In this document: positions 1 to 64,000 of the stretch, piece after piece
Position numbering within the stretch: position 1 is the first letter of the stretch
Layout of the letters: each line of letters opens with the position of its first letter
Assembly: GCA_016795365.1 (NCBI GenBank)
Contig: JAEUHN010000004.1
Location: 1 to 64,000, forward strand
Direction: 5' to 3'
Source of the DNA: Verrucomicrobiaceae bacterium
Lineage (GTDB): Bacteria; Verrucomicrobiota; Verrucomicrobiia; Verrucomicrobiales; Verrucomicrobiaceae
DNA: 64,000 bases
Position numbers and translations under genes: made by a program
The notes under the pieces: model-generated
The model's database searches: none
Seen by the model: the letters and a program-made list of their open reading frames with translations, nothing else
What the model was told of the DNA's origin: nothing

Positions 1-3000
1 CCGTCCCTCCTCGTCGATCTGCGGACCCGTTCGTGGAGCCCGCAGCACTCTCCGCACTCCCACGAGTGCGGCCCCGTTGAAGCTTTGGTGGTTTGTCGTG
101 TAGCTAGGCATATAGCTAGCTCTCCGCACTCCCACGAGTGCGGCCCCGTTGAAGCGACTATTGAGTGGGCGCTCTGCTGGAGTCCGGACGCGCTCTCCGC
201 ACTCCCACGAGTGCGGCCCCGTTGAAGCATCCCTTTGTCCGCAGGCTGGCGTCATATGGGAGCACTCTCCGCACTCCCACGAGTGCGGCCCCGTTGAAGC
301 TCGGCTATGAGCGAACCCGATCCGGCAGAAGCCTGGACTCTCCGCACTCCCACGAGTGCGGCCCCGTTGAAGCGGCTTCGCTGGCTGGCAGCATCCTGAA
401 CTGGCTGAGCTCTCCGCACTCCCACGAGTGCGGCCCCGTTGAAGCTGGTTCATGCGATCGAAAGGGGATGAGGCCGCTGCTCTCTCCGCACTCCCACGAG
501 TGCGGCCCCGTTGAAGCACGAGTCTGAAGGCGGGTGGCCAAGATCACTGACAAAGCTCTCCGCACTCCCACGAGTGCGGCCCCGTTGAAGCAGCTCGTAG
601 GCTGTCTTTAGCCGCACCTTCGCAGGCACTCTCCGCACTCCCACGAGTGCGGCCCCGTTGAAGCTAGCCTCTCCAGTCGCACGCGGCGATCTTCCATCTT
701 GCTCTCCGCACTCCCACGAGTGCGGCCCCGTTGAAGCGAGGCATGGCGGAGAGAGGATAGGTTACAGGCGCACCACTCTCCGCACTCCCACGAGTGCGGC
801 CCCGTTGAAGCGGTGGCAGTGGCACCACGCTGGTTGCGGCCGAGCAGCTCTCCGCACTCCCACGAGTGCGGCCCCGTTGAAGCGACCAGAAAGTCGCTGG
901 GCTGATCGAGGGCGCGCCCTCTCCGCACTCCCACGAGTGCGGCCCCGTTGAAGCATGTAGAGCAGCTCGTAGAGGGCGTGCGCTTCGAGCTCTCCGCACT
1001 CCCACGAGTGCGGCCCCGTTGAAGCGATCTGAGCGACCATGTCGCCGTTTTGAGCTTCTTTCTCTCCGCACTCCCACGAGTGCGGCCCCGTTGAAGCATC
1101 CCAGAAGATTTCCGTCTGCTTGCCGCAGTCGCCTCTCCGCACTCCCACGAGTGCGGCCCCGTTGAAGCAGTTCCTCGCGGAATTTGTCCCGCTTCTCCAC
1201 GTCCGCTCTCCGCACTCCCACGAGTGCGGCCCCGTTGAAGCTGGATGAGGTGGACAGCGTCCAGAATGGCGACATCTACTCTCCGCACTCCCACGAGTGC
1301 GGCCCCGTTGAAGCTTCGATGTGAAGTCATCAAGGAACATGCCTTCCGCCTTCTCTCCGCACTCCCACGAGTGCGGCCCCGTTGAAGCACTCCTGAATTG
1401 CGCGTCCATGTTGAGGTCGGGTTTGCTCTCCGCACTCCCACGAGTGCGGCCCCGTTGAAGCGTTGATCCGTCGCGGGTCAATGATCGCCGTATCCAACTC
1501 TCCGCACTCCCACGAGTGCGGCCCCGTTGAAGCCCGCCGTGCATGACAAGACGATCACGAATCTCTCGACCTCTCCGCACTCCCACGAGTGCGGCCCCGT
1601 TGAAGCGATGCCGAGGTCTGTCATGAATGCGGCTTGTTTCAGGCTCTCCGCACTCCCACGAGTGCGGCCCCGTTGAAGCGATGGAAGGGGGAGCATCGAA
1701 GACATCGCTGCCGTCCTCTCCGCACTCCCACGAGTGCGGCCCCGTTGAAGCTTCTACCACCTGAGCGGAGCCCGAGCAAAGATCAACCTCTCCGCACTCC
1801 CACGAGTGCGGCCCCGTTGAAGCGTCTCCTGAGCGCGGGCGATTTCACCTTTGATGGACTCTCCGCACTCCCACGAGTGCGGCCCCGTTGAAGCAGCCAA
1901 GCTGCGCCCGCTCTGTGTCGTATCAAGGTTCTCTCCGCACTCCCACGAGTGCGGCCCCGTTGAAGCTTTATGCTCGGCCACGGCATCCGCGAGATCACCC
2001 GCATCTCTCCGCACTCCCACGAGTGCGGCCCCGTTGAAGCTCGCTTTCGCGAGTCTTTCGTTGGAGGTCAGTAATGCTCTCCGCACTCCCACGAGTGCGG
2101 CCCCGTTGAAGCAAGTTTGAAGGTTCCTGGGACGGGTTTCCCATCGACTCTCCGCACTCCCACGAGTGCGGCCCCGTTGAAGCCGCCATTTCACGGGCGG
2201 CAGCAGTGAGGGGGAGAGGGCTCTCCGCACTCCCACGAGTGCGGCCCCGTTGAAGCACGCTGGCCACGGCATTGGCCAGGCGGCTGCGCTTCTCCTCTCC
2301 GCACTCCCACGAGTGCGGCCCCGTTGAAGCACCTGCGAGTGAGAGCAGGCAATGCCTCGGGGGACTACTCTCCGCACTCCCACGAGTGCGGCCCCGTTGA
2401 AGCCAGCCCATCGGATCTTTCTTCACGCCAGCCATGATCTCTCCGCACTCCCACGAGTGCGGCCCCGTTGAAGCCCGTTTGTGAGGTGCGGTTCGGGCGT
2501 CAATGTGGCCGCTCTCCGCACTCCCACGAGTGCGGCCCCGTTGAAGCTCAATGGCCGCCCTTTCCTCATCAGAGGTGCCAGGAACTCTCCGCACTCCCAC
2601 GAGTGCGGCCCCGTTGAAGCCAGGCTGCGGACAACAGCCCGAATCGAGGCTACCTCCTCTCCGCACTCCCACGAGTGCGGCCCCGTTGAAGCCGCAAGTG
2701 CGGAGGTTACCGGGGGTCTGGTCATCTTGCTCTCCGCACTCCCACGAGTGCGGCCCCGTTGAAGCTCGATGCGACGCGACAAACGATCTGCCTGCGCCTC
2801 ACTCTCCGCACTCCCACGAGTGCGGCCCCGTTGAAGCCAGGAAAAGCAGCTCGCGAGGCCAGAGACTGAGGTCTCTCCGCACTCCCACGAGTGCGGCCCC
2901 GTTGAAGCCGCGACTGCCCCAGGTGCACACCATGGGGCTGAAGCCTCTCCGCACTCCCACGAGTGCGGCCCCGTTGAAGCGGCAAGACGGTCGATGACGT

Positions 3001-4869
3001 AGTTCATGGGTTCAATCTCTCCGCACTCCCACGAGTGCGGCCCCGTTGAAGCTTGATTTGATGCGCCTCGTAATAAGCGACGCGCGCGCGGCTCTCCGCA
3101 CTCCCACGAGTGCGGCCCCGTTGAAGCCGTTCATTTGTGCAGCGCATTCGCGACTTCCCTACTCCTCTCCGCACTCCCACGAGTGCGGCCCCGTTGAAGC
3201 GTCGTCCAGCGAGGAGGCACGATCCATCGCGGTTTGCTCTCCGCACTCCCACGAGTGCGGCCCCGTTGAAGCTTCACTTAGAGGAGCGGAGGAAAGGAAA
3301 AAGACCCCCTCTCCGCACTCCCACGAGTGCGGCCCCGTTGAAGCCAACCCCGTTCGCTTCACCCACACCATGGAATTGTCCTCTCCGCACTCCCACGAGT
3401 GCGGCCCCGTTGAAGCGTGAGATGGCACGATGCCAGGCGAAAGAGTGATCCGCTCTCCGCACTCCCACGAGTGCGGCCCCGTTGAAGCTCCCACTCAGAT
3501 CTTGTGGAGAACCCGGCATACACAACTCTCCGCACTCCCACGAGTGCGGCCCCGTTGAAGCCTCTCGGTCATGATTCTCAGGTCACTCAGTAGATCACCT
3601 CTCCGCACTCCCACGAGTGCGGCCCCGTTGAAGCAACGCAATCGAGTGATCCGACGCCCGGTAGCTGGCCTCTCCGCACTCCCACGAGTGCGGCCCCGTT
3701 GAAGCGTGAAATCTTGAAGCCGGCCGCGATGGCTGCGGTTTCCTCTCCGCACTCCCACGAGTGCGGCCCCGTTGAAGCCAGGCGAGTATTGAAGCCGCGT
3801 TAAAAGCTGCTTCAACCTCTCCGCACTCCCACGAGTGCGGCCCCGTTGAAGCTCCATCCAGGTGCCCAGCTCGGCACCATAGGGCGGACTCTCCGCACTC
3901 CCACGAGTGCGGCCCCGTTGAAGCTGGTCCATGATCGCCTGTTGAGCCTTCTCCGCGTCCCTCTCCGCACTCCCACGAGTGCGGCCCCGTTGAAGCTCGA
4001 TGGGGCATTCTCGTGCTGCTCATCATCGTGATCTCTCCGCACTCCCACGAGTGCGGCCCCGTTGAAGCCGAGCCGACAGTGAATCCGGCGACGAAGCAAT
4101 TCGACTCTCCGCACTCCCACGAGTGCGGCCCCGTTGAAGCCGTTGTTTATGGTGACCCTACCGGGTTCAATTCCCAGCTCTCCGCACTCCCACGAGTGCG
4201 GCCCCGTTGAAGCTGATCATTGATCGGTTCGCCCGCAAAGTCGCGCTCCCTCTCCGCACTCCCACGAGTGCGGCCCCGTTGAAGCGCCACCGTGGGCACC
4301 ACGGAGGAGCAGAAATGGACGAACTCTCCGCACTCCCACGAGTGCGGCCCCGTTGAAGCTACATCCCGACACACGCCACGCCACCGCAGATCGTCCTCTC
4401 CGCACTCCCACGAGTGCGGCCCCGTTGAAGCCTCGCCTGCTTGCGCTTCCCGAATGCGAAGCGCCGCCTCTCCGCACTCCCACGAGTGCGGCCCCGTTGA
4501 AGCAGGCCGTGCAGATGGCCAATGCACAGAAGCAGGGCAGCTCTCTCCGCACTCCCACGAGTGCGGCCCCGTTGAAGCTCTTCAGTCTGTGCTTTCAAGG
4601 GCACCAGACCTTTAGCTCTCCGCACTCCCACGAGTGCGGCCCCGTTGAAGCAGCGGTTTGGGAGCGAGGGAGCACTCCGGCCCGCTGCCTCTCCGCACTC
4701 CCACGAGTGCGGCCCCGTTGAAGCATGGTGAGGCTGGCGCAAGACTTGCCCCGGACTCATACTCTCCGCACTCCCACGAGTGCGGCCCCGTTGAAGCTCG
4801 ACGCCCGCCGATGTGGCCGCGTATGCGCAGCCGCTCTCCGCACTCCCACGAGTGCGGCCCCGTTGAAGC

Positions 4870-4906
4870 GGAGCTGTGGAGACGGGGACGAACCAGGCGG
4901 CGCAGG
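4870..4906 (+). repeat. Duplicated CRISPR spacer, copy 1
   Basis: This 37-nt spacer, starting GGAGCTGTGGAGACGGGG, is identical to the spacer at 5601-5637, ten repeat units away. The spacers on either side of the two copies differ, so this is not duplication of a block of the array. Confidence 0.95.
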
Positions 4907-5600
4907 CTCTCCGCACTCCCACGAGTGCGGCCCCGTTGAAGCGAGCACCACGAGAGCGAGGACTCACCCGAGTCGCATCCTCTCCGCACTCCCACGAGTG
5001 CGGCCCCGTTGAAGCCTTCCGTCAGGATCGCGATGGGCTGATCTACAGTCCCCTCTCCGCACTCCCACGAGTGCGGCCCCGTTGAAGCATTGCCAAGGTC
5101 GAGCTCATCGTGCAGCTCAAGGTGCACTCTCCGCACTCCCACGAGTGCGGCCCCGTTGAAGCACTCTCACCAGCGCATGGATCGACCGACCGCCTGAGCT
5201 CTCCGCACTCCCACGAGTGCGGCCCCGTTGAAGCACTTCACATTGCACAACGACAGTGCCAGTTATGAGGCCACTCTCCGCACTCCCACGAGTGCGGCCC
5301 CGTTGAAGCGGTTGTATGGACAGAAGAGAAGGAGGCCGGAGAACACTCTCCGCACTCCCACGAGTGCGGCCCCGTTGAAGCTTGAGCGTGCTCGTGCGCC
5401 AGTCCATGCCGATGGACTTCTCTCCGCACTCCCACGAGTGCGGCCCCGTTGAAGCAGAAGCTCGCCATGATGGGCGCACCATCGGGGGCTGACTCTCCGC
5501 ACTCCCACGAGTGCGGCCCCGTTGAAGCGACATCGCTGCCGAGGGTGTTGTTGAGCAAGCACCACTCTCCGCACTCCCACGAGTGCGGCCCCGTTGAAGC

Positions 5601-5637
5601 GGAGCTGTGGAGACGGGGACGAACCAGGCGGCGCAGG
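5601..5637 (+). repeat. Duplicated CRISPR spacer, copy 2
   Basis: Exact 37-nt match to the spacer at 4870-4906. Its neighbouring spacers are unrelated to those of copy 1. Confidence 0.95.
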
Positions 5638-7019
5638 CTCTCCGCACTCCCACGAGTGCGGCCCCGTTGAAGCACGCGTAACGCGAAGCGCACTGAGGAC
5701 CTTTTCATCCTCTCCGCACTCCCACGAGTGCGGCCCCGTTGAAGCCGGCACTCCAGCACTTCATTTTCTTCGCGCCATCGTCTCTCCGCACTCCCACGAG
5801 TGCGGCCCCGTTGAAGCCACACCACTCGTGATAACGGGCACCCCGGCGCTAAGCTCTCCGCACTCCCACGAGTGCGGCCCCGTTGAAGCTGTGCGGCTGG
5901 CGGCCCGGCTGAAGGTGCCAGGCGTCTCTCCGCACTCCCACGAGTGCGGCCCCGTTGAAGCGCGACGGTCAGCGTTTCAATCGCCCGCTCCATTTTCCTC
6001 TCCGCACTCCCACGAGTGCGGCCCCGTTGAAGCGGGAAGGTCGTTGGAATTCCGAGAGGCGTCCACCCACTCTCCGCACTCCCACGAGTGCGGCCCCGTT
6101 GAAGCGAGAAAGAACGAAAGCCCTTGCGGACTTGAGCCGGACCTCTCCGCACTCCCACGAGTGCGGCCCCGTTGAAGCGTGATCGAGATGGGTTACTTCG
6201 AAGCGCAGTCGGGCTCTCCGCACTCCCACGAGTGCGGCCCCGTTGAAGCCTGGCAGCGGCGGCAAGGATGTAGGGCAGGCGGCGATCTCTCCGCACTCCC
6301 ACGAGTGCGGCCCCGTTGAAGCAGCCAAGCCTCGCGCGACTCACCCGCCCTCTGCGGACTCTCTCCGCACTCCCACGAGTGCGGCCCCGTTGAAGCTCTC
6401 CCCATGCCTCTCCAGATTGCTCGCTACACCACCACTCTCCGCACTCCCACGAGTGCGGCCCCGTTGAAGCCTTGCGCGCCTTGCGCGCTTTCTTTGGCTT
6501 CTCCGCCACCTCTCCGCACTCCCACGAGTGCGGCCCCGTTGAAGCGTCCCCCGCTCGCCCTTCTCGTAGACCACGTCGGGCGCTCTCCGCACTCCCACGA
6601 GTGCGGCCCCGTTGAAGCGTGGTGGAGTTGACCAGCAATCCCTCGACAGGGGATCCTCTCCGCACTCCCACGAGTGCGGCCCCGTTGAAGCATGTCATGC
6701 TCCCCTTGTCGTTGTTGTTGTTGTCTTTACTCTCCGCACTCCCACGAGTGCGGCCCCGTTGAAGCTCCCCATGCTGCACAAACGCCGCAAACCACTTGCG
6801 CACTCTCCGCACTCCCACGAGTGCGGCCCCGTTGAAGCATGCGCCACTCGCTTCACAGCGTCTTCGTAGTGACCACCTCTCCGCACTCCCACGAGTGCGG
6901 CCCCGTTGAAGCCTAGCTGGATTGGAGCCCCTCCCGCTTTCCTTCGCGACAACTCTCCGCACTCCCACGAGTGCGGCCCCGTTGAAGCATTTTGACACGC
7001 GATCACGGGCATGAGCACC

Positions 7020-7079
7020 TAACGGCGTTATAACATAGTTATTTAACGGTTTTATATAACGGTGTTATGACATCGTTAT
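7020..7079. repeat. Five near-tandem 12-bp dyads, TAAC-N3-GTTAT
   Basis: An AT-rich block lies between the last perfect CRISPR repeat and a decayed repeat. It contains TAACGGCGTTAT (7020-7031), TAACATAGTTAT (7031-7042), TAACGGTTTTAT (7044-7055), TAACGGTGTTAT (7057-7068) and TGACATCGTTAT (7068-7079). Start-to-start spacing is 11, 13, 13 and 11 bp, about one helical turn. Each unit is close to a dyad (TAAC against GTTA). The arrangement resembles an iteron or operator array. No binding protein can be named. Confidence 0.75.
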
Positions 7080-7113
7080 CTCTTCTCTCCCACGAGTGCG
7101 ACCCAGTTGATGT
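7078..7113 (+). repeat. Degenerate terminal CRISPR repeat
   Basis: Aligned to the array repeat, this 36-bp stretch keeps the core CTCCCACGAGTGCG and GTTGA but differs at about 8 positions, mostly in the first nine bases. It follows the last perfect repeat after an 89-nt gap rather than a normal spacer. Decayed repeats usually mark the leader-distal end, which supports plus-strand orientation of the array. Confidence 0.8.
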
Positions 7114-7257
7114 GTAACAACGGGACAAGACCGAAGTTCAGTTGATCTTTGTCAATGTGCCTACACATGTCGAATCTCAGCACACGAGCGGTCTTCTTAT
7201 CACCCGCTGTGTGTCGTAGCGCATAGGTTTTCGTGAACGTGGAGGCTTGTGTGCCCT

Positions 7258-8184
7258 CTAGCCACCTCGTAGCGACAAAGCAACCTGTTGAACAAGTGAT
7301 GCGGAAACTCCTCTCCTCCGCCTCTGCCGCTCGTTCCAGTGCAGCACGAGTTGACGGCCGTAGCGCTTGAGCGGTGGGAACTCGATGATGTGAGTCTCTT
7401 TGGTGGACAGGCCAGTCAGGCCGAGAGACGGCAAAATGCCTGCGCAATCGCCCTGCTGGACGAGTTGCCGAGCCTGCAGCATCGACTGGCATTCAACGAC
7501 AGGCCGGAAGTCGACGCCAGCGTCGTGCATCGCCCCTCGGATCGTGGTATCGAGCTGCCCCCCATCGTTGCCAGCGGTGAAGGGCAGCGTTTGCCACAGG
7601 CTGGGCTTGCCGAGGTCCGTCGCCGGAGTGCCGGGCTTGAGCAGCTTCTTCGGGATGCAGAGATGAAAGGTGAGCTTCACCAGTGAGAGCTTCCCCTTCC
7701 CCGGTCCGGCGGGGATCGCGTCTTCGCGCACGATGCCGAAGTCGAGCCGCCCCTCGCGCACGGCCTCGACAAGCGATCAGCTGCGCTTGGCTTCCAATCG
7801 GATCGTGGACTGGCCGAGAGCTTCGCGAATGCCATGGATCGCAGGCACCACCATCCAATCGAGCACACTGGCGCTCGCGCCGATGGCGAAGCTCTTTCGG
7901 GCTCCTGATTGCTCGATGCGGAAGTCGTCGAGGTCCTGGAGCTGCTGCTGGATCAGTGTGGAAAGTCGTTTGCCCGCCTCGGAGAGCGCCAGCGTCTTGC
8001 CACGACGCTCCGTGAGTTCCGCACCGAAGAAGGTCTCAAGTTCGCTGATCTGCCGGCTGATCTGGCTTTGTCGGGTCACATCGCCTGGAGCGGCCTTTGC
8101 AATCGAGCCCGCATGAGCCAGGGCGAGGAAGGCGCGGAGACGATCGAGCGACAAACCGGAGCGAGAAAAGAGTTCGGCAAACAT
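7258..8184 (-). pseudogene. LysR-family transcriptional regulator interrupted by an in-frame TGA
   Basis: The frame encodes a LysR-type regulator of about 308 codons, normal for the family. The N-terminal winged helix-turn-helix (about residues 9-75) contains LSLDRLRAFLALAHAGSIAKAA and SQISRQISELETFFGAELTERRGKTL, and the effector-binding region follows. At 7777-7779 the minus-strand frame has a TGA between LEAKRS and SLVEAVREGRLDFGIVRED. Coding similarity continues in the same frame on both sides, so this is a point nonsense change, possibly CGA to TGA, rather than a frameshift. The first part alone (135 residues) would be little more than the DNA-binding domain. Start chosen at the ATG on 8184, six residues before the conserved fold; an upstream ATG at 8223 is also open. 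It is divergent from the metallophosphoesterase at 8256. Confidence 0.85.
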
Positions 8185-8255
8185 GACTTTAAAGTCATAG
8201 ATACATCGTTTTCCACGGTTCACAATGTCATGATTCGCGGGAACATGGCGGCGTC

Positions 8256-9194
8256 ATGAACACACCCAACTACGACCTCATCGGCGATACTCACGGGCAA
8301 TACGACAAGCTGGCAGCTCTGCTCCGACACCTCGACTACGAACCCGTCGGGAGCACCTGGAAGCATCCGAGAGGCCGCAAGGTGATCTTCCTCGGCGACT
8401 ACGTGGACCGGGGGCCAAAGATCCGGGCAGTGCTGCAAACGGTGCGTGGCATGTGCGACGCCGGCGATGCGCTGGCCATCATGGGCAACCACGAATACAA
8501 CGCCGTCTGCTTCGCGACTCCTGACGGCCAGGGAGGACATCTCAGGCAGCACAACGAACGGCACACGCGGTCACATCGAGCAACGCTGGAGCAGTTCGCC
8601 CACCTACAGGACGAATGGAACGAGTGGCTGGACTGGATGAAGCGGCTGCCCTTTGCCCTCGACCTCGGAGGCTTGCGCTGTGTGCACGCCTGCTGGGATC
8701 CGAGGGGACTCGGAGTCCTCGAAGGCAAGAGCCTCATGGACGACGCGTTCCTGCGCACCAGCGCCACGAAACACACGCCCGAGCACCAGGCGATCGAGAC
8801 CGTGCTCAAAGGCCCGGAGGTGCCCGCCACCGCAGGCAACATGTTCCGCGACAAGGAAGGCACCTATCGCAGCACCGTGCGCACTCGGTGGTGGGACATT
8901 CGAGCGGGGCTCAACATCGGCGAGCTAGCCATGCCCCCAGGCAGCCTCGATGACTCATGCCCCCTGGACGAGGCCCGGCTTCAACGCCTGCCCAATTACG
9001 GCTTCGATGACCCGCCCGTGTTCTGCGGACACTACTGGCTGCCCGCCGACTCACCCTAAGCCCCGCTGGCATCGAACATTGCCTGCCTGGACTTCAGCGC
9101 AGGCCTCGAAGGCCCCTTGGTGGCTTATCGGTGGGACGGAGAGCCAACGTTGTGCCCCACTCGATTCGTTACCACAGCACAAGGCGCAACGTGA
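8256..9194 (+). pseudogene. Metallophosphoesterase (PP2A/ApaH-like) with an in-frame TAA near the C-terminus
   Basis: The protein carries the calcineurin-like phosphoesterase motifs that bind two metals: GDTHG (residues 9-13), GDYVDRG (about 47-53) and GNHE (about 76-79), plus a late GHYW histidine. The first open frame stops at 9057-9059 after 267 residues. The same frame then continues for 44 more codons with SNIACLDFSAGLEGPLVAYRWDGE-like sequence, which matches the expected C-terminal strands of this family, up to TGA at 9192-9194. The TAA therefore appears to be an internal nonsense codon. The truncated product keeps all the metal-binding motifs seen and might still fold. A protein phosphatase or dinucleotide hydrolase role cannot be decided. 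It is divergent from the broken LysR gene 71 bp away. Confidence 0.82.
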
Positions 9195-9902
9195 ACCACG
9201 CCCCCAGCGGCCCACACGACTAACTACGGGCAGATCGGCGCTCGCACGAGAGAGGACGATGACGCTGAGCACTGCACCCATCGAGCCCACCTCTCACCCC
9301 TCGAAAAACGCGGTCACTTCAAACGAACCGCAGCGAGCCATCCGCGGCCCCCGATCGACTCGCCAATGACCATCGATTCCCACGTCACCCGTGCATCGAA
9401 AAAAGCCGAACTCCGATCACTACCGCCACCCAACTCCAATCGGGGGTTTCATGCGTCATTTGAAGGCCAACTTGCGGTTTTTGCACCGCTACACCTCCGC
9501 ACGCGCGCGAGGGGGCTCAGGGAGGGATAATGTCTCAAAACTCAGGGTTTTGAGGGTGAGAGCACTTTGCACGACGACGAGTCTCCCCGTCAATTGCGCC
9601 CCTTCCTGGGGCAATTATCAGGCATCGAAACTGGTGGTGCGGTGAGCACGAACTGACACCCGATGGCTTGACGACTTCAACCTGACATAACCACAAGACT
9701 CTTCCCAACCGCTGTGTCGCCATCCACGGTAACCAGCGGTGGGAAAACGGATAGTGAGTCGAGTTTGTGATGATCGATTTCAAATCGCCGACCAGGACCA
9801 AACAGACGAATTTACCCCGGCGACAACCCCGGCGATAAATCGCGCATTTTGGCCCATTTTCGTGCATTTTGATGCACCTCACAGATGCCCGTGTCACCAA
9901 TC
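9195..9902. other. Gene-poor stretch with small hairpins
   Basis: I recognise no gene in these roughly 700 bases; the open frames show no family motifs. Two hairpins are visible: CTCAAAAC/GTTTTGAG at 9534-9554, and an AATTG-GCCCC type stem at 9591-9616. The stretch lies on the 3' side of the tRNA gene at 9944-10020, a common site for integration scars, but no integrase or duplicated tRNA end was seen. Confidence 0.5.
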
Positions 9903-9934
9903 AAAAAACCCCGTAGAACCTTGATTCTACGGGG
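9903..9934 (-). terminator. Rho-independent terminator of the tRNA gene
   Basis: A perfect 10-bp stem (CCCCGTAGAA at 9909-9918, TTCTACGGGG at 9925-9934) encloses a 6-nt loop. On the minus strand it is followed by six T residues (9908-9903). It begins 10 nt past the encoded CCA end of the tRNA. Confidence 0.92.
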
Positions 9935-9943
9935 CTTGGAGAT

Positions 9944-10020
<77 letters not shown>

Positions 10021-10194
10021 ATTGGATGTGGGATGGGATAGTGCCGCAGGCTGTTGAAGTAGCAAGGTGATTTTTCATTTTCACCAGGAGCGTCAACGAT
10101 GGCCTCGTGACTTCGACTGAAGTGTGATGGTGTTTCGACTTGCAGCGCAGGTTGAACGAACGCACTGACAGCCTCCGCTTTGTGCTCTTGCGCT

Positions 10195-11406
10195 ATGACT
10201 CTCAATGCTACTTCTCGCCTGCTGGCGCTTCTTCCATGTTGCCTGTTGTTCAACCTGCCTGCTGGGGCTCAGGATCTCGCGTCGTGGGCCAAAGTGATTA
10301 GCTTCAGACCAGAGACTAAGGTGCAGGAGACGCTCCAGGCGAGACCTGCAGATGCATCAGGGGTGCGTTTCAAGACGCTGCACATTGAGCGGGCACGAGG
10401 CAATTTATTCCTCCAGTCGGTGGCGCTTCCCATTACGAAACTGCCTGCGGGTGATGGCAAGGCGATGACCATGAGCGCGCTGTTGCGCAAGGTGCGTGGG
10501 TCAATGGCTGAGATGATGGATGAAACAAAACTGAAGATCTCGTTTCCAACCCCCGAAGAGAAAACACAATGGGCCGCGGAAAATGGGGAGGCGTCTGTGG
10601 CGACTTTCTCGTCTGTGGCAGGCGGCGTGAATTACTCCTTCATGCTGGGTGAGGCGACTTCCGAACATATCACGCTGACGACTGTTACGGACTCGTCGTC
10701 ATCAGCAGAGAAGCTGGTGAGCGGCCTAGTTTGGATCGGGGTTTCATCAGCATCACCACTCGATGGCTGTGTGCTTAGAGTGCAGACGGCCTTTCGCCCA
10801 ACGCAGGCCGCCACTCATGATGATGAATGGAAAGTCGCCGAGGCTTTTGGAGCGGTCTGGATTGAGTTCGTGGACCGTGTGCGTGCCTTCGTTCAAGACA
10901 ATTCCGGGATGACATTGCCAGAATTGACGCCGCCGACCATGGCTTACCTGCCATGGACATCGGTGGCCAAGAACTTCCACACACCCAGCGTGGCCTGGGC
11001 CGGGGTAGAAGGGACGTGGAAAAGCACCGATCGCGAACAACGGTTCCGCATTGAATTCCATGGCGACAGCTCATGCGATTTGATTGAGCGCAACAGCAAG
11101 GGCAAGGAGCTTCGCATCACCATCTCGGTGATCACGGACCCCAAAGAGGGCTATATCTTTGAACGGCCGAATGATCGCGATGAAGTGCTGGAGTTTTATG
11201 ACTTCCAGCCTGGGACTCGCACAGCAATTCTCGAGCGCAAACCTGAGCCATCGAAACTGGTCCTCAAGCGCAACAGCAAGGGGCGTCTGGTCGGCAACTG
11301 GTATGGCTTCAGTATTTCACGTGATGCCGGCGGAAACCTGACGGACATCAAGCAACCTTCGAAGATGGCACCGAAGATGTTCGAGTTCGTCCAGGCGCTT
11401 GAATAG
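10195..11406 (+). CDS. Secreted hypothetical protein
   Basis: A 403-residue protein of unknown function. The N-terminus (MTLNATSRLLALLPCC, then a hydrophobic run ending AGA-QDL) reads as a Sec signal peptide with cleavage near residue 25, so export to the periplasm or surface is likely. The rest has no recognisable catalytic motif. Residues about 285-400 are strand-rich (GTWKSTDREQRFRIEF, GRLVGNWYGF) and resemble a lipocalin-like or calycin-type barrel, which is only a guess. ATG 10195 was preferred over an in-frame TTG at 10180 because it begins the signal peptide cleanly. It converges on the HTTM gene, with the two stops only 2 bp apart. Confidence 0.72.
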   Translation: MTLNATSRLLALLPCCLLFNLPAGAQDLASWAKVISFRPETKVQETLQARPADASGVRFKTLHIERARGNLFLQSVALPITKLPAGDGKAMTMSALLRKVRGSMAEMMDETKLKISFPTPEEKTQWAAENGEASVATFSSVAGGVNYSFMLGEATSEHITLTTVTDSSSSAEKLVSGLVWIGVSSASPLDGCVLRVQTAFRPTQAATHDDEWKVAEAFGAVWIEFVDRVRAFVQDNSGMTLPELTPPTMAYLPWTSVAKNFHTPSVAWAGVEGTWKSTDREQRFRIEFHGDSSCDLIERNSKGKELRITISVITDPKEGYIFERPNDRDEVLEFYDFQPGTRTAILERKPEPSKLVLKRNSKGRLVGNWYGFSISRDAGGNLTDIKQPSKMAPKMFEFVQALE

Positions 11407-11408
11407 CT

Positions 11409-12878
11409 TCACGGAGGCGAGATAAACAATCGATTCTCGGCCAGCTTCACCTTCTGAGGAGTGACAGCGATGTAGTGAGGCAGGGTTTGCTCGCGAACGA
11501 ACCAGAGCGTCCAGTTGCGCACCTTGCTCGAGTTTGGATTTCGCCGACACCAGTCGCTGGCAAGGTAGTCGGCAAACGGTTGTCGCAGTGCTTCATAGGA
11601 ACGCGAGGCGAGGTTCACTTGCAGCTTGTGCCACTTCCAATCGGGATAAGTCGAGGAGAGATGAGCTGGCTTAGCGAAGTCCACACCTTGCCCGGAGCGA
11701 AGCAGATCGATTCGCGAACCATCGAATAGCTCCGCCTCGCAGATCATCCAGCCATCGTCAGTCACCGGTGTGGGCGCAAAGAGAGCCCAGCTTTGATCGA
11801 GCCTGAGCGTATATCCCAGCGCCGCGACAGAAGGAGGCAACCAGCGGTTCCATTTCTGGGAATCCGTCGTCCAAAGATTCCACAGCAGCACCAGAGCGAG
11901 GCACGCAGCAGCAAAGGTCTCTGCGACTGTTCGTCGCCATCCGAGACGAGCGGGTGGTGAATCGCAGGTCACGAGGTTGAGCTTGGACCAGCGGCTGCTC
12001 AACCACTGCCACGTTTCACTGGGAATGAACAGCAGCCAGATGGACATCATCGCCACGGGGAAGTAGCCAATCCGCAAGCACATGCCGAACCCAAGATGCA
12101 TGACCCACATGGCTGCAATCACGAGGATTCGCCACATCGCAGTTCGCCACGGGATGAAGGCGAAGAAAGGACCGATCAACTCGAACCACCAGACTCCGAA
12201 GGAAAGCCAGCGACAGAGATCGGGAAAACCTAGCAACCATCGACCGGGCGCGAGCACGAACTGGTCGGCGTTCAAGACATAGTAAACAGCCGATCCATCG
12301 CGGGTCCATTCGTTGCCATACTTCAGCACGGCAGTGAACCAGTAGATGAACGACACCTGAAACAGGATCGCCAGCGAACTGATGCCGAAGAACGACCGCG
12401 GAGGCGGAGATGCAACCCCATGTTGTTTCGCATCCCATGACCAACAAGCCCCCATCGGCAGGAACAAACTCCAGAAAGCCATCACACGCAGCACGACATC
12501 GCCACCGTAAAGGATGGTAGGATTGCGTCCGTGGAGCGAGCACACCAAAGCCCAGGCGACGAACAGTGACCAGCAAGTGCGCCAGCCAACGATCACCGCG
12601 AGTGCCGCCGCCATCGTGATCAGAATCAAGATCGCCTGCACGAGCACGGAGCCTCCCACGAGGTGCAACGACCAGATGTGTGCATCCTGCATCGGATGAC
12701 TCAACAGGAACGAGCGAGGCAGCATTCCCTCATCCGAGTAAAACGCCCGGACATTGCTCAACGCGATGCATTGATCCCAAAACATGAGAGCACCCAAGGC
12801 CATGCGAAAGACCGCGAGTGAACGCACATCAATCGCAGCAAGTGCCGGGAGCCATTGACGCTGATGAGTGGTTTCCAT
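11409..12878 (-). CDS. HTTM-domain membrane protein (vitamin K-dependent gamma-carboxylase-like)
   Basis: A 489-residue integral membrane protein. It opens with the HTTM signature (residues about 14-60: AAIDVRSLAVFRMALGALMFWD), followed by several hydrophobic helices and the run VSFIYWFTAVLKYGNEW around residue 180. This is the fold of vitamin K-dependent gamma-carboxylase. A soluble C-terminal region (about residues 350-489) lies after the last helix. Bacterial members mostly have no demonstrated reaction, so no activity is claimed. The ATG overlaps the stop of the upstream gene in TGATG, implying translational coupling with the propeptide-like protein at 12878-13588. Confidence 0.85.
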   Translation of the reverse strand: METTHQRQWLPALAAIDVRSLAVFRMALGALMFWDQCIALSNVRAFYSDEGMLPRSFLLSHPMQDAHIWSLHLVGGSVLVQAILILITMAAALAVIVGWRTCWSLFVAWALVCSLHGRNPTILYGGDVVLRVMAFWSLFLPMGACWSWDAKQHGVASPPPRSFFGISSLAILFQVSFIYWFTAVLKYGNEWTRDGSAVYYVLNADQFVLAPGRWLLGFPDLCRWLSFGVWWFELIGPFFAFIPWRTAMWRILVIAAMWVMHLGFGMCLRIGYFPVAMMSIWLLFIPSETWQWLSSRWSKLNLVTCDSPPARLGWRRTVAETFAAACLALVLLWNLWTTDSQKWNRWLPPSVAALGYTLRLDQSWALFAPTPVTDDGWMICEAELFDGSRIDLLRSGQGVDFAKPAHLSSTYPDWKWHKLQVNLASRSYEALRQPFADYLASDWCRRNPNSSKVRNWTLWFVREQTLPHYIAVTPQKVKLAENRLFISPP

Positions 12879-13588
12879 CAGCGCTCAGAGACGACGTCGC
12901 GAACAGCCATCTTTTGTTTTTCCGTCACCGTGTTGTTCGATGCCGAAACATAATCAGGCTCCACCACCGCCACGAGGTCCCCTGCCCTGCGCATCTCCTG
13001 GACAGCGCGTGGCACGGTGTCCAGGTCCGCATCTTCAAAGCTAATCACCCACACATTCGACGATGGCAGATGCTTCCGCACGGCAGGATCAAGATAATTG
13101 AATCGCTCCAGCAGCACTTCGATGCGCTGCTGAGGCCGAAGTTTCACCAGCACGTGATCGGCCACCATGGCGGATTGCCGCGTGCGCACAGAACCTTGCG
13201 CATTAATTGTCCATCGTTCCTCCACGCGCAGCAGCGGATACTTGGCCTTGGGATCGTTGATCAGCTTGATGATGGTCCAACGCGAACGTGGTTGGTTCGG
13301 GGGCGGCTCCTCACGCGAATCGATCACCGCCATCCCTTCGTAGCGATCTGGGATGCTCGTGAGCGGCACTTCCTGCGGCAGAGCCATGATGCCCTGTCGC
13401 GAGCGCGATGCGACTGGTGGTGCTGGCCTTGCCGCAACCTCCGCCTTCTTCACTGCCTGTGCCTTGATCTCTGGGGCGGCCAGGACCGGAACAGCTTCGC
13501 GACTGCTACGCGCCCACCACCAGCCAACAAGAAGCAGGCCTGTGGCGATCAGCACCAAGCTGCGGGTTCCTGGCAATTGCATCGGCAT
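12878..13588 (-). CDS. Membrane-anchored protein with a subtilase-propeptide (I9-like) domain
   Basis: A 236-residue protein with an N-terminal hydrophobic segment (about residues 9-26, LVLIATGLLLVGWWW), probably an uncleaved anchor or signal peptide, then an Ala/Pro-rich linker. Residues about 140-220 (ADHVLVKLRPQQRIEVLLER, SSNVWVISF, then VAVVEPDYV) have the alternating strand-helix pattern and the closing VEPDYV motif of peptidase S8 N-terminal propeptides. No protease domain follows. It could act as a stand-alone protease inhibitor or folding helper. It is the first gene of a two-gene unit with the HTTM protein (TGATG overlap). Start at 13588; a second ATG two codons later is equally possible. 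Confidence 0.7.
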   Translation of the reverse strand: MPMQLPGTRSLVLIATGLLLVGWWWARSSREAVPVLAAPEIKAQAVKKAEVAARPAPPVASRSRQGIMALPQEVPLTSIPDRYEGMAVIDSREEPPPNQPRSRWTIIKLINDPKAKYPLLRVEERWTINAQGSVRTRQSAMVADHVLVKLRPQQRIEVLLERFNYLDPAVRKHLPSSNVWVISFEDADLDTVPRAVQEMRRAGDLVAVVEPDYVSASNNTVTEKQKMAVRDVVSER

Positions 13589-13724
13589 TCTGCGCCTTTT
13601 GTAGCGAGTCCCGTTCCGAGGTTCAATCTTTCCTGCGCCTAGATGCGTGAAATCATTATTGCCTGCTCACGCCAATCACATTCGACCGATGCGCATTCAG
13701 GATTTCTCGATAGGGTGGCCGTTC

Positions 13725-14861
13725 ATGCGCATCGCCATCGTCCACTACTCAGCCCCACCGGTCATCGGTGGCGTGGAGCGCATTATCGCCGAGCAAGCGC
13801 GTGCCCTAACAGCTTGCGGCCACGAAGTGAGGATCGTGTGTGGCAATGCCGACGCCCAGGTCCCAGGGGTGGGCATCGCGATCGCAGCTGAGCTAAGCCA
13901 GCATCCGTGTGCTCCGCTCTCGACGGTGCTGAGCGGGCATGACACCATCATCGTGCACAACCTTTTCACGATGCCGTTCAATCTTGCGGCCACGAGGCAA
14001 CTTCGCCAGCTCGCCGTCGAATGGAACCAAGTGCACTGGATCAACTGGGTGCACGACATCGCCGCGATCAATCCGGCCTATGCGCACCTGCCGTGGGAGG
14101 ATGGCGATCACACGATGCTGCGCCAGCCTGCGCCCAACTGCACCCACATCGCCGTTTCCGAGCTTCGTCGCCGTCAATACCTCGACCTCTTGCGTCTGCC
14201 GGACTCGGCCTGTGCGGTCGTGCCCAATGGTATTGATGTCACGAGCATTCTGCAACTCACACCTCGCATCGCGTCTCTCGCCGACGACTTGCGTCTCTGG
14301 GATCGCGACTATGTGCTGCTCCATCCCGCCCGAGTGCTTCGTCGCAAAAACATCGAACTCACCATCCGCATCACTCATGCGCTCCGCGAGCCCGGGCTTG
14401 ATGTCGTGAGCCTGATCACTGGCGCTCCTGATCCCCACAATGCCGACGGCCTCGCTTACGCGGGTGAGCTTCGCGCCTTGATCAACGACCTGCATTTGTC
14501 CGAGTCGGCACGTTTTCTCGGCGAAGCTGGAACCCTCGACGACGACGATGTGCGGAGCCTCTACGCCCTTGCGGATGCCCTCGTTTTCCCCAGCACTTCG
14601 GAGGGTTTCGGACTTCCGATCCTCGAAGCAACACTGCATGGGGTGCCGGTCTTCTGTTCTGACATCGCCGCGCATCGTGAGGTGGGTCAAAGCATGGCCA
14701 CGTTCTTCGACTTGGACGAATCCCCTGCCCTGATCGCTGCACGCGTGATGGAGCACCCGCGCGTGACGGATCGCTACGTGCGTCGCCATCTGATTGCTGG
14801 CAGTCTCAACTGGCCCCGCCTGATCGCGCAGCAGGTGGAGCCCTTGTTGAAACTGCGCTGA
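13725..14861 (+). CDS. Glycosyltransferase family 4 protein
   Basis: A 378-residue GT-B enzyme expected to transfer a sugar from a nucleotide sugar with retention of configuration. The N-terminal Rossmann half starts MRIAIVHYSAPPVIGGVERI, the glycine-rich acceptor-domain loop typical of GT4. The C-terminal half holds the donor-site motif PSTSEGFGLPILEA with the two spaced glutamates. No signal peptide, so cytoplasmic. ATG 13725 was chosen over upstream in-frame GTG 13647 and ATG 13689 because homology begins here and GGGTGG lies just upstream. Acceptor and sugar are unknown. It is isolated, and converges with the DUF1592 gene (3 bp apart). Confidence 0.88.
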   Translation: MRIAIVHYSAPPVIGGVERIIAEQARALTACGHEVRIVCGNADAQVPGVGIAIAAELSQHPCAPLSTVLSGHDTIIVHNLFTMPFNLAATRQLRQLAVEWNQVHWINWVHDIAAINPAYAHLPWEDGDHTMLRQPAPNCTHIAVSELRRRQYLDLLRLPDSACAVVPNGIDVTSILQLTPRIASLADDLRLWDRDYVLLHPARVLRRKNIELTIRITHALREPGLDVVSLITGAPDPHNADGLAYAGELRALINDLHLSESARFLGEAGTLDDDDVRSLYALADALVFPSTSEGFGLPILEATLHGVPVFCSDIAAHREVGQSMATFFDLDESPALIAARVMEHPRVTDRYVRRHLIAGSLNWPRLIAQQVEPLLKLR

Positions 14862-14864
14862 CGA

Positions 14865-17800
14865 TCAGTTGCTCGCCACACTCTTGTCCACGCGGCGGTT
14901 CAGGAACTGGCGGCTCTGAATAATGGTGAGCACTGCCGCCGAGAATTTGCCCGAGTTATTCTTCAGCGCGGCCTTCATGTCAGCGATGAGCGGCTTGTCG
15001 CTGGGCATCGTCTGACGACCAAGCGCATAGCCGAGCAGTTTGCGACAGACCTGCGTTTTGAACTGGTCGTCCTGCGACTGAAGATAGCGACGCAGGCCAT
15101 TGAGGCCGACGAACTTGGTTCCGTCCTTGAGTTCGGCCGAGTCATCGATCTTCACGCCGTTGTCATCCGCCGACCGGAAGCGACCGATGGGATCGAAGCT
15201 CTCGAGCGCAAAGCCCAGCGGATCGATTCGCTCATGACAGACGGCACAAGCCTGATCCGTGCGATGCTGCAGCAGCATCGCGCGCATGTTCGTCGGCTTC
15301 ACCGCACCCTCGGGGAGCTTTGGCACGTTCGGAGGTGGAGGCGGAGCCGAAATGCCCAGCACCGTCTGGTAGAGATAGTTGCCACGCACCACAGGGCTGG
15401 TGCGATTGGGGCGCGAGGTCTTGGTCAACACCGCTCCCATGCCCAGCAATCCTCCACGCTGCTGACCTGCGACCTTCACCTGTCGAAGGTCTTCGCCAGT
15501 GACACCCGGCACGCCGTAGAACTTGGCCAGACGCTCATTGAGGAAGCTGTAGTCCGCTCCAAGAATGTCGTCCACGCTGCGATCCTCACGCACCAGCTTG
15601 GCAAAGAAGGTGAGCACCTCGCGATGCATGTCGCGGCGCAGTTCGGGCGTGAACCCAGGGAACTTCTTGTCGTCGACTCCACCGTGAGTGTTGAAGGCAC
15701 TGAACTCCAGCCATTGGCCTGCGAACTCCTTCGCCAGGGACTCGGCGCGAGGATCAGCCAGCATCCGCTTCATCTGCGCGGCGAGGACTTCCTTCTTCAT
15801 GATCGATCCATTCTCAGCCACTTCGCGCAGCGCAGTGTCCGGCAGGGAGGACCACAGGAAGTAGCTCAGGCGCGAAGCCAGTTCCCACGGTCCCAATGGC
15901 ACTTCACCAGGGGCCGCAGCTGGATCAACAGGCAAGGTCTCCGCCTTGAACAAGAAGTTCGGCGAGACCAGCACACGCACGATCACCTGCCGTGCGGCCG
16001 ACTCACGATCAAGACCTTCGGCCACCGTGGCATGATAGAGCTTCGAGAGCTTGCCCTTGTCCTCATCGCTCAGAGGGCGACGCCACGCACGACCCGCGAA
16101 CCAATGGAGATGCCCGAGCACCAGCTGGTCCCACTCGGCTTTTTGCTTGGGGTTCAGCTTGTCGCCGGGAGCCGTGTAACCCCAGTCCATCTTCATGCGT
16201 TCCAGCGCCTTCTTGTCCGCCGGGGTCAAGGCATTGCCCAGCTGCTCATCGCTGTAGTAATAGACACCGTTGCTCGGCTTCCAGCGCTGGTAATTCCGCG
16301 CCACCTCTTCCAGACGCCGATCATACTCATCGGGGAAGACCTGCTTCATGCGGCTGAAGTCGCCCATCGTTTCACCGGCTGCCTTGGTGCGCGTCTTCCA
16401 GATCGTGAGCACACCGGGCATGATCTTGGTGACGTCGGGAGGAGCGTCGGTGGTGAGCTTCCACTGAATCGTCGCCACATCCACATCGGGTGTGTTGATG
16501 TCCAGCTTGCAGCTTGCCTTCATGTAGTGCGCGCCTTCCGGCAGAGGCAGCACCACGACCTGCGGCGCTGCGATCGCCAGCACGTCGGGCTTGATTGCCG
16601 TGCCCAGCGGATGCTTGCCGAACTTCGCCAGCACGGCCTCGGACTCGGCAATGCGCTTGTTCAGCTCCTCGATCTTCGCGCCTGGTTTGGTCAACGCTTC
16701 ACGATCCTTTTTCACCTGCTCCTGCATGGCCTGGAAGTAGTTCTTGGGTCCCTTGCCCACGAACACCTGGAGATCAGAAACCAAGGCGATGTCCCCCTTC
16801 GATCCATCGCCGTCATCGCCAATGCAAAGGTTCACCTGCTTGCTGCCCGCCAGCTTCGCCTGCACGCCATAGCTGCGCAGCGCATCAGCGTCCTGCTGCG
16901 AGCGCTGCACGCTGCCATACTGGCCCTTGGCCTTGTAATACCAGCTCTTGCGCTGTGCTTCATTGGCCTTGAGGCTCGCCATCACGGGAGCGGGCACTTC
17001 CTTGGGCTTCGCAGCATCGGGAGGGGGCAGTTGCTGCCAGGGCACGCGCGTAAGGTCGAGGAAACGTGACTTCGGCTCGGCGCTGTTGAGCAGTGCCCAC
17101 CAGTTGTTCAGGAAGGCAGGATTGAGCTTCATCTCTTTGGCCAGCGCTTCCAGCGACTGCGCACCCGTCTTGTCTTTGTGCTTCCACTTCCAGCATGCCA
17201 GCATGTAGTCAGCCTCACGCAGATCATCTTCGTCCTTCGGCAGCAGTGGTGCGGCCTTCTTCTGATACCAGACATAGAGCGACTGCTCGGCCTGCGCCTT
17301 CATCTGCTCGGGACCGCGCAGACCCACGCGATGACTTTGGAACTGGACTCCCGTGCCGGGAAGAATGGTGGCATGCTCGGCAATCTTGCGGGCGGCGGAG
17401 AAGTATTTGTCGAGCTGCTGCGGACTCACGAAGAGCACATCGCCCGTGTTGGCGAAGCCCTCGCCGCCACCGCCATCCGTGGTGAACTCCTTGCCAAAGC
17501 CATAGTCCTGGCCGGTGAGGTCGCGAATGGTGTAATCGTATTCCGCATTCGTCAGCCGCCGCATCGTCACGGGTCCAGGATCACCCGCCTGCTTCATGGC
17601 CAGCGCTTCCAGCTCTCCGTTCACCCAGCCCAAGAGCGTCTCGTGCTCCTGCTCGGTCATCTGGTGTGCCTTGGGCGGAGGCATGTCACCGTTGTCGATG
17701 GTATCTTTGACCTTGATCCACACATCAAACTCCTTGGCCACCTTTGGGTCGGCCGCGAATTGCTTCAGATCGACTTCGCCCTTCGCCTTTTTTTCGTTGT

Positions 17801-17924
17801 GGCACTCGTAGCACTTCGATTGAAGAACCGCTTCGGCGGCCTTCCAGGCAGGAGCGGCAATCAATGACGACGAGCCGAACGCAGCGACGGCGACGGACAG
17901 AGCTGAGAAACGATGGGGAAGCAT
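14865..17924 (-). CDS. DUF1592-type planctomycete cytochrome c protein
   Basis: A 1,019-residue exported protein with the architecture of the DUF1587/DUF1592/DUF1588/DUF1585 family of Planctomycetes and Verrucomicrobia. Signal peptide about residues 1-24 (ends IAA-PAW). A first haem motif CYECH is at 38-42, in a planctomycete-type cytochrome domain. The central region has RRLTNAEYDYTIRDLTG and the conserved RNRTSPVVRGNY-like segment. A second haem motif CAVCH lies near residue 890, followed by ERIDPLGFALESFDPIGRFR. The frame is open further upstream to 18320, but MLPHRFSALS at 17924 begins the signal peptide. Suggested roles in the literature concern surface redox steps or polysaccharide breakdown; neither is shown here. 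Last gene of the sigma-FecR-PPC run. Confidence 0.9.
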   Translation of the reverse strand: MLPHRFSALSVAVAAFGSSSLIAAPAWKAAEAVLQSKCYECHNEKKAKGEVDLKQFAADPKVAKEFDVWIKVKDTIDNGDMPPPKAHQMTEQEHETLLGWVNGELEALAMKQAGDPGPVTMRRLTNAEYDYTIRDLTGQDYGFGKEFTTDGGGGEGFANTGDVLFVSPQQLDKYFSAARKIAEHATILPGTGVQFQSHRVGLRGPEQMKAQAEQSLYVWYQKKAAPLLPKDEDDLREADYMLACWKWKHKDKTGAQSLEALAKEMKLNPAFLNNWWALLNSAEPKSRFLDLTRVPWQQLPPPDAAKPKEVPAPVMASLKANEAQRKSWYYKAKGQYGSVQRSQQDADALRSYGVQAKLAGSKQVNLCIGDDGDGSKGDIALVSDLQVFVGKGPKNYFQAMQEQVKKDREALTKPGAKIEELNKRIAESEAVLAKFGKHPLGTAIKPDVLAIAAPQVVVLPLPEGAHYMKASCKLDINTPDVDVATIQWKLTTDAPPDVTKIMPGVLTIWKTRTKAAGETMGDFSRMKQVFPDEYDRRLEEVARNYQRWKPSNGVYYYSDEQLGNALTPADKKALERMKMDWGYTAPGDKLNPKQKAEWDQLVLGHLHWFAGRAWRRPLSDEDKGKLSKLYHATVAEGLDRESAARQVIVRVLVSPNFLFKAETLPVDPAAAPGEVPLGPWELASRLSYFLWSSLPDTALREVAENGSIMKKEVLAAQMKRMLADPRAESLAKEFAGQWLEFSAFNTHGGVDDKKFPGFTPELRRDMHREVLTFFAKLVREDRSVDDILGADYSFLNERLAKFYGVPGVTGEDLRQVKVAGQQRGGLLGMGAVLTKTSRPNRTSPVVRGNYLYQTVLGISAPPPPPNVPKLPEGAVKPTNMRAMLLQHRTDQACAVCHERIDPLGFALESFDPIGRFRSADDNGVKIDDSAELKDGTKFVGLNGLRRYLQSQDDQFKTQVCRKLLGYALGRQTMPSDKPLIADMKAALKNNSGKFSAAVLTIIQSRQFLNRRVDKSVASN

Positions 17925-18141
17925 TGGGGGGATGGTTTTTTGAAAGCGCGACGCGTGCCATGGCACGCATCGAACTCGGGGGTAAAAGGGATACGAGCGA
18001 ACCGCGAAATCTTGCAGACGGATCACACGAGATTTGCCCCCGCATTGAGCCCCGCTGCGCAAAGATTGGCGTGCGAAGATGTGCTCCGCTTTGGGTTGGG
18101 TGTGGAGAAGTGGAGAGGTTGAGACCGACCTCTCACCCGAC

Positions 18142-20589
18142 CTACTTCGTCTTCGCCAGCTTCTCGCGCAATTGCTCGAGCCTCGTGAGCTGACGGGGAG
18201 GCGGCGGGGCTGGAGGTGGCGCGGCGGCGGCCACTGGAGCGGGTGGCGGCGGAGGAGCTGGAGGCGCATTCTTCGGCGGAGGCGGCGGCGCATCCACACG
18301 CAGGGTGCCACCGAATGCAAAGCGCTGCTTCACGATGCCAGCCGGTGTTGGCACATCCGCCATCACGAAGAGGTTGGGATACTTGTTCACGGGTGTGTCA
18401 GGCCGGGTTGGGATCTTGAAGACCAGATCGGTCACCGCCTTGGTGAACTTCACGGGCGCGACTGGCAGGTAGTCTGGCAGTCCGTAGAGAATCGCCGTCG
18501 CCTCGGCCTCGAACGGCACGCGGTGCTCCAGCTTGCAGAAGTAGTCCGTGCTCTTGCCCTGCTCGACGGCTGTGAGCGCGGGTGTGCCGCTCGCGATCAT
18601 CATCGGGGCCGTGACCAACTCCGTGAATGGAGAGGCATTGAAGGCGATGCCATTGCCTGTGTCCGCCTGCCCGAGCACGGTGAGCTTCCAGTTGCCTGAT
18701 GGTGCATCGCCATTGGCATCCAGCTGGAAGACGCACTCCGTCTGACCTTCGCCGATGGTTTGCTCACCTAGCGAATTGATGCCCGGCGGCTTCCACATCA
18801 GACGCACCAGGATGGGGGCTTTGAAGCCCTCCTTGCGTCTCGCCACGATTCTCAATTCGATCACACCCGCCTGAACCAAGGGCACGGCTGGCTTCACAAT
18901 CTCCAGCGCAAACGGCGCTTCCTCGATCACGGCCACAGGCATCTGGGACTCAATGGTGCGATGCAGCGGCAGGTTGTTGCCCTCCCGCACCAGATCGAAG
19001 ACCTGGCGCAGACGACCCATCGTTGGGTTCGCAGGATCGTTAGGCTTTAAGGTGATCGTGGCCGCACTGCCGCCGAGAGGTGCATCGGGTGCCGCCTCGA
19101 ACAGCGCCATGATGTTCCCCAGTCCACCCGGCATCGATGCATCGACCAACCTCACGCCGGGAGGCAAGCCATCGCAAACAAAGGTGGCATCTCCGCCAGT
19201 GCCGGTGCGCGTGACATTGATCAACTGCGCGAAGCGTCCCCCACGTGGCACGGGAATGAACTGGCGGAGCTGAGTGTCGTTGTTGTCGTAGTTCGGCGAA
19301 GAGAAAACGATCTCAGGACGCGCACCCGTGACCTCGAGTCGATACACAAACGCTGGACCACCGCGCTCAAGCTGATCCACCACTCGGAGAAAGTAGTCGC
19401 CATCGGCAGGAATCGTCGCCCTGAAGCGACTATCGAGACGCGGCGAATCACCCGCGTCATCATTTTCCACAATGCCGCCGCCTTGGGCATTCATGAGGAG
19501 CACCACCGGATCGAGCGGTGATCCGATTGCCTGCGCGTAAGCGACGACTTCGATCTGCTGATCCTTCTTCAGCGAGAGCTTGAAGCAGTCCATGTCACCC
19601 GGCTTCTCGATGATGCCATTGAGCGCCACCGAAGGCGGCAGCGAGCACGGCGTTGCCTTGGAAATGTCGTCGTTGGGCTCCACTTCCAACACGTTGTCAA
19701 ACTCCACCACCCGGAAGGGATTGCCCGAGGGCGCAGGTTGCTGCTTGGGCAGCAGAACAAAGGGCCATGCAGGCAGGGCTGGCAGCACCACATCCTCTTC
19801 GAAACTCTCACCACTGATGCTGAGAAAGCGAGCCTTCACCGTGCTGCCCGCCTTGCCTCCAGCAGGATAGACCACATCGGGCCGACGAAACTCGCCCAGG
19901 TGCAGACGATAAAACGAACTGTCGCTGCCCACATACGAGGACTCGCGCACTTGAATGATGTAATCGCCATCTTCGGGAACCACGATGGAAGCGTGAGGGT
20001 CCTTCGTGTGGAGGACGGTGTCATCGCAGATCGCCAGCTCGAAGCGACGGCTGTCCATGATCGCCACGAAGGGATCGAAGGCGGTGTAGCCCAGTCGCTG
20101 CGCCTCAATCTCGACCGTGAGCCGCTGCCCCTTCTTCATCGGCACTCGATAGTAATCCACGTCTTCATTCGTCACCACACCCTCGATGGTTTGATTCAAT
20201 CCCACAGCCTGCGGTGTGGCGAAGTCACTGTTGGGCTCAACTTCGTTGATCGTCGGATAGGGTCCCACAAACACCTGCCGCAGATGCGAGATGCCCGAGG
20301 CCGTCCGCACTCGCAGCGCATGTGAACCGAGCGGCACTTCCGGTGCGACGGCAATCGTCGCCACCACGGCACCGGCTTCTTTTTTCTCGATGTTCTTCAA
20401 GGTGAATCCCGGCGAGTAAAAGATGAAGCCCTCGAAGTCCGCGAGACGCGCACCCTGCACCGTCACCTTGGTCTCGACGCCGCGCTGAAGACCCTTCGGA
20501 GTGAGCCCGCCGAAGTCTGGGTAGGCAGCTTGAGCACAGCCGAAAGTGAGCGCCATCAAGGCGAGGGTGAGGTGCAAGGTGCGAGTCAT
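18142..20589 (-). CDS. Exported PPC-domain (pre-peptidase C-terminal) protein
   Basis: An 815-residue protein with a Sec signal peptide (residues 1-22, ending AQA-AYPDF) and an N-terminal IPT/TIG-like segment (GLQRGVETKVTVQGARL). Two PPC-like beta-sandwich regions follow, each opening with a VEPND/VEPNS signature: about 112-225 (INEVEPNSDFATPQAVGL) and 300-420 (VLEVEPNDDISKATPCSL). The C-terminus is a low-complexity proline/alanine tract ending RLEQLREKLAKTK. No protease domain is present. Such proteins commonly accompany planctomycete-type cytochromes and are thought to be surface or periplasmic binding modules. It starts 30 bp after the FecR stop and lies 217 bp before the DUF1592 gene, consistent with one operon. 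Confidence 0.85.
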   Translation of the reverse strand: MTRTLHLTLALMALTFGCAQAAYPDFGGLTPKGLQRGVETKVTVQGARLADFEGFIFYSPGFTLKNIEKKEAGAVVATIAVAPEVPLGSHALRVRTASGISHLRQVFVGPYPTINEVEPNSDFATPQAVGLNQTIEGVVTNEDVDYYRVPMKKGQRLTVEIEAQRLGYTAFDPFVAIMDSRRFELAICDDTVLHTKDPHASIVVPEDGDYIIQVRESSYVGSDSSFYRLHLGEFRRPDVVYPAGGKAGSTVKARFLSISGESFEEDVVLPALPAWPFVLLPKQQPAPSGNPFRVVEFDNVLEVEPNDDISKATPCSLPPSVALNGIIEKPGDMDCFKLSLKKDQQIEVVAYAQAIGSPLDPVVLLMNAQGGGIVENDDAGDSPRLDSRFRATIPADGDYFLRVVDQLERGGPAFVYRLEVTGARPEIVFSSPNYDNNDTQLRQFIPVPRGGRFAQLINVTRTGTGGDATFVCDGLPPGVRLVDASMPGGLGNIMALFEAAPDAPLGGSAATITLKPNDPANPTMGRLRQVFDLVREGNNLPLHRTIESQMPVAVIEEAPFALEIVKPAVPLVQAGVIELRIVARRKEGFKAPILVRLMWKPPGINSLGEQTIGEGQTECVFQLDANGDAPSGNWKLTVLGQADTGNGIAFNASPFTELVTAPMMIASGTPALTAVEQGKSTDYFCKLEHRVPFEAEATAILYGLPDYLPVAPVKFTKAVTDLVFKIPTRPDTPVNKYPNLFVMADVPTPAGIVKQRFAFGGTLRVDAPPPPPKNAPPAPPPPPAPVAAAAPPPAPPPPRQLTRLEQLREKLAKTK

Positions 20590-20619
20590 GCGGGTTCAGG
20601 TTTGTTGGGGGAGATGAAG

Positions 20620-22005
20620 TCAGCGAGGCTGGGCGGCGATCCCATACATGGGAGCCGGCTTGCCATCGGGCAGGCGTGATGGAGCCCCCAAGGTCAGGAC
20701 CATCGGCTGATCGACAGTGCGCTTCCACACATCGAAAAGATTGCTCAAGCGGGCCTTGGGCATGCCACCGGTGAGGATCACGGAAGCAATTTGCTCGCCA
20801 GTCTGGGTGAAGCTCTTCGAGAGCCAGGCGGGCGGAGGTGCCGCATGTGCCATAAACAGATAAACCGTGGCCGGACGACGCACGGTCAGCCGCAGCGGCC
20901 AACGTTTCGAAGAGGCTCCTGTGAGCGGTGGCGACTGCACCAAGTCAGCCCCGATCAAGGCACGTGGAAATGGCTTGCCACTTGCCGCGCCCCAGCGCTC
21001 CACACGGTTCATCGCCACGCTCGCCCCATCCTTGAGACCCCCTGGGATGATCCGATGAAAGGCCTCCACACCATCAATGCCCTCGGGTTCCTCGATCGCC
21101 GCGATGCACTGAATGCTCGACGGTTCCGTGGACCAGAACTGCCAGCGCTCGGGCACCGTTAACGAGGCGAGCCGCAGCAATCGCCCAGCGCCATCGACTC
21201 GCACCGCCTGCCCGGCGACCAGCTTGGTGGACTTGGCCGAGCCCTGAGGCGTGACCAACACGGCACCGCTGAACACCGCGACGTCCGTTTGCGCCCCACC
21301 TCGTGAGTTCACACCGAACAAGGTGCCTACATCCACAATGCTGGCCTGCGGTGTGCGAATGGTGAATCCCTTGCCCGCATCACCAGCATCCGCAGCGACG
21401 CGCCCGTGATCAAGACGGAGCAACATCGCGCTCTCCATGGTCATTTGCGCACCGGGAGACGCCATCACACGAACCTGGGAAGGCATCGTGAACAATCGCG
21501 GAGGCTGGTCTGCACCAACCACCACCTCGTCCGCCACAGGCATGTCCTCAGGCTCGGGCATCGCAGGATCGGTTGATCTTTGCGAAGGCGTGGTGGGCTC
21601 TGACTTCGCAACCACGACAGGTCCCTTGTTGGCAGATGGTTTCCACCATTGCCAGCTCACGATACCCAGCAAAACGATGGCAGCAGCCAGCGCGAATGGT
21701 TGCCAGCGGTGACGCCGAGCGTTCGTCGTGCGCTGGTGATGCGCGAGAGCAGCGGAGGTCACGCGTTGCACGAAGGGCTCGTCCTCTGCACACGACAGCC
21801 GAAGCCGCAATGCATCCACGAAGGCACCCTGATCTCTCTGTTCATGCTGGCGCAGCAAATCATCGAGCATCAGATGCCGCCGAATCTCTGCCCGCGCGCA
21901 GGAATCATCCTCGATCGCGCGGACTAGCAGTGCGACATCGGACGATGATGCTTCACCATCGACGTATCGGGCCAGGGCGGCTTCAAACTCCTCGTGCGAC
22001 TTCAT
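20620..22005 (-). CDS. FecR-domain anti-sigma factor-like membrane protein
   Basis: A 461-residue protein. The cytoplasmic N-terminus (MKSHEEFEAALARYVDGEAS) looks like a zinc-less anti-sigma domain. One membrane helix follows (about residues 105-122, ALAAAIVLLGIVSWQWW), then a periplasmic FecR domain (about 170-290: LRLDHGRVAADA, IRTPQASIVDVGTLFGVN, VFSGAVLVTPQG). The family senses envelope signals and controls a partner ECF sigma factor. The start codon overlaps the sigma factor stop (ATGA), so the two are translationally coupled and presumably partners. No TonB receptor is nearby; the downstream genes are a PPC protein and a cytochrome instead. The start at 22005 is preferred over 22050 because of the overlap. 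Confidence 0.9.
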   Translation of the reverse strand: MKSHEEFEAALARYVDGEASSSDVALLVRAIEDDSCARAEIRRHLMLDDLLRQHEQRDQGAFVDALRLRLSCAEDEPFVQRVTSAALAHHQRTTNARRHRWQPFALAAAIVLLGIVSWQWWKPSANKGPVVVAKSEPTTPSQRSTDPAMPEPEDMPVADEVVVGADQPPRLFTMPSQVRVMASPGAQMTMESAMLLRLDHGRVAADAGDAGKGFTIRTPQASIVDVGTLFGVNSRGGAQTDVAVFSGAVLVTPQGSAKSTKLVAGQAVRVDGAGRLLRLASLTVPERWQFWSTEPSSIQCIAAIEEPEGIDGVEAFHRIIPGGLKDGASVAMNRVERWGAASGKPFPRALIGADLVQSPPLTGASSKRWPLRLTVRRPATVYLFMAHAAPPPAWLSKSFTQTGEQIASVILTGGMPKARLSNLFDVWKRTVDQPMVLTLGAPSRLPDGKPAPMYGIAAQPR

Positions 22006-22544
22006 GGTGCGGATGAGGGGTCGGGGTTGGCAAGGCGTTGCTCGATGCACTCGAGCAAGGCACGTCGAAGTCGGAAGAAAGTCTGCCTCACATCATTCGC
22101 CGTGCGCCCGAGACGATCGGCAATGACCACAGGTGATAAATCTTCAAAGTATCGCCAGTGAACCAGCTGACGGCTCCGCTCGGGCATCGCCTCCAAGCAC
22201 AGGTGCAAGGCCCCCATGTGGTCTTCATTCGCCAGCGCTGAGGAAGGTCCGTCGGGCTCATGGACCAACAGTGCCTCGGTCATCGCCTGATTCATGAGTT
22301 CCTCGCGGCGCAATTCCTTGCGCACCAGATTGGCAACCAGTCGTCGCGCGATGCCACGCACCCACGGACCAAACTCCTGCTCACGATCGAAATCCCCGAG
22401 CTTCTCGAAAGCAAGGATGAGGGCCTCCTGTGCCACATCATCCACCGCCTCCGCACGAACGCCGATGGTGCGCACAAACGCGCGAAGCGCAGCCTGCTCG
22501 CGCCGCACCTGCTCGATGAACCATTCTGTGTCGCTGTCTGCCAT
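22002..22544 (-). CDS. ECF-type RNA polymerase sigma factor
   Basis: A 180-residue sigma-70 family protein containing regions 2 and 4 only. Region 2 is seen as VDDVAQEALILAFEKLGDF with FGPWVRGIARRLVANLVRK. Region 4 is LCLEAMPERSRQLVHWRYFE followed by the helix-turn-helix LSPVVIADRLGRTANDVRQT. Size and layout match ECF groups of Planctomycetes and Verrucomicrobia. It heads the minus-strand run sigma-FecR-PPC-DUF1592, and overlaps the FecR gene by 4 nt. Its targets are unknown; the genes just downstream are the obvious candidates. Confidence 0.92.
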   Translation of the reverse strand: MADSDTEWFIEQVRREQAALRAFVRTIGVRAEAVDDVAQEALILAFEKLGDFDREQEFGPWVRGIARRLVANLVRKELRREELMNQAMTEALLVHEPDGPSSALANEDHMGALHLCLEAMPERSRQLVHWRYFEDLSPVVIADRLGRTANDVRQTFFRLRRALLECIEQRLANPDPSSAP

Positions 22545-22614
22545 GGGGTCTCACCATGCAGTTGTAGCGACCTTGAAGAGCGTTACGGCAAAAAAGAAGA
22601 TTTTCTCGAAACGC

Positions 22615-23691
22615 TCATCGTTTCGCCACCTCCTTCGTCGAATTCGCCTCGTGCGGTCGTATCAACTCCAGCACCTTGTCGAGAGCTGCGAACTTCGAGC
22701 CATCGTTGCTCTTGCTGAACTGTTCGGCGAGGCGCTTGATCTCCATCGCGGCGGTGGCGAGTTCTTTGCCGTGACCTGTGGTCAAAGGATTGCTCTCCAC
22801 CAGGGCGAGCGCTTGCGCATACTCGGGGATGCCGAGCTTGGATTGCAGTTCGCGCATCTCTTTGATCAGTCGTTGAACGGTCTGTGCGTGCTGCACGGCG
22901 TAGGTCGGCTTGCCGTTGGGCAGACGCACAAGCTTGCCGGCTTTGTCCACGGGTGCGTCGTTACTACAGCCGACGGCGCACAAGCTATGTGCTAGGTGGA
23001 GCATCTTGCCGGTGAGGAAGATCATGCGTTTGCGTGCGGTGGGGATGGGCTGCGAATCGTGGCCGTTGCTCTTCACGGGCTTGCCTTCGGTGCTCACGAG
23101 GAAGTTGTGCTTCACCTCGCCGCTATACCAGGAGAGCAGCTCGAAGCCGTCGCTGAGCGCCGGGTGGCCCGCCTTGTTCACAAGCTGCTCGTCGTCAATG
23201 ACGTGGCATTCGAAGCATGCCTTCGCGGTGGCAAATGCGGAGGCCGAATGATTCATGCCAAGCGCGCTGGCTTGGCTGATGCGGTCGCTGCGAGTGAGGG
23301 ACTTGCTGTTGTGGATGTCGATCCACTTCTCCGCTCCGCCGTGACAGGATTCGCAACTCACCGCCGCCGTGGTCTGCACCGCGCTGGCGAGCTTCTCCTG
23401 CGTGTAGTGGCAGCGCACGCAGCTCGCGTTCGTAGCGATCTGATCGGGCTTCATGCCGATGAACTTCGCGATCTGATGCGCGGCCTCGGAGTTGGCCAGC
23501 GTGTTGAACGAGGTCGCGTGCTTGGTGCGCTCCCAGGATTCGACGATGGCCTTGTGGCAGTCCCGGCAAGACTCCGCACCAATGGTGTGCGCGGCATCGA
23601 CAGGCACGCGCTGGGCCCGACAAATCGTGGTCGAGAGCGTGATGACCAGAACGCTGACGAGGCGGAGCGGGAGCAAGATTGGCGTGTTCAT
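22615..23691 (-). CDS. Exported tetrahaem c-type cytochrome
   Basis: A 358-residue protein with signal peptide (about residues 1-26) and four CXXCH haem-attachment motifs: CRDCH (42-46), CVRCH (91-95), CESCH (113-117) and CFECH (159-163). The spacing and the HGGAEKWIDIH segment resemble the cytochrome c-554 type of multihaem proteins. The C-terminal half is helical, without further haem motifs. It presumably carries electrons in the periplasm. The frame runs upstream to 23835 but MNTPILLP at 23691 starts the signal peptide. It is divergent from the pentahaem cytochrome (117 bp between starts), which suggests a shared control region. Confidence 0.88.
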   Translation of the reverse strand: MNTPILLPLRLVSVLVITLSTTICRAQRVPVDAAHTIGAESCRDCHKAIVESWERTKHATSFNTLANSEAAHQIAKFIGMKPDQIATNASCVRCHYTQEKLASAVQTTAAVSCESCHGGAEKWIDIHNSKSLTRSDRISQASALGMNHSASAFATAKACFECHVIDDEQLVNKAGHPALSDGFELLSWYSGEVKHNFLVSTEGKPVKSNGHDSQPIPTARKRMIFLTGKMLHLAHSLCAVGCSNDAPVDKAGKLVRLPNGKPTYAVQHAQTVQRLIKEMRELQSKLGIPEYAQALALVESNPLTTGHGKELATAAMEIKRLAEQFSKSNDGSKFAALDKVLELIRPHEANSTKEVAKR

Positions 23692-23727
23692 GATCAAGAT
23701 GAGGGCGGTGTTTATGATTCGGACTTG

Positions 23728-23757
23728 TTGAGCACTTGGGTAACCGTCCTTTATAAT
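23728..23757 (+). promoter_or_regulatory. Candidate sigma-70-type promoter for the pentahaem cytochrome
   Basis: TTGAGC at 23728-23733 and a perfect TATAAT at 23752-23757, with an 18-bp spacer, inside the 117-bp divergent region. The start ATG at 23809 lies about 50 nt downstream, which fits a short leader. Seen by eye only. Confidence 0.55.
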
Positions 23758-23808
23758 TTCCATAACACCAACAGACCAATCTTTGCACCTGTTGCGCCGA
23801 AATTGTCC

Positions 23809-26379
23809 ATGCACGACCTGCCGCCAACATCCCACACGCCAGCGTCCGGCCCCACCGCTTCGAACCGTTGCGCGCAGCGCCTTGGACTACGGAACGCCGA
23901 AGGAGGTTCCGCTTTCGTCGAAGCGGAGGATCACCTGAACGCTGGGGCTCTTCGAGAGGCTTCTCCCTTCGACGAAAGCGGAGCTTCGTGCCTCGCTCCG
24001 CACTCCAAAACGCTGCGCATAACTCAACGAAGCCTGCTCACCTGCATCGTCCTTGTCTTCGGCGCAGCCTTCACTCACGCCGCCGAGCCCGTCCAAGACG
24101 CCGAGTCAGCCCACCGCACCTACCTCCAGGTCCTCCGCTCCGAGAAGCGCTTCCCCACGGCGGCGAGTTGCTCGCAGTGCCACCCGGATCACTACGCCGA
24201 GTGGTCGATGTCGCCGCACGCTTACGCGATGATGGACCCGGTCTTCAACTCGCTGCACACGCTGTTGCTGGAGCGCACCGGCGGCTCGAACGGTGACTTT
24301 TGCATCCGCTGCCACAGCGAGGTCGGTATGCAGCGCGAGGAGAAGATGCTGTCCAGCGCCATGCTGCGCACGCCAATCATGATCGAGGGCATCAGCTGCG
24401 TGGTCTGCCATCGCGTGGACCGCGACTTCGGCAACAGCAGCGGTCGCCTCACCATGACGCACGGCACTGTGACCGCGCCGGTGTATGGACCAACCGGCAA
24501 CAAGAACCTCAAGGCCGCCATCGAAGACAAGAAGTTCGGCCTTGTCACCAAGGACGATGAGATCGGCAAGGCTGTGCACTCAGACGCTTTGAAGTTCCCG
24601 GTGCTGGAGACCTCCGCTGCATGCGCAGCCTGTCACGATGTGAATGTGCCGCATGGGTTCCGCATCGAGTCCACCTTCACCGAGTGGAAGAACTCCCCAG
24701 CCAGCAAGGCCGGCCAGACCTGTCAGGACTGCCACATGAACAAGACGCAGGGAGTGGTGCCCGAGTCTCGCCTCACAGCCGATGGCCGCGATTTGAACTT
24801 CGATTTCGGTCCCGCCGCGAAGGTGCGCAACTCCCCGCGCGACAACCGCGAAGGCATCCCCACGCCAGCGCGCAAACGCACCAACCACATGATGATGGGC
24901 CCCGATTACAGCATCGTGCATCCCGGCTTGTATCCGCATTCGTTGGAGGCGCGCGAGTTCACGTATGGCAATCGCTTCCGCAAGGCGATGTCGGACAACC
25001 AGGAGTTGCTCGGCTTCATGCAGAGCCTCGCGAAGAAGGACGCCACGCAAAAGCCTGCGCACGATGCCGCGCTGAAGAAAGCCGCCAACGAAGCACGCAT
25101 CAACTCGCTCTCGGACTGGATCGCCTTCAAGTGGTGGGAAGGCTGGGGCACGCCTGCCTTCGAAGAGAAACTCTCCGATGCTGAACGCGCCCGCAGGCTC
25201 GAAGGCGTGGGCTTTCCCTGGGCGGACCCCAAAGATCCAGCAGGCTCGAAGCTCCGCCGCGAAGGTGCGCGACTCATCCTCAGCCGTCAGTTCAACCTGC
25301 TGAATCAGAGCTTCGTCGAGCGCACCCGACTGCTGCGCCGTGCGTTGCAGATGAAGGAGTTCAAGATCACGAAGGACGACGACAAAGGCCTGCGCTTCGC
25401 CGTCGATGTCCACAACGTCACCACCGGTCACTCGGTGCCCAGCGGAGCGGATGCGGACCGTCCCATGTTCCTGGAAGTGAAAGTCATCGACGCGCTTGGG
25501 CGTGTGATCTTCAAAAGCGGGGACCGCGATCCCAACGGCGACCTGCGCGATCTCGAATCGACCTTCGTCCATGCCGACGAGCCGAAGTCAGGCGCATGGC
25601 TCGACGCCAGCGCCTGGAAAACGCAAGCCGGTCTGCCTTTGCGCAAAGACGATCAGCGCTGGGTGCTTGATCCTTACCTCTTCAATCTGCAATCGAAGTT
25701 CATCACGCCGAACCTTGTCGGTGGCGAACGCGAGCAGGCACTGCCGGTGAACGTTTCCTTTGATCCCCTGCCGTTCATTCGTCCCTCTGCCAAGGCCGAA
25801 TCGCACACCGCGCGCGCGGCCTCCGTGCGCAAGCAAAGCCGCACGCTGCCACCGCTTGGCCATCGCTGGGCCGAATACAAAGTGGAGCGCGATCAACTCA
25901 CCGGCGCACGGCCTTATCGCATCGAGCTGAAGCTCATCTCGCAGTCCGTGCCGATCCACTTCGTCAAGGCGATGTCCGCCGTCGGCTTCGACTACAACCT
26001 CTCGCCCAAGGAAGTGGCCAAGCGCATTGTTGAAGGCCCCGTGGTGAACGCCGATGGCACCAAACGTCGCGGTGGAGCCACGGTGATCTGGAGCAAGACG
26101 GTGCCCGTGGTGGAAGCGAACTACCACGCAGACCTCACGCCCACACCTGACGAACTGATGAAGGTGCCGGTGAGCGAGTATCCGTATCCGCACACCAGCG
26201 AAGCAGAGTTGAAAGCCCGCGAGGCCGCGCTCGCTGGCACCAGTGAGGCGAGTGACTTGTTGTTGAAGAGCCTCGGCTTGTTGAACCCCGATGCCTGGCC
26301 CGGCGGTGTGCCGGAAGGCCTGCCCTTCCTGCCTGAGGAAGCCACCAAGGAAACCAATGCGAAGGAGGAGAAGCCATGA
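23809..26379 (+). CDS. Large pentahaem c-type cytochrome
   Basis: An 856-residue protein with five CXXCH motifs: CSQCH, CIRCH, CVVCH, CAACH and CQDCH (coding about 24169 to 24735). A long C-terminal half of strand-rich sequence follows (for example FAVDVHNVTTGHSVPSGADA), typical of cytochrome c-554-like surface proteins. A Sec-type hydrophobic stretch (LLTCIVLVFGAAFTHA-AEP) begins only at about residue 77. Between the ATG at 23809 and this stretch lies an in-frame palindromic element of about 147 bp. There is no closer ATG, GTG or TTG in frame; the frame is also open further upstream, but a good promoter at 23728-23757 supports 23809. Its stop overlaps ATG 26376 of the beta-barrel frame (ATGA). 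Probable role: electron transfer at or beyond the outer membrane. Confidence 0.85.
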   Translation: MHDLPPTSHTPASGPTASNRCAQRLGLRNAEGGSAFVEAEDHLNAGALREASPFDESGASCLAPHSKTLRITQRSLLTCIVLVFGAAFTHAAEPVQDAESAHRTYLQVLRSEKRFPTAASCSQCHPDHYAEWSMSPHAYAMMDPVFNSLHTLLLERTGGSNGDFCIRCHSEVGMQREEKMLSSAMLRTPIMIEGISCVVCHRVDRDFGNSSGRLTMTHGTVTAPVYGPTGNKNLKAAIEDKKFGLVTKDDEIGKAVHSDALKFPVLETSAACAACHDVNVPHGFRIESTFTEWKNSPASKAGQTCQDCHMNKTQGVVPESRLTADGRDLNFDFGPAAKVRNSPRDNREGIPTPARKRTNHMMMGPDYSIVHPGLYPHSLEAREFTYGNRFRKAMSDNQELLGFMQSLAKKDATQKPAHDAALKKAANEARINSLSDWIAFKWWEGWGTPAFEEKLSDAERARRLEGVGFPWADPKDPAGSKLRREGARLILSRQFNLLNQSFVERTRLLRRALQMKEFKITKDDDKGLRFAVDVHNVTTGHSVPSGADADRPMFLEVKVIDALGRVIFKSGDRDPNGDLRDLESTFVHADEPKSGAWLDASAWKTQAGLPLRKDDQRWVLDPYLFNLQSKFITPNLVGGEREQALPVNVSFDPLPFIRPSAKAESHTARAASVRKQSRTLPPLGHRWAEYKVERDQLTGARPYRIELKLISQSVPIHFVKAMSAVGFDYNLSPKEVAKRIVEGPVVNADGTKRRGGATVIWSKTVPVVEANYHADLTPTPDELMKVPVSEYPYPHTSEAELKAREAALAGTSEASDLLLKSLGLLNPDAWPGGVPEGLPFLPEEATKETNAKEEKP
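23872..24018. repeat. Palindromic repeat element inserted in frame, copy A
   Basis: Two inverted arms of about 51 bp (23872-23922 and 23967-24018) flank a short centre. The inner 15 bp, CCGCTTTCGTCGAAG against CTTCGACGAAAGCGG, pair perfectly; the outer parts (GCGCAGCGCCTTGGA against the complement of TCCAAAACGCTGCGC) pair with a few mismatches. By my boundaries the length is 147 bp, exactly 49 codons, with no stop in the cytochrome frame. It lies just before the signal-peptide hydrophobic core and shares its GCGCAG...CTTGGACT start with the element at 26421. Confidence 0.75.
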
Positions 26380-26420
26380 GTGCCCATGATCACCTGCTCC
26401 CCCCATGCCTTACGAAGGGA

Positions 26421-26630
26421 GTGGCGCAGCCACCTTGGACTGCGTGCAGCCTGCTGCCGCTTTTCGAAGGCAGCCCAGCTGCCGTGAACGTCTCCACGCC
26501 CTGCATCGCCGAATCGCTGTCGCGCGTGCGCAGCCTTGGCGCTTCGAACAACGTCCGTCGGCCTTCACGCCAGCATGGCTGGCTAGGAAAGGCGGCAGCA
26601 GGCTGCCGCAGTCCAAGGTGGCGTGGCCAC
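26421..26630. repeat. Palindromic repeat element inserted in frame, copy B
   Basis: Inverted arms of about 40 bp (26421-26460 and about 26592-26630) pair over CCACCTTGGACTGCG and GCAGCCTGCTGCCGC, with a central region of about 130 bp. The length is about 210 bp, 70 codons, open in the frame that runs from ATG 26376 into the lipoprotein. The terminal sequence GCGCAG...CCTTGGACTGCG is related to copy A, and both enter the reading frame at the same phase (GCG CAG). Confidence 0.78.
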
Positions 26631-26654
26631 GAAATTGCAGCCCGCATCGTGCGA

Positions 26655-28313
26655 ATGGCCTCGCTCGTCTTCGTTGTCACCTTGTCCTCCTGCTCCCTCC
26701 CCGAAGAATACCTCGCCGGAGGCCCAGACGCGCACATCAAACGCGCCGAGATCCCCGTCGCTGCCGAACCATCGCCAGCGGCCATCAGTGATCGCGATTC
26801 CATCAACGCAACCGCTCAACAACCCGCGCCGTCGCAGCCATCTGAAATCTCAGATCTCAAATCTCAGATCCCTGCCATCAAACCCGCCTACGTCTCCGAC
26901 GCCGGTGCGCTGGAGATGAGCGATGAAGTCATCCCCTTTGACAAGTTCGCGCGCGGTCGTGAGGAGCAATACCGCACCGTCACCGAGCGGATCGACGACG
27001 CAGTGTTCGCGCAGAATCGCGAGCGACGGAAGCTCATCGAGCAGCGTGCGCTCGATGACTCCGACACCGACTTGCCGGATCGTCGCAGCTTCTTCGGCGG
27101 CGATCGTTTCCTCAGTCCTGGCCCTGTCGATCCCGGCTACAAGCTGCCCACCGGCGCGACGTGGCGTCCGATGTTCTTCGCCTTCGGCACGCTGCGCAGC
27201 GCGGTGCAAACCTTCCACCAGGGACCGAAGGACATCACCGAATGGGCGAATCGTCTCGATCTCTTCGGCAACCTCACCCTCAGCGGCACCGAGCGCGTGC
27301 TCGTCGGCTTGCGACCATTCGATCACGATGGCCTGTTCTCCGGCTACACCTTTGGTCGAGGTTCCAAGAAGAAAGGCGAATGGAACGACGCGCTCAATCT
27401 CGATCCGCAGACACTCTTCTTCGAAGGCGACTTCGGCGAGATCTTTCCCTGCCTCGATCCGCACGACAAACGCCACCTCGACTACCAGTTCAGCATCGGA
27501 CGCCAGCCTTTGCTTTTGCAGGACGGCATGATGGCGAACGACACCATCGACGGCATCGGCATCACGCGGCATAACATCTACATGCTCGGCGCTTCGAACA
27601 CACGCGTCACCGGCTGGTTTGGCCTGAATGAAGTCAATCGCGGCAACATGAGCGAAGACGATGCCGCGCGACTCTTCGCACTCTCCACCACCTTCGACTA
27701 CGCCGGCCGCACCATCGAAGCCGATGCCGCTTACGTCAGTGGCGACGCAGGCGATGGCACTTACGTCGGCCTCGGCCACATCACCCGTTTCGGTCACTGG
27801 GGCTCCAGCTTGCGCGCGAATGCCTCCTGGGCGCAAGACAACGACACACCCGCTGTCGGCACCGGCTATCTCTTCACGCATGAACTCTCGCGCACCATGC
27901 CCGGCAACAGCGACATCGTGTATCTCAACACCTACCTCGGCATCGACAACTACACCTCCGCCGCACGCGGCCCTGCGACAGGTGGCCCGCTCGGACGTCT
28001 CGGCCTGATGAACCGCGCCGTGGGCCTCGGCAGCTACGGCGCGCCGCTGAGCAACAAGTCCGGCGACGTCGTCGGAGCCTCGCTCGGCTACCAGCACTTC
28101 TTCGACGCTCTCGCGTATAAACAACTCCTCGTCGAACTCGGCGGCCGCACGCCTTACGGCAGCAACACCGAGAAAAGCATCGGTGCCATCGGAGCCCAGT
28201 ATCAATGGGGCTTCGGTCGCGGCCTCGCTTTCATCCTCGGCGGCTTCGGCACGTTGGATGAAGACGGCGAGACGGGCTACGGCGCACGCTCGGAGTTGCT
28301 CGTGAAGTTCTGA
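26655..28313 (+). CDS. Outer-membrane beta-barrel lipoprotein (porin-like)
   Basis: From ATG 26655 the 552-residue product has a lipoprotein signal (MASLVFVVTLSSCS, lipobox cysteine at residue 13). A Pro/Ala linker follows (to about residue 75), then a beta-rich region with many aromatic-ended strands and a C-terminal phenylalanine (ELLVKF), as in outer-membrane barrels; alginate-export-type porins look similar. The same frame is open back to ATG 26376, which overlaps the cytochrome stop (ATGA), but that start would put 93 residues, mostly palindromic element B, ahead of the lipobox. Either the element split an originally coupled start or 26655 is the true start. Downstream of a pentahaem cytochrome, it is the likely porin of an electron conduit. 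Confidence 0.78.
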   Translation: MASLVFVVTLSSCSLPEEYLAGGPDAHIKRAEIPVAAEPSPAAISDRDSINATAQQPAPSQPSEISDLKSQIPAIKPAYVSDAGALEMSDEVIPFDKFARGREEQYRTVTERIDDAVFAQNRERRKLIEQRALDDSDTDLPDRRSFFGGDRFLSPGPVDPGYKLPTGATWRPMFFAFGTLRSAVQTFHQGPKDITEWANRLDLFGNLTLSGTERVLVGLRPFDHDGLFSGYTFGRGSKKKGEWNDALNLDPQTLFFEGDFGEIFPCLDPHDKRHLDYQFSIGRQPLLLQDGMMANDTIDGIGITRHNIYMLGASNTRVTGWFGLNEVNRGNMSEDDAARLFALSTTFDYAGRTIEADAAYVSGDAGDGTYVGLGHITRFGHWGSSLRANASWAQDNDTPAVGTGYLFTHELSRTMPGNSDIVYLNTYLGIDNYTSAARGPATGGPLGRLGLMNRAVGLGSYGAPLSNKSGDVVGASLGYQHFFDALAYKQLLVELGGRTPYGSNTEKSIGAIGAQYQWGFGRGLAFILGGFGTLDEDGETGYGARSELLVKF

Positions 28314-28321
28314 TCGCAACG

Positions 28322-29752
28322 TCAGGCCTTGCCCATCAACTCGGGGATCGCACGACCATTGGACACGATGTGAACCGGGCGACCATTCAAGTCATTGAGG
28401 GTCACCTTGTTGTAGTCGATGCCGAGGTGGTGGTAGATCGTGGCGAGGAAGTCGCTGGCATTGCAAGGACGCTCGACCACATCCTCACCGCGCTTGTCAC
28501 TCGCACCGATGACGCCACCGGTTTGAATGCCGCCACCGGCCCAAATGTTGGTGAAGGCACGAGGCCAGTGATCACGACCTGGTTGCAGCGTTCCCGCAGG
28601 CGCGCTCGCATCACCTGCGCCGGTGCTGCGATCGAAGCTGATCTTCGGTGTGCGCCCAAACTCTCCGGTTACGACGACGAGCACCTTCTTGTCCAGACCC
28701 CGAGCATAGACGTCCTCGATCAAAGCCGAGACCGCACGATCATACGTGGGCATGCGGAAGCGAAGAGCTTCGAACTGATGCTGGTTCACCGCGTGGTCGT
28801 CCCAGTTGTTCACGCGTCCGCACAGCGGACCGCTCAGGCTGCTCGTCACGATCTCCACACCTGCTTCCACGAGACGACGAGCCAGCAGCAACTGCTGGCC
28901 CCAGCGATTGCGACCGTAGCGATCACGAACCGCCGCCTCCTCCTTGTTCAAGTCGAAGGCATCGCGCGTCTTCGGATTGGTCAGCAGCGTCGCGGCTTGA
29001 GCTTCAAATTCATCAAGGGCACCGAGTTCGCCCTCGCGATCGAACGCGCGCTCCATCTTGTCGAGGCTCTTGCGCAGAGCGATGCGATCACTGAGGCGAC
29101 GTGTCTCCGAGTCGTCAGACAGGCCAATGTTCGGCACCTGGAAGTTCGGACGATTGGGATCATCGCTGACCGCGAAAGGTGCATACGCATCGCCCAAGTA
29201 GGCTGGGCTGGAGTATTCGGGCGAGGCCGCTGGCACGCCGATGTAGTTGGGCAGCGGATTGGTGCGTCCGCCTTCCTTCGCGCGCAGGTAGTGCGCTACC
29301 GACATCCAATCGGGCAGCCTGGGCTTTGGTTTGTCACGCGTGTCGGTGTCGCCGGAGAACATCTGCATCGTTCCCGCCGGATGGCCGCCCGCCGATTGAT
29401 ACATGGACCGCAGAACCGTGAACTTGTCCGCGATCTTCGCGTTCATCGGGAGCAATTCGGTGAAGTGCGTGCCGGGCACCTTGGTGCTGATCGTCTTGAA
29501 CGGCCCGCGATACTCGCTGCTCGCATCGGGCTTCGGATCGTAGGTGTCGATGTGTGATTGACCACCCGGCAGCCAGACCATGATGATCGACTTGCGCTCG
29601 CTGGTCGGCTTCATCGCATTCTCAGCACGCAACTTCAGCAGCCCCGGCCAGCTGAGAGTCGCCAGACCGCTCAAACCGACCTGCATGAAACCGCGCCGCG
29701 ACAAAGGACCTGCGCAACGCACGATGGATGGGGGCTGAATGATGGAAGACAT
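28322..29752 (-). CDS. DUF1501 family protein with Tat signal
   Basis: A 476-residue protein with a twin-arginine signal (SRRGFMQVGLSGLATLSW, residues about 18-35). The alkaline-phosphatase-superfamily fold of DUF1501 is indicated by IIMVWLPGGQSHIDTYDPKP, FTVLRSMYQSAGGHPAGTMQ, VVVTGEFGRTPKI and PGRDHWPRAFTNIWAGG. The family is abundant in Planctomycetes and Verrucomicrobia, often next to cytochrome/PPC clusters; its substrate is not established. Start chosen at 29752, placing the Arg pair at a normal distance; 29785 is also open. It begins 43 bp after the epimerase gene on the same strand, and converges with the barrel gene (8 bp apart). Confidence 0.88.
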   Translation of the reverse strand: MSSIIQPPSIVRCAGPLSRRGFMQVGLSGLATLSWPGLLKLRAENAMKPTSERKSIIMVWLPGGQSHIDTYDPKPDASSEYRGPFKTISTKVPGTHFTELLPMNAKIADKFTVLRSMYQSAGGHPAGTMQMFSGDTDTRDKPKPRLPDWMSVAHYLRAKEGGRTNPLPNYIGVPAASPEYSSPAYLGDAYAPFAVSDDPNRPNFQVPNIGLSDDSETRRLSDRIALRKSLDKMERAFDREGELGALDEFEAQAATLLTNPKTRDAFDLNKEEAAVRDRYGRNRWGQQLLLARRLVEAGVEIVTSSLSGPLCGRVNNWDDHAVNQHQFEALRFRMPTYDRAVSALIEDVYARGLDKKVLVVVTGEFGRTPKISFDRSTGAGDASAPAGTLQPGRDHWPRAFTNIWAGGGIQTGGVIGASDKRGEDVVERPCNASDFLATIYHHLGIDYNKVTLNDLNGRPVHIVSNGRAIPELMGKA

Positions 29753-29795
29753 GCTGCCCAAACCTACGCCTGGCAACAGCACCATCTTGCCTTCA

Positions 29796-30782
29796 TCAGC
29801 GCGGGCCGAAGTCCTCGAGATATTGCTCCACGATCACCTTCAGTTCGGGAGGGCGAGGCATGCCCAAGGCGACGGCACGCGCGCCATCGACGCTCACCGG
29901 CCAGTTGCTCACGATGCCTTGGATGCGCTCGTTGAAAGCGTCCTCAATGGCACCCAGCTTGATCCCGCGCTCGGCGGCCACTTCCTTGATGACCGATTCC
30001 GCGAGCTGGGGCGTCACTCGATGCGCGGGGAGCACGTAGGCGCGATCATCTTTGAACAGGTTCTCCGAGACCTCGTGCATCGCGATGAAGGAATCGATAA
30101 CTGTCCGATAGCCCGTCATCGGATGGCATTGATCACGGCGAATCGGCAGCGCGCAGACCTCGCCATTGAGCGGCTCGCGGAACATGCCGCTGGCCCAGCT
30201 CGATGCCGCGGCATTCGGCTTGCCCGGTCGCACAATCACCGTGGGCAGACGCACGCTGCGACCATCGAAGAACCCTTTGCGCGAGTAGTCGTTCACCATC
30301 AGTTCGCAGATCGCCTTGGTCATGCCATAGGTCGTCTGCGGCGTGAGCTTCGTGCGATCGGTGTTCGGGTCCTGCATCGCCTCGCCACCGAAGCACGCAA
30401 TGCTGCTGGCAAAGACCACTCGCGGCCTGCCTGCGATCGCACGAGCGGCCTCGAAGATGTGGCGTCCGCCATCCAAGTTCACCCGCAGCGCATCATCGAA
30501 GCGCTCCTCGCACTCGCCACTGACCATCGACGCGAGATGGAAGATGGAGGTCGCCGGATCACTCCCGATGGCTGCGAAGACGGCATCGCGATCACTGATG
30601 TCGCCCTTGATCTGCACCACACGCGAGTCATCGGCGGGCTTGTGAAAATGCGCATCCAGCAACACGATCTGCTCGATCTTCTCCGGCGCTCCCGATGGCC
30701 CCGTCAGCTCGCCGCGTTGCAGCAGTTTCTGACCAAGCTGAGAACCAAGGAATCCGCCGCCGCCGGTGATGATGACTTTCAT
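29796..30782 (-). CDS. denD: NAD-dependent epimerase/dehydratase, D-erythronate dehydrogenase-like
   Basis: A 328-residue extended short-chain dehydrogenase. It has the Rossmann loop GGGGFLG (residues 7-13), FHLASMVSGECEERFD, and catalytic Tyr152 and Lys156 in YGMTK after FASSIACFGG. The motifs PTVIVRPGKPNAAASSWASG and a C-terminus with GIVSNWPVSVDGARA match DenD proteins, which oxidise D-erythronate to 2-oxo-tetronate. Cytoplasmic. Start at the ATG on 30782, since GGGGFLG should lie near the N-terminus. No kinase or isomerase partner of the tetronate pathway is adjacent, so the exact substrate is uncertain and the symbol is tentative. Confidence 0.82.
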   Translation of the reverse strand: MKVIITGGGGFLGSQLGQKLLQRGELTGPSGAPEKIEQIVLLDAHFHKPADDSRVVQIKGDISDRDAVFAAIGSDPATSIFHLASMVSGECEERFDDALRVNLDGGRHIFEAARAIAGRPRVVFASSIACFGGEAMQDPNTDRTKLTPQTTYGMTKAICELMVNDYSRKGFFDGRSVRLPTVIVRPGKPNAAASSWASGMFREPLNGEVCALPIRRDQCHPMTGYRTVIDSFIAMHEVSENLFKDDRAYVLPAHRVTPQLAESVIKEVAAERGIKLGAIEDAFNERIQGIVSNWPVSVDGARAVALGMPRPPELKVIVEQYLEDFGPR

Positions 30783-30978
30783 GAGGGATGTGTGGGAAGG
30801 TGAAGAGCGTCGCATGATGAAGGGCTGGACGCCTCATGCAAGCACGCTCCCCAGCCCTTCGATCTTCGTGCCAAAGCTGCCGCCATGCCCGGATCACCGT
30901 GCCTCATCATCTCCGACTAAAGTCCTACGCCGAAGGTCCAATATCGCATTTCATCGAATGGGTTCATGATGGGCCCCG

Positions 30979-31593
30979 ATGAAAGCACTCACACTCCTCC
31001 TCGCCGCCCTCACCGTCACGTCAGCCATGGCCGACATCACCCTCGTCAATGAGACCCTCCTCAATGGCGTCAGTTCCAAGTCCACCATGTGGATCAAGGG
31101 TGACAAGGTCCGCACCGACAACGACACCACCACCACGACCATCATCGACACCGCCAGCGGCGACATGACCACCCTGATGCATGAGCAGAAGATGATCATC
31201 AAGATGAACACCAAGCAGCTTCAGGAACTCGCCAAGCAAGCCCCTGGAGCGTCCACACCCGAAGCCTCGCAGACCAAGGTGACCGCCACCGGCGAGAAAG
31301 AGAAAGTCGAAGGCCACGACTGCGAGATCTACCTCAGCGAGAACATGGGCATGACCGTCAAGATGTGGGTCGCCAAGTCCTATCCGAATGGTGACAAACT
31401 CCGCGAAGAAATGAAAGTCATGGCCAAGCTCGGCACCCCAGGCGCTCCGAAGCAACCCGAGGTTCCCGGCATTGCTGTGAAGACCGAGTTCGTTCAGCAA
31501 GGCCTGAAGTTCACCACACGCCTCGTGAGCATCAAGACTGACAGCATTGACGAGTCCAAGTTCGCGATCCCTACCGACTACAAGGCTCCTTGA
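30979..31593 (+). CDS. Secreted DUF4412-type protein
   Basis: A 204-residue protein with a signal peptide (MKALTLLLAALTVTSAMA-DIT, cleavage about residue 18). The remainder resembles DUF4412 proteins: an antiparallel-strand fold with WIKGDKVRTDN, a MTTLMHEQKMIIKMN strand pair and the VEGHDCEIYLSE hairpin. Members are periplasmic or surface proteins of unknown function, possibly distant relatives of LolA-type carriers. The gene stands alone, divergent from the epimerase gene (196 bp between starts) and followed by a strong hairpin. Confidence 0.8.
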   Translation: MKALTLLLAALTVTSAMADITLVNETLLNGVSSKSTMWIKGDKVRTDNDTTTTTIIDTASGDMTTLMHEQKMIIKMNTKQLQELAKQAPGASTPEASQTKVTATGEKEKVEGHDCEIYLSENMGMTVKMWVAKSYPNGDKLREEMKVMAKLGTPGAPKQPEVPGIAVKTEFVQQGLKFTTRLVSIKTDSIDESKFAIPTDYKAP

Positions 31594-31619
31594 TTCATTA
31601 GACCTCAATCATCAGCCAT

Positions 31620-31660
31620 CGCGGCGATCGCAGGTGCAAGTTCGCACCTCGATCGCCGCT
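31620..31660 (+). terminator. Strong stem-loop after the DUF4412 gene
   Basis: GCGGCGATCG and CGATCGCCGC (31621-31630, 31650-31659) pair perfectly, and inside them AGGTGC/GCACCT closes a 6-nt loop, giving about 16 bp of stem with one bulge. There is no clear T-run, so it may be a terminator without U-tract or an mRNA-stabilising hairpin. Confidence 0.6.
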
Positions 31661-31739
31661 CTCGCATGCCCACCCAGCACTCTCTTGCCTGCGAGCGTGG
31701 ACCACCATCAACGTTGAGCACTAATTGCAGCCAGGCCTT

Positions 31740-31790
31740 CATACCGGTGCTGGAGTTCAGGCTTCAGCCTGCGGCGTGGCGAATTCGAAG
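31740..31790. repeat. Short repeat remnant with CAGGCTTCAGCCTG palindrome
   Basis: GCTGGAGTTCAGGCTTCAGC followed by CTGCGGCGTGGCG looks like a fragment of a dispersed palindromic repeat of the kind common in this phylum. The rest of the 305-bp gap between the DUF4412 gene and the next gene holds nothing else I recognise. Confidence 0.4.
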
Positions 31791-31898
31791 CCGAAGCGAA
31801 CATCCAGCCACCTCAAAGCTAAACTCTAGAGCCAACCGCGAGGAAGCTGCGCTCAGTGTTTGCCAAGGTCATCGCCCTGTTGTGCAATGCAGGCTCAC

Positions 31899-32771
31899 AT
31901 GAACAAGGCTCTCTCGGGACACAAGATCGGATTCGTCGGACTCGGCAACATGGGACGCGCAAACGCACGGCATCTGCATGAGGCAGGTGCGGAGGTGATC
32001 GTCTGGAATCGCAGCGACGCACCGGCGGAAGCCGCCGTTGCCCAAGGCATGATCCGCGCAGCCACGCTGCCTGAACTCGCCCGTGCAATTGGCGATGGTG
32101 TCATTTGCATCAACCTCACCACCACAGAAGTGGTGGACCAGGTCGTCTTCGGGGCGGGTGGCTTGATTGAGGGGCTGCACCCGAACGCCTTGATCATCGA
32201 CTTCGGCACCACGGGCGTGCCGCAGACAAAAGAATTCGCGAAACGCGTGAACTGGGTGGATGCACCCGTGTCCGGCGGACAAGTCGGTGCCGAAGCCGCC
32301 TCGCTGACGATCATGGCAGGCGGCACGGAGGCGAACTTCCAGCGCGCACTGCCCTTGTTTCAGGTCGTCGGCAAAAACATCACCCACATGGGTGCCAGCG
32401 GCAGCGGCCAGGTCACTAAGCTCGCCAACCAGCTCATCGTTGCCCAGACCATCGACGCCGTGGCCCAGGCACTCCGCATGGCCGAACTGTCCGGCGTGGA
32501 CTCCGCGTTAGTGCGCAAGGCCTTGCTCGGAGGCTTCGCCGAAAGCCGCATCCTCGATCTGCACGGCAGCCGCATGGTGCGTCGCGACTTCGCTCCCGGT
32601 GGCCGCGCCGTCCTGCAACTCAAGGACGTGCGCCTGATGTGCGAACTCGCCGAGTCCGTCGGCCTCAACTCCCCCACCCTGCGTAACTCCCTCGCCCAAT
32701 GGGAAACCTTCGTGCACGAGAAAGGCTTCGGCGACCTCGATCACTCGGGCTTGTTTCGCATGTATGAGTGA
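31899..32771 (+). CDS. NAD(P)-dependent beta-hydroxyacid dehydrogenase
   Basis: A 290-residue 3-hydroxyisobutyrate dehydrogenase-like enzyme. It has the dinucleotide loop GFVGLGNMG (residues about 10-18), the substrate-binding segment DAPVSGGQVGAEAASLTIMAGG and the catalytic lysine in SGQVTKLANQ. Family members oxidise 3-hydroxyisobutyrate, tartronate semialdehyde, threonate or related acids; the sequence alone does not say which. Cytoplasmic. ATG 31899 was chosen over 31887 and 31860 as it starts nearest the Rossmann fold. The nearby erythronate dehydrogenase-like and SDR genes hint at sugar-acid metabolism. It ends 4 bp before a palindromic element. Confidence 0.87.
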   Translation: MNKALSGHKIGFVGLGNMGRANARHLHEAGAEVIVWNRSDAPAEAAVAQGMIRAATLPELARAIGDGVICINLTTTEVVDQVVFGAGGLIEGLHPNALIIDFGTTGVPQTKEFAKRVNWVDAPVSGGQVGAEAASLTIMAGGTEANFQRALPLFQVVGKNITHMGASGSGQVTKLANQLIVAQTIDAVAQALRMAELSGVDSALVRKALLGGFAESRILDLHGSRMVRRDFAPGGRAVLQLKDVRLMCELAESVGLNSPTLRNSLAQWETFVHEKGFGDLDHSGLFRMYE

Positions 32772-32775
32772 TCGC

Positions 32776-32869
32776 AAAGGAGCGCGGGCACTCTTGCCCG
32801 CTCGCGCGTCTCCCGACTCGGCGTTGGCCGTGGACCATTCGTTGCGGACAGGAGTGTCAGCGCTCCTTT
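32776..32869. repeat. Inverted-repeat element between convergent genes
   Basis: Arms AAAGGAGCGCGGGCACTC and the complement of GAGTGTCAGCGCTCCTTT pair over about 26 bp with four mismatches, in 94 bp total. It fills the whole gap between the stops of two convergent genes (32771 and 32875). It probably belongs to a dispersed repeat family and may serve as a bidirectional terminator. Confidence 0.75.
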
Positions 32870-32874
32870 CTCTG

Positions 32875-33633
32875 CTACGCGTGCATCACCTGACCGCCAT
32901 CGATGTTGATGGTCTGACCTGTCAGGTTCTTCGCGTGATCACTCGCGAGGAAGGTGGCCATCGCAGCATATTCGGCGGGCGTCTGCCAGCGGCCGAGGGG
33001 TGAGACTTTGCGGATCTTTTCATCGGCCCACGCAGCGTAGGTCTGGCGTTGCGACTCAGGCAGGCGGGCTTGTCCAGCGGCCCAGACGGCTTCGTTGAGA
33101 TTGGTCTGCACCATGCCGGGCGAGAGGGCATTCACACGGATGCCGTGCGGCGCGAGGTCCTTGGCCGCGCATTGGGTGAAGTTGATCAGGCCTGCCTTGG
33201 CGGCGCTGTAGGGGGGATCGGTTTGCGATCCGATCTGGCCGGCGACAGAGACGAGGAAGAGCATGGAGCCGTTGCCTCGTTCGATGAGCTTCGGCGCGAA
33301 GGCGTGCGCAGCGTTGACGGCACCGATGAGATTGATGTGAAGCACACGAGGCCAGTCGCCAGGCTCCAGGTTCCAGAAAGGAAAGCCGAACTTCCCTGAG
33401 CCCACGCCGACGCAAAACACGACGTGGTCCACGCGCTCGAGCTGCGCGGCGAACTCTTGCACCTCGTCGTAGCCGGTCACATCGCCGACCGTGGTTTCAA
33501 TGCCATCGCACGGCACGCGATCGAAGCCGCGCACATGGCAGCCTTCAGCGAGGAAGCCTTCCGCGATCGCGCGGCCGATGCCATTGGAAGAGCCGAAGAT
33601 GGCGACGTGTTGTCCGGTGAGATTCAGGTCCAT
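32875..33633 (-). CDS. Short-chain dehydrogenase/reductase
   Basis: A 252-residue classical SDR. It has the cofactor loop GSSNGIG (residues 14-20), the catalytic triad Ser129 (LVSVAGQIGS), Tyr142 and Lys146 (PYSAAKAG), and the C-terminal GQTINIDGGQVMHA typical of FabG-like enzymes. Substrate unknown. Start at 33633 (MDLNLTGQ); an ATG five codons upstream (33648) is possible. It lies 24 bp downstream of the WD40-cytochrome gene on the same strand, so the two are probably co-transcribed. Confidence 0.88.
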   Translation of the reverse strand: MDLNLTGQHVAIFGSSNGIGRAIAEGFLAEGCHVRGFDRVPCDGIETTVGDVTGYDEVQEFAAQLERVDHVVFCVGVGSGKFGFPFWNLEPGDWPRVLHINLIGAVNAAHAFAPKLIERGNGSMLFLVSVAGQIGSQTDPPYSAAKAGLINFTQCAAKDLAPHGIRVNALSPGMVQTNLNEAVWAAGQARLPESQRQTYAAWADEKIRKVSPLGRWQTPAEYAAMATFLASDHAKNLTGQTINIDGGQVMHA

Positions 33634-33657
33634 GCGCGAGTGTGGCACGCGGTCAGA

Positions 33658-35952
33658 TTACTTGCCACCGAACACGGCGAGTTCTTTGCCATTGGTGCCA
33701 TCCCACACACGCAGCATGCTGTCCTCACCGCCGCCGACGATGGTGCTGCCGCTCGGCGTGCTGGCAGCGGCCTGCATGAAGTCGGGCAGCGATGCGATCG
33801 CGCGCACTTCGGTGCCGTCATCGGTCACAATGCGCACGCGGTTGTCGCCTGCGGCGGTCACGATCTGATTGGTGGCACCGATGAACTGCACCGACGTGAC
33901 CTCTTTGGTCCAGCCTTCGATCTTCTTCTTTCGTTCGCCAATGATCATGTCCCAGGAGTTGACGATGCCTTCAGCTCCGGCGGTGACGAGCACGCGCCCG
34001 TCCGCTCGGTAGGCGATGCTGGTGACGTGATGGGTGTGGCCTTCGAAGAGGTTCACCTGCTTGCCCGATGCGATGTCGATCACACGAGCGATCTTGTCGG
34101 CGGCTCCGGTGGCGAGGCGCTTGCCATCGGGCGAGAAGTCGAGGCAGAGGACGGTGTCGGAGTGTAACTCCTTGAAGGTCTTGATGACCTTGCCCGTGGC
34201 GACTTCGAAGAGCGAGACGTCGCCTGAGCGGGAGAGTTCACCACCGCCCGTAGCCAAGGTCTTGCCATCAGGGCTGAAGCGGACGGCATTCACGCGATCA
34301 GCGAAGAGCTTGCGATCACTGATCGTGCGCTCCAGCACCCAGCGCGAGGCAGCGCGTGTGTTGACTGAGACCGAGCGGCTGGCGATGACGGTGCCATCGG
34401 GTCCCACGCTGATGACGGGCGCGCCACCGCCAGCGGGCATTTCCTCCACTGGCAAACCAGAAGCCACAGCCCACACGGTGAGCGTGCCGTCATCTAGCAC
34501 GGCGGCGACACGGGCGGAGTCGCTGGTGAAGGCGACGGCCACGGGCTTGGTGGTGGGCTTGGCGATCAAAGCCTTCGCGGCGGCAAGGTCAGCGGTGGCC
34601 TTTTCTTCGATCTTCTTCGCAGCAGCGATGGCGGCATTGGCATCGGCGATGGACTTCGTATTCGCAGTCTTCGAGTCGGTGATTCGTTTCACTTCGTCCT
34701 GGGCATCCTTCACGTTGCTCTCGGTCGCATGAACGGCAGCGAGGGCCGAAGTCTCGGTCATGGTCGCGGTGAGGAGCTTATCCTGCGCATCCTTGAGCGC
34801 CTTCTCGATAGCGGCGTCGGGCTTGCCTCCGGGCACGGCCTTGAACTTGGCCGCGGCTTCATCAACCGCCTTTTGCGCGACCGCCTTGGCATCGGTGGTA
34901 GGCTTCACGGCCTTCTGCTTCTCGGGCAGCACTTTCTGCATGGCGGCGATGGCATCATTGGCCTTCTTGAGCAGCTCATTCAAAGCCGTGTTCTGAGCTT
35001 CGATGCGAGTGATGACGGACTTCTGGAAGGCCTGCTCCAGGGCCTGCGCGGCGATGGTGTTCTCCAGCGTGGACATCTGGCGAGTGAGAGCCAGGCTGCC
35101 GCGCAATCCAGCGATGGGATTGCCACTGGCTGCATCCCACACTCGCACCGATCCATCCGCGCATCCGGTGACCACCTGCTTGCCATCGGGCGACATCGCA
35201 CTGCTCATGACGCTCACCTTGCCGACGGTGCTGATCTTCTTGAGCAAGTCGGCACTCACCTGCTTGGTCGCGGTCTTGGGCACATCGGCCGAGGGCGGGA
35301 GGGCTTCGAGACGCCATATCTTCACTTCGCGGAAGCTGCCGCTCGCGAGCCTTGTGCCGTCGGGACTGAAGGCCAGCGACTGGACCAGAGCACGATGGGC
35401 GGTGCCGGGCTTTTCTTTGGGATCACTGATGCGGCTGACCAGCTGCCGTGTGGCGAGGTCGTAGAGGAAGAGTTGGTTGGATCGACCACAAGCTGCATAA
35501 CGACCATCCTTGGTCATGGCCACGGTGTAGATCGGGTCCACGCTCGCCGCGAGAGGCTGCCAGACGACCGCGCGCTCCTGCTGGACGGAGCCCTTGGCAC
35601 CTTGATCGATCCATTGCTTGAGCATGGCGATCTCGGCAGGTGTGAGATCGACGGCACCGGACTTGTTGTTGCCGGGCGGCATTTCCATGTCGTGCTGATG
35701 CAGCGAGGCCTGGACGATGAGGCTTTCCGCGCTCTTGCCGGGGACGATGCCAGGGCCGGACTCGCCGCCCTTGATCATGAGTTCGGGCGTCTCCATGTTC
35801 AGCCCGGCCTTGGTGGTCGTCTTGTTGTGGCAGGAGATGCAGTTCACTTTCAGGAAGGGGTAAACATCCCGGTAGTAATCCAGCTCGGACGACAGGCACG
35901 CTGACGACGTTCCCAGCAGGGCAATCAGAGGCAGGAGAGGTTTCGCAGTCAT
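33658..35952 (-). CDS. Planctomycete-type cytochrome c fused to a WD40 propeller
   Basis: A 764-residue exported protein. Signal peptide about residues 1-22. Haem motif CISCH at 38-42 opens a planctomycete-type cytochrome domain (about 25-120) with AGLNMETPELMIKGGESGPG and a distal MEMPPG methionine. WD40 repeats follow (VQSLAFSPDGTRLASGS, SSAMSPDGKQVVTGCADGSV, VRFSPDGKTLATGGG, LDFSPDGKRLATGAADK). The propeller is interrupted at about residues 285-470 by a long Ala/Lys/Glu-rich coiled-coil insert. Likely periplasmic or surface-attached, perhaps a sensor or redox scaffold. It is divergent from the sulfatase and upstream of an SDR gene. Confidence 0.88.
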   Translation of the reverse strand: MTAKPLLPLIALLGTSSACLSSELDYYRDVYPFLKVNCISCHNKTTTKAGLNMETPELMIKGGESGPGIVPGKSAESLIVQASLHQHDMEMPPGNNKSGAVDLTPAEIAMLKQWIDQGAKGSVQQERAVVWQPLAASVDPIYTVAMTKDGRYAACGRSNQLFLYDLATRQLVSRISDPKEKPGTAHRALVQSLAFSPDGTRLASGSFREVKIWRLEALPPSADVPKTATKQVSADLLKKISTVGKVSVMSSAMSPDGKQVVTGCADGSVRVWDAASGNPIAGLRGSLALTRQMSTLENTIAAQALEQAFQKSVITRIEAQNTALNELLKKANDAIAAMQKVLPEKQKAVKPTTDAKAVAQKAVDEAAAKFKAVPGGKPDAAIEKALKDAQDKLLTATMTETSALAAVHATESNVKDAQDEVKRITDSKTANTKSIADANAAIAAAKKIEEKATADLAAAKALIAKPTTKPVAVAFTSDSARVAAVLDDGTLTVWAVASGLPVEEMPAGGGAPVISVGPDGTVIASRSVSVNTRAASRWVLERTISDRKLFADRVNAVRFSPDGKTLATGGGELSRSGDVSLFEVATGKVIKTFKELHSDTVLCLDFSPDGKRLATGAADKIARVIDIASGKQVNLFEGHTHHVTSIAYRADGRVLVTAGAEGIVNSWDMIIGERKKKIEGWTKEVTSVQFIGATNQIVTAAGDNRVRIVTDDGTEVRAIASLPDFMQAAASTPSGSTIVGGGEDSMLRVWDGTNGKELAVFGGK

Positions 35953-36078
35953 GGAGTGATCGCAAACCTACGCACGCAAACGAGCGAACCGTTCAGTCTT
36001 CCGCATCCGTTGGCTGCACGCGCAAGGTTGGATGGCTTGGGCGCAAGATCACGGTGTCCCCGCCGTTCCCCGCGCCGC

Positions 36079-38064
36079 ATGAAATGTCTCTCCGTCTGTC
36101 TCCTCGCCCTTTGCATTGCCCTCCCGGCCCTGGCGCAACCTTCGAAGCCCAATGTGATCGTGTTTCTTGTGGATGACATGGGCTGGATGGACAGCGGGGT
36201 GTATGGTTCGAAATATTACGAGACGCCGAACATGGATCGTTTCGCCACGCAGGCCATGCGTTTCACCCAGGCCTACGCGCAACCGTTGTGCTCGCCCACG
36301 AGATGCAGCCTGCTGACCGGTCAATACTCGGCCCGTCATGGCATCACGAGCGCGACCGGGCATCAACCGCCGCAGCCTGCCGGACATGCCTTCCGGCCTG
36401 CGAGTGCTCCAGCCACCCAGCCGATGCTGCTGCCGGAGAGCAAGAACTACATGGAGCCCTCCCAATACACGCTGGCCGAGGCGCTGCATGATGCGGGCTA
36501 CCGCACGGCGCATATCGGCAAGTGGCACCTCGGAACCACACCGCCGCACTGGCCAGAGAAACAGGGCTTCGATGTGGCCTTTCACTGCCATCCCGATCCG
36601 GGACCTCCGGGTTCGTATTTCTCACCTTACGGTGTGACTGCTGAGGGCAATCCAACCGCCAAAACCAAGGTGGGCACGATCACCGATGGTCCCGCTGGTG
36701 AATACATCGTGGACCGCCAGGCGGACGAGGCGGTGAAGTTCATCGAGGGCACCCAGGGCAAGCCGTTCTTCCTCAATCTCTGGTGCTACGGCGTGCATGG
36801 TCCCTGGGGACACAAGGAGGCCTACACGAAGCTCTTCGCTGAGAAGGAGGACCCGCGTGGCGTGCAAGGCAATCCGATCATGGCCTCGATGCTGCGCAGT
36901 GTGGACGAGTGCTTCGGGCGCATCCTCGAGTCGCTCGACCGGTTGGGCATTCGGGACAACACGATCGTGATCTTCACCTCCGACAATGGCGGCAACTCCC
37001 ACAGCAACACAGGCGAAGGCGCGAAGGAGCAGCGCAAGGCCTCGAAGAAGGGTGGCGAAGACCCGGCCCTCACGGACTGGCGCAAGTGGGCAGGCAATCA
37101 ACCTCCGACCATCAACACGCCCCTGCGCGAAGGCAAAGGCACGCTCTACGAAGGCGGCACGCGCGTGCCCCTGATGTGGTCCTGGCCGGGGCAAATCAAA
37201 CCTGGCAGCACGAGCGATGCCGTGGTGGGTCCGATCGACCTCTACCCCACGGTTCTCGCCTTGCTCGGGCTGCAGCGCCGCGAATCGCAGGTCTTCGATG
37301 GAGTCAGCTACGCCTCGGTGCTCAAGCAGACCGGCCCGCTCGAACGCAAGGCTTACTTCAACTACCATCCCCATGCGGGCAGTGTTGGCAAAGCCGGTGG
37401 CGTGTGGGTTCGCTCGGGCGACTGGAAGCTGTTTCGTTGGTTCGGAGCCCCAGCCGGGTCCGCCGAGCGCTACGAACTCTACAACCTTGCCGACGACCTG
37501 AGCGAGACCAAGAACCTGGCGAGCGGTCAGCCCGACCGCGTGAAGGAACTCGATGCTCTCATTGATGGATTCCTCACCAGCACGGGGGCACTTTATCCCC
37601 TACCCAACCCCGCCTACAAACCCGCCCCAGCTGCCAGCGCCAAGAAGCCTGCTGCCCACGCAGGCGATCCCCTCGAAGGCTGGAAACCCCGCCAGTGCGA
37701 AGCCGTCCGCAACGATGGAAAGCTCGTCGTCAAAGGCAAAGCCAACGCCTTCCTCGGCTATGCTATGGGGCGCATCAACGGACCCGCAACACTCAGAGCT
37801 AGGCTCAAGGTGAGTGCCCCAGGCGAGGCGAAGGTGGAGTGGCTACCGAAGGGTGCTGCGGAACCAACCTTGATCAAATCGGTGCCCTACAAAGTGACCG
37901 CTGGTGACTGGCAGGATATCTCTGCCTCGCTCGATGAGCACGGCCCGCTCGGCACGGTGCGGCTTTACCTTCCGGGTGGCCCGGCACCTGTCGAAGTGGA
38001 CTGGATCGAGGTCGTTCCAGCGAAAGGCAAGGGCCAGCGATGGAGCTTTGACCAAGCCCCTTAA
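36079..38064 (+). CDS. Secreted sulfatase (arylsulfatase family)
   Basis: A 661-residue exported hydrolase expected to remove sulfate esters from carbohydrates. Signal peptide residues 1-20 (ends ALA-QPS). The metal-binding start NVIVFLVDDMGW is followed by the sulfatase signature Cys71-Ser-Pro-Thr-Arg, whose cysteine becomes formylglycine, and later HIGKWHLG and FTSDNGGNS. The last 130 residues or so (from about 530, after a Pro/Ala/Lys linker) form an extra strand-rich domain not needed for catalysis, perhaps carbohydrate binding. No maturation enzyme gene is in the window. ATG 36079 was chosen because it starts the signal peptide; the frame is open to 35956. Confidence 0.93.
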   Translation: MKCLSVCLLALCIALPALAQPSKPNVIVFLVDDMGWMDSGVYGSKYYETPNMDRFATQAMRFTQAYAQPLCSPTRCSLLTGQYSARHGITSATGHQPPQPAGHAFRPASAPATQPMLLPESKNYMEPSQYTLAEALHDAGYRTAHIGKWHLGTTPPHWPEKQGFDVAFHCHPDPGPPGSYFSPYGVTAEGNPTAKTKVGTITDGPAGEYIVDRQADEAVKFIEGTQGKPFFLNLWCYGVHGPWGHKEAYTKLFAEKEDPRGVQGNPIMASMLRSVDECFGRILESLDRLGIRDNTIVIFTSDNGGNSHSNTGEGAKEQRKASKKGGEDPALTDWRKWAGNQPPTINTPLREGKGTLYEGGTRVPLMWSWPGQIKPGSTSDAVVGPIDLYPTVLALLGLQRRESQVFDGVSYASVLKQTGPLERKAYFNYHPHAGSVGKAGGVWVRSGDWKLFRWFGAPAGSAERYELYNLADDLSETKNLASGQPDRVKELDALIDGFLTSTGALYPLPNPAYKPAPAASAKKPAAHAGDPLEGWKPRQCEAVRNDGKLVVKGKANAFLGYAMGRINGPATLRARLKVSAPGEAKVEWLPKGAAEPTLIKSVPYKVTAGDWQDISASLDEHGPLGTVRLYLPGGPAPVEVDWIEVVPAKGKGQRWSFDQAP

Positions 38065-38110
38065 ATCATCTCGAAAAACGGGCCTTAGCGAGCGTTCTGT
38101 GTGGCCCCGC

Positions 38111-38425
38111 ATGATTCGCCACACTGTTACCTTTCGTCTCAAACACCCGCCCGGTTCCTCAGCCGAGCGTGACTTCCTCCAGGCTGCCTGCGCACTCGCC
38201 AGCCTCCCTGGCGTGGAGCGATTCGAGTGCCTGCGCCAGACCAGCAGCAAAAACAATTTCACCTTTGGCCTGTCCATGGAGTTCGCCGATGCGGCGGCCT
38301 ACGCTGGCTACTGCGATCACCCTGATCACACCGCGTTCGTCCAGCAGCGCTGGATTCCCGAGGTGGCTGACTTTCTCGAACTCGACTACGAGGCGCACCA
38401 TCCTTGCCAAACACTCACCCCTTAA
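38111..38425 (+). CDS. Dabb-domain (stress-responsive alpha/beta barrel) protein
   Basis: A 104-residue ferredoxin-like dimeric alpha/beta barrel protein. It shows the Dabb pattern: IRHTVTFRLK strand, ASLPGVERFECLRQ, FGLSMEFADAAAYAGYCDHPDH and a closing FVQQRWIPEVADFLELDYE. Function is unknown in bacteria; plant homologues are stress-related. ATG 38111 starts the first strand exactly, although the frame is open back into the sulfatase gene. It begins 46 bp after the sulfatase stop and may be co-transcribed. Confidence 0.87.
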   Translation: MIRHTVTFRLKHPPGSSAERDFLQAACALASLPGVERFECLRQTSSKNNFTFGLSMEFADAAAYAGYCDHPDHTAFVQQRWIPEVADFLELDYEAHHPCQTLTP

Positions 38426-38529
38426 CAACACAAGGAAGGCGCACTGGCACGCAAGCCGCTGCTTTTTTTCTCATCCCGAGCGTGACTCGCTTGCAATCGT
38501 CACGTTCCTAACTAACGACGGCAACACTT

Positions 38530-39657
38530 ATGGCATTGGTTTCTAAAGGACTCGAAGGCATCATCGCAGCGGAAACACGCATCGGAGACGTGCGCGGACA
38601 GGAGGGCGTCCTTCTTTATTGCGGTTACGACATCAACGAACTCGCTGGCAAAGCCACCTATGAAGAGGTGGTCCACTTGCTCTACCACAACCGCCTGCCA
38701 AACCAGCACGAGCTGGACAAGCTGACCACTGCTCTCCGTGCCGAACGCGAACTTCCCCAGGGGGTCATAGACTTCCTCGTAGCCGCTCCGAAGGATGCGC
38801 GCCCGATCGACATCATGCGCACCGCAGTCTCCATGCTGGGCTGCTATAATATGAAGCGTCACGACATCGAAGTGGGCGAGAACCTCGCCACGGCGATTCG
38901 CCTCACGGCCCAGATCGGTGTGATCGCTGCCTACTACCATCGTGCCCGTCAAGGCCTGAGCCTCCCGCCCGTGCGCAAGGACCTCAGCGAAGCCGCTCAC
39001 TTCCTCTACCTCATGAATGGCGAGGTGCCGAGCAAGGAAGCCGAGCAGACCCTCGACGTGGCCTACGTGCTCCACGCTGAGCATGGCTTCAATGCCTCCA
39101 CCTTCACCGCCCGCGTCGTGGCTTCCACCTTGAGCGACATGTATTCCGCGATCAGCGCTGCCATCGGTGCCCTGAAGGGACCTCTTCACGGCGGTGCCAA
39201 TGAAGGCGTGATTCACATGCTGGAAGAGATCGGCTCCCCTGACAAGGTGGACGCCTGGGTCGCTGACGCGCTCGCGCAGAAGAAGAAGATCATGGGCATC
39301 GGACACCGCGTTTACAAGGTGCTCGACCCCCGCGCACCGCACCTTCAAGCCATGGCCATCAAGCTCACCGAGCAGCTCGGCGAGCCCAAGTGGATCCAGA
39401 TGAGCGAACGCATCGCCACCATCATGCGCGAGCAGAAGGGCCTCAACGCCAACGTCGATTTCTACAGCGCCACGGTCTATCACAGCCTCAACATCCCGAC
39501 CGATCTGTTCACGCCGATCTTCGCGATTTCCCGCATGAGCGGCTGGACCGCGCATGTGCTCGAGCAGTGGGCCGACAACCGCTTGTTCCGCCCGCTCAGC
39601 GAATACGTCGGCAAGCCCTACGGCCAGAAGTTCGTGCCGATCAGCGAGCGGGCATAA
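38530..39657 (+). CDS. gltA: Citrate synthase
   Basis: A 375-residue citrate synthase of the shorter (Gram-positive/archaeal-length) type. It catalyses condensation of oxaloacetate and acetyl-CoA in the TCA cycle. The three catalytic residues are visible: His in GPLHGGANEGV, His in GIGHRVYKVLDPR, and Asp in NVDFYSATVY. Activity on propionyl-CoA (2-methylcitrate synthase) cannot be excluded, but no prp genes are near. A terminator follows directly, so it is probably a single-gene transcript. Confidence 0.95.
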   Translation: MALVSKGLEGIIAAETRIGDVRGQEGVLLYCGYDINELAGKATYEEVVHLLYHNRLPNQHELDKLTTALRAERELPQGVIDFLVAAPKDARPIDIMRTAVSMLGCYNMKRHDIEVGENLATAIRLTAQIGVIAAYYHRARQGLSLPPVRKDLSEAAHFLYLMNGEVPSKEAEQTLDVAYVLHAEHGFNASTFTARVVASTLSDMYSAISAAIGALKGPLHGGANEGVIHMLEEIGSPDKVDAWVADALAQKKKIMGIGHRVYKVLDPRAPHLQAMAIKLTEQLGEPKWIQMSERIATIMREQKGLNANVDFYSATVYHSLNIPTDLFTPIFAISRMSGWTAHVLEQWADNRLFRPLSEYVGKPYGQKFVPISERA

Positions 39658-39673
39658 GTTGATTCGACTCATC

Positions 39674-39714
39674 AAAAGGGCAGCTCCCGGCACAGGCTGG
39701 CAGCTGCCTTTTTT
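39674..39714 (+). terminator. Rho-independent terminator after citrate synthase
   Basis: GGCAGCT (39679-39685) pairs with AGCTGCC (39702-39708), followed by six T residues (39709-39714) and preceded by AAAA, 17 bp after the stop codon. Confidence 0.88.
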
Positions 39715-39754
39715 CGTTGGTTGATTGCTGCGAGCACGCAACTCTTGTCCGCCC

Positions 39755-40342
39755 ATGAACGAACCCTCCAAATCCCTTCCCGATGAAGTCGAACTCGTGC
39801 GCTTCCGTGAAGGTGAAGGAGTCCGTGATTGCTGCGAGGTGCTCGATCAAGCCGGTGTGCCCTACCGTCTTTCCACCGACGTCCCTGCCTTCGATGTGTC
39901 AATGGTTGGAGGCGGTGCTGCGAAAGGTTCCGTCATCATCATGGTGGCCGCAGCCGATGAGGTGAAGGCACGCACCGCGCTGCTGGAAGATGCTCGCAAG
40001 GCCTTGTCCAGCACCGAGGTTCCGGACGACTATCATTTGAGAGAGTTTGCCGACACCGAACTGCAGCTGATCGTGCGCCAGCCTCGTGAATGGAGCGGCT
40101 ACGATGTGGCCGCCGCTGAATGCTTGCTCCGGGAGCGTGGCATCGCCTTTGATCCGCCCTGCTTTGAACTCACCGAGGCGGACATCGAGCAGCGCAAAGA
40201 GGAGGCCCGCGAATTCAAGGCAGCGCACTTGCTGCTCGTGGTCTTGCTCGTGGCCATCGTGGTGCGACTTGCCTGGATGACCATCATGGATCCTGCGAAG
40301 CCCCAGGTTCCCCTGCCCGTCCCCTCGCCCACGGCGCGTTGA
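39755..40342 (+). CDS. DUF2007-like protein with C-terminal membrane helix
   Basis: A 195-residue protein. The N-terminal 75 residues or so (VELVRFREGEGVRDCCEVLDQAGVPYRL) resemble the small signal-transducer-like DUF2007 fold, and a second similar unit (ELQLIVRQPREWSGYDVAAAECLLRERGIAF) follows. One hydrophobic helix lies near the end (about residues 160-178, AAHLLLVVLLVAIVVRLAWM), so it is probably a tail-anchored inner membrane protein with its bulk in the cytoplasm. Function unknown. Start at 39755 (MNEPSKSLP). It precedes dapF by 59 bp. Confidence 0.72.
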   Translation: MNEPSKSLPDEVELVRFREGEGVRDCCEVLDQAGVPYRLSTDVPAFDVSMVGGGAAKGSVIIMVAAADEVKARTALLEDARKALSSTEVPDDYHLREFADTELQLIVRQPREWSGYDVAAAECLLRERGIAFDPPCFELTEADIEQRKEEAREFKAAHLLLVVLLVAIVVRLAWMTIMDPAKPQVPLPVPSPTAR

Positions 40343-40401
40343 CCATCGCATGTCTTCTTGCCCTGCGAGCACTCGCTGCTAGCATCGCCACCCCTAACGC
40401 C

Positions 40402-41220
40402 ATGCCTACCACCCTCCGCTTCTGGAAGATGAACGGTGCCGGGAATGACTTCGTCATGCTCGACAACCGCAGCCTCGCCTTCTCGCTGTCCAAAGATCAG
40501 ATCGAACGCCTCTGCGACCGCCATCGCGGCATCGGTGCCGATGGACTCCTGATGGTCGAGCCGGCGACTGATGGCGGCGACTTCAAGATGCGCTACTACA
40601 ACGCCGATGGCGGCGAGGCCGAGATGTGCGGCAACGGCGCGCGCTGCTTCGGTCGCTTCGTGAACTTCCTGCACGACGACAAGCTGACGAGCATTCGCTT
40701 TGAAACGCTGGCAGGCATGATCTCCGCCGAGTTCGAAGCCGGTCAGGTGCGCATCAACATGAGTGCGCCGCATGGTCTTCGCCTCAACGACTCGCTGCCA
40801 GTGGCTGGCGAGCAACTCACCGTGCACAGCCTCAACACGGGTGTGCCACATGCGGTCGTCTTCGCTGATGACCTGGACAACGTGGATGTCCGCAAGCTCG
40901 GCGCAGGTCTGCGCTACCACGAAGCCTTCAAGCCCAAGGGCACCAATGCGAACTTCGTCAAGGTGCTCGCGCCCAACTCCATCGCCATCCGCACCTATGA
41001 GCGCGGCGTCGAGGATGAAACCCTCGCCTGCGGCACCGGCATGGTCGCGTGTGCGCTGATCCACCACGAGCTGACCGGAGCGCCCTCGCCCATCGCCGTG
41101 AAGGTGAAAGGCGGCGACACGCTGCGCATCGGCTTTGAAGAACCGAGCAAGAGCAACTACACCAATGTCACTCTCTTCGGCCCCGCGGATTTTGCCTTCA
41201 GCGGTGAAGTCAGCCTTTGA
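40402..41220 (+). CDS. dapF: Diaminopimelate epimerase
   Basis: A 272-residue PLP-independent racemase that converts LL- to meso-diaminopimelate for lysine and peptidoglycan. The two catalytic cysteines are present: Cys76 in EMCGNGARC and the second in ETLACGTGMVA near residue 215. KMNGAGNDFVMLD at the N-terminus is the family signature. An in-frame TTG at 40339 was rejected because it adds residues with no counterpart. It is 39 bp upstream of dapA; together they make a lysine/cell-wall pair. Confidence 0.97.
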   Translation: MPTTLRFWKMNGAGNDFVMLDNRSLAFSLSKDQIERLCDRHRGIGADGLLMVEPATDGGDFKMRYYNADGGEAEMCGNGARCFGRFVNFLHDDKLTSIRFETLAGMISAEFEAGQVRINMSAPHGLRLNDSLPVAGEQLTVHSLNTGVPHAVVFADDLDNVDVRKLGAGLRYHEAFKPKGTNANFVKVLAPNSIAIRTYERGVEDETLACGTGMVACALIHHELTGAPSPIAVKVKGGDTLRIGFEEPSKSNYTNVTLFGPADFAFSGEVSL

Positions 41221-41259
41221 TTCTCGTCACGATCCCTCTTTCTTCTCCACCTCACTATC

Positions 41260-42138
41260 ATGTTCGCCGGAACCCACACCGCCATCGTCACTCCCTTCAA
41301 GAACGGCAAGCTCGATGAAGCTGCGCTGAAAAAGCTCATCGACTTCCAGTTCGACAACGGCATCACTGGCATCGTCCCCTGTGGCACGACGGGTGAATCG
41401 CCCACACTTGATTACGACGAGCACGAAGCGGTGGTGAAACTCAGCGTCGAGTTCGCTCGCGGTCGTGGCGTGGTCATGGCAGGCACGGGATCGAACAGCA
41501 CCCGCGAGGCCGTCGAAATGACACAGGAAGCCGAGGCCGCCGGAGCCACCGCGATCCTGCAAGTCGCACCTTACTACAACAAGCCCACGCAAGACGGCTT
41601 GTTCCAACACTTCAAGGCCGTGGCTCAATCAACCAAGCTGCCCATCATGCTTTACAGCATCCCTGGACGCTGCGGCATTGAGATCGGACTCGAGACGATC
41701 GCCAAGCTGCACGAAGCCTGCCCCAACATCTGCGCGATCAAGGAAGCCGGTGGCAACCCCGAACGCGTGAGCCAGATGAAGCAGCTGATGCCTGCGAACT
41801 TCGAGATCCTCAGCGGCGACGACGGCCTCACGCTGCCGTTCATGATCGTCGGTGCCGTCGGCATCGTCAGCGTCGCAGGCAACCTCATTCCTGGTCCGCT
41901 GAGCCAGATGGTGCAGCACGCGCTCAAGGGCGAATGGGCTGCCGCGCAGGAGATCCACCATCGCTACTACCCGCTGTTCGCCGCCTTCCTCAAGCTCTCC
42001 ACCAATCCGATCCCGATCAAGACCGCGATGGAACTCGCCGGTCACTGCGATGGCGAGCTTCGCCTGCCCATGTCGCCGATGAGCGAAGCCGGTCGCGCCG
42101 AACTCAAAGGCATCCTCACCAAGCTCGGCCTCGTCTAA
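41260..42138 (+). CDS. dapA: 4-Hydroxy-tetrahydrodipicolinate synthase
   Basis: A 292-residue TIM-barrel class I aldolase that condenses pyruvate with aspartate semialdehyde in lysine/diaminopimelate synthesis. The Schiff-base lysine is Lys161 (CAIKEAGG), the proton-relay tyrosine is Tyr132 (LYSIPGR), and the GTTGESPTL loop holds the conserved threonines at about 43-44. Length is normal for the family. It follows dapF (39 bp) and precedes a small membrane protein gene by 12 bp, so all three may be one transcript. Confidence 0.97.
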   Translation: MFAGTHTAIVTPFKNGKLDEAALKKLIDFQFDNGITGIVPCGTTGESPTLDYDEHEAVVKLSVEFARGRGVVMAGTGSNSTREAVEMTQEAEAAGATAILQVAPYYNKPTQDGLFQHFKAVAQSTKLPIMLYSIPGRCGIEIGLETIAKLHEACPNICAIKEAGGNPERVSQMKQLMPANFEILSGDDGLTLPFMIVGAVGIVSVAGNLIPGPLSQMVQHALKGEWAAAQEIHHRYYPLFAAFLKLSTNPIPIKTAMELAGHCDGELRLPMSPMSEAGRAELKGILTKLGLV

Positions 42139-42150
42139 AATTTTACCCGC

Positions 42151-42732
42151 ATGAACGCCTCCACCACTCGCTCCCTCTGGTTGCCCGTCGCCCTCGCTGC
42201 TGCTGCCCTCGCTTGGCGAGTGGCGAAGCTGAAGTTCGGCGTCGCCGACGTGATCCCGAACTTTGCACCGTGGATGGCGCTCGCCTTTGCTGGCAGCATC
42301 GTCATGCCGCGCACCCTGCCTTGGTGGTTGTGGCCCGCATTGCTGATCGGTTGCGATGTCGCGATCAGCACCGGTTCTATGAGTGAAATGTGGCTCGTGT
42401 ATGCCTGCTATGGCATCGCCGCCGTCATCGGCAGCAACCTGCGCGGTCGTGCAGGCGTGATGCAAACCATGCTCGGCACAGCCGTCGGCTCCATCGCCTT
42501 CTACGTGCTCACCAACACGCAAGCTTGGTTCGTCGATCCCGCGTATGCCAAGACGCTCGCTGGCTGGTTCCAATGCCAGACCGTGGGCGACCTCGTGCAT
42601 CAGCCGCAGTCATGGATGTTCCTTGTTCGCGCCTTGCTGAGCGACATGGCATTCGCTGCCTTGCTCGTAGCCGCCTACAACACGGAAGCCTCCTTGCGTC
42701 AGGCGCCAGCGATGCGTCTTGCCGCAGCCTAA
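42151..42732 (+). CDS. DUF6580-like small membrane protein
   Basis: A 193-residue protein with five or six hydrophobic segments (for example LWLPVALAAAALAWRVAKL, IVMPRTLPWWLWPALLIG, TMLGTAVGSIAFYVLTN). The NFAPWMALAFAGSI motif and overall layout resemble DUF6580 membrane proteins, which look like ECF-type substrate-binding components. Substrate unknown. It begins 12 bp after dapA, so lysine-related transport is conceivable, though unsupported. The following 390 bp contain no gene. Confidence 0.7.
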   Translation: MNASTTRSLWLPVALAAAALAWRVAKLKFGVADVIPNFAPWMALAFAGSIVMPRTLPWWLWPALLIGCDVAISTGSMSEMWLVYACYGIAAVIGSNLRGRAGVMQTMLGTAVGSIAFYVLTNTQAWFVDPAYAKTLAGWFQCQTVGDLVHQPQSWMFLVRALLSDMAFAALLVAAYNTEASLRQAPAMRLAAA

Positions 42733-42838
42733 CAAAGGATCTTCCGCCTGCCAGGACGGAGCCATCATCATACTGCGCCGTCGTGTTTGTAGGGCCTCGC
42801 CAAAATGCGGTTTAGGGCAGTTGTATGCCTTCCAAACA

Positions 42839-42899
42839 GAGCCGGAGCGTCCTTCGTCATGCAGCCCAAGCGTGCTGAAGCGAAGGCTCCCTCCGGTTC
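42839..42899. repeat. Imperfect inverted repeat in the intergenic gap
   Basis: GAGCCGGAGCGTCCTTCG (42839-42856) and CGAAGGCTCCCTCCGGTTC (42881-42899) pair with a few mismatches around a 24-nt loop. It lies in the 390-bp gap (42733-43122) between the convergent DUF6580 and giant-protein genes. No gene or clear terminator is seen in the gap; the repeat may be another dispersed palindrome. Confidence 0.5.
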
Positions 42900-43122
42900 A
42901 GATGATGGATGCTCAAAGGCGCTGCTGCCGAATTGTTGAACAAGCGATGATGTCGGTTCACACCGATTCCCTGTGCCAAGCCAACCTACAGTGGCCTCCG
43001 TTTTGCTGAGACCCTTTGGGGGCTTTGAATCGGGATGGATACACCATCTGACGAGCCCTCAGAGATGACGCGACACTCGAACGTGGTCCGCAGCTGAGGC
43101 CCAACGTCTGCCAGTCGCCAGG

Positions 43123-46100
43123 CTACGGGCTCTTGACTTCGAGCAGCGCTCCATCCGTCGTCGCGATGAACGCGGCTCGGAAGGGTAGGAAGAGCTTGTC
43201 GTCGTCGATCACGGTGCCGTCAGCCTCGTTCACCCACGTCGCGATGGAGCCCGACTTGTAGAAGTAATTGACGTAACTTGTGGTGCCCGGTGTGGCATCG
43301 CCGCTGAAGACTCGGATTCGGTCGGCTGTGGACGATACCTCAGAAGCTGCAAATCCATGCACGCCCGTCATGCCACGCATGTTGATGGACTGAGCAAAGG
43401 TTGAACCCGTGCCGACCAGCTGCGATCCACTGCGAAGCTTCGCAACGAACGCTCCTTCGCGCACCTGACCCACCATGGGCAAGGTAAGCGCCGTGCGAAG
43501 CTGGACGATGACACCTTCAGCGGCATCGAGGACTCGGCTTGCCGGATCGACAGCCTTTGCATCACCTTCGACCATCCACTTCGATCCGCCGGTCGTGCTG
43601 AGCACCCAGAGAACTTTAAACCCGCCGTTCTCGAAGAACATCACGCGATCGGCACTCGTGCTGGCGCTGCCAGAGACGAGCTTGGCTCTCGGGAATAGAG
43701 CTTCCACGGTCCAGTGTTTCCGGAGCGCAATTCTCTCGCCGTTCAATGACGAAGGAATCGAGGGCAACGTGTTCCGCGGGCTGGACGCATCGAGCACGAT
43801 CTCGTTATCGGTGGAGCCACTGGTCGCGACGTCGAACCGATGTCCCGCATGCTGACCGGAGAGCACCTCCACATAGAACCGTGCATTACCTGTCATCACC
43901 TTGGTCAATCCAACCGATCCAACACTGCCCGACACATCCAGCTTGCCCGATGAGACGGCGTCCACTTTGCCAACAAACAAATCGGTTCTCAGCAGAGGCA
44001 TAGAGAAACTGCCCTGGGCGGCGGGGAACTGCCGCAAGCTGAACGCAAAGACCGGGGTAGTGCTGGTGGTCTCGGCGGTGCCATCGCGATCAGCATCCAG
44101 ACGCACCTGAAGCCGGACATACCCCATTTCCGATGATGCAAACATGGCCGCGCTTTGAACACTGGCATAACGCACCGTTTCCATGCCATCTGAACCTGCT
44201 TCAACAGCGGGAGCAAACGCAAGCTGTGCCCATGCCGCACCATCCGTGCTGCCTTCCAGTCGATAGCTGATGTCAGAGTGGCCGACCATGGCCCTAGAGA
44301 AGAGGGCATCGACCTCACCCGCACTCGTAGCGACCAGACGGAAGACACCTTCGGTCTGCACTCCACTTTCAGGATCGAGCGAGAGAGCATACTCGATCAG
44401 ATTGTCGAAGGCATCGGCATCTGGATTGTCGTGAGCGTTGTTTGCACCGTCCAGCGTGTGTCGTGAACGCCATTGACCAAAGGTGTCTGGAGCGACCGGG
44501 GTCAGCGGAATGTTATTATTCACCGCACACGGCGAGCCTGCATTGAGATGCAGACGAAGGTGCCATGGGTTGGCAGCAGCCGTGTAGTTCGCCAGACGAC
44601 CGGCCTCGGTTCGACTCTCAGCACTTCCAATCGAGACCATGCTGGTCTGCGCGGCACCGCATGTCCAGGTGGTGGTCTGTGCCGCACGAGCGGGATCAAT
44701 GATATAACCCGGTGGCGTGGTAATCTGGAGTTCATAGTCACCCGTCACATCCACACTGAAGCAGTAACCTCCGCTCTCCCCGTTCTGGAGAGTTTTGACG
44801 ATGCCAGGGCCAGAGACAGCAACGCTGCCACCTGCAATGAGCATGCCGTTGGACGTGTCGTAGAACATGCCGGTAGGCTCATAGCACTGAAGGAAATCCA
44901 CACCACCGACTGCCTCCGCAGCCACTCTGACTGAAGTGCACTTTTTGTCGCCTCCATCGGTGTCGTAGGTTGCCAGAGCACCTGGCATCAGCAACTGCTC
45001 GACCAAATAATTGCCTGGGGCGACTTCCTCGAAGATATATGCCCCATTGGCATCGGTAACCGTGGAATCAATTGGCGCAGCGGTTTCAACCGGTTCCAGA
45101 GTGCCATTTCCGTTAGTGTCGGAATAGAGCATCACCGTTACGCCTTGAAGCGGCACATTAGACGCGTCAGGATCACCTTCGGCAAGCAGATCACGTTTCA
45201 CCACACCTGCGAGCGGCGGTGGTGCGGTGACACTCAACGTGTAGGTGCGGAACCCATCCTTTGACTGTGCGTCAGTAGCTCTAACCGTCCAGGTAAAGGT
45301 GCCGGTCACGGTTGGAATGCCAGAGATCAGACCAGTGGTGCTATTCAAGGTAAGCCCAGCAGGCAGCACACCCGCACTCACGATCCAAACATAAGGCGCA
45401 CTTCCTCCTGCGGCTGTGAGTGACTGGGAATAGCTCGAATTGGTGACCCCTGCTGGCAATGAAGCTGGAATGATGGTAATGCCCTTGAAGCCCATGTCCC
45501 ACGTCAGGTCCACATTGCCATCTTTAAGCCAAGGAGCCACAGCCAAGTCATCCATGTTGTAGCCCTGACCAATCTCTTGTGTGCCGGATGATGTTGCTGT
45601 CGGAGCGGAGCCGGGTGGCCCGAAATACGCAGCAGCACGCGAGGTGACTCCCGTCGCCGAAGGATTGCTGACATTGGCAGAGTCCTCGCTTCCTTGGTCA
45701 TCGCTACTGCCATTGCTAACTACCGGAGACAGCCCCTGAAGCGCCCCGCCTCCTGCAAACTGGGAAGCCGGAATCTTGATGTAATAGTAGTCGGGCGGCA
45801 GTCCTGTCACGAGCCAGCGTCCCACCTGCCCATTGACGGCGCTGGTGGTCGTTGTCGCCGCCAGGGTTCCACCACTGATGCTGTTGGAAGCCAAACCATT
45901 CTTCCAGACCTCAACCACGACATTGCCAACGCCTTCACCAGTCTGCGCCTTCTTGTCACCGTTGAGATCATTGAAGATGAAGTTGCCAATTCCGATGTGT
46001 TCGAAGAAGCCAAAGTCGATCGTCAGATCGCTGTCTGCATCCAAACCAGGATCAGTGTTGTTCAGATAGCCGCCTTCAGGACCAGTGGAAACAGGCTGAC

Positions 46101-49100
46101 TACCATAAGCAAGAGTGAGGACATTAGACTGCACTCCCAACGTCCATGGCGACGATACCGGCAGGCCGTTTTGACCTGCCACAGTATCATCATCCATGGG
46201 CACTCCAGCGACGGCAGACGATGGCATCATGCTCCAGAGCCCTTTGGCCACCGGCGAGCCCACGAACTCAGTCGGAGGGATATACACCACATAAGTGCCG
46301 GGCGTGCGGGCATAGAGCTGATAGGTGCCATCGGTGGAGGTAATCGTTTCTGCCACCTTCGTGATGCGCTGATTGGTCGTTGTGTTGTATGACCACAGTT
46401 CTATCGCCACACCACCGATGCCAGCATCGTAGGCACCTGGATTGCTGGTGCCTGCAGGTGGTTCATCAAACTTGCCATCCCGATTGCGATCATTGAACAC
46501 GATGTTGCCGACTGCGATTGGAATAGGCGCGAACCCTAGATCCCGCGTCATGTCCACATTCGCATCGCCGATGCTGTCATCCATGGCGAAATCAACTCCC
46601 TGCTCCGCAAGCGTTCCGGTGCCGCCATTCACAGGCATGGCACCCACCGCAAGTGTGAAGACGCCGGTTTGAATACCCAAGGTCTGCGGACTCGACGTGT
46701 CGATGCCATCTTCTCCCAGATTGTCATCCCCAGCCACCGATCCCGTGCTGCTCACCATGTTATGCAATGGATTTCCGGCCAGGAAACTGTTGGGGCCCAC
46801 ATAGAGGAGGTAGCTGCCTGGCATCACTCCGACGAACATGAATCGACCTGCGGGAACGTTGTTCTGAACGTTGGCAACACTCGTGGTGATTGACGCGACA
46901 GGCACGCTATTCAACGGAGAATCCGATGAACGGAAAAGCTGCACCTCCACATTCGGAATGCCCTCATCGGAGGTATCAAAGCGTCCATTGTCGTTGTTAT
47001 CACGGAAGACAACGTTACCAACACCGGCTCCCTGAATGAAGCCGAAGTCGATAGTCAGATCTGTATTCGAATCACCCAGATCATCGCTCGCCGCCTGATA
47101 ACCCGTCTCCACAGCCCCTGCACCCGAGGTGACCGGTGCTTGTCCGTAGGCGAGAGTAATTGCGGCTGACTTGACGCCCGTTGCGGGAGGATAGGTTAGA
47201 TCCATTCCCTTCTCGCCAACATTATCGTCGCCCACACTCGAGACACCGAGGGACGAGACCATTCCCCAAAGCGGCATCCCCTTGGCAAACTGACTCGGAG
47301 GGATCAAAACAAAGTAGGTGCCAGGAGTTGTGACACATATCTGCCAGACTCCATTCGCATCGGTCGTGGTGCTGTAGTGCGATGTCGTGGTCGAGTAAGG
47401 ATCGGAGCCTTCTGCATACAGCTTCACGACAACGCCAGCAATGCCCTGCTCGGTTCCCGCATCAAATATGCCGTTTCCATTGATGTCACGGAAGACCAGG
47501 TTGCCCACACAAATCTGTTTGGGCTTGAATCCAAGATCGATCGTGTAGTTGCCACTCGCATCGGCAGCGTCGTCACCATTCGCGAAGTGCCCATTCTCAC
47601 CCGTAGATGAGGTTGGCGCAGCACTTGGAACCATCACAATGGTGCCTGATCGAGCCCCCTCAACCGTGATGTCAGTGCCATCCAGGGTATCCTCACCCAC
47701 ATCGTCATCTCCTGACGCAGTAGCGGCAGTGCCCGTCGAAACGAAGTCAGATAGCGACCCGCTGTTCCCAAAGAAACTCGGCGGGATGAACAGGAAATAG
47801 GATCCGGGCGGCGTGATGATCTCAAAGCGCCCGCCATTGGAAGTGTAGACACTTGCGAGGGGAGGTGTCGCACCATTCAACGGATCAGCCCCTTGCGGGA
47901 AGAGCTGCACTTTGATGCCATCGACACCTAGATCAGTGCTCCCTGCAACAAACTTGCCGTCACCATTCATGTCCTTGAAGACAAGGTTACCGATCACCAT
48001 TCGTTCGACGAAACCGAAGTCGATGGTCATGTTGCCATTGGCATCCGCAGCGTTGTCGAGCGTGGAACTAACACCCGTCTCAGAAGTCGCATCGGTCGGC
48101 TCTCCACCGATCGTGAGCGTGATAACCGGAGAATTGATTCCGACCATCTCAGGATTGGAGACGTCGATCCCGTCTTCTTTCAAATTATCATCTTGATCGG
48201 CATTGGAGGCCGAGCTCCCTGGAATCGAAAGTTTATTATAGAGCGGTCCTGGACCTTGTGGACCACCATTGATGCTGATGTTGGCTTTGAAGTTATCAGC
48301 CGCGATGTGGACGATGTAGTTGCCTGGTTGAAGCCCGGCGAAATAGTAAAGCCCTCCCCCTGCCGTGTAGGTCTGCGCCACCGGGCTAGCCGTATTGGTG
48401 CCGGTGCCATCATCGAGGAGCAACAGGACCCAAACGCCATCAACACCTTCACCCGCATCGAAACGTCCGTTACTGTTCTGATCGGCAAAGACGACGTTGC
48501 CGACGCCCACCGTCGTGGAGTTCACAGCCGTGCCGACGAAGCCGAAGTCAATGGTCGAATCGTTATCGGCATCCGTTCCGATCTCTGCTCCACCTTTGAA
48601 ACCAGTCTCTTTCGCACCTGTCCCGGTAGTGCGAGGCTCTACACCATACGCGAGATTAAACTGGATCGAGTTCACGCCGCTGCTGGCGGGTGCCGTTGAC
48701 TGATTGGTGTTCTCATCGACACCATCGTCCGATCCATCGTCCAGACCAAATCCTGGCACCGCAGTGTGTGTGTAGAGCGGGGCTCCGGGTGCGAAGTTCG
48801 ATGCAGGCACGTGAATGAAGTAGTCGCCACTCTTGCGGGCCACAAGCTGGTAGAAACCATTGCTCTGCGTGATCGTCTCGGAGACCGGAGTGCTCGTGTA
48901 TGGGTCCGCCCCGATTGCGAAGAGCTTGAGTCTCACCCCTGCAATACCCTGGTCACCACTGTCATAGAAGCCGTTCTGATTGGCATCACGGAACACCAGA
49001 TTACCAGCCACCAGAGGATTTGGTGCGAATCCAAAGTCAATGGTCATGTCCCCACCCGAATCATAGTCACTATCATCATCGGCGTGGTAGCCCGTCTCAC

Positions 49101-52100
49101 CAGTCGCAGTGGTGGGCAGATTACCAGGAATCATCACCACATTCGGCGAACGCACGCCATACACTGCGGGCTGCGCCTCATCGATGCCGTTCTCATCCGA
49201 ATCGTCATCACGAGCCGTGGTTCCCGTGCCCACCGCCACAACAGATGACGAACTGTGCTGCAAGACCGAGCCAGCGCCAAACATGCTGGCTGGAACCTCC
49301 ACGTAGTATGTCCCCTTCGGCACACAGAACATGTAGAGCCCGCCATTGGAGGTGGATGTGGAGGTGACCAACGTCACCGTCCCATTCGAGCCCACCCGAT
49401 AGAGGTTTACCGTGACGCCATCGACGCCCTCATCAATGGTGGAGTCAAACTTGCCATTCGCATCGAGGTCCTTGAAGACCAGATTTCCGATGCAGGTCTG
49501 AGTGGTGAAGCCCATGTCCTGAGTAAGATCTATGTTTTTGTCCACCAATCCGTTCACACCGTTGTCGTCGGAGCCAAGGAGGCCGGACTCACCAGTGTTG
49601 AACGGCTCCTGGCCAGGAGTCAGATTGAATACGGCTGTGCGCACCCCAAACTCGGCAGGCTGGAAATTATCGAGACTGTTCTCACCTGCATTGTCATCAC
49701 CCGCATCGTTAGACACCAGTCCAAGTGTTCCCTGGAGCGCGCCGCCAGTTTGGAACATCTCCTTGGGGATATGAAGGAAATAGTCACCTGGACGCAATCC
49801 GGTGAACATGAACCGGCCTCGCGTGACAGCGACATCGCTCGTCGTCAGTGAAGCGACGGGAGAGTCGTAGGTTGGATCCATCCAAGAGCTGTAGAGATCG
49901 ATCCTTACATTCCCCTTGCCCTCACCTGCATCAGCTACGCCACTATAGTTGGAGTCAACGAAGACCAGGTTACCCACGCCCACGGCTTCATAGAATCCAA
50001 AGTCAATCGTGAGATCGCTGTTCCCGTCTGCAGTGCCGTCAAGGTAGGTGTTCTTGCCGGACTCCGTCGTGAAGTCAGTCGGCTCAGTATCAGCTTCAAG
50101 AGTGAAAATATTGGACCGGATGCCTGTGACCCCTGGTGTGGCAGGATCATCTCCATTCTCATCGGCGTCATCATCAATGCCGTTATCACTGCCCTGGCCC
50201 GGGAGAGGCAGGCACCTCGACAAAGGATTGGTGCCAACGAAGTTCGATGCCGGCAGATACACGTAGTATGAGCCCGGAGCGAGACCACCGAAGTAGTAAC
50301 ATCCACCACTGGCTGACTTCGTGGTGGCCAGTGGTGTCGTCGAAGCTGGATTTGTCACCGAGGCCGCAAAGAGCTGAACATCCACACCATCCTTGCCCTC
50401 GCCGTCATCAAACCGATTGTTGCCATTGGCATCAGCAAAGATGGAGTTGCCCACCCCCAGGCCGTTCGGATTGGCGCTGTCGAAGCCGAAGTCGATGGTC
50501 AGATTGAAGTTGTTGTCGTCGAAGTTGTCTTCGCCTGCAAGGTAACCGGTCTCACCCTGAGTTGCCCCGGCCGAAGCATCTATCGGCGCAGAGTCCTGAC
50601 CGATAGTGAAGGGCGCTGATGAAACCCCCGAATACACGGGAGCGGGAGTTTGCAATCCATCGTGACCAAGATTGTCATCCGAGTTTGGCAACGAGCTGCC
50701 TGATGTTGCAGGGAACAAATCATAGAGCTTCTCGCCAATGCCAAAGTTAACACTGGGAATGTGCACAAAGTAGGATCCACCCGTCAGGTGATTAAATAAG
50801 TAATGTCCATCCTCGGTGGTATTGGTGCGGAACAATGGCAGGCCTGTCGTTGGAAGATCTCCCGAACGATAAATTTCCACCACGATTCCGCTTACCCCTT
50901 CTCCAGGATCTGCATGGCCATTGTGATTGGCGTCGATGTAGACCAAGTTGCCAACGCCGACCGGAGTCTGGAAACCAAAGTCAATCGTCAGATCCACCGC
51001 TGCGTCGATGGCATCGTCAGTCGTGTAGTCCACTCCAGTCTCACCATTGAGGTTGGTGGGTGCTAGACCGGGCGACAGGAACACATACGCCGATGAAACA
51101 CCTTCTACCGATGGTTCGGTGCTGTTCAGACCGTCTTCGCCCACATCGTCGTCACCGAACAAACCTTCCGAGATACTGACCTTGGTAAACAGAACCTGCC
51201 CGGCCTGGAACATGGCGGAAGGAATGTGCACGACATAGGCACCAGCACGAAGACCATCGAAGAGATAACGTCCGCCATTCGCCGTCACTGTTGTCGTCAA
51301 GGGCGGATCATACTCAGGGATGGCCGTTGCATCGTAAAGCTCTACTGTCACACCATTGATGCCCTCGTTGGTTCCCGCCTTGCCATCGTTATTCACATCG
51401 TAGAACACTAAGTTGCCCAAGCTCACCTTGCGGAAGAATCCAAAGTCGATGGTCATGTTGATGTCGCCATCATTGACGCCGTCATCGTCAGTGCTGCCAA
51501 TGCCAGTCTCGCCCGAGGCAACTGTGGGTTGAAGATTGTCCACCAGATTTACATCGTTCGTTCTCACCCCGTTGAGTTCGGGATGCTCCTCGGCGACTGC
51601 GTTCTGCCCGACGTCGTCATCACCGGCCTCAGGCACGGTCACATCTGGCAGATCTGAGAGAGGGAAAAGGCCTCGGAGCTTGCCATTGGTCTGGAACTCA
51701 GAAGCTGGAATGTAAACGAAGTAGGCGGCGGGCGTGAGGTAGTTGAACTGATACTTGCCACCATTGGCCGTCACCGTCTCACGAAGCGGGATGCCAGAGG
51801 TGCTGCTGCCCGCGGAGTAGAGCTGGACCCTCACACCATCGACCCCTTCGCCTGGGTCGGCGATCAGGTTTCCATTCTTGTCATCGAACACCAAGTTCCC
51901 CAACCCTTGCGTCCCGGCCACGGTGAAGCCGAAATCGACGGTAAGGTCACCACTCGAATCACCCAGTGCGGTATCCATGTCTCCGCCAGGGCCGAACTCG
52001 GCCCCCGTGATCCCATTGCCGGTCACTTCCGCTCCAACGGCGAGCGTGATCAAAGGACTGAAAACAACGGTCTGTGAGCCTCCAGGCTGTGAGCCATTGT

Positions 52101-55100
52101 TGTCCTGATCGATGCCATCATCGTTCGAGTTGCTGACAACACTGACTGACGTGACACCGGCAAGCGATCCGCCCAACTGGAAGTTAGACTCGGGAATTCG
52201 CACCTGATACTTCCCAGGTGCCTGGCCATTGAAAATGTAGAAGCCCTTGCTGTCGGTGTAGGTCCATCCCACGAGCGTCTCTGCGCCGTTGCCAGCGTTG
52301 CCATCGACATCTCGGTAAAGCTCGACTTTGACGCTTGCGAGACCATCTTCGTCCGAGTCCGGGACTCCGTCGTTGTCCACATCGTTCCAAACGAGATTCC
52401 CAATCGAACAGATCGGGGACGCGATGCAGTTGTTGAATCCAAAGATCACATCCTTGGGCCCCGGCCAGATCTCATTCAGAGGTCCGGGAGGAGTCGGCAT
52501 TGGCACCTCATAAACGACAACTGTTCCATTTGGACCAGGCGGATCAACTTTGATAAGTGCAGCTGTTGCTTGTGAACCTCCACTGATAGGCTTGGTCCAC
52601 TTATAGGCGGCGATATAGAGCTTCCGATTCACGGGATTGAACTCGATGTCACGAGTATCGAAAGTGCCAGCACCAGCTGTGTCAAGGTCTGCCACTTTTA
52701 GCGGGTTAGGCACGAGGTCGGGGTTTGTGAGGTCAACCTTGAACACCTCGCCCTCCGTTTTGTTGATTCCATAGAGAGTCTTCGCCTCAATATCGATACC
52801 GCTGATCTCCGCATTGGAAGCGCCTCCGGCGACTAGGTTCACCAGCTGCGCCTGATCCACAATGAGATTGAGGAAGGCACCCGTGGTCGCGTTGTAGCGT
52901 CTGACGGCCGTCCCGCCCGATCCGGCAGTCACTAGATAGATGTTGCTGTCGGGACCAATGTTGATGTCGGTCGCTTCCTGGCTGATGAAGGTATACGGCG
53001 CAGTTCCGATCGGTGCTCCTGGCGTGGTCGTGCTGCTCAGCGGCCCAGCAAAGCGCACGACTCGCTTGCCACCTTCATCGATCACCAGCAAATTCCCATT
53101 CGGGCCAAAGGTGAATGACGCAATCTTGTTGATCCCTGCGGTGGCGGTTAAGAAGTTCCCAAGGTCCACACCAGCGGGCGTGATCCGGCGAATGTTGTTC
53201 GATCCATAGCTCGCCACGAAGTAGTTTCCGTCAGGACCGATCTCCACACTGGATGGCGTGTCATCAGCGTTCCCATTGCCCTGGTTGTGAACAGCACCGT
53301 AGGGGTCTTTTAGCATGGAGCAGTAGACACCGGTCTCGGGCTCAAAGATGGGCATACTGTCATCATGTGCCGCAGCCACGTAGGCCCCTACTGGATAGCC
53401 ATTGATGCCGAAGTCGATCGTCAGGTCCTCCTGCAGTCCGTTGGCCACATTGCCGGGCTCCTTCTGAGCCGTGAGTGTGATGACCGGACTGTAGATCGGA
53501 TCTGTGCAGATCTGAACTCCATTGTCATCATTATCGATTCCATCGTCTGTGAAGTCTGTGACAGAGCTTGACAACGGAGCCCACCACGGAAGCTCATTAA
53601 GCTTCACGTAGTAGGTGCCTGGTGCCAGATCACAGATCTTGTAGATCCCGTTCACGTCAGTGATCGCACTACCTGCCAGCACATCGTCGATACCACCAGG
53701 ACTGCCGTCAGCACCCGTCGAGAAGACCTCAGCCACCACCGCGTCAACACCAGGCTCAGCCGGCTGGCGAATACCATCGTCATTCTGGTCATGCCAGACA
53801 AGGTTGCCAATGCACATGCCAGGGAACAAACCAAAGTCCACCGACAGGTCTGTATCATTACTGGCATCTCCGTCATTGGTGGGCTCAGACGCTGCGATCA
53901 AATGAATCACCGGGCTAAAATAGGGAGCGTAGCGGCCGCCGGGCTGCATGGCGTTGTTGTCATTGTTCACCCCGTTATCAACAGAGATGACAGCTCCACC
54001 CGTGAGAGGGAAACCGGCGGGCGGTGTCACCTTCACGTAGTAATCACCCGCCGGAAGATTGTTAAAGCGGTAGAATCCGGTCAGTGATGAAAGCGTGTTG
54101 GCACCCACCTGGACATCGTCAGCCGTTTGAGCGATGTTGTCAGCCCCAAGGGTAAAGAGTTGCACTGTTGCAGCCGCAACCCCCACTTCGATGGGGTCTT
54201 TGATTCCATTGTAGTTGGCATCATGCCAGATAAGATCACCGATGGACATGGCACGCACCGCAACGTTGCACGCAATGGTGGTGAAGCATCCGTATTGCCC
54301 GGTCACCTTGATAGTGAATGCTGACGCAGCCTGAGGTGTCGCTGGCGGCGAACCTGTAATCTCACCCGTCGTCGAGTTGAGAGTTAACCAGCCTGGCATG
54401 GCCCCTGAGGAGACGGTCCATGTGTAGGGTCCGGTGCCGCCTGTGACCTCCAGCTGCTGGAGATACGGCGTGGAAACATATGCGTCAGGCAAGCTCGATG
54501 GATCGATTGACAACGTGGGGCAGACAACGACCACCGTGTAGTTCTTCGTATCCACGCAGCCCGTCGAGTCCTGAACACGAACGGTGAAGGACGAGGATCC
54601 AAGGGCGGTGGGGGTGCCACTGATCGTGCCTGTGCTGCTCAACGCAAGACCAGCCGGAAGAGCCCCGGAGGTGACCGTCCAGCCGAAGGGCGCGACACCC
54701 CGCTGCGTAGTCAGATTCTGACTGTAGCCATACCCCACCAAGGCATTCGGAAGCGTAGGCGGAAGCACATCCAAAGGCTGGCAAAGCAGCTCCAGTGAAT
54801 ACGGTGCCTGCGCAGAGCAGTTATTCGAATCCACCACACGCACCGTGAAGTTGTATGTGCCCACTGCGGCACTGGAAGTCCCCGAGAGCACCCCTGCTGG
54901 CGACAGCGTAATGCCGGAAGGCAGCGAACTACCAGCCACCAATGACCAGGTCAACGGGGCCGTCACACCCACGGCAGAGAATGATTGTGAATATGGAATT
55001 GTCTGCGTCGCTGCAGGAACAGACGCTGGATTGATCGTGATCGGCGGGCAGCTGACATTGATGGTGATGGACTCGTCGCCGAGACAGTTCACTGAGTCAG

Positions 55101-58100
55101 AAGCACGAACGACAAACGTATAGTTACCCGCCGTTGTTGGAGTGCCGGAAAGTTGAGCCGTGCTGCTCGTCAACGCGGTCAGTGTGATGCCCGGGGGAGG
55201 TGTTCCTGAGATGATCGACCAAGTGTAAGGCTGGTTCGCACCTGTGGCAGCAAGACCCAGCGTGTAAGGCGAAGCTTGTGTTGCCGTCATGCTACCCGTG
55301 GTGCTGATTGTCACCGGCGGGCAGACCAGACTCATCGTATAAGGGATGTCAGTCTGGCAATTGTTGGCATCCCGCACCCGGACTGTGAAGGCGAAGCTCG
55401 CAGGCAGCGAGATCGGCGTTCCACTCAGGTGGACAGTTGCGCCCGATGCTCCAATTAGGTTCAGACCAGTCGGCAAGCTGCCTGACACAATCGACCAAGT
55501 ATAAGGTGAGGTGCCCTTGGATGCCGTCAATGTGACATCATAAGGAGCGAACTGAGTAGCAGTTGCCAATGGTGAAGCAGGTGCCACTTGGATAGTCGGG
55601 CAGTTAACCGTCAACGTGTAAGCCTTAAGCGCCGCACATCCCAGGGCGTCCGTGCTCCTCACCGTGAAGTTGTAACTACCTGGCCCGACTGTCGGAGTTC
55701 CACTAATGACACCCGTGGTGGTGCTTGCTGTCGACATCGTCAAGCCCGCTGGCAGAGAGCCGCCAGCGATCGACCATGCGTAAGGTGCCACGCCACCACT
55801 TGATGTCATTGTGACGCTGTAGCTGGAGGACTGTGTCGCATTTGGAAGCGGCGAGGCCGGAGTGATCGTGATAAGGGGGCAAGGGCGAAGCCCGAAGTCG
55901 ATCGTGTTCTCAGTGCTCGTCGTTCCCGCAGCTCCCGGCTCAGTGCCAGCCGCCAAGGTAATGATAGGGCTTCTCACAGCTGTGTTGAAACCACCTGCCT
56001 GAATGCCGTTATTGTCGTTATCGACGCCGTTGTCGGTGGTGACCGCTGTGCTGCTTACCAGTTCGAAACCCGTCACTGGTGTGACGCGCACGTAGTAGCG
56101 TCCAGGTGTGTAAGCCTTCACGCCATAGATACCACCAGAGGCCGTGGTCGCTGTTGCGATCACCGAGTCTCCATTCAGTCCGCTGCCACCGATGGCATCA
56201 TCCACCCCCAGGTCCATGAGATCCACCGTGACCCCATTCAATCCTGTCTCCCCACCAGCAAAGAGGCCGTCGTTGTTGGAGTCCACCCAGACGAGATTTC
56301 CCACGGTGAATCCAGGCCACAGAGCGAAGTCAATCGTCAGGTCTGTGTTGGAACTCGTGTCACCATCGTTGGTAGGTTCTGCATTGGCTACGAGCATGAT
56401 GACCGGGCTGGTCAGATCACCACCGAGAGATACCTGGCTGCCGTTATTGTCATTATCCACCTGATTGTCGGCAACGATCGGCGTGCCTCCAGTCTTCGGA
56501 TAAGTGGACGGCGGCGTCACCTTCAGGTAGTAAGTGCCTGGAATCAGGTTATCGAAACGATAGGCTCCATCCGCGAGCGTGGTGAAAGTGGTGCCCACTT
56601 GGTAGTCCGCCATCGTCCCACCGATGATGCCATCGCTGCCAGTGTTGAATATTTTTACTTGTGCACCAGCCACGCCGGATTCACCTGAATCTTTGATGCC
56701 ATTGTTGTTGATATCCGCGAAGACAAGGTTCCCTATCGACATTGGCTGAATGCAGCAACCAAGCAACGCCAAGTCATTCAGGACAAAGCTAGAGCCAGTG
56801 CGGCGAAGTGTCACCGTATGGCTCGATCCAGGAGTCCACATCGCGACCGATGAGAGATCAACGAAGAAGGTATAGAGCTGGGACGAAGCACCGCCACCAA
56901 CGGTCGTCACCGCGACCTGAGAGCGTGCGGTGGTCGTGGTTCCGACGGCCACGCCGTCCACCAGCACAGTGAAGTTCCACGCGTTCGTGGCACCCACATT
57001 GCCACTACCAGCCAGCCCGCCGTCAGGGCTCATCGATTCCCAATACAAACCACTGGAGCGCACGAATGCCGAAGGCACCACCGTCCATGTAAACTCGAAG
57101 CCAGTGTTTCCACCATTAGCCCAGTTACTGGTCCAAGTCGTAGCACCCACTTGCGCATTGCTGTTCAACGCCGTGATGGCCTGATTGTCAGGCACCACGC
57201 CCGCAGCGGTATCCCAGACGGCCAGCGGAGTCACATTGCTGACAGCCGGTGTGGCAAGGGTGGCAGAAGTAATACAATTGGGTTCCGTCCACGACTTCGT
57301 AACTACAGCACCTGTGGACTGCTGACGCAAAGAAGCTCCCACCACCACACCGTGCGCCGGATAAGGTTCCAAAACACTGAGACCAGGATCAATCAGCGCA
57401 GTGGTGACATTCTTGAAGACACTCCCGTGAGACAATGCTGTGCCTCCATTGTGAGGACATGGCTTGAGACCAAAGTCGATGGTGCTGTCAAAGTCAGTCG
57501 TTCCCGATGTGCCGGGCTCTGTCCCTGTGGAAAGCGTAATCACAGGCGAGTAGATCGACGTGCCAGCTCCGGCTGGCTGCGAGCCGTTGTTGTCATTGTT
57601 GACTCCATTGTCGGCGGTCACCACGTTCGAAGCCGTCTCACTGAACACCACTGGCGGCACGGGCATCTTTACGTAATACTTGTTGTTCGAGAGACCGGCG
57701 AACTGATAGGTTCCCGTCGATGAAGTCACCGTGGAAGCAATTTTAACGTCATCACCGTTGCCGATAACGGTATCATTGGTGCGCCAGACTTCGAGCGGGA
57801 CCGAGCCAAGGCCAACTTCGTTGCTGTCCTTGAGTCCGTTGTCATTGCTGTCAATCCAGACCGTGTCGCCGATGCTCAATCCGGCTGCGCAAAGACCAAA
57901 GTCGATGGTATTCTCGGTGTTTGTTGTGCCCGAGGTTCCTGGTTCGCCTGCCGCCGTGTAACTGATCACCTGGCTGTAAATGGGCTGACCTGCGCCGATC
58001 TGGGACCCGTTGTTATCATCATCTACACCGTTGTCACCGGTCGCCACCGGACTGGCGATCGGATATGCAGGTGGTGGAATGACACTGACGTAGTAGCGAC

Positions 58101-61100
58101 CCGGGCGCAGATTCTCGAAGCCATACGTGCCGATGCCGCTTGTGGTGGTCGTCTTGATCAGGACATCATCGCCCCCACCCACATAGGGGTCGATGGTGGA
58201 GTAGAGATCCACCTTCACATTTGAGATTCCCGACTCACCAGCATCACGCAGACCATTGCAATTGACATCGTTGAACACGATGTCGCCGATCACCCCGCCG
58301 GCGTAGAGGCCAAAGTCAATCGTGCGCTCGGTGTCCGCATTAGTATCACCATCGGTAATGGATTCACTGCCAGGCTGAAGGTTAATGATCGGACTGAAGT
58401 ATGCGGTTCCATAGCCACCGGGCTGCGAGCCATTGTTGTCATTGTTGACCTGATTATCCAGAGTGACCGGCGTGCCTCCTGTGTAAGGAAAGCCAGGGTA
58501 AGGCAGCACTTTCACATAGTATTTAGCGGGCTGGAGATTGGTGAAGAGATATGCACCTGCCACAGTAGTAGTGTAGTCACTGCCCACTTTGACATCGTCA
58601 GCGGTGTTCACCGCATTGTCTCCTCCATCCCTGAATAACTGCACGGTGGCACCGCCAAGACCTACCTCTGTCAGAGAGTCGTAGATCCCGTTGTTATTCG
58701 CGTCGTTCCAGACAATGTCACCGATCACACCGGCACGAACCTTGATCGAACAGTCTTGTTGCCCCGTGCATCCATAGAAGTCTGTTGCGCGCACTCTAAA
58801 GGTGTAGGTAGAGGCCGTGGTCGGCGCACCACTGAAAGCACCTGCTGAACTCATCGTCACTCCAGGAGGAAGGGAGCCAGACACAATGGTGAAGCTGTAT
58901 GGCGCGGTGCCACCCGACGCACTGACCGAACTGCTGTAGGCTGACTGCAGGAAACCATCCGGCAGTGTTGCGGGAGTGACAAGAATGGTCGGACACTGCG
59001 TGCTTAGCTGCATGATCTTCGTGCCGGTGCAGCCATTCCCATCCGTCGCCTGGACGGTGAAAGTCGCCGTAGCCACAGTCGTGGGAGTGCCGGTGATCAC
59101 GCCTGCGGATGACAAACTCATGCCAGGTGGCAGCGATCCGAGGGTGATACTCCATGTGTAGTTCTGCACTGGAACACCTGTGCCTCCAGTAGTCGCCGCA
59201 AGTGTCAAAGGAGTATAGCTTTGACCCACAGTCCCGACAGGCAACGGACTTGGCGTTGTGATCGTTAGGGGCGGACAATCGACGACAAGGGTGAATGGCT
59301 GGAAGCTTATGCAGCCACTGGCATCGGTGGCATCCAGAGTGAACGAGTATGCCCCTGGAACAACAGACGTGACGCCAGACATGGTGCCCGCACTGCTCAG
59401 TGAAAGCCCCGTCGGCAGCGATGATCCCACATGCACGGCATACGTATATGGAGCCGTGCCGCCGCTGACACTGAACGACACACTGTATGCAGCATACTGC
59501 ACAGCATGAGGCAGTGTAGAAGGAGTCCAAATGTATGCAGGGCAGCCAACGGGAATCGTGTAATCCTTGGTTGCCTCGCACCCACTAGTGTCTGTCGCTT
59601 TAATCCTCACCGTCGCGCTTTGCACAACGCTGGGAGTGCCACTGATACGGCCGGTCGCACTGTTCAGGCTGAGACCAGTGGGCAATGCACCATTGGCAAC
59701 GATGAATGTGTAGGGACCAGAACCTCCAGAAGCAGAGATCAACTGATCATAGGGCTCAAACTGGGTTGCTGGCGCAAGCACTGCTGGCGCAAGTGAGATC
59801 GTGGGGCAGGCGACCACAAAAGCATAACCTCGTGAACCCGCGCACCCATTGAAGTCAGTGGCCGTCACGGTGATGCTGTAGGTGCCAGGTGTCGCCGTCG
59901 GTGTCCCGCTCAAGACACCCGTGGTAGTGTTGAGGGTAAGGCCCGAAGGGAGCTGCCCTGCCGACACTGAAAAGGTGTAGGGCGTGGTGCCGCCACTCGC
60001 TGTGAATGTGGTGGTGTAGGACACATTAGGGGTTGCCGAAGGCACTGAGGACGGACCCACTGTGATGGTCGGGCAGTTCACCTGCAAGCTGTAGTCCTTG
60101 TCATCTGAGCATCCATAGAGATCGGTTGATCGAACACGGATGGTGTAGGTTCCTGGACCACTGGTTGGCGTCCCACTGAGGACTCCACCGCTGCTCAGCG
60201 TCATTCCCATCGGCAACACTCCTGACGAGAGGCTATAGGCGTAGGGACTTGTTCCGCCAGTCGTCCCAAACGTGACGGACGGGTATGCTGTGTATTGCGT
60301 GGCAGCTGAAAGGCTCGCGGGAGTGATGACAAACGTCGGGCACACAAACCCGAGATCGAGCGTCATATCTCCGTTGTCATCGTCACTGTCGTCACTTGTG
60401 TTGTTAACCCCTTTCTCCGTTCCCGAGTTCACGGGCTCGCTATTATTCGCAAGCACAATGACCACAGAACTAATGCCATTGGTAGATGGACTCGGATTGT
60501 CGATGCCATTTTCATCCACATTGTCATCAGCTCCGTTGTCGGTCCCAGCTCCAGGCGAACTCAGGAGTCCTTGGAGGTGACCACCTGCCTGGAAGTCCGC
60601 AGCAGGCACTCTCACAAAGAACGCCCCCTCGGGCAGCGGACAGAAGCTGTAAACACCCTGGGCGTTTGTCGTCGTGGTGAGCAAAGCGGCCCCATCCCCT
60701 GCTCCGGGATCGGGAAGTCCGTTCGCATTGAGGTCCTGATAAAGTTCCACGGTTACACCTGCAAGCGCCACATCACCAGCATCGAAGCGACTGTTGCGAT
60801 TGTTGTCACGGAAGACCACGTTCCCGAGGCAATTGCATGCTTTCAGAGGTCCAATGATGTTGCTACGTGCATAGCAAGGTGTGACGGTGTCTCCGTAGCT
60901 GACCTGCAGGAAGAAAGAATGATCCACATCTGCCGAAGTGACCGTGAGAATGCGTGATACACTGTAAGGCGAAGTTCCCGTGCTGATGGTTCCGGAGGCT
61001 CCGACTGGCGTATAAAGTCCAGTAGCGGCATCTTCCACCCGATACCATTGCCATGTCAGCGGCTTCACCACCCATGGTGAAACATCTCGCACGGTTGCCG

Positions 61101-64000
61101 TCAGATTGATGTTCATCCCAGGCGAAGCACAATTCGCAATCCCATTCGCCGTGACCATCGGGCTGTGCCGCATGACATCCGTATCTCCATGATACATCGT
61201 GTCGATACTGGTGAAGTTCTGGTCCAGATCCACGAGGTTGTGACTGGAGAAGTAGGTCGTCGCTGTCAGAGGGAATCCAGTTCCCACAGGTGTTCCTTGA
61301 AGACCCGCGATCGAGTAGCGAGAATCGGCGTAGCCCCCGGGCATTGCGCCCCCGTCACCGGCTCCATTGCGCAGTGAGTCACCCATCAACCACAGTATCT
61401 GGTCGCAACCCTTTACCTTGCAGGTCACGGGATCATAAAGAGAGTAACCAAAGTCACCTCCACCCGCGCTATTCTCGGCGGTGGTAGAACTACCAACGTG
61501 ATAGTAGCGTGGCCCAATCCAGGCACCACCAGGTGCGGGACGATATAGCATGGCACGACCTGCCTGAGAGCCCGGTGTGGTCAGATTGACCATCGAGCGT
61601 TCGCACAACAGCATGTTGCCCGACGCATCGAACTCAATGTCAGCAATCGGATTGGAGCGCCCGACTCCACTGTAGGAGAATGCGGGCACACTAAACTCGA
61701 GACGATCTGTAGCAGCAGAAGGCGCACCGCTGGCCAAAGCGACCGAACGCACCTGATTCGTTGCACCTGTGTTGTCTTCGCCAAGTCCTCCACCGGACGG
61801 ATTGTAGCTTTCCACCCAAACACTGTAGTAGAGACGCCCATCACGGACCGCCAGCCCCCAAATGCGCTCGCCCAAGGGAGCGCCACCCGCGGCACCGGAG
61901 TCTGGCGTCAGTGGATCGAACGAACTCTGCACGACGCCCGTCGAGTTGAGCCGATAGATCTTACCATCTTCGAAGTTCGAAACGAAGAACTGATTGTTGA
62001 GCTGGTCATAGGTCACAGCACCCAAGCCAGGTCCCGTGCGAGTCACCGGATGTGCAAAGGAGTAATCGATGCCGCCGATTGTCAGGGTGCCGACCGCCGT
62101 CGAATCGAATGCCGGATAGTAGGCCTGTTGAGGGAGTGTAGCGAAGACCGACGCCAGCCCCGTGTTCTTGTCGATCTTGTAAATCGCGCCCGCAGCAGCG
62201 AGCGAGCCCGCTCCTCCTCCCAAGGCTCCGTAGGGGAACAAGCCCGTAGGAACAACCGCTGGCGAGGTGATGATGGCACCACTGTAAGATGAGCTTGCCG
62301 CGACGTAGATGTTTCCATCCCTATCAATCGCCGTTCCAAAGACATGACCCAACTGCTGTGTGGTCCACTCATTGCCCGCTGGACCAAAATACATCGACGG
62401 TGTCCAGTTTAGAGGCCCGGCAGCTGGGCGAGGGCGGGTATCGACGATGCCCATGGCATACTGAGACGCGGAGCCAAAGCTGAGAGTTGTGGGCTTCACC
62501 AAGCCAGTGGTCGCATCCACCGCCGAGCCTGGACGTGATGCCCCGCTCATGGTGACGACAGCGACACCATCTTGCAGGGGGAAGAACGAACAACTGACGA
62601 CGAGCGTGTAAGCCAGTTCGCCCGTGCAGTTGTTGGCATCAGTGGCACGAACGGTAAAGGTCTGTGACTCGACCAACGTCGGCGTTCCACTGACGATCCC
62701 CGTCGTGGATGCTAGGCTGATGCCGGAAGGGAGTGCGCCAGCAGTCACACTGAACGTGTAGGGTGCTGTGCCACCTGAGGCCGTGAGTGTCTGACTGTAA
62801 GGGAGCAACTGCGTGGCTCCGGGCAAAGAAGCCGGCGAGATGTTGATCTGCGGACAGCCCACAGTCATTGAGTAGGACGCATCGCCTGTGCAGCTCCAGC
62901 GGTCGGTAGCGCGCACCACAAAAGTGTAGGTGCCTGGGGTAGCAGTCGTGGTTCCACTGATGACGCCGGTTGTTGCGTTGATCGTCAATCCAGTCGGCAA
63001 AGCACCGGAGAAGATTGACCAGGAATATGGAGTGGTGCCACCAGAGGCGCTCAAATTTGGCCCTGTGTAGGGCGCATACTGCACCGCCACTGGCAGCGGC
63101 GAAGGCGGGCTGATTGTGATCACAGGGCACTCGGTTGTCATCGTGATCACCTGGGCTCCGGTGCAATTGTTCTTGTCCGTAGCATTCACCGTGAAGGCAT
63201 AGGTTCCTGCTGCGGTTGGCGTGCCCGTGATAGCCCCGCTGGAGTTCATGCTCAGGCCTGGGGGCAGAAGCCCCGCAGCAGCGAAGGTATAAGGTGCGGT
63301 GCCGCCTTGAGCAACGATTTGAGCTGCGTAAGCGGAACCAACAATAGGGACAGGCTGAGTAGTCGAGCCAGTCAAGATAGAAGACAAAGACGAGCCAACC
63401 GCTGTGTAGCCGCTTGCATTGACTGAGGCGACCAGACTGGAGGTTGGATCTGAGAACCCTACCACAGTTGTAGCGGCATTCGAACCATCGGCAGTGAGAG
63501 GCACGCGCCGGAAGCGATCGGTGCCGGAGTTGACGAAGTCGGCCGTATTGATGACCGTGTTATTCACGCCGACGGTCGTCACTTCCACGGCTTGAAAAGT
63601 GGAACCGGTCTTCGTCGCATTCAAAGTAGCACTCAAGCCCCGATACTCATAGCCGCTGGCGGGTCCCGTCAAAGCAAAGTCCATGAGCGTGTCCAGCGCG
63701 GTGCCAGCGCTCTGCTCACCCATGGTGAAGCTCACCGACTGTCCGGCAACGGTAGGCACGAGGCCGTTGCTCACGCCATAGAGCGCATAGAAATCGGCCG
63801 TGAATGTCTTGCCATCAGCTGTTCCGGTCGCGCGATACTGTCCCAATCCGTAGGTCGCATTTGGCGAGCCAACGATGGTCTGCCGGGTGATCGAGTTCCA
63901 CTGAATTGGCAAACTCGGGCCTTTGAGCGCCATGGACAACGGCGGACAGGTGATCTCGAGCGAGTATCCTTTGATGCTCACGCAACTGCTCGCATCCACC
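43123..64000 (-). CDS. Giant SdrD-like/putative-Ig surface protein (5' end outside the window)
   Basis: At least 6,958 codons run without a stop to TAG at 43123-43125. The N-terminus lies beyond the window: the first residues (ASSCVSIKGYSLEITCP) are the end of a putative-Ig repeat. Order from the right edge: an N-terminal unit and Ig-like repeats, a propeller-like region (about 61200-62590), then alternating blocks of SdrD B-type (Cna-B) domains with D-x-N-x-D calcium loops and He_PIG repeats (GGTAPYTF...LPTGLTLNSTTG...SGTPT), a second NHL-like region (about 52400-53390), 14 tandem SdrD-like domains, one more Ig-like and one divergent Cna-B domain, and a C-terminal module. I count 22 canonical SdrD-like and about 16 He_PIG units. 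No LPXTG or autotransporter barrel is seen. Probably an extracellular adhesin or stalk-like fibre. Confidence 0.93.
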   Translation of the reverse strand, partial: VDASSCVSIKGYSLEITCPPLSMALKGPSLPIQWNSITRQTIVGSPNATYGLGQYRATGTADGKTFTADFYALYGVSNGLVPTVAGQSVSFTMGEQSAGTALDTLMDFALTGPASGYEYRGLSATLNATKTGSTFQAVEVTTVGVNNTVINTADFVNSGTDRFRRVPLTADGSNAATTVVGFSDPTSSLVASVNASGYTAVGSSLSSILTGSTTQPVPIVGSAYAAQIVAQGGTAPYTFAAAGLLPPGLSMNSSGAITGTPTAAGTYAFTVNATDKNNCTGAQVITMTTECPVITISPPSPLPVAVQYAPYTGPNLSASGGTTPYSWSIFSGALPTGLTINATTGVISGTTTATPGTYTFVVRATDRWSCTGDASYSMTVGCPQINISPASLPGATQLLPYSQTLTASGGTAPYTFSVTAGALPSGISLASTTGIVSGTPTLVESQTFTVRATDANNCTGELAYTLVVSCSFFPLQDGVAVVTMSGASRPGSAVDATTGLVKPTTLSFGSASQYAMGIVDTRPRPAAGPLNWTPSMYFGPAGNEWTTQQLGHVFGTAIDRDGNIYVAASSSYSGAIITSPAVVPTGLFPYGALGGGAGSLAAAGAIYKIDKNTGLASVFATLPQQAYYPAFDSTAVGTLTIGGIDYSFAHPVTRTGPGLGAVTYDQLNNQFFVSNFEDGKIYRLNSTGVVQSSFDPLTPDSGAAGGAPLGERIWGLAVRDGRLYYSVWVESYNPSGGGLGEDNTGATNQVRSVALASGAPSAATDRLEFSVPAFSYSGVGRSNPIADIEFDASGNMLLCERSMVNLTTPGSQAGRAMLYRPAPGGAWIGPRYYHVGSSTTAENSAGGGDFGYSLYDPVTCKVKGCDQILWLMGDSLRNGAGDGGAMPGGYADSRYSIAGLQGTPVGTGFPLTATTYFSSHNLVDLDQNFTSIDTMYHGDTDVMRHSPMVTANGIANCASPGMNINLTATVRDVSPWVVKPLTWQWYRVEDAATGLYTPVGASGTISTGTSPYSVSRILTVTSADVDHSFFLQVSYGDTVTPCYARSNIIGPLKACNCLGNVVFRDNNRNSRFDAGDVALAGVTVELYQDLNANGLPDPGAGDGAALLTTTTNAQGVYSFCPLPEGAFFVRVPAADFQAGGHLQGLLSSPGAGTDNGADDNVDENGIDNPSPSTNGISSVVIVLANNSEPVNSGTEKGVNNTSDDSDDDNGDMTLDLGFVCPTFVITPASLSAATQYTAYPSVTFGTTGGTSPYAYSLSSGVLPMGMTLSSGGVLSGTPTSGPGTYTIRVRSTDLYGCSDDKDYSLQVNCPTITVGPSSVPSATPNVSYTTTFTASGGTTPYTFSVSAGQLPSGLTLNTTTGVLSGTPTATPGTYSITVTATDFNGCAGSRGYAFVVACPTISLAPAVLAPATQFEPYDQLISASGGSGPYTFIVANGALPTGLSLNSATGRISGTPSVVQSATVRIKATDTSGCEATKDYTIPVGCPAYIWTPSTLPHAVQYAAYSVSFSVSGGTAPYTYAVHVGSSLPTGLSLSSAGTMSGVTSVVPGAYSFTLDATDASGCISFQPFTLVVDCPPLTITTPSPLPVGTVGQSYTPLTLAATTGGTGVPVQNYTWSITLGSLPPGMSLSSAGVITGTPTTVATATFTVQATDGNGCTGTKIMQLSTQCPTILVTPATLPDGFLQSAYSSSVSASGGTAPYSFTIVSGSLPPGVTMSSAGAFSGAPTTASTYTFRVRATDFYGCTGQQDCSIKVRAGVIGDIVWNDANNNGIYDSLTEVGLGGATVQLFRDGGDNAVNTADDVKVGSDYTTTVAGAYLFTNLQPAKYYVKVLPYPGFPYTGGTPVTLDNQVNNDNNGSQPGGYGTAYFSPIINLQPGSESITDGDTNADTERTIDFGLYAGGVIGDIVFNDVNCNGLRDAGESGISNVKVDLYSTIDPYVGGGDDVLIKTTTTSGIGTYGFENLRPGRYYVSVIPPPAYPIASPVATGDNGVDDDNNGSQIGAGQPIYSQVISYTAAGEPGTSGTTNTENTIDFGLCAAGLSIGDTVWIDSNDNGLKDSNEVGLGSVPLEVWRTNDTVIGNGDDVKIASTVTSSTGTYQFAGLSNNKYYVKMPVPPVVFSETASNVVTADNGVNNDNNGSQPAGAGTSIYSPVITLSTGTEPGTSGTTDFDSTIDFGLKPCPHNGGTALSHGSVFKNVTTALIDPGLSVLEPYPAHGVVVGASLRQQSTGAVVTKSWTEPNCITSATLATPAVSNVTPLAVWDTAAGVVPDNQAITALNSNAQVGATTWTSNWANGGNTGFEFTWTVVPSAFVRSSGLYWESMSPDGGLAGSGNVGATNAWNFTVLVDGVAVGTTTTARSQVAVTTVGGGASSQLYTFFVDLSSVAMWTPGSSHTVTLRRTGSSFVLNDLALLGCCIQPMSIGNLVFADINNNGIKDSGESGVAGAQVKIFNTGSDGIIGGTMADYQVGTTFTTLADGAYRFDNLIPGTYYLKVTPPSTYPKTGGTPIVADNQVDNDNNGSQVSLGGDLTSPVIMLVANAEPTNDGDTSSNTDLTIDFALWPGFTVGNLVWVDSNNDGLFAGGETGLNGVTVDLMDLGVDDAIGGSGLNGDSVIATATTASGGIYGVKAYTPGRYYVRVTPVTGFELVSSTAVTTDNGVDNDNNGIQAGGFNTAVRSPIITLAAGTEPGAAGTTSTENTIDFGLRPCPLITITPASPLPNATQSSSYSVTMTSSGGVAPYAWSIAGGSLPAGLTMSTASTTTGVISGTPTVGPGSYNFTVRSTDALGCAALKAYTLTVNCPTIQVAPASPLATATQFAPYDVTLTASKGTSPYTWSIVSGSLPTGLNLIGASGATVHLSGTPISLPASFAFTVRVRDANNCQTDIPYTMSLVCPPVTISTTGSMTATQASPYTLGLAATGANQPYTWSIISGTPPPGITLTALTSSTAQLSGTPTTAGNYTFVVRASDSVNCLGDESITINVSCPPITINPASVPAATQTIPYSQSFSAVGVTAPLTWSLVAGSSLPSGITLSPAGVLSGTSSAAVGTYNFTVRVVDSNNCSAQAPYSLELLCQPLDVLPPTLPNALVGYGYSQNLTTQRGVAPFGWTVTSGALPAGLALSSTGTISGTPTALGSSSFTVRVQDSTGCVDTKNYTVVVVCPTLSIDPSSLPDAYVSTPYLQQLEVTGGTGPYTWTVSSGAMPGWLTLNSTTGEITGSPPATPQAASAFTIKVTGQYGCFTTIACNVAVRAMSIGDLIWHDANYNGIKDPIEVGVAAATVQLFTLGADNIAQTADDVQVGANTLSSLTGFYRFNNLPAGDYYVKVTPPAGFPLTGGAVISVDNGVNNDNNAMQPGGRYAPYFSPVIHLIAASEPTNDGDASNDTDLSVDFGLFPGMCIGNLVWHDQNDDGIRQPAEPGVDAVVAEVFSTGADGSPGGIDDVLAGSAITDVNGIYKICDLAPGTYYVKLNELPWWAPLSSSVTDFTDDGIDNDDNGVQICTDPIYSPVITLTAQKEPGNVANGLQEDLTIDFGINGYPVGAYVAAAHDDSMPIFEPETGVYCSMLKDPYGAVHNQGNGNADDTPSSVEIGPDGNYFVASYGSNNIRRITPAGVDLGNFLTATAGINKIASFTFGPNGNLLVIDEGGKRVVRFAGPLSSTTTPGAPIGTAPYTFISQEATDINIGPDSNIYLVTAGSGGTAVRRYNATTGAFLNLIVDQAQLVNLVAGGASNAEISGIDIEAKTLYGINKTEGEVFKVDLTNPDLVPNPLKVADLDTAGAGTFDTRDIEFNPVNRKLYIAAYKWTKPISGGSQATAALIKVDPPGPNGTVVVYEVPMPTPPGPLNEIWPGPKDVIFGFNNCIASPICSIGNLVWNDVDNDGVPDSDEDGLASVKVELYRDVDGNAGNGAETLVGWTYTDSKGFYIFNGQAPGKYQVRIPESNFQLGGSLAGVTSVSVVSNSNDDGIDQDNNGSQPGGSQTVVFSPLITLAVGAEVTGNGITGAEFGPGGDMDTALGDSSGDLTVDFGFTVAGTQGLGNLVFDDKNGNLIADPGEGVDGVRVQLYSAGSSTSGIPLRETVTANGGKYQFNYLTPAAYFVYIPASEFQTNGKLRGLFPLSDLPDVTVPEAGDDDVGQNAVAEEHPELNGVRTNDVNLVDNLQPTVASGETGIGSTDDDGVNDGDINMTIDFGFFRKVSLGNLVFYDVNNDGKAGTNEGINGVTVELYDATAIPEYDPPLTTTVTANGGRYLFDGLRAGAYVVHIPSAMFQAGQVLFTKVSISEGLFGDDDVGEDGLNSTEPSVEGVSSAYVFLSPGLAPTNLNGETGVDYTTDDAIDAAVDLTIDFGFQTPVGVGNLVYIDANHNGHADPGEGVSGIVVEIYRSGDLPTTGLPLFRTNTTEDGHYLFNHLTGGSYFVHIPSVNFGIGEKLYDLFPATSGSSLPNSDDNLGHDGLQTPAPVYSGVSSAPFTIGQDSAPIDASAGATQGETGYLAGEDNFDDNNFNLTIDFGFDSANPNGLGVGNSIFADANGNNRFDDGEGKDGVDVQLFAASVTNPASTTPLATTKSASGGCYYFGGLAPGSYYVYLPASNFVGTNPLSRCLPLPGQGSDNGIDDDADENGDDPATPGVTGIRSNIFTLEADTEPTDFTTESGKNTYLDGTADGNSDLTIDFGFYEAVGVGNLVFVDSNYSGVADAGEGKGNVRIDLYSSWMDPTYDSPVASLTTSDVAVTRGRFMFTGLRPGDYFLHIPKEMFQTGGALQGTLGLVSNDAGDDNAGENSLDNFQPAEFGVRTAVFNLTPGQEPFNTGESGLLGSDDNGVNGLVDKNIDLTQDMGFTTQTCIGNLVFKDLDANGKFDSTIDEGVDGVTVNLYRVGSNGTVTLVTSTSTSNGGLYMFCVPKGTYYVEVPASMFGAGSVLQHSSSSVVAVGTGTTARDDDSDENGIDEAQPAVYGVRSPNVVMIPGNLPTTATGETGYHADDDSDYDSGGDMTIDFGFAPNPLVAGNLVFRDANQNGFYDSGDQGIAGVRLKLFAIGADPYTSTPVSETITQSNGFYQLVARKSGDYFIHVPASNFAPGAPLYTHTAVPGFGLDDGSDDGVDENTNQSTAPASSGVNSIQFNLAYGVEPRTTGTGAKETGFKGGAEIGTDADNDSTIDFGFVGTAVNSTTVGVGNVVFADQNSNGRFDAGEGVDGVWVLLLLDDGTGTNTASPVAQTYTAGGGLYYFAGLQPGNYIVHIAADNFKANISINGGPQGPGPLYNKLSIPGSSASNADQDDNLKEDGIDVSNPEMVGINSPVITLTIGGEPTDATSETGVSSTLDNAADANGNMTIDFGFVERMVIGNLVFKDMNGDGKFVAGSTDLGVDGIKVQLFPQGADPLNGATPPLASVYTSNGGRFEIITPPGSYFLFIPPSFFGNSGSLSDFVSTGTAATASGDDDVGEDTLDGTDITVEGARSGTIVMVPSAAPTSSTGENGHFANGDDAADASGNYTIDLGFKPKQICVGNLVFRDINGNGIFDAGTEQGIAGVVVKLYAEGSDPYSTTTSHYSTTTDANGVWQICVTTPGTYFVLIPPSQFAKGMPLWGMVSSLGVSSVGDDNVGEKGMDLTYPPATGVKSAAITLAYGQAPVTSGAGAVETGYQAASDDLGDSNTDLTIDFGFIQGAGVGNVVFRDNNDNGRFDTSDEGIPNVEVQLFRSSDSPLNSVPVASITTSVANVQNNVPAGRFMFVGVMPGSYLLYVGPNSFLAGNPLHNMVSSTGSVAGDDNLGEDGIDTSSPQTLGIQTGVFTLAVGAMPVNGGTGTLAEQGVDFAMDDSIGDANVDMTRDLGFAPIPIAVGNIVFNDRNRDGKFDEPPAGTSNPGAYDAGIGGVAIELWSYNTTTNQRITKVAETITSTDGTYQLYARTPGTYVVYIPPTEFVGSPVAKGLWSMMPSSAVAGVPMDDDTVAGQNGLPVSSPWTLGVQSNVLTLAYGSQPVSTGPEGGYLNNTDPGLDADSDLTIDFGFFEHIGIGNFIFNDLNGDKKAQTGEGVGNVVVEVWKNGLASNSISGGTLAATTTTSAVNGQVGRWLVTGLPPDYYYIKIPASQFAGGGALQGLSPVVSNGSSDDQGSEDSANVSNPSATGVTSRAAAYFGPPGSAPTATSSGTQEIGQGYNMDDLAVAPWLKDGNVDLTWDMGFKGITIIPASLPAGVTNSSYSQSLTAAGGSAPYVWIVSAGVLPAGLTLNSTTGLISGIPTVTGTFTWTVRATDAQSKDGFRTYTLSVTAPPPLAGVVKRDLLAEGDPDASNVPLQGVTVMLYSDTNGNGTLEPVETAAPIDSTVTDANGAYIFEEVAPGNYLVEQLLMPGALATYDTDGGDKKCTSVRVAAEAVGGVDFLQCYEPTGMFYDTSNGMLIAGGSVAVSGPGIVKTLQNGESGGYCFSVDVTGDYELQITTPPGYIIDPARAAQTTTWTCGAAQTSMVSIGSAESRTEAGRLANYTAAANPWHLRLHLNAGSPCAVNNNIPLTPVAPDTFGQWRSRHTLDGANNAHDNPDADAFDNLIEYALSLDPESGVQTEGVFRLVATSAGEVDALFSRAMVGHSDISYRLEGSTDGAAWAQLAFAPAVEAGSDGMETVRYASVQSAAMFASSEMGYVRLQVRLDADRDGTAETTSTTPVFAFSLRQFPAAQGSFSMPLLRTDLFVGKVDAVSSGKLDVSGSVGSVGLTKVMTGNARFYVEVLSGQHAGHRFDVATSGSTDNEIVLDASSPRNTLPSIPSSLNGERIALRKHWTVEALFPRAKLVSGSASTSADRVMFFENGGFKVLWVLSTTGGSKWMVEGDAKAVDPASRVLDAAEGVIVQLRTALTLPMVGQVREGAFVAKLRSGSQLVGTGSTFAQSINMRGMTGVHGFAASEVSSTADRIRVFSGDATPGTTSYVNYFYKSGSIATWVNEADGTVIDDDKLFLPFRAAFIATTDGALLEVKSP
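43126..44000 (-). other. C-terminal module resembling TIGR02597
   Basis: The last 290 residues (starting near TDLFVGKVDAVSSGKLDVSG) contain FYVEVLSGQHAGHRFDV, RKHWTVEALFP, DRVMFFENGGFKVLW and a repeat of that pattern (DRIRVFSG...VNYFYKSGS). This order matches my recollection of the TIGR02597 family of Verrucomicrobium proteins. The role is unknown; its position suggests sorting or surface anchoring. Confidence 0.55.
45490..52420 (-). repeat. Fourteen tandem SdrD B-type (Cna-B) domains
   Basis: Fourteen consecutive units of about 165 codons (about 494 bp), each starting with a GNLVFxDxNxNGxxDxGE-type calcium loop and GVxVxLY, continuing with GxYxFxxLxPGxYxVxIP, and ending NxDLTIDFGF. Such domains stack into rigid, calcium-stabilised rods. 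Confidence 0.9.
54250..55885 (-). repeat. Block of six putative-Ig (He_PIG) repeats
   Basis: Six units of about 90 codons, each opening CPxIxIxPxSLPxATQ and carrying GGxxPYxWSI, SGxLPxGLxLxxxxGxISGTPT and a closing FTVRxxDxxxC. The regular cysteines at unit ends could form disulfides. Confidence 0.88.
58745..60345 (-). repeat. Block of six putative-Ig (He_PIG) repeats
   Basis: A second six-unit block of the same about 89-codon repeat, between SdrD-like domain 1 (about 60350-60840) and domains 2-4 (about 57450-58750). Confidence 0.88.
62590..63365 (-). repeat. Three putative-Ig (He_PIG) repeats
   Basis: Three units of about 86 codons nearest the right edge, with the same CP...GGTxPYxxS...LPTGLT...SGTxT pattern; a further partial unit is cut by the window edge at 63960-64000. 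Confidence 0.85.

Follow-up and report, generated by a model that had tools for sequence, protein, structure and literature searches.

Genes for two multihaem cytochromes and an outer-membrane beta-barrel lie together at 22615-28313 of the window (the 64,000-nucleotide stretch of a Verrucomicrobiaceae contig that was analysed here), and the question that this arrangement raises is what kind of unit the three proteins form and whether they could carry electrons across the outer membrane. The tetrahaem c-type cytochrome (22615-23691, minus strand) is c554-like, with four CxxCH motifs, a signal peptide and a match to Pfam Cytochrome_C554 (E 2.4e-15). Divergently from it runs the gene for the pentahaem c-type cytochrome (23809-26379, plus strand; Cytochrome_C554, E 4.1e-8), whose start is uncertain and whose predicted mature protein begins at about 24082, with CxxCH sites at 24169, 24301, 24397, 24622 and 24721. 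The pentahaem stop overlaps the frame of the barrel gene (26376-28313, plus strand; alternative start at 26655) in an ATGA at 26376-26379, and the same overlap recurs in loci L084 and L096. The opposite strands, the four and five haem motifs, the predicted export of the cytochromes and the overlap agree with what a preliminary description had reported. A sigma-70-like promoter, TTGAGC-18-TATAAT, lies in the divergent intergenic region (23728-23757, plus strand); a motif scan found one such match in this region against 0.1 expected in shuffles, and its TATAAT block is retained in the related locus L083, which is 93% identical. On either side of the trio are unrelated genes, one for a sigma factor and one of DUF1501 type that runs convergently (both named by eye). 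Window positions 14865-22544, also read by eye, hold a large ORF for a DUF1592/PSCyt-type cytochrome (CYECH) and genes for a sigma factor, a FecR-like protein and an exported protein; such a set is typical of Verrucomicrobia/Planctomycetes and has no relation to the three genes.

A scan of 84,980 species for the pentahaem protein returned more than 500 relatives, and the best 80 loci, which were analysed, come from Verrucomicrobiota, Acidobacteriota, Planctomycetota, Nitrospirota, Pseudomonadota, Rhodothermota, Bacteroidota, Myxococcota, Gemmatimonadota and SAR324. Enough downstream sequence was available in 76 of these 80 (at least eight phyla), and the barrel gene lies no more than 1 kb from the pentahaem gene in 75 of them, including L160 with a distance of about 960 bp. 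In the 76th, L121, a single open frame encodes both pentahaem and barrel, and no signal peptide separates them. This natural fusion (9698-13294 of L121, plus strand), known from this one acidobacterial MAG, has a Cyc2-like topology; L178 was considered as a second fusion and rejected because its linker has frameshifts and contains a signal peptide. Among 236 genomes sampled from the class, the barrel occurs in five (the window genome and four others, each of a different family), which are the same five that give a strong pentahaem match, and in each of them the pentahaem gene directly precedes that of the barrel. Among 388 genomes of the phylum the barrel occurs in seven, each time beside a pentahaem gene. 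The distance matrices of the two proteins co-vary (Mantel r 0.78, 74 loci). The pair, and likewise the trio, is conserved across phyla, more than chance would produce, and the earlier proposal that barrel and multihaem cytochromes belong together is well founded in this respect. Strict pairing, co-variation and the L121 fusion suggest that the two proteins form a 1:1 complex in which the cytochrome lies on the periplasmic face. A search of plasmids for pentahaem relatives gave only weak haem-motif matches, which were discarded.

Many relatives carry the pair within a seven-gene cluster encoding the pentahaem cytochrome, the barrel, a FAD/NAD/2Fe-2S reductase, the tetrahaem cytochrome, a cNMP-binding and 4Fe-4S protein, a five-helix membrane protein and a decahaem cytochrome, the last being present in most full-cluster relatives. 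The flavin reductase gene precedes the tetrahaem gene in full clusters and has a Ferric_reduct domain in G127; the Fe-S protein has a Fer4_11 domain; and the inner-membrane (haem-b-type) protein has at least two HX13H motifs in 43 of 44 relatives and SGXXG in 38 of 44. Compared by gene content and described motifs, this cluster matches PCC4, a hypothetical porin-cytochrome cluster proposed in 2017 from the genomes of iron oxidisers, which consists of a porin, 4-, 5- and 10-haem cytochromes, an Fe-S protein with PF13247, and an inner-membrane protein with five helices, SGXXG and two WX3HX13H motifs (PMC5566968). He et al. read PCC4 as an electron conduit, and the main text of their paper does not mention Verrucomicrobia (PMC5566968). 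No experiments on PCC4 were found in the literature searched, in which one 2026 paper mentions it once.

The cluster varies in composition. A longer, 8-haem version replaces the tetrahaem gene in L100, L107, L108, L115-L119, L126, L136 and others (Acidobacteriota and some other loci). A flavoprotein gene (NAD(P)/FAD fold, by eye) follows acidobacterial clusters that lack the FAD/2Fe-2S reductase (L126:19514-21698 and L100:20588-21692), with an FHA-domain-like gene before it in L126. In other Verrucomicrobiota (L075-L077 and L082) the genes for the reductase, the cNMP/Fe-S protein and the decahaem cytochrome are also grouped, with neither pentahaem nor barrel, and the inner-membrane module therefore exists independently.

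With PCC4 the window has in common the porin and the 5-haem and 4-haem cytochromes, whereas the 10-haem cytochrome, the inner-membrane protein, the Fe-S protein and the flavin reductase are missing from the trio. In the pentahaem tree the window falls within a verrucomicrobial clade of nine rows (support 100), and all members with judgeable flanks have the divergent tetrahaem and pentahaem genes, plus the barrel where the contig reaches, with the other four genes absent nearby. Within these flanks, the trio is conserved together. L091, outside the tree, has the same trio-only layout. As the sister group (L089, L090, L093 and L095) has the full gene set, loss in the window clade is the simpler reading. 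The MAG NAT23 has a trio-only copy (L085) and a full seven-gene copy (L090) at separate places. We found no decahaem homologue in the window or its genome assembly, no five-helix membrane protein (SGXXG, WX3HX13H) adjoining the trio in the window or in the flanking sequence of other clade members, and no NapC/NirT quinol dehydrogenase (PF03264) in the window genome. Two hits on C15, one partial and of ferredoxin type, the other a weak one for the reductase, were rejected as PCC4 partners, the region being of nitrate/sulfite-assimilation type; the window genome has no convincing candidate for full-length Fe-S and reductase partners. Since the assembly is 97.2% complete, the absence of partner genes is probable rather than proven. 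Judged from sequence, the window trio is a reduced, PCC4-derived module that shares ancestry with the full cluster, not a full PCC4, and it marks the minimal conserved core. It is a variant of an already proposed system.

Both cytochromes fit a role as all-bis-His electron carriers, not enzymes. The five CxxCH motifs of the pentahaem protein and five further histidines (11, 46, 166, 269 and 450 of the mature protein) are invariant in 69 of 69 sequences, as are the four CxxCH motifs and His58, 127, 176 and 195 of the tetrahaem protein across 65; it is because each haem has an invariant spare histidine that the proteins look like carriers. The predicted pentahaem model (pLDDT 82) is of a broad globular protein of roughly 80 kDa and, being a haem-free single chain like the other models here, cannot show docking of cytochrome and barrel. 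Its only fold match is the penta-haem cytochrome c552 of Thermochromatium tepidum (5ze8, E 5.4e-9), which is also the best PDB sequence match (E 4.3e-9). This closest solved structure by sequence and fold has, however, only 13% identity and 385 residues compared to 765, much of the window protein being missing in c552.

The barrel protein has no match in Pfam, NCBIfam or PDB sequences. It is predicted with confidence as a beta-barrel (mean pLDDT 85, mostly above 90 in the barrel part) of about 18 strands, with 17 long and 2 short ones in the model. The closest folds according to Foldseek and VIA-align are Campylobacter MOMP, the OprD/Occ family, AlgE and chitoporin, with VIA-align Z values of 25-28 to MOMP, Occ/OprD and AlgE. 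Most of these barrels are 18-stranded, and that of MtrB has 26 strands. MtrB is not among the top structural matches in either comparison, which by itself excludes nothing, as a 26-strand barrel left unranked by Foldseek cannot appear in the VIA-align comparison. The model suggests that the barrel is of the ~18-stranded OprD/MOMP class, probably too narrow to sheath a cytochrome as MtrB does, and this size class argues against sheathing of a protein as large as the pentahaem cytochrome. Lumen-facing positions are more conserved than lipid-facing ones (entropy 1.23 versus 2.08, p 1.5e-5), although this comparison is biased, since parity was assigned according to polarity and since residues facing the lipid are free to exchange among aliphatics. 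An ordered loop of about 40 residues (model 420-459) has an entropy of 1.35, compared with 1.86 in other loops. The protein had been described as an outer-membrane beta-barrel lipoprotein, of which the barrel stands but the lipoprotein does not as a general trait: this protein and its counterpart in L083 have similar lipoboxes (here LSSC, with Cys at 26691), but a crude scan of barrel relatives found one in only 1 of 73, so that the lipobox is at best lineage-specific.

Our preferred reading, to which we give a probability of roughly 0.5, is that the trio is a reduced PCC4-type module made up of an ~18-strand channel, a docked all-bis-His pentahaem cytochrome and a tetrahaem relay. The OprD/MOMP-like channel would be partnered one-to-one by the pentahaem cytochrome on the periplasmic side, which probably docks at the barrel as a cap rather than threading the lumen. 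A small soluble redox substrate (a metal ion, a chelate or a quinone-like shuttle) may enter or bind the conserved lumen and would there exchange electrons with the pentahaem cytochrome, while the tetrahaem cytochrome would relay electrons between the latter and the periplasmic electron-transfer pool. General periplasmic carriers might stand in for the lost inner-membrane partners. Such a scheme would cover either direction, uptake or discharge.

The main rival is a true extracellular conduit, in which the pentahaem cytochrome is inserted in the barrel and electrons hop from haem to surface on the MtrAB/PioAB principle, as hypothesised for the full PCC4 cluster (PMC5566968). Such a conduit would be consistent with the 1:1 complex implied by strict pairing and the L121 fusion, with the conserved barrel lumen and with cytochromes that look like pure electron carriers. 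However, the cluster includes no extracellular cytochrome, the pentahaem protein is broad and globular with a fold related to T. tepidum c552, and the predicted barrel groups with 18-stranded porins that have occluding loops and are far narrower than the 26-stranded MtrB; we regard the conduit as possible, if doubtful. Of the MtrCAB-type principle that the preliminary description had invoked, the conserved barrel-cytochrome unit is retained, but the place of the predicted barrel among ~18-stranded specific porins speaks against a cytochrome sheathed as in MtrAB. MtrCAB, PioAB and MtoAB have the general idea of a barrel plus a periplasmic multihaem cytochrome in common with the window, but theirs is a decahaem cytochrome with a barrel of 24-32 TM, whereas the window pentahaem has five haems. 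No MtrA-like decahaem cytochrome was found in the trio, the pentahaem protein scoring below cut-offs, and the window cytochromes have only sub-threshold haem-motif similarity to the DmsE and MtrC models; at the family level the proteins are indeed unrelated to MtrA and MtrB.

Alternatively, the trio might work as a redox enzyme of the periplasm that has a porin dedicated to its substrate; the barrel would import a specific solute, and the cytochromes would catalytically reduce or oxidise it. This would agree with the closest barrel folds, which are substrate-specific porins (OprD/Occ, MOMP and chitoporin), and with the relationship of the pentahaem fold to c552 5ze8, but five CxxCH motifs with five spare invariant histidines leave no obvious open catalytic haem, making an enzyme unlikely.

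The trio had also been thought to be a version of the porin-multihaem cytochrome system of freshwater Verrucomicrobia, which turns out to be the wrong relative. The 63-sequence barrel profile found no homologue of the window barrel in G093, which we take to be Opitutus terrae PB90-1. That strain is listed as a holder of the freshwater system, which has octahaem cytochromes and porins with at least 20 TM motifs (PMC5615132). The two systems are alike in phylum and in having a porin beside a multihaem cytochrome, but the window has five- and four-haem cytochromes and about 18 strands; haem number, porin size and the lack of a barrel homologue in G093 led us to reject their identity, and the trio goes with PCC4 (PMC5566968) instead. 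ExtHIJKL of Geobacter sulfurreducens resembles the window in the combination, in ExtKL, of an outer-membrane barrel and a periplasmic pentahaem cytochrome. However, ExtI is described with 21 TM segments, and neither a rhodanese lipoprotein nor selenocysteine is present here. Membership of the pentahaem-barrel pair in ExtKL was rejected, since the pentahaem protein scores a weak 51.7 bits against NF040886, compared to a family cut-off of 250 bits.

Tentatively, PCC4 and its reduced descendant might represent a distinct class of porin-cytochrome system, in which a docked pentahaem cytochrome caps a narrow OprD-like channel (the two being covalently fused in one acidobacterium, with a Cyc2-like topology) and the whole acts as a gated redox port; in Verrucomicrobiales it would do so with no inner-membrane module of its own. 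Because the barrel is predicted to be narrow, the choice between a threaded conduit and a docked redox port can be tested directly. The PCC4-type pair is more widespread than published, being found in Verrucomicrobiota, Acidobacteriota, Nitrospirota, Gemmatimonadota, Rhodothermota, Myxococcota and others, and its carriers include cultured organisms (Nisaea, Roseibium aggregatum, Tistlia and Sulfidibacter) where a knock-out is possible.

Both plus-strand genes carry a palindromic element in frame near the 5' end. The first (23857-24033) is a dispersed element that follows the ATG of the pentahaem gene and precedes the part encoding its signal peptide, so that about 60 leader codons are repeat-derived; the second (26421-26630, about 210 bp) lies inside the barrel ORF near its 5' end and accounts for most of the first ~90 codons. 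Related copies are found at other places in this genome and in further members of the order. L083 is without the first element and has a different palindrome at the second site. Because they are repeat-derived and differ in L083, the leader codons of both genes are not ancestral coding sequence, and the true starts of the barrel and pentahaem genes are therefore uncertain. That the trio has decayed into a leftover of the full PCC4 cluster without function, as the lost inner-membrane partners and the elements inserted in both leaders might suggest, is highly improbable in view of the open frames and intact haem ligands in a clade of about ten genomes, the 93-96% conservation to L083 and the sigma-70-like promoter. 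In lying in frame, downstream of the start codon and ahead of the signal peptide in both genes, the elements are reminiscent of Rickettsia palindromic elements.
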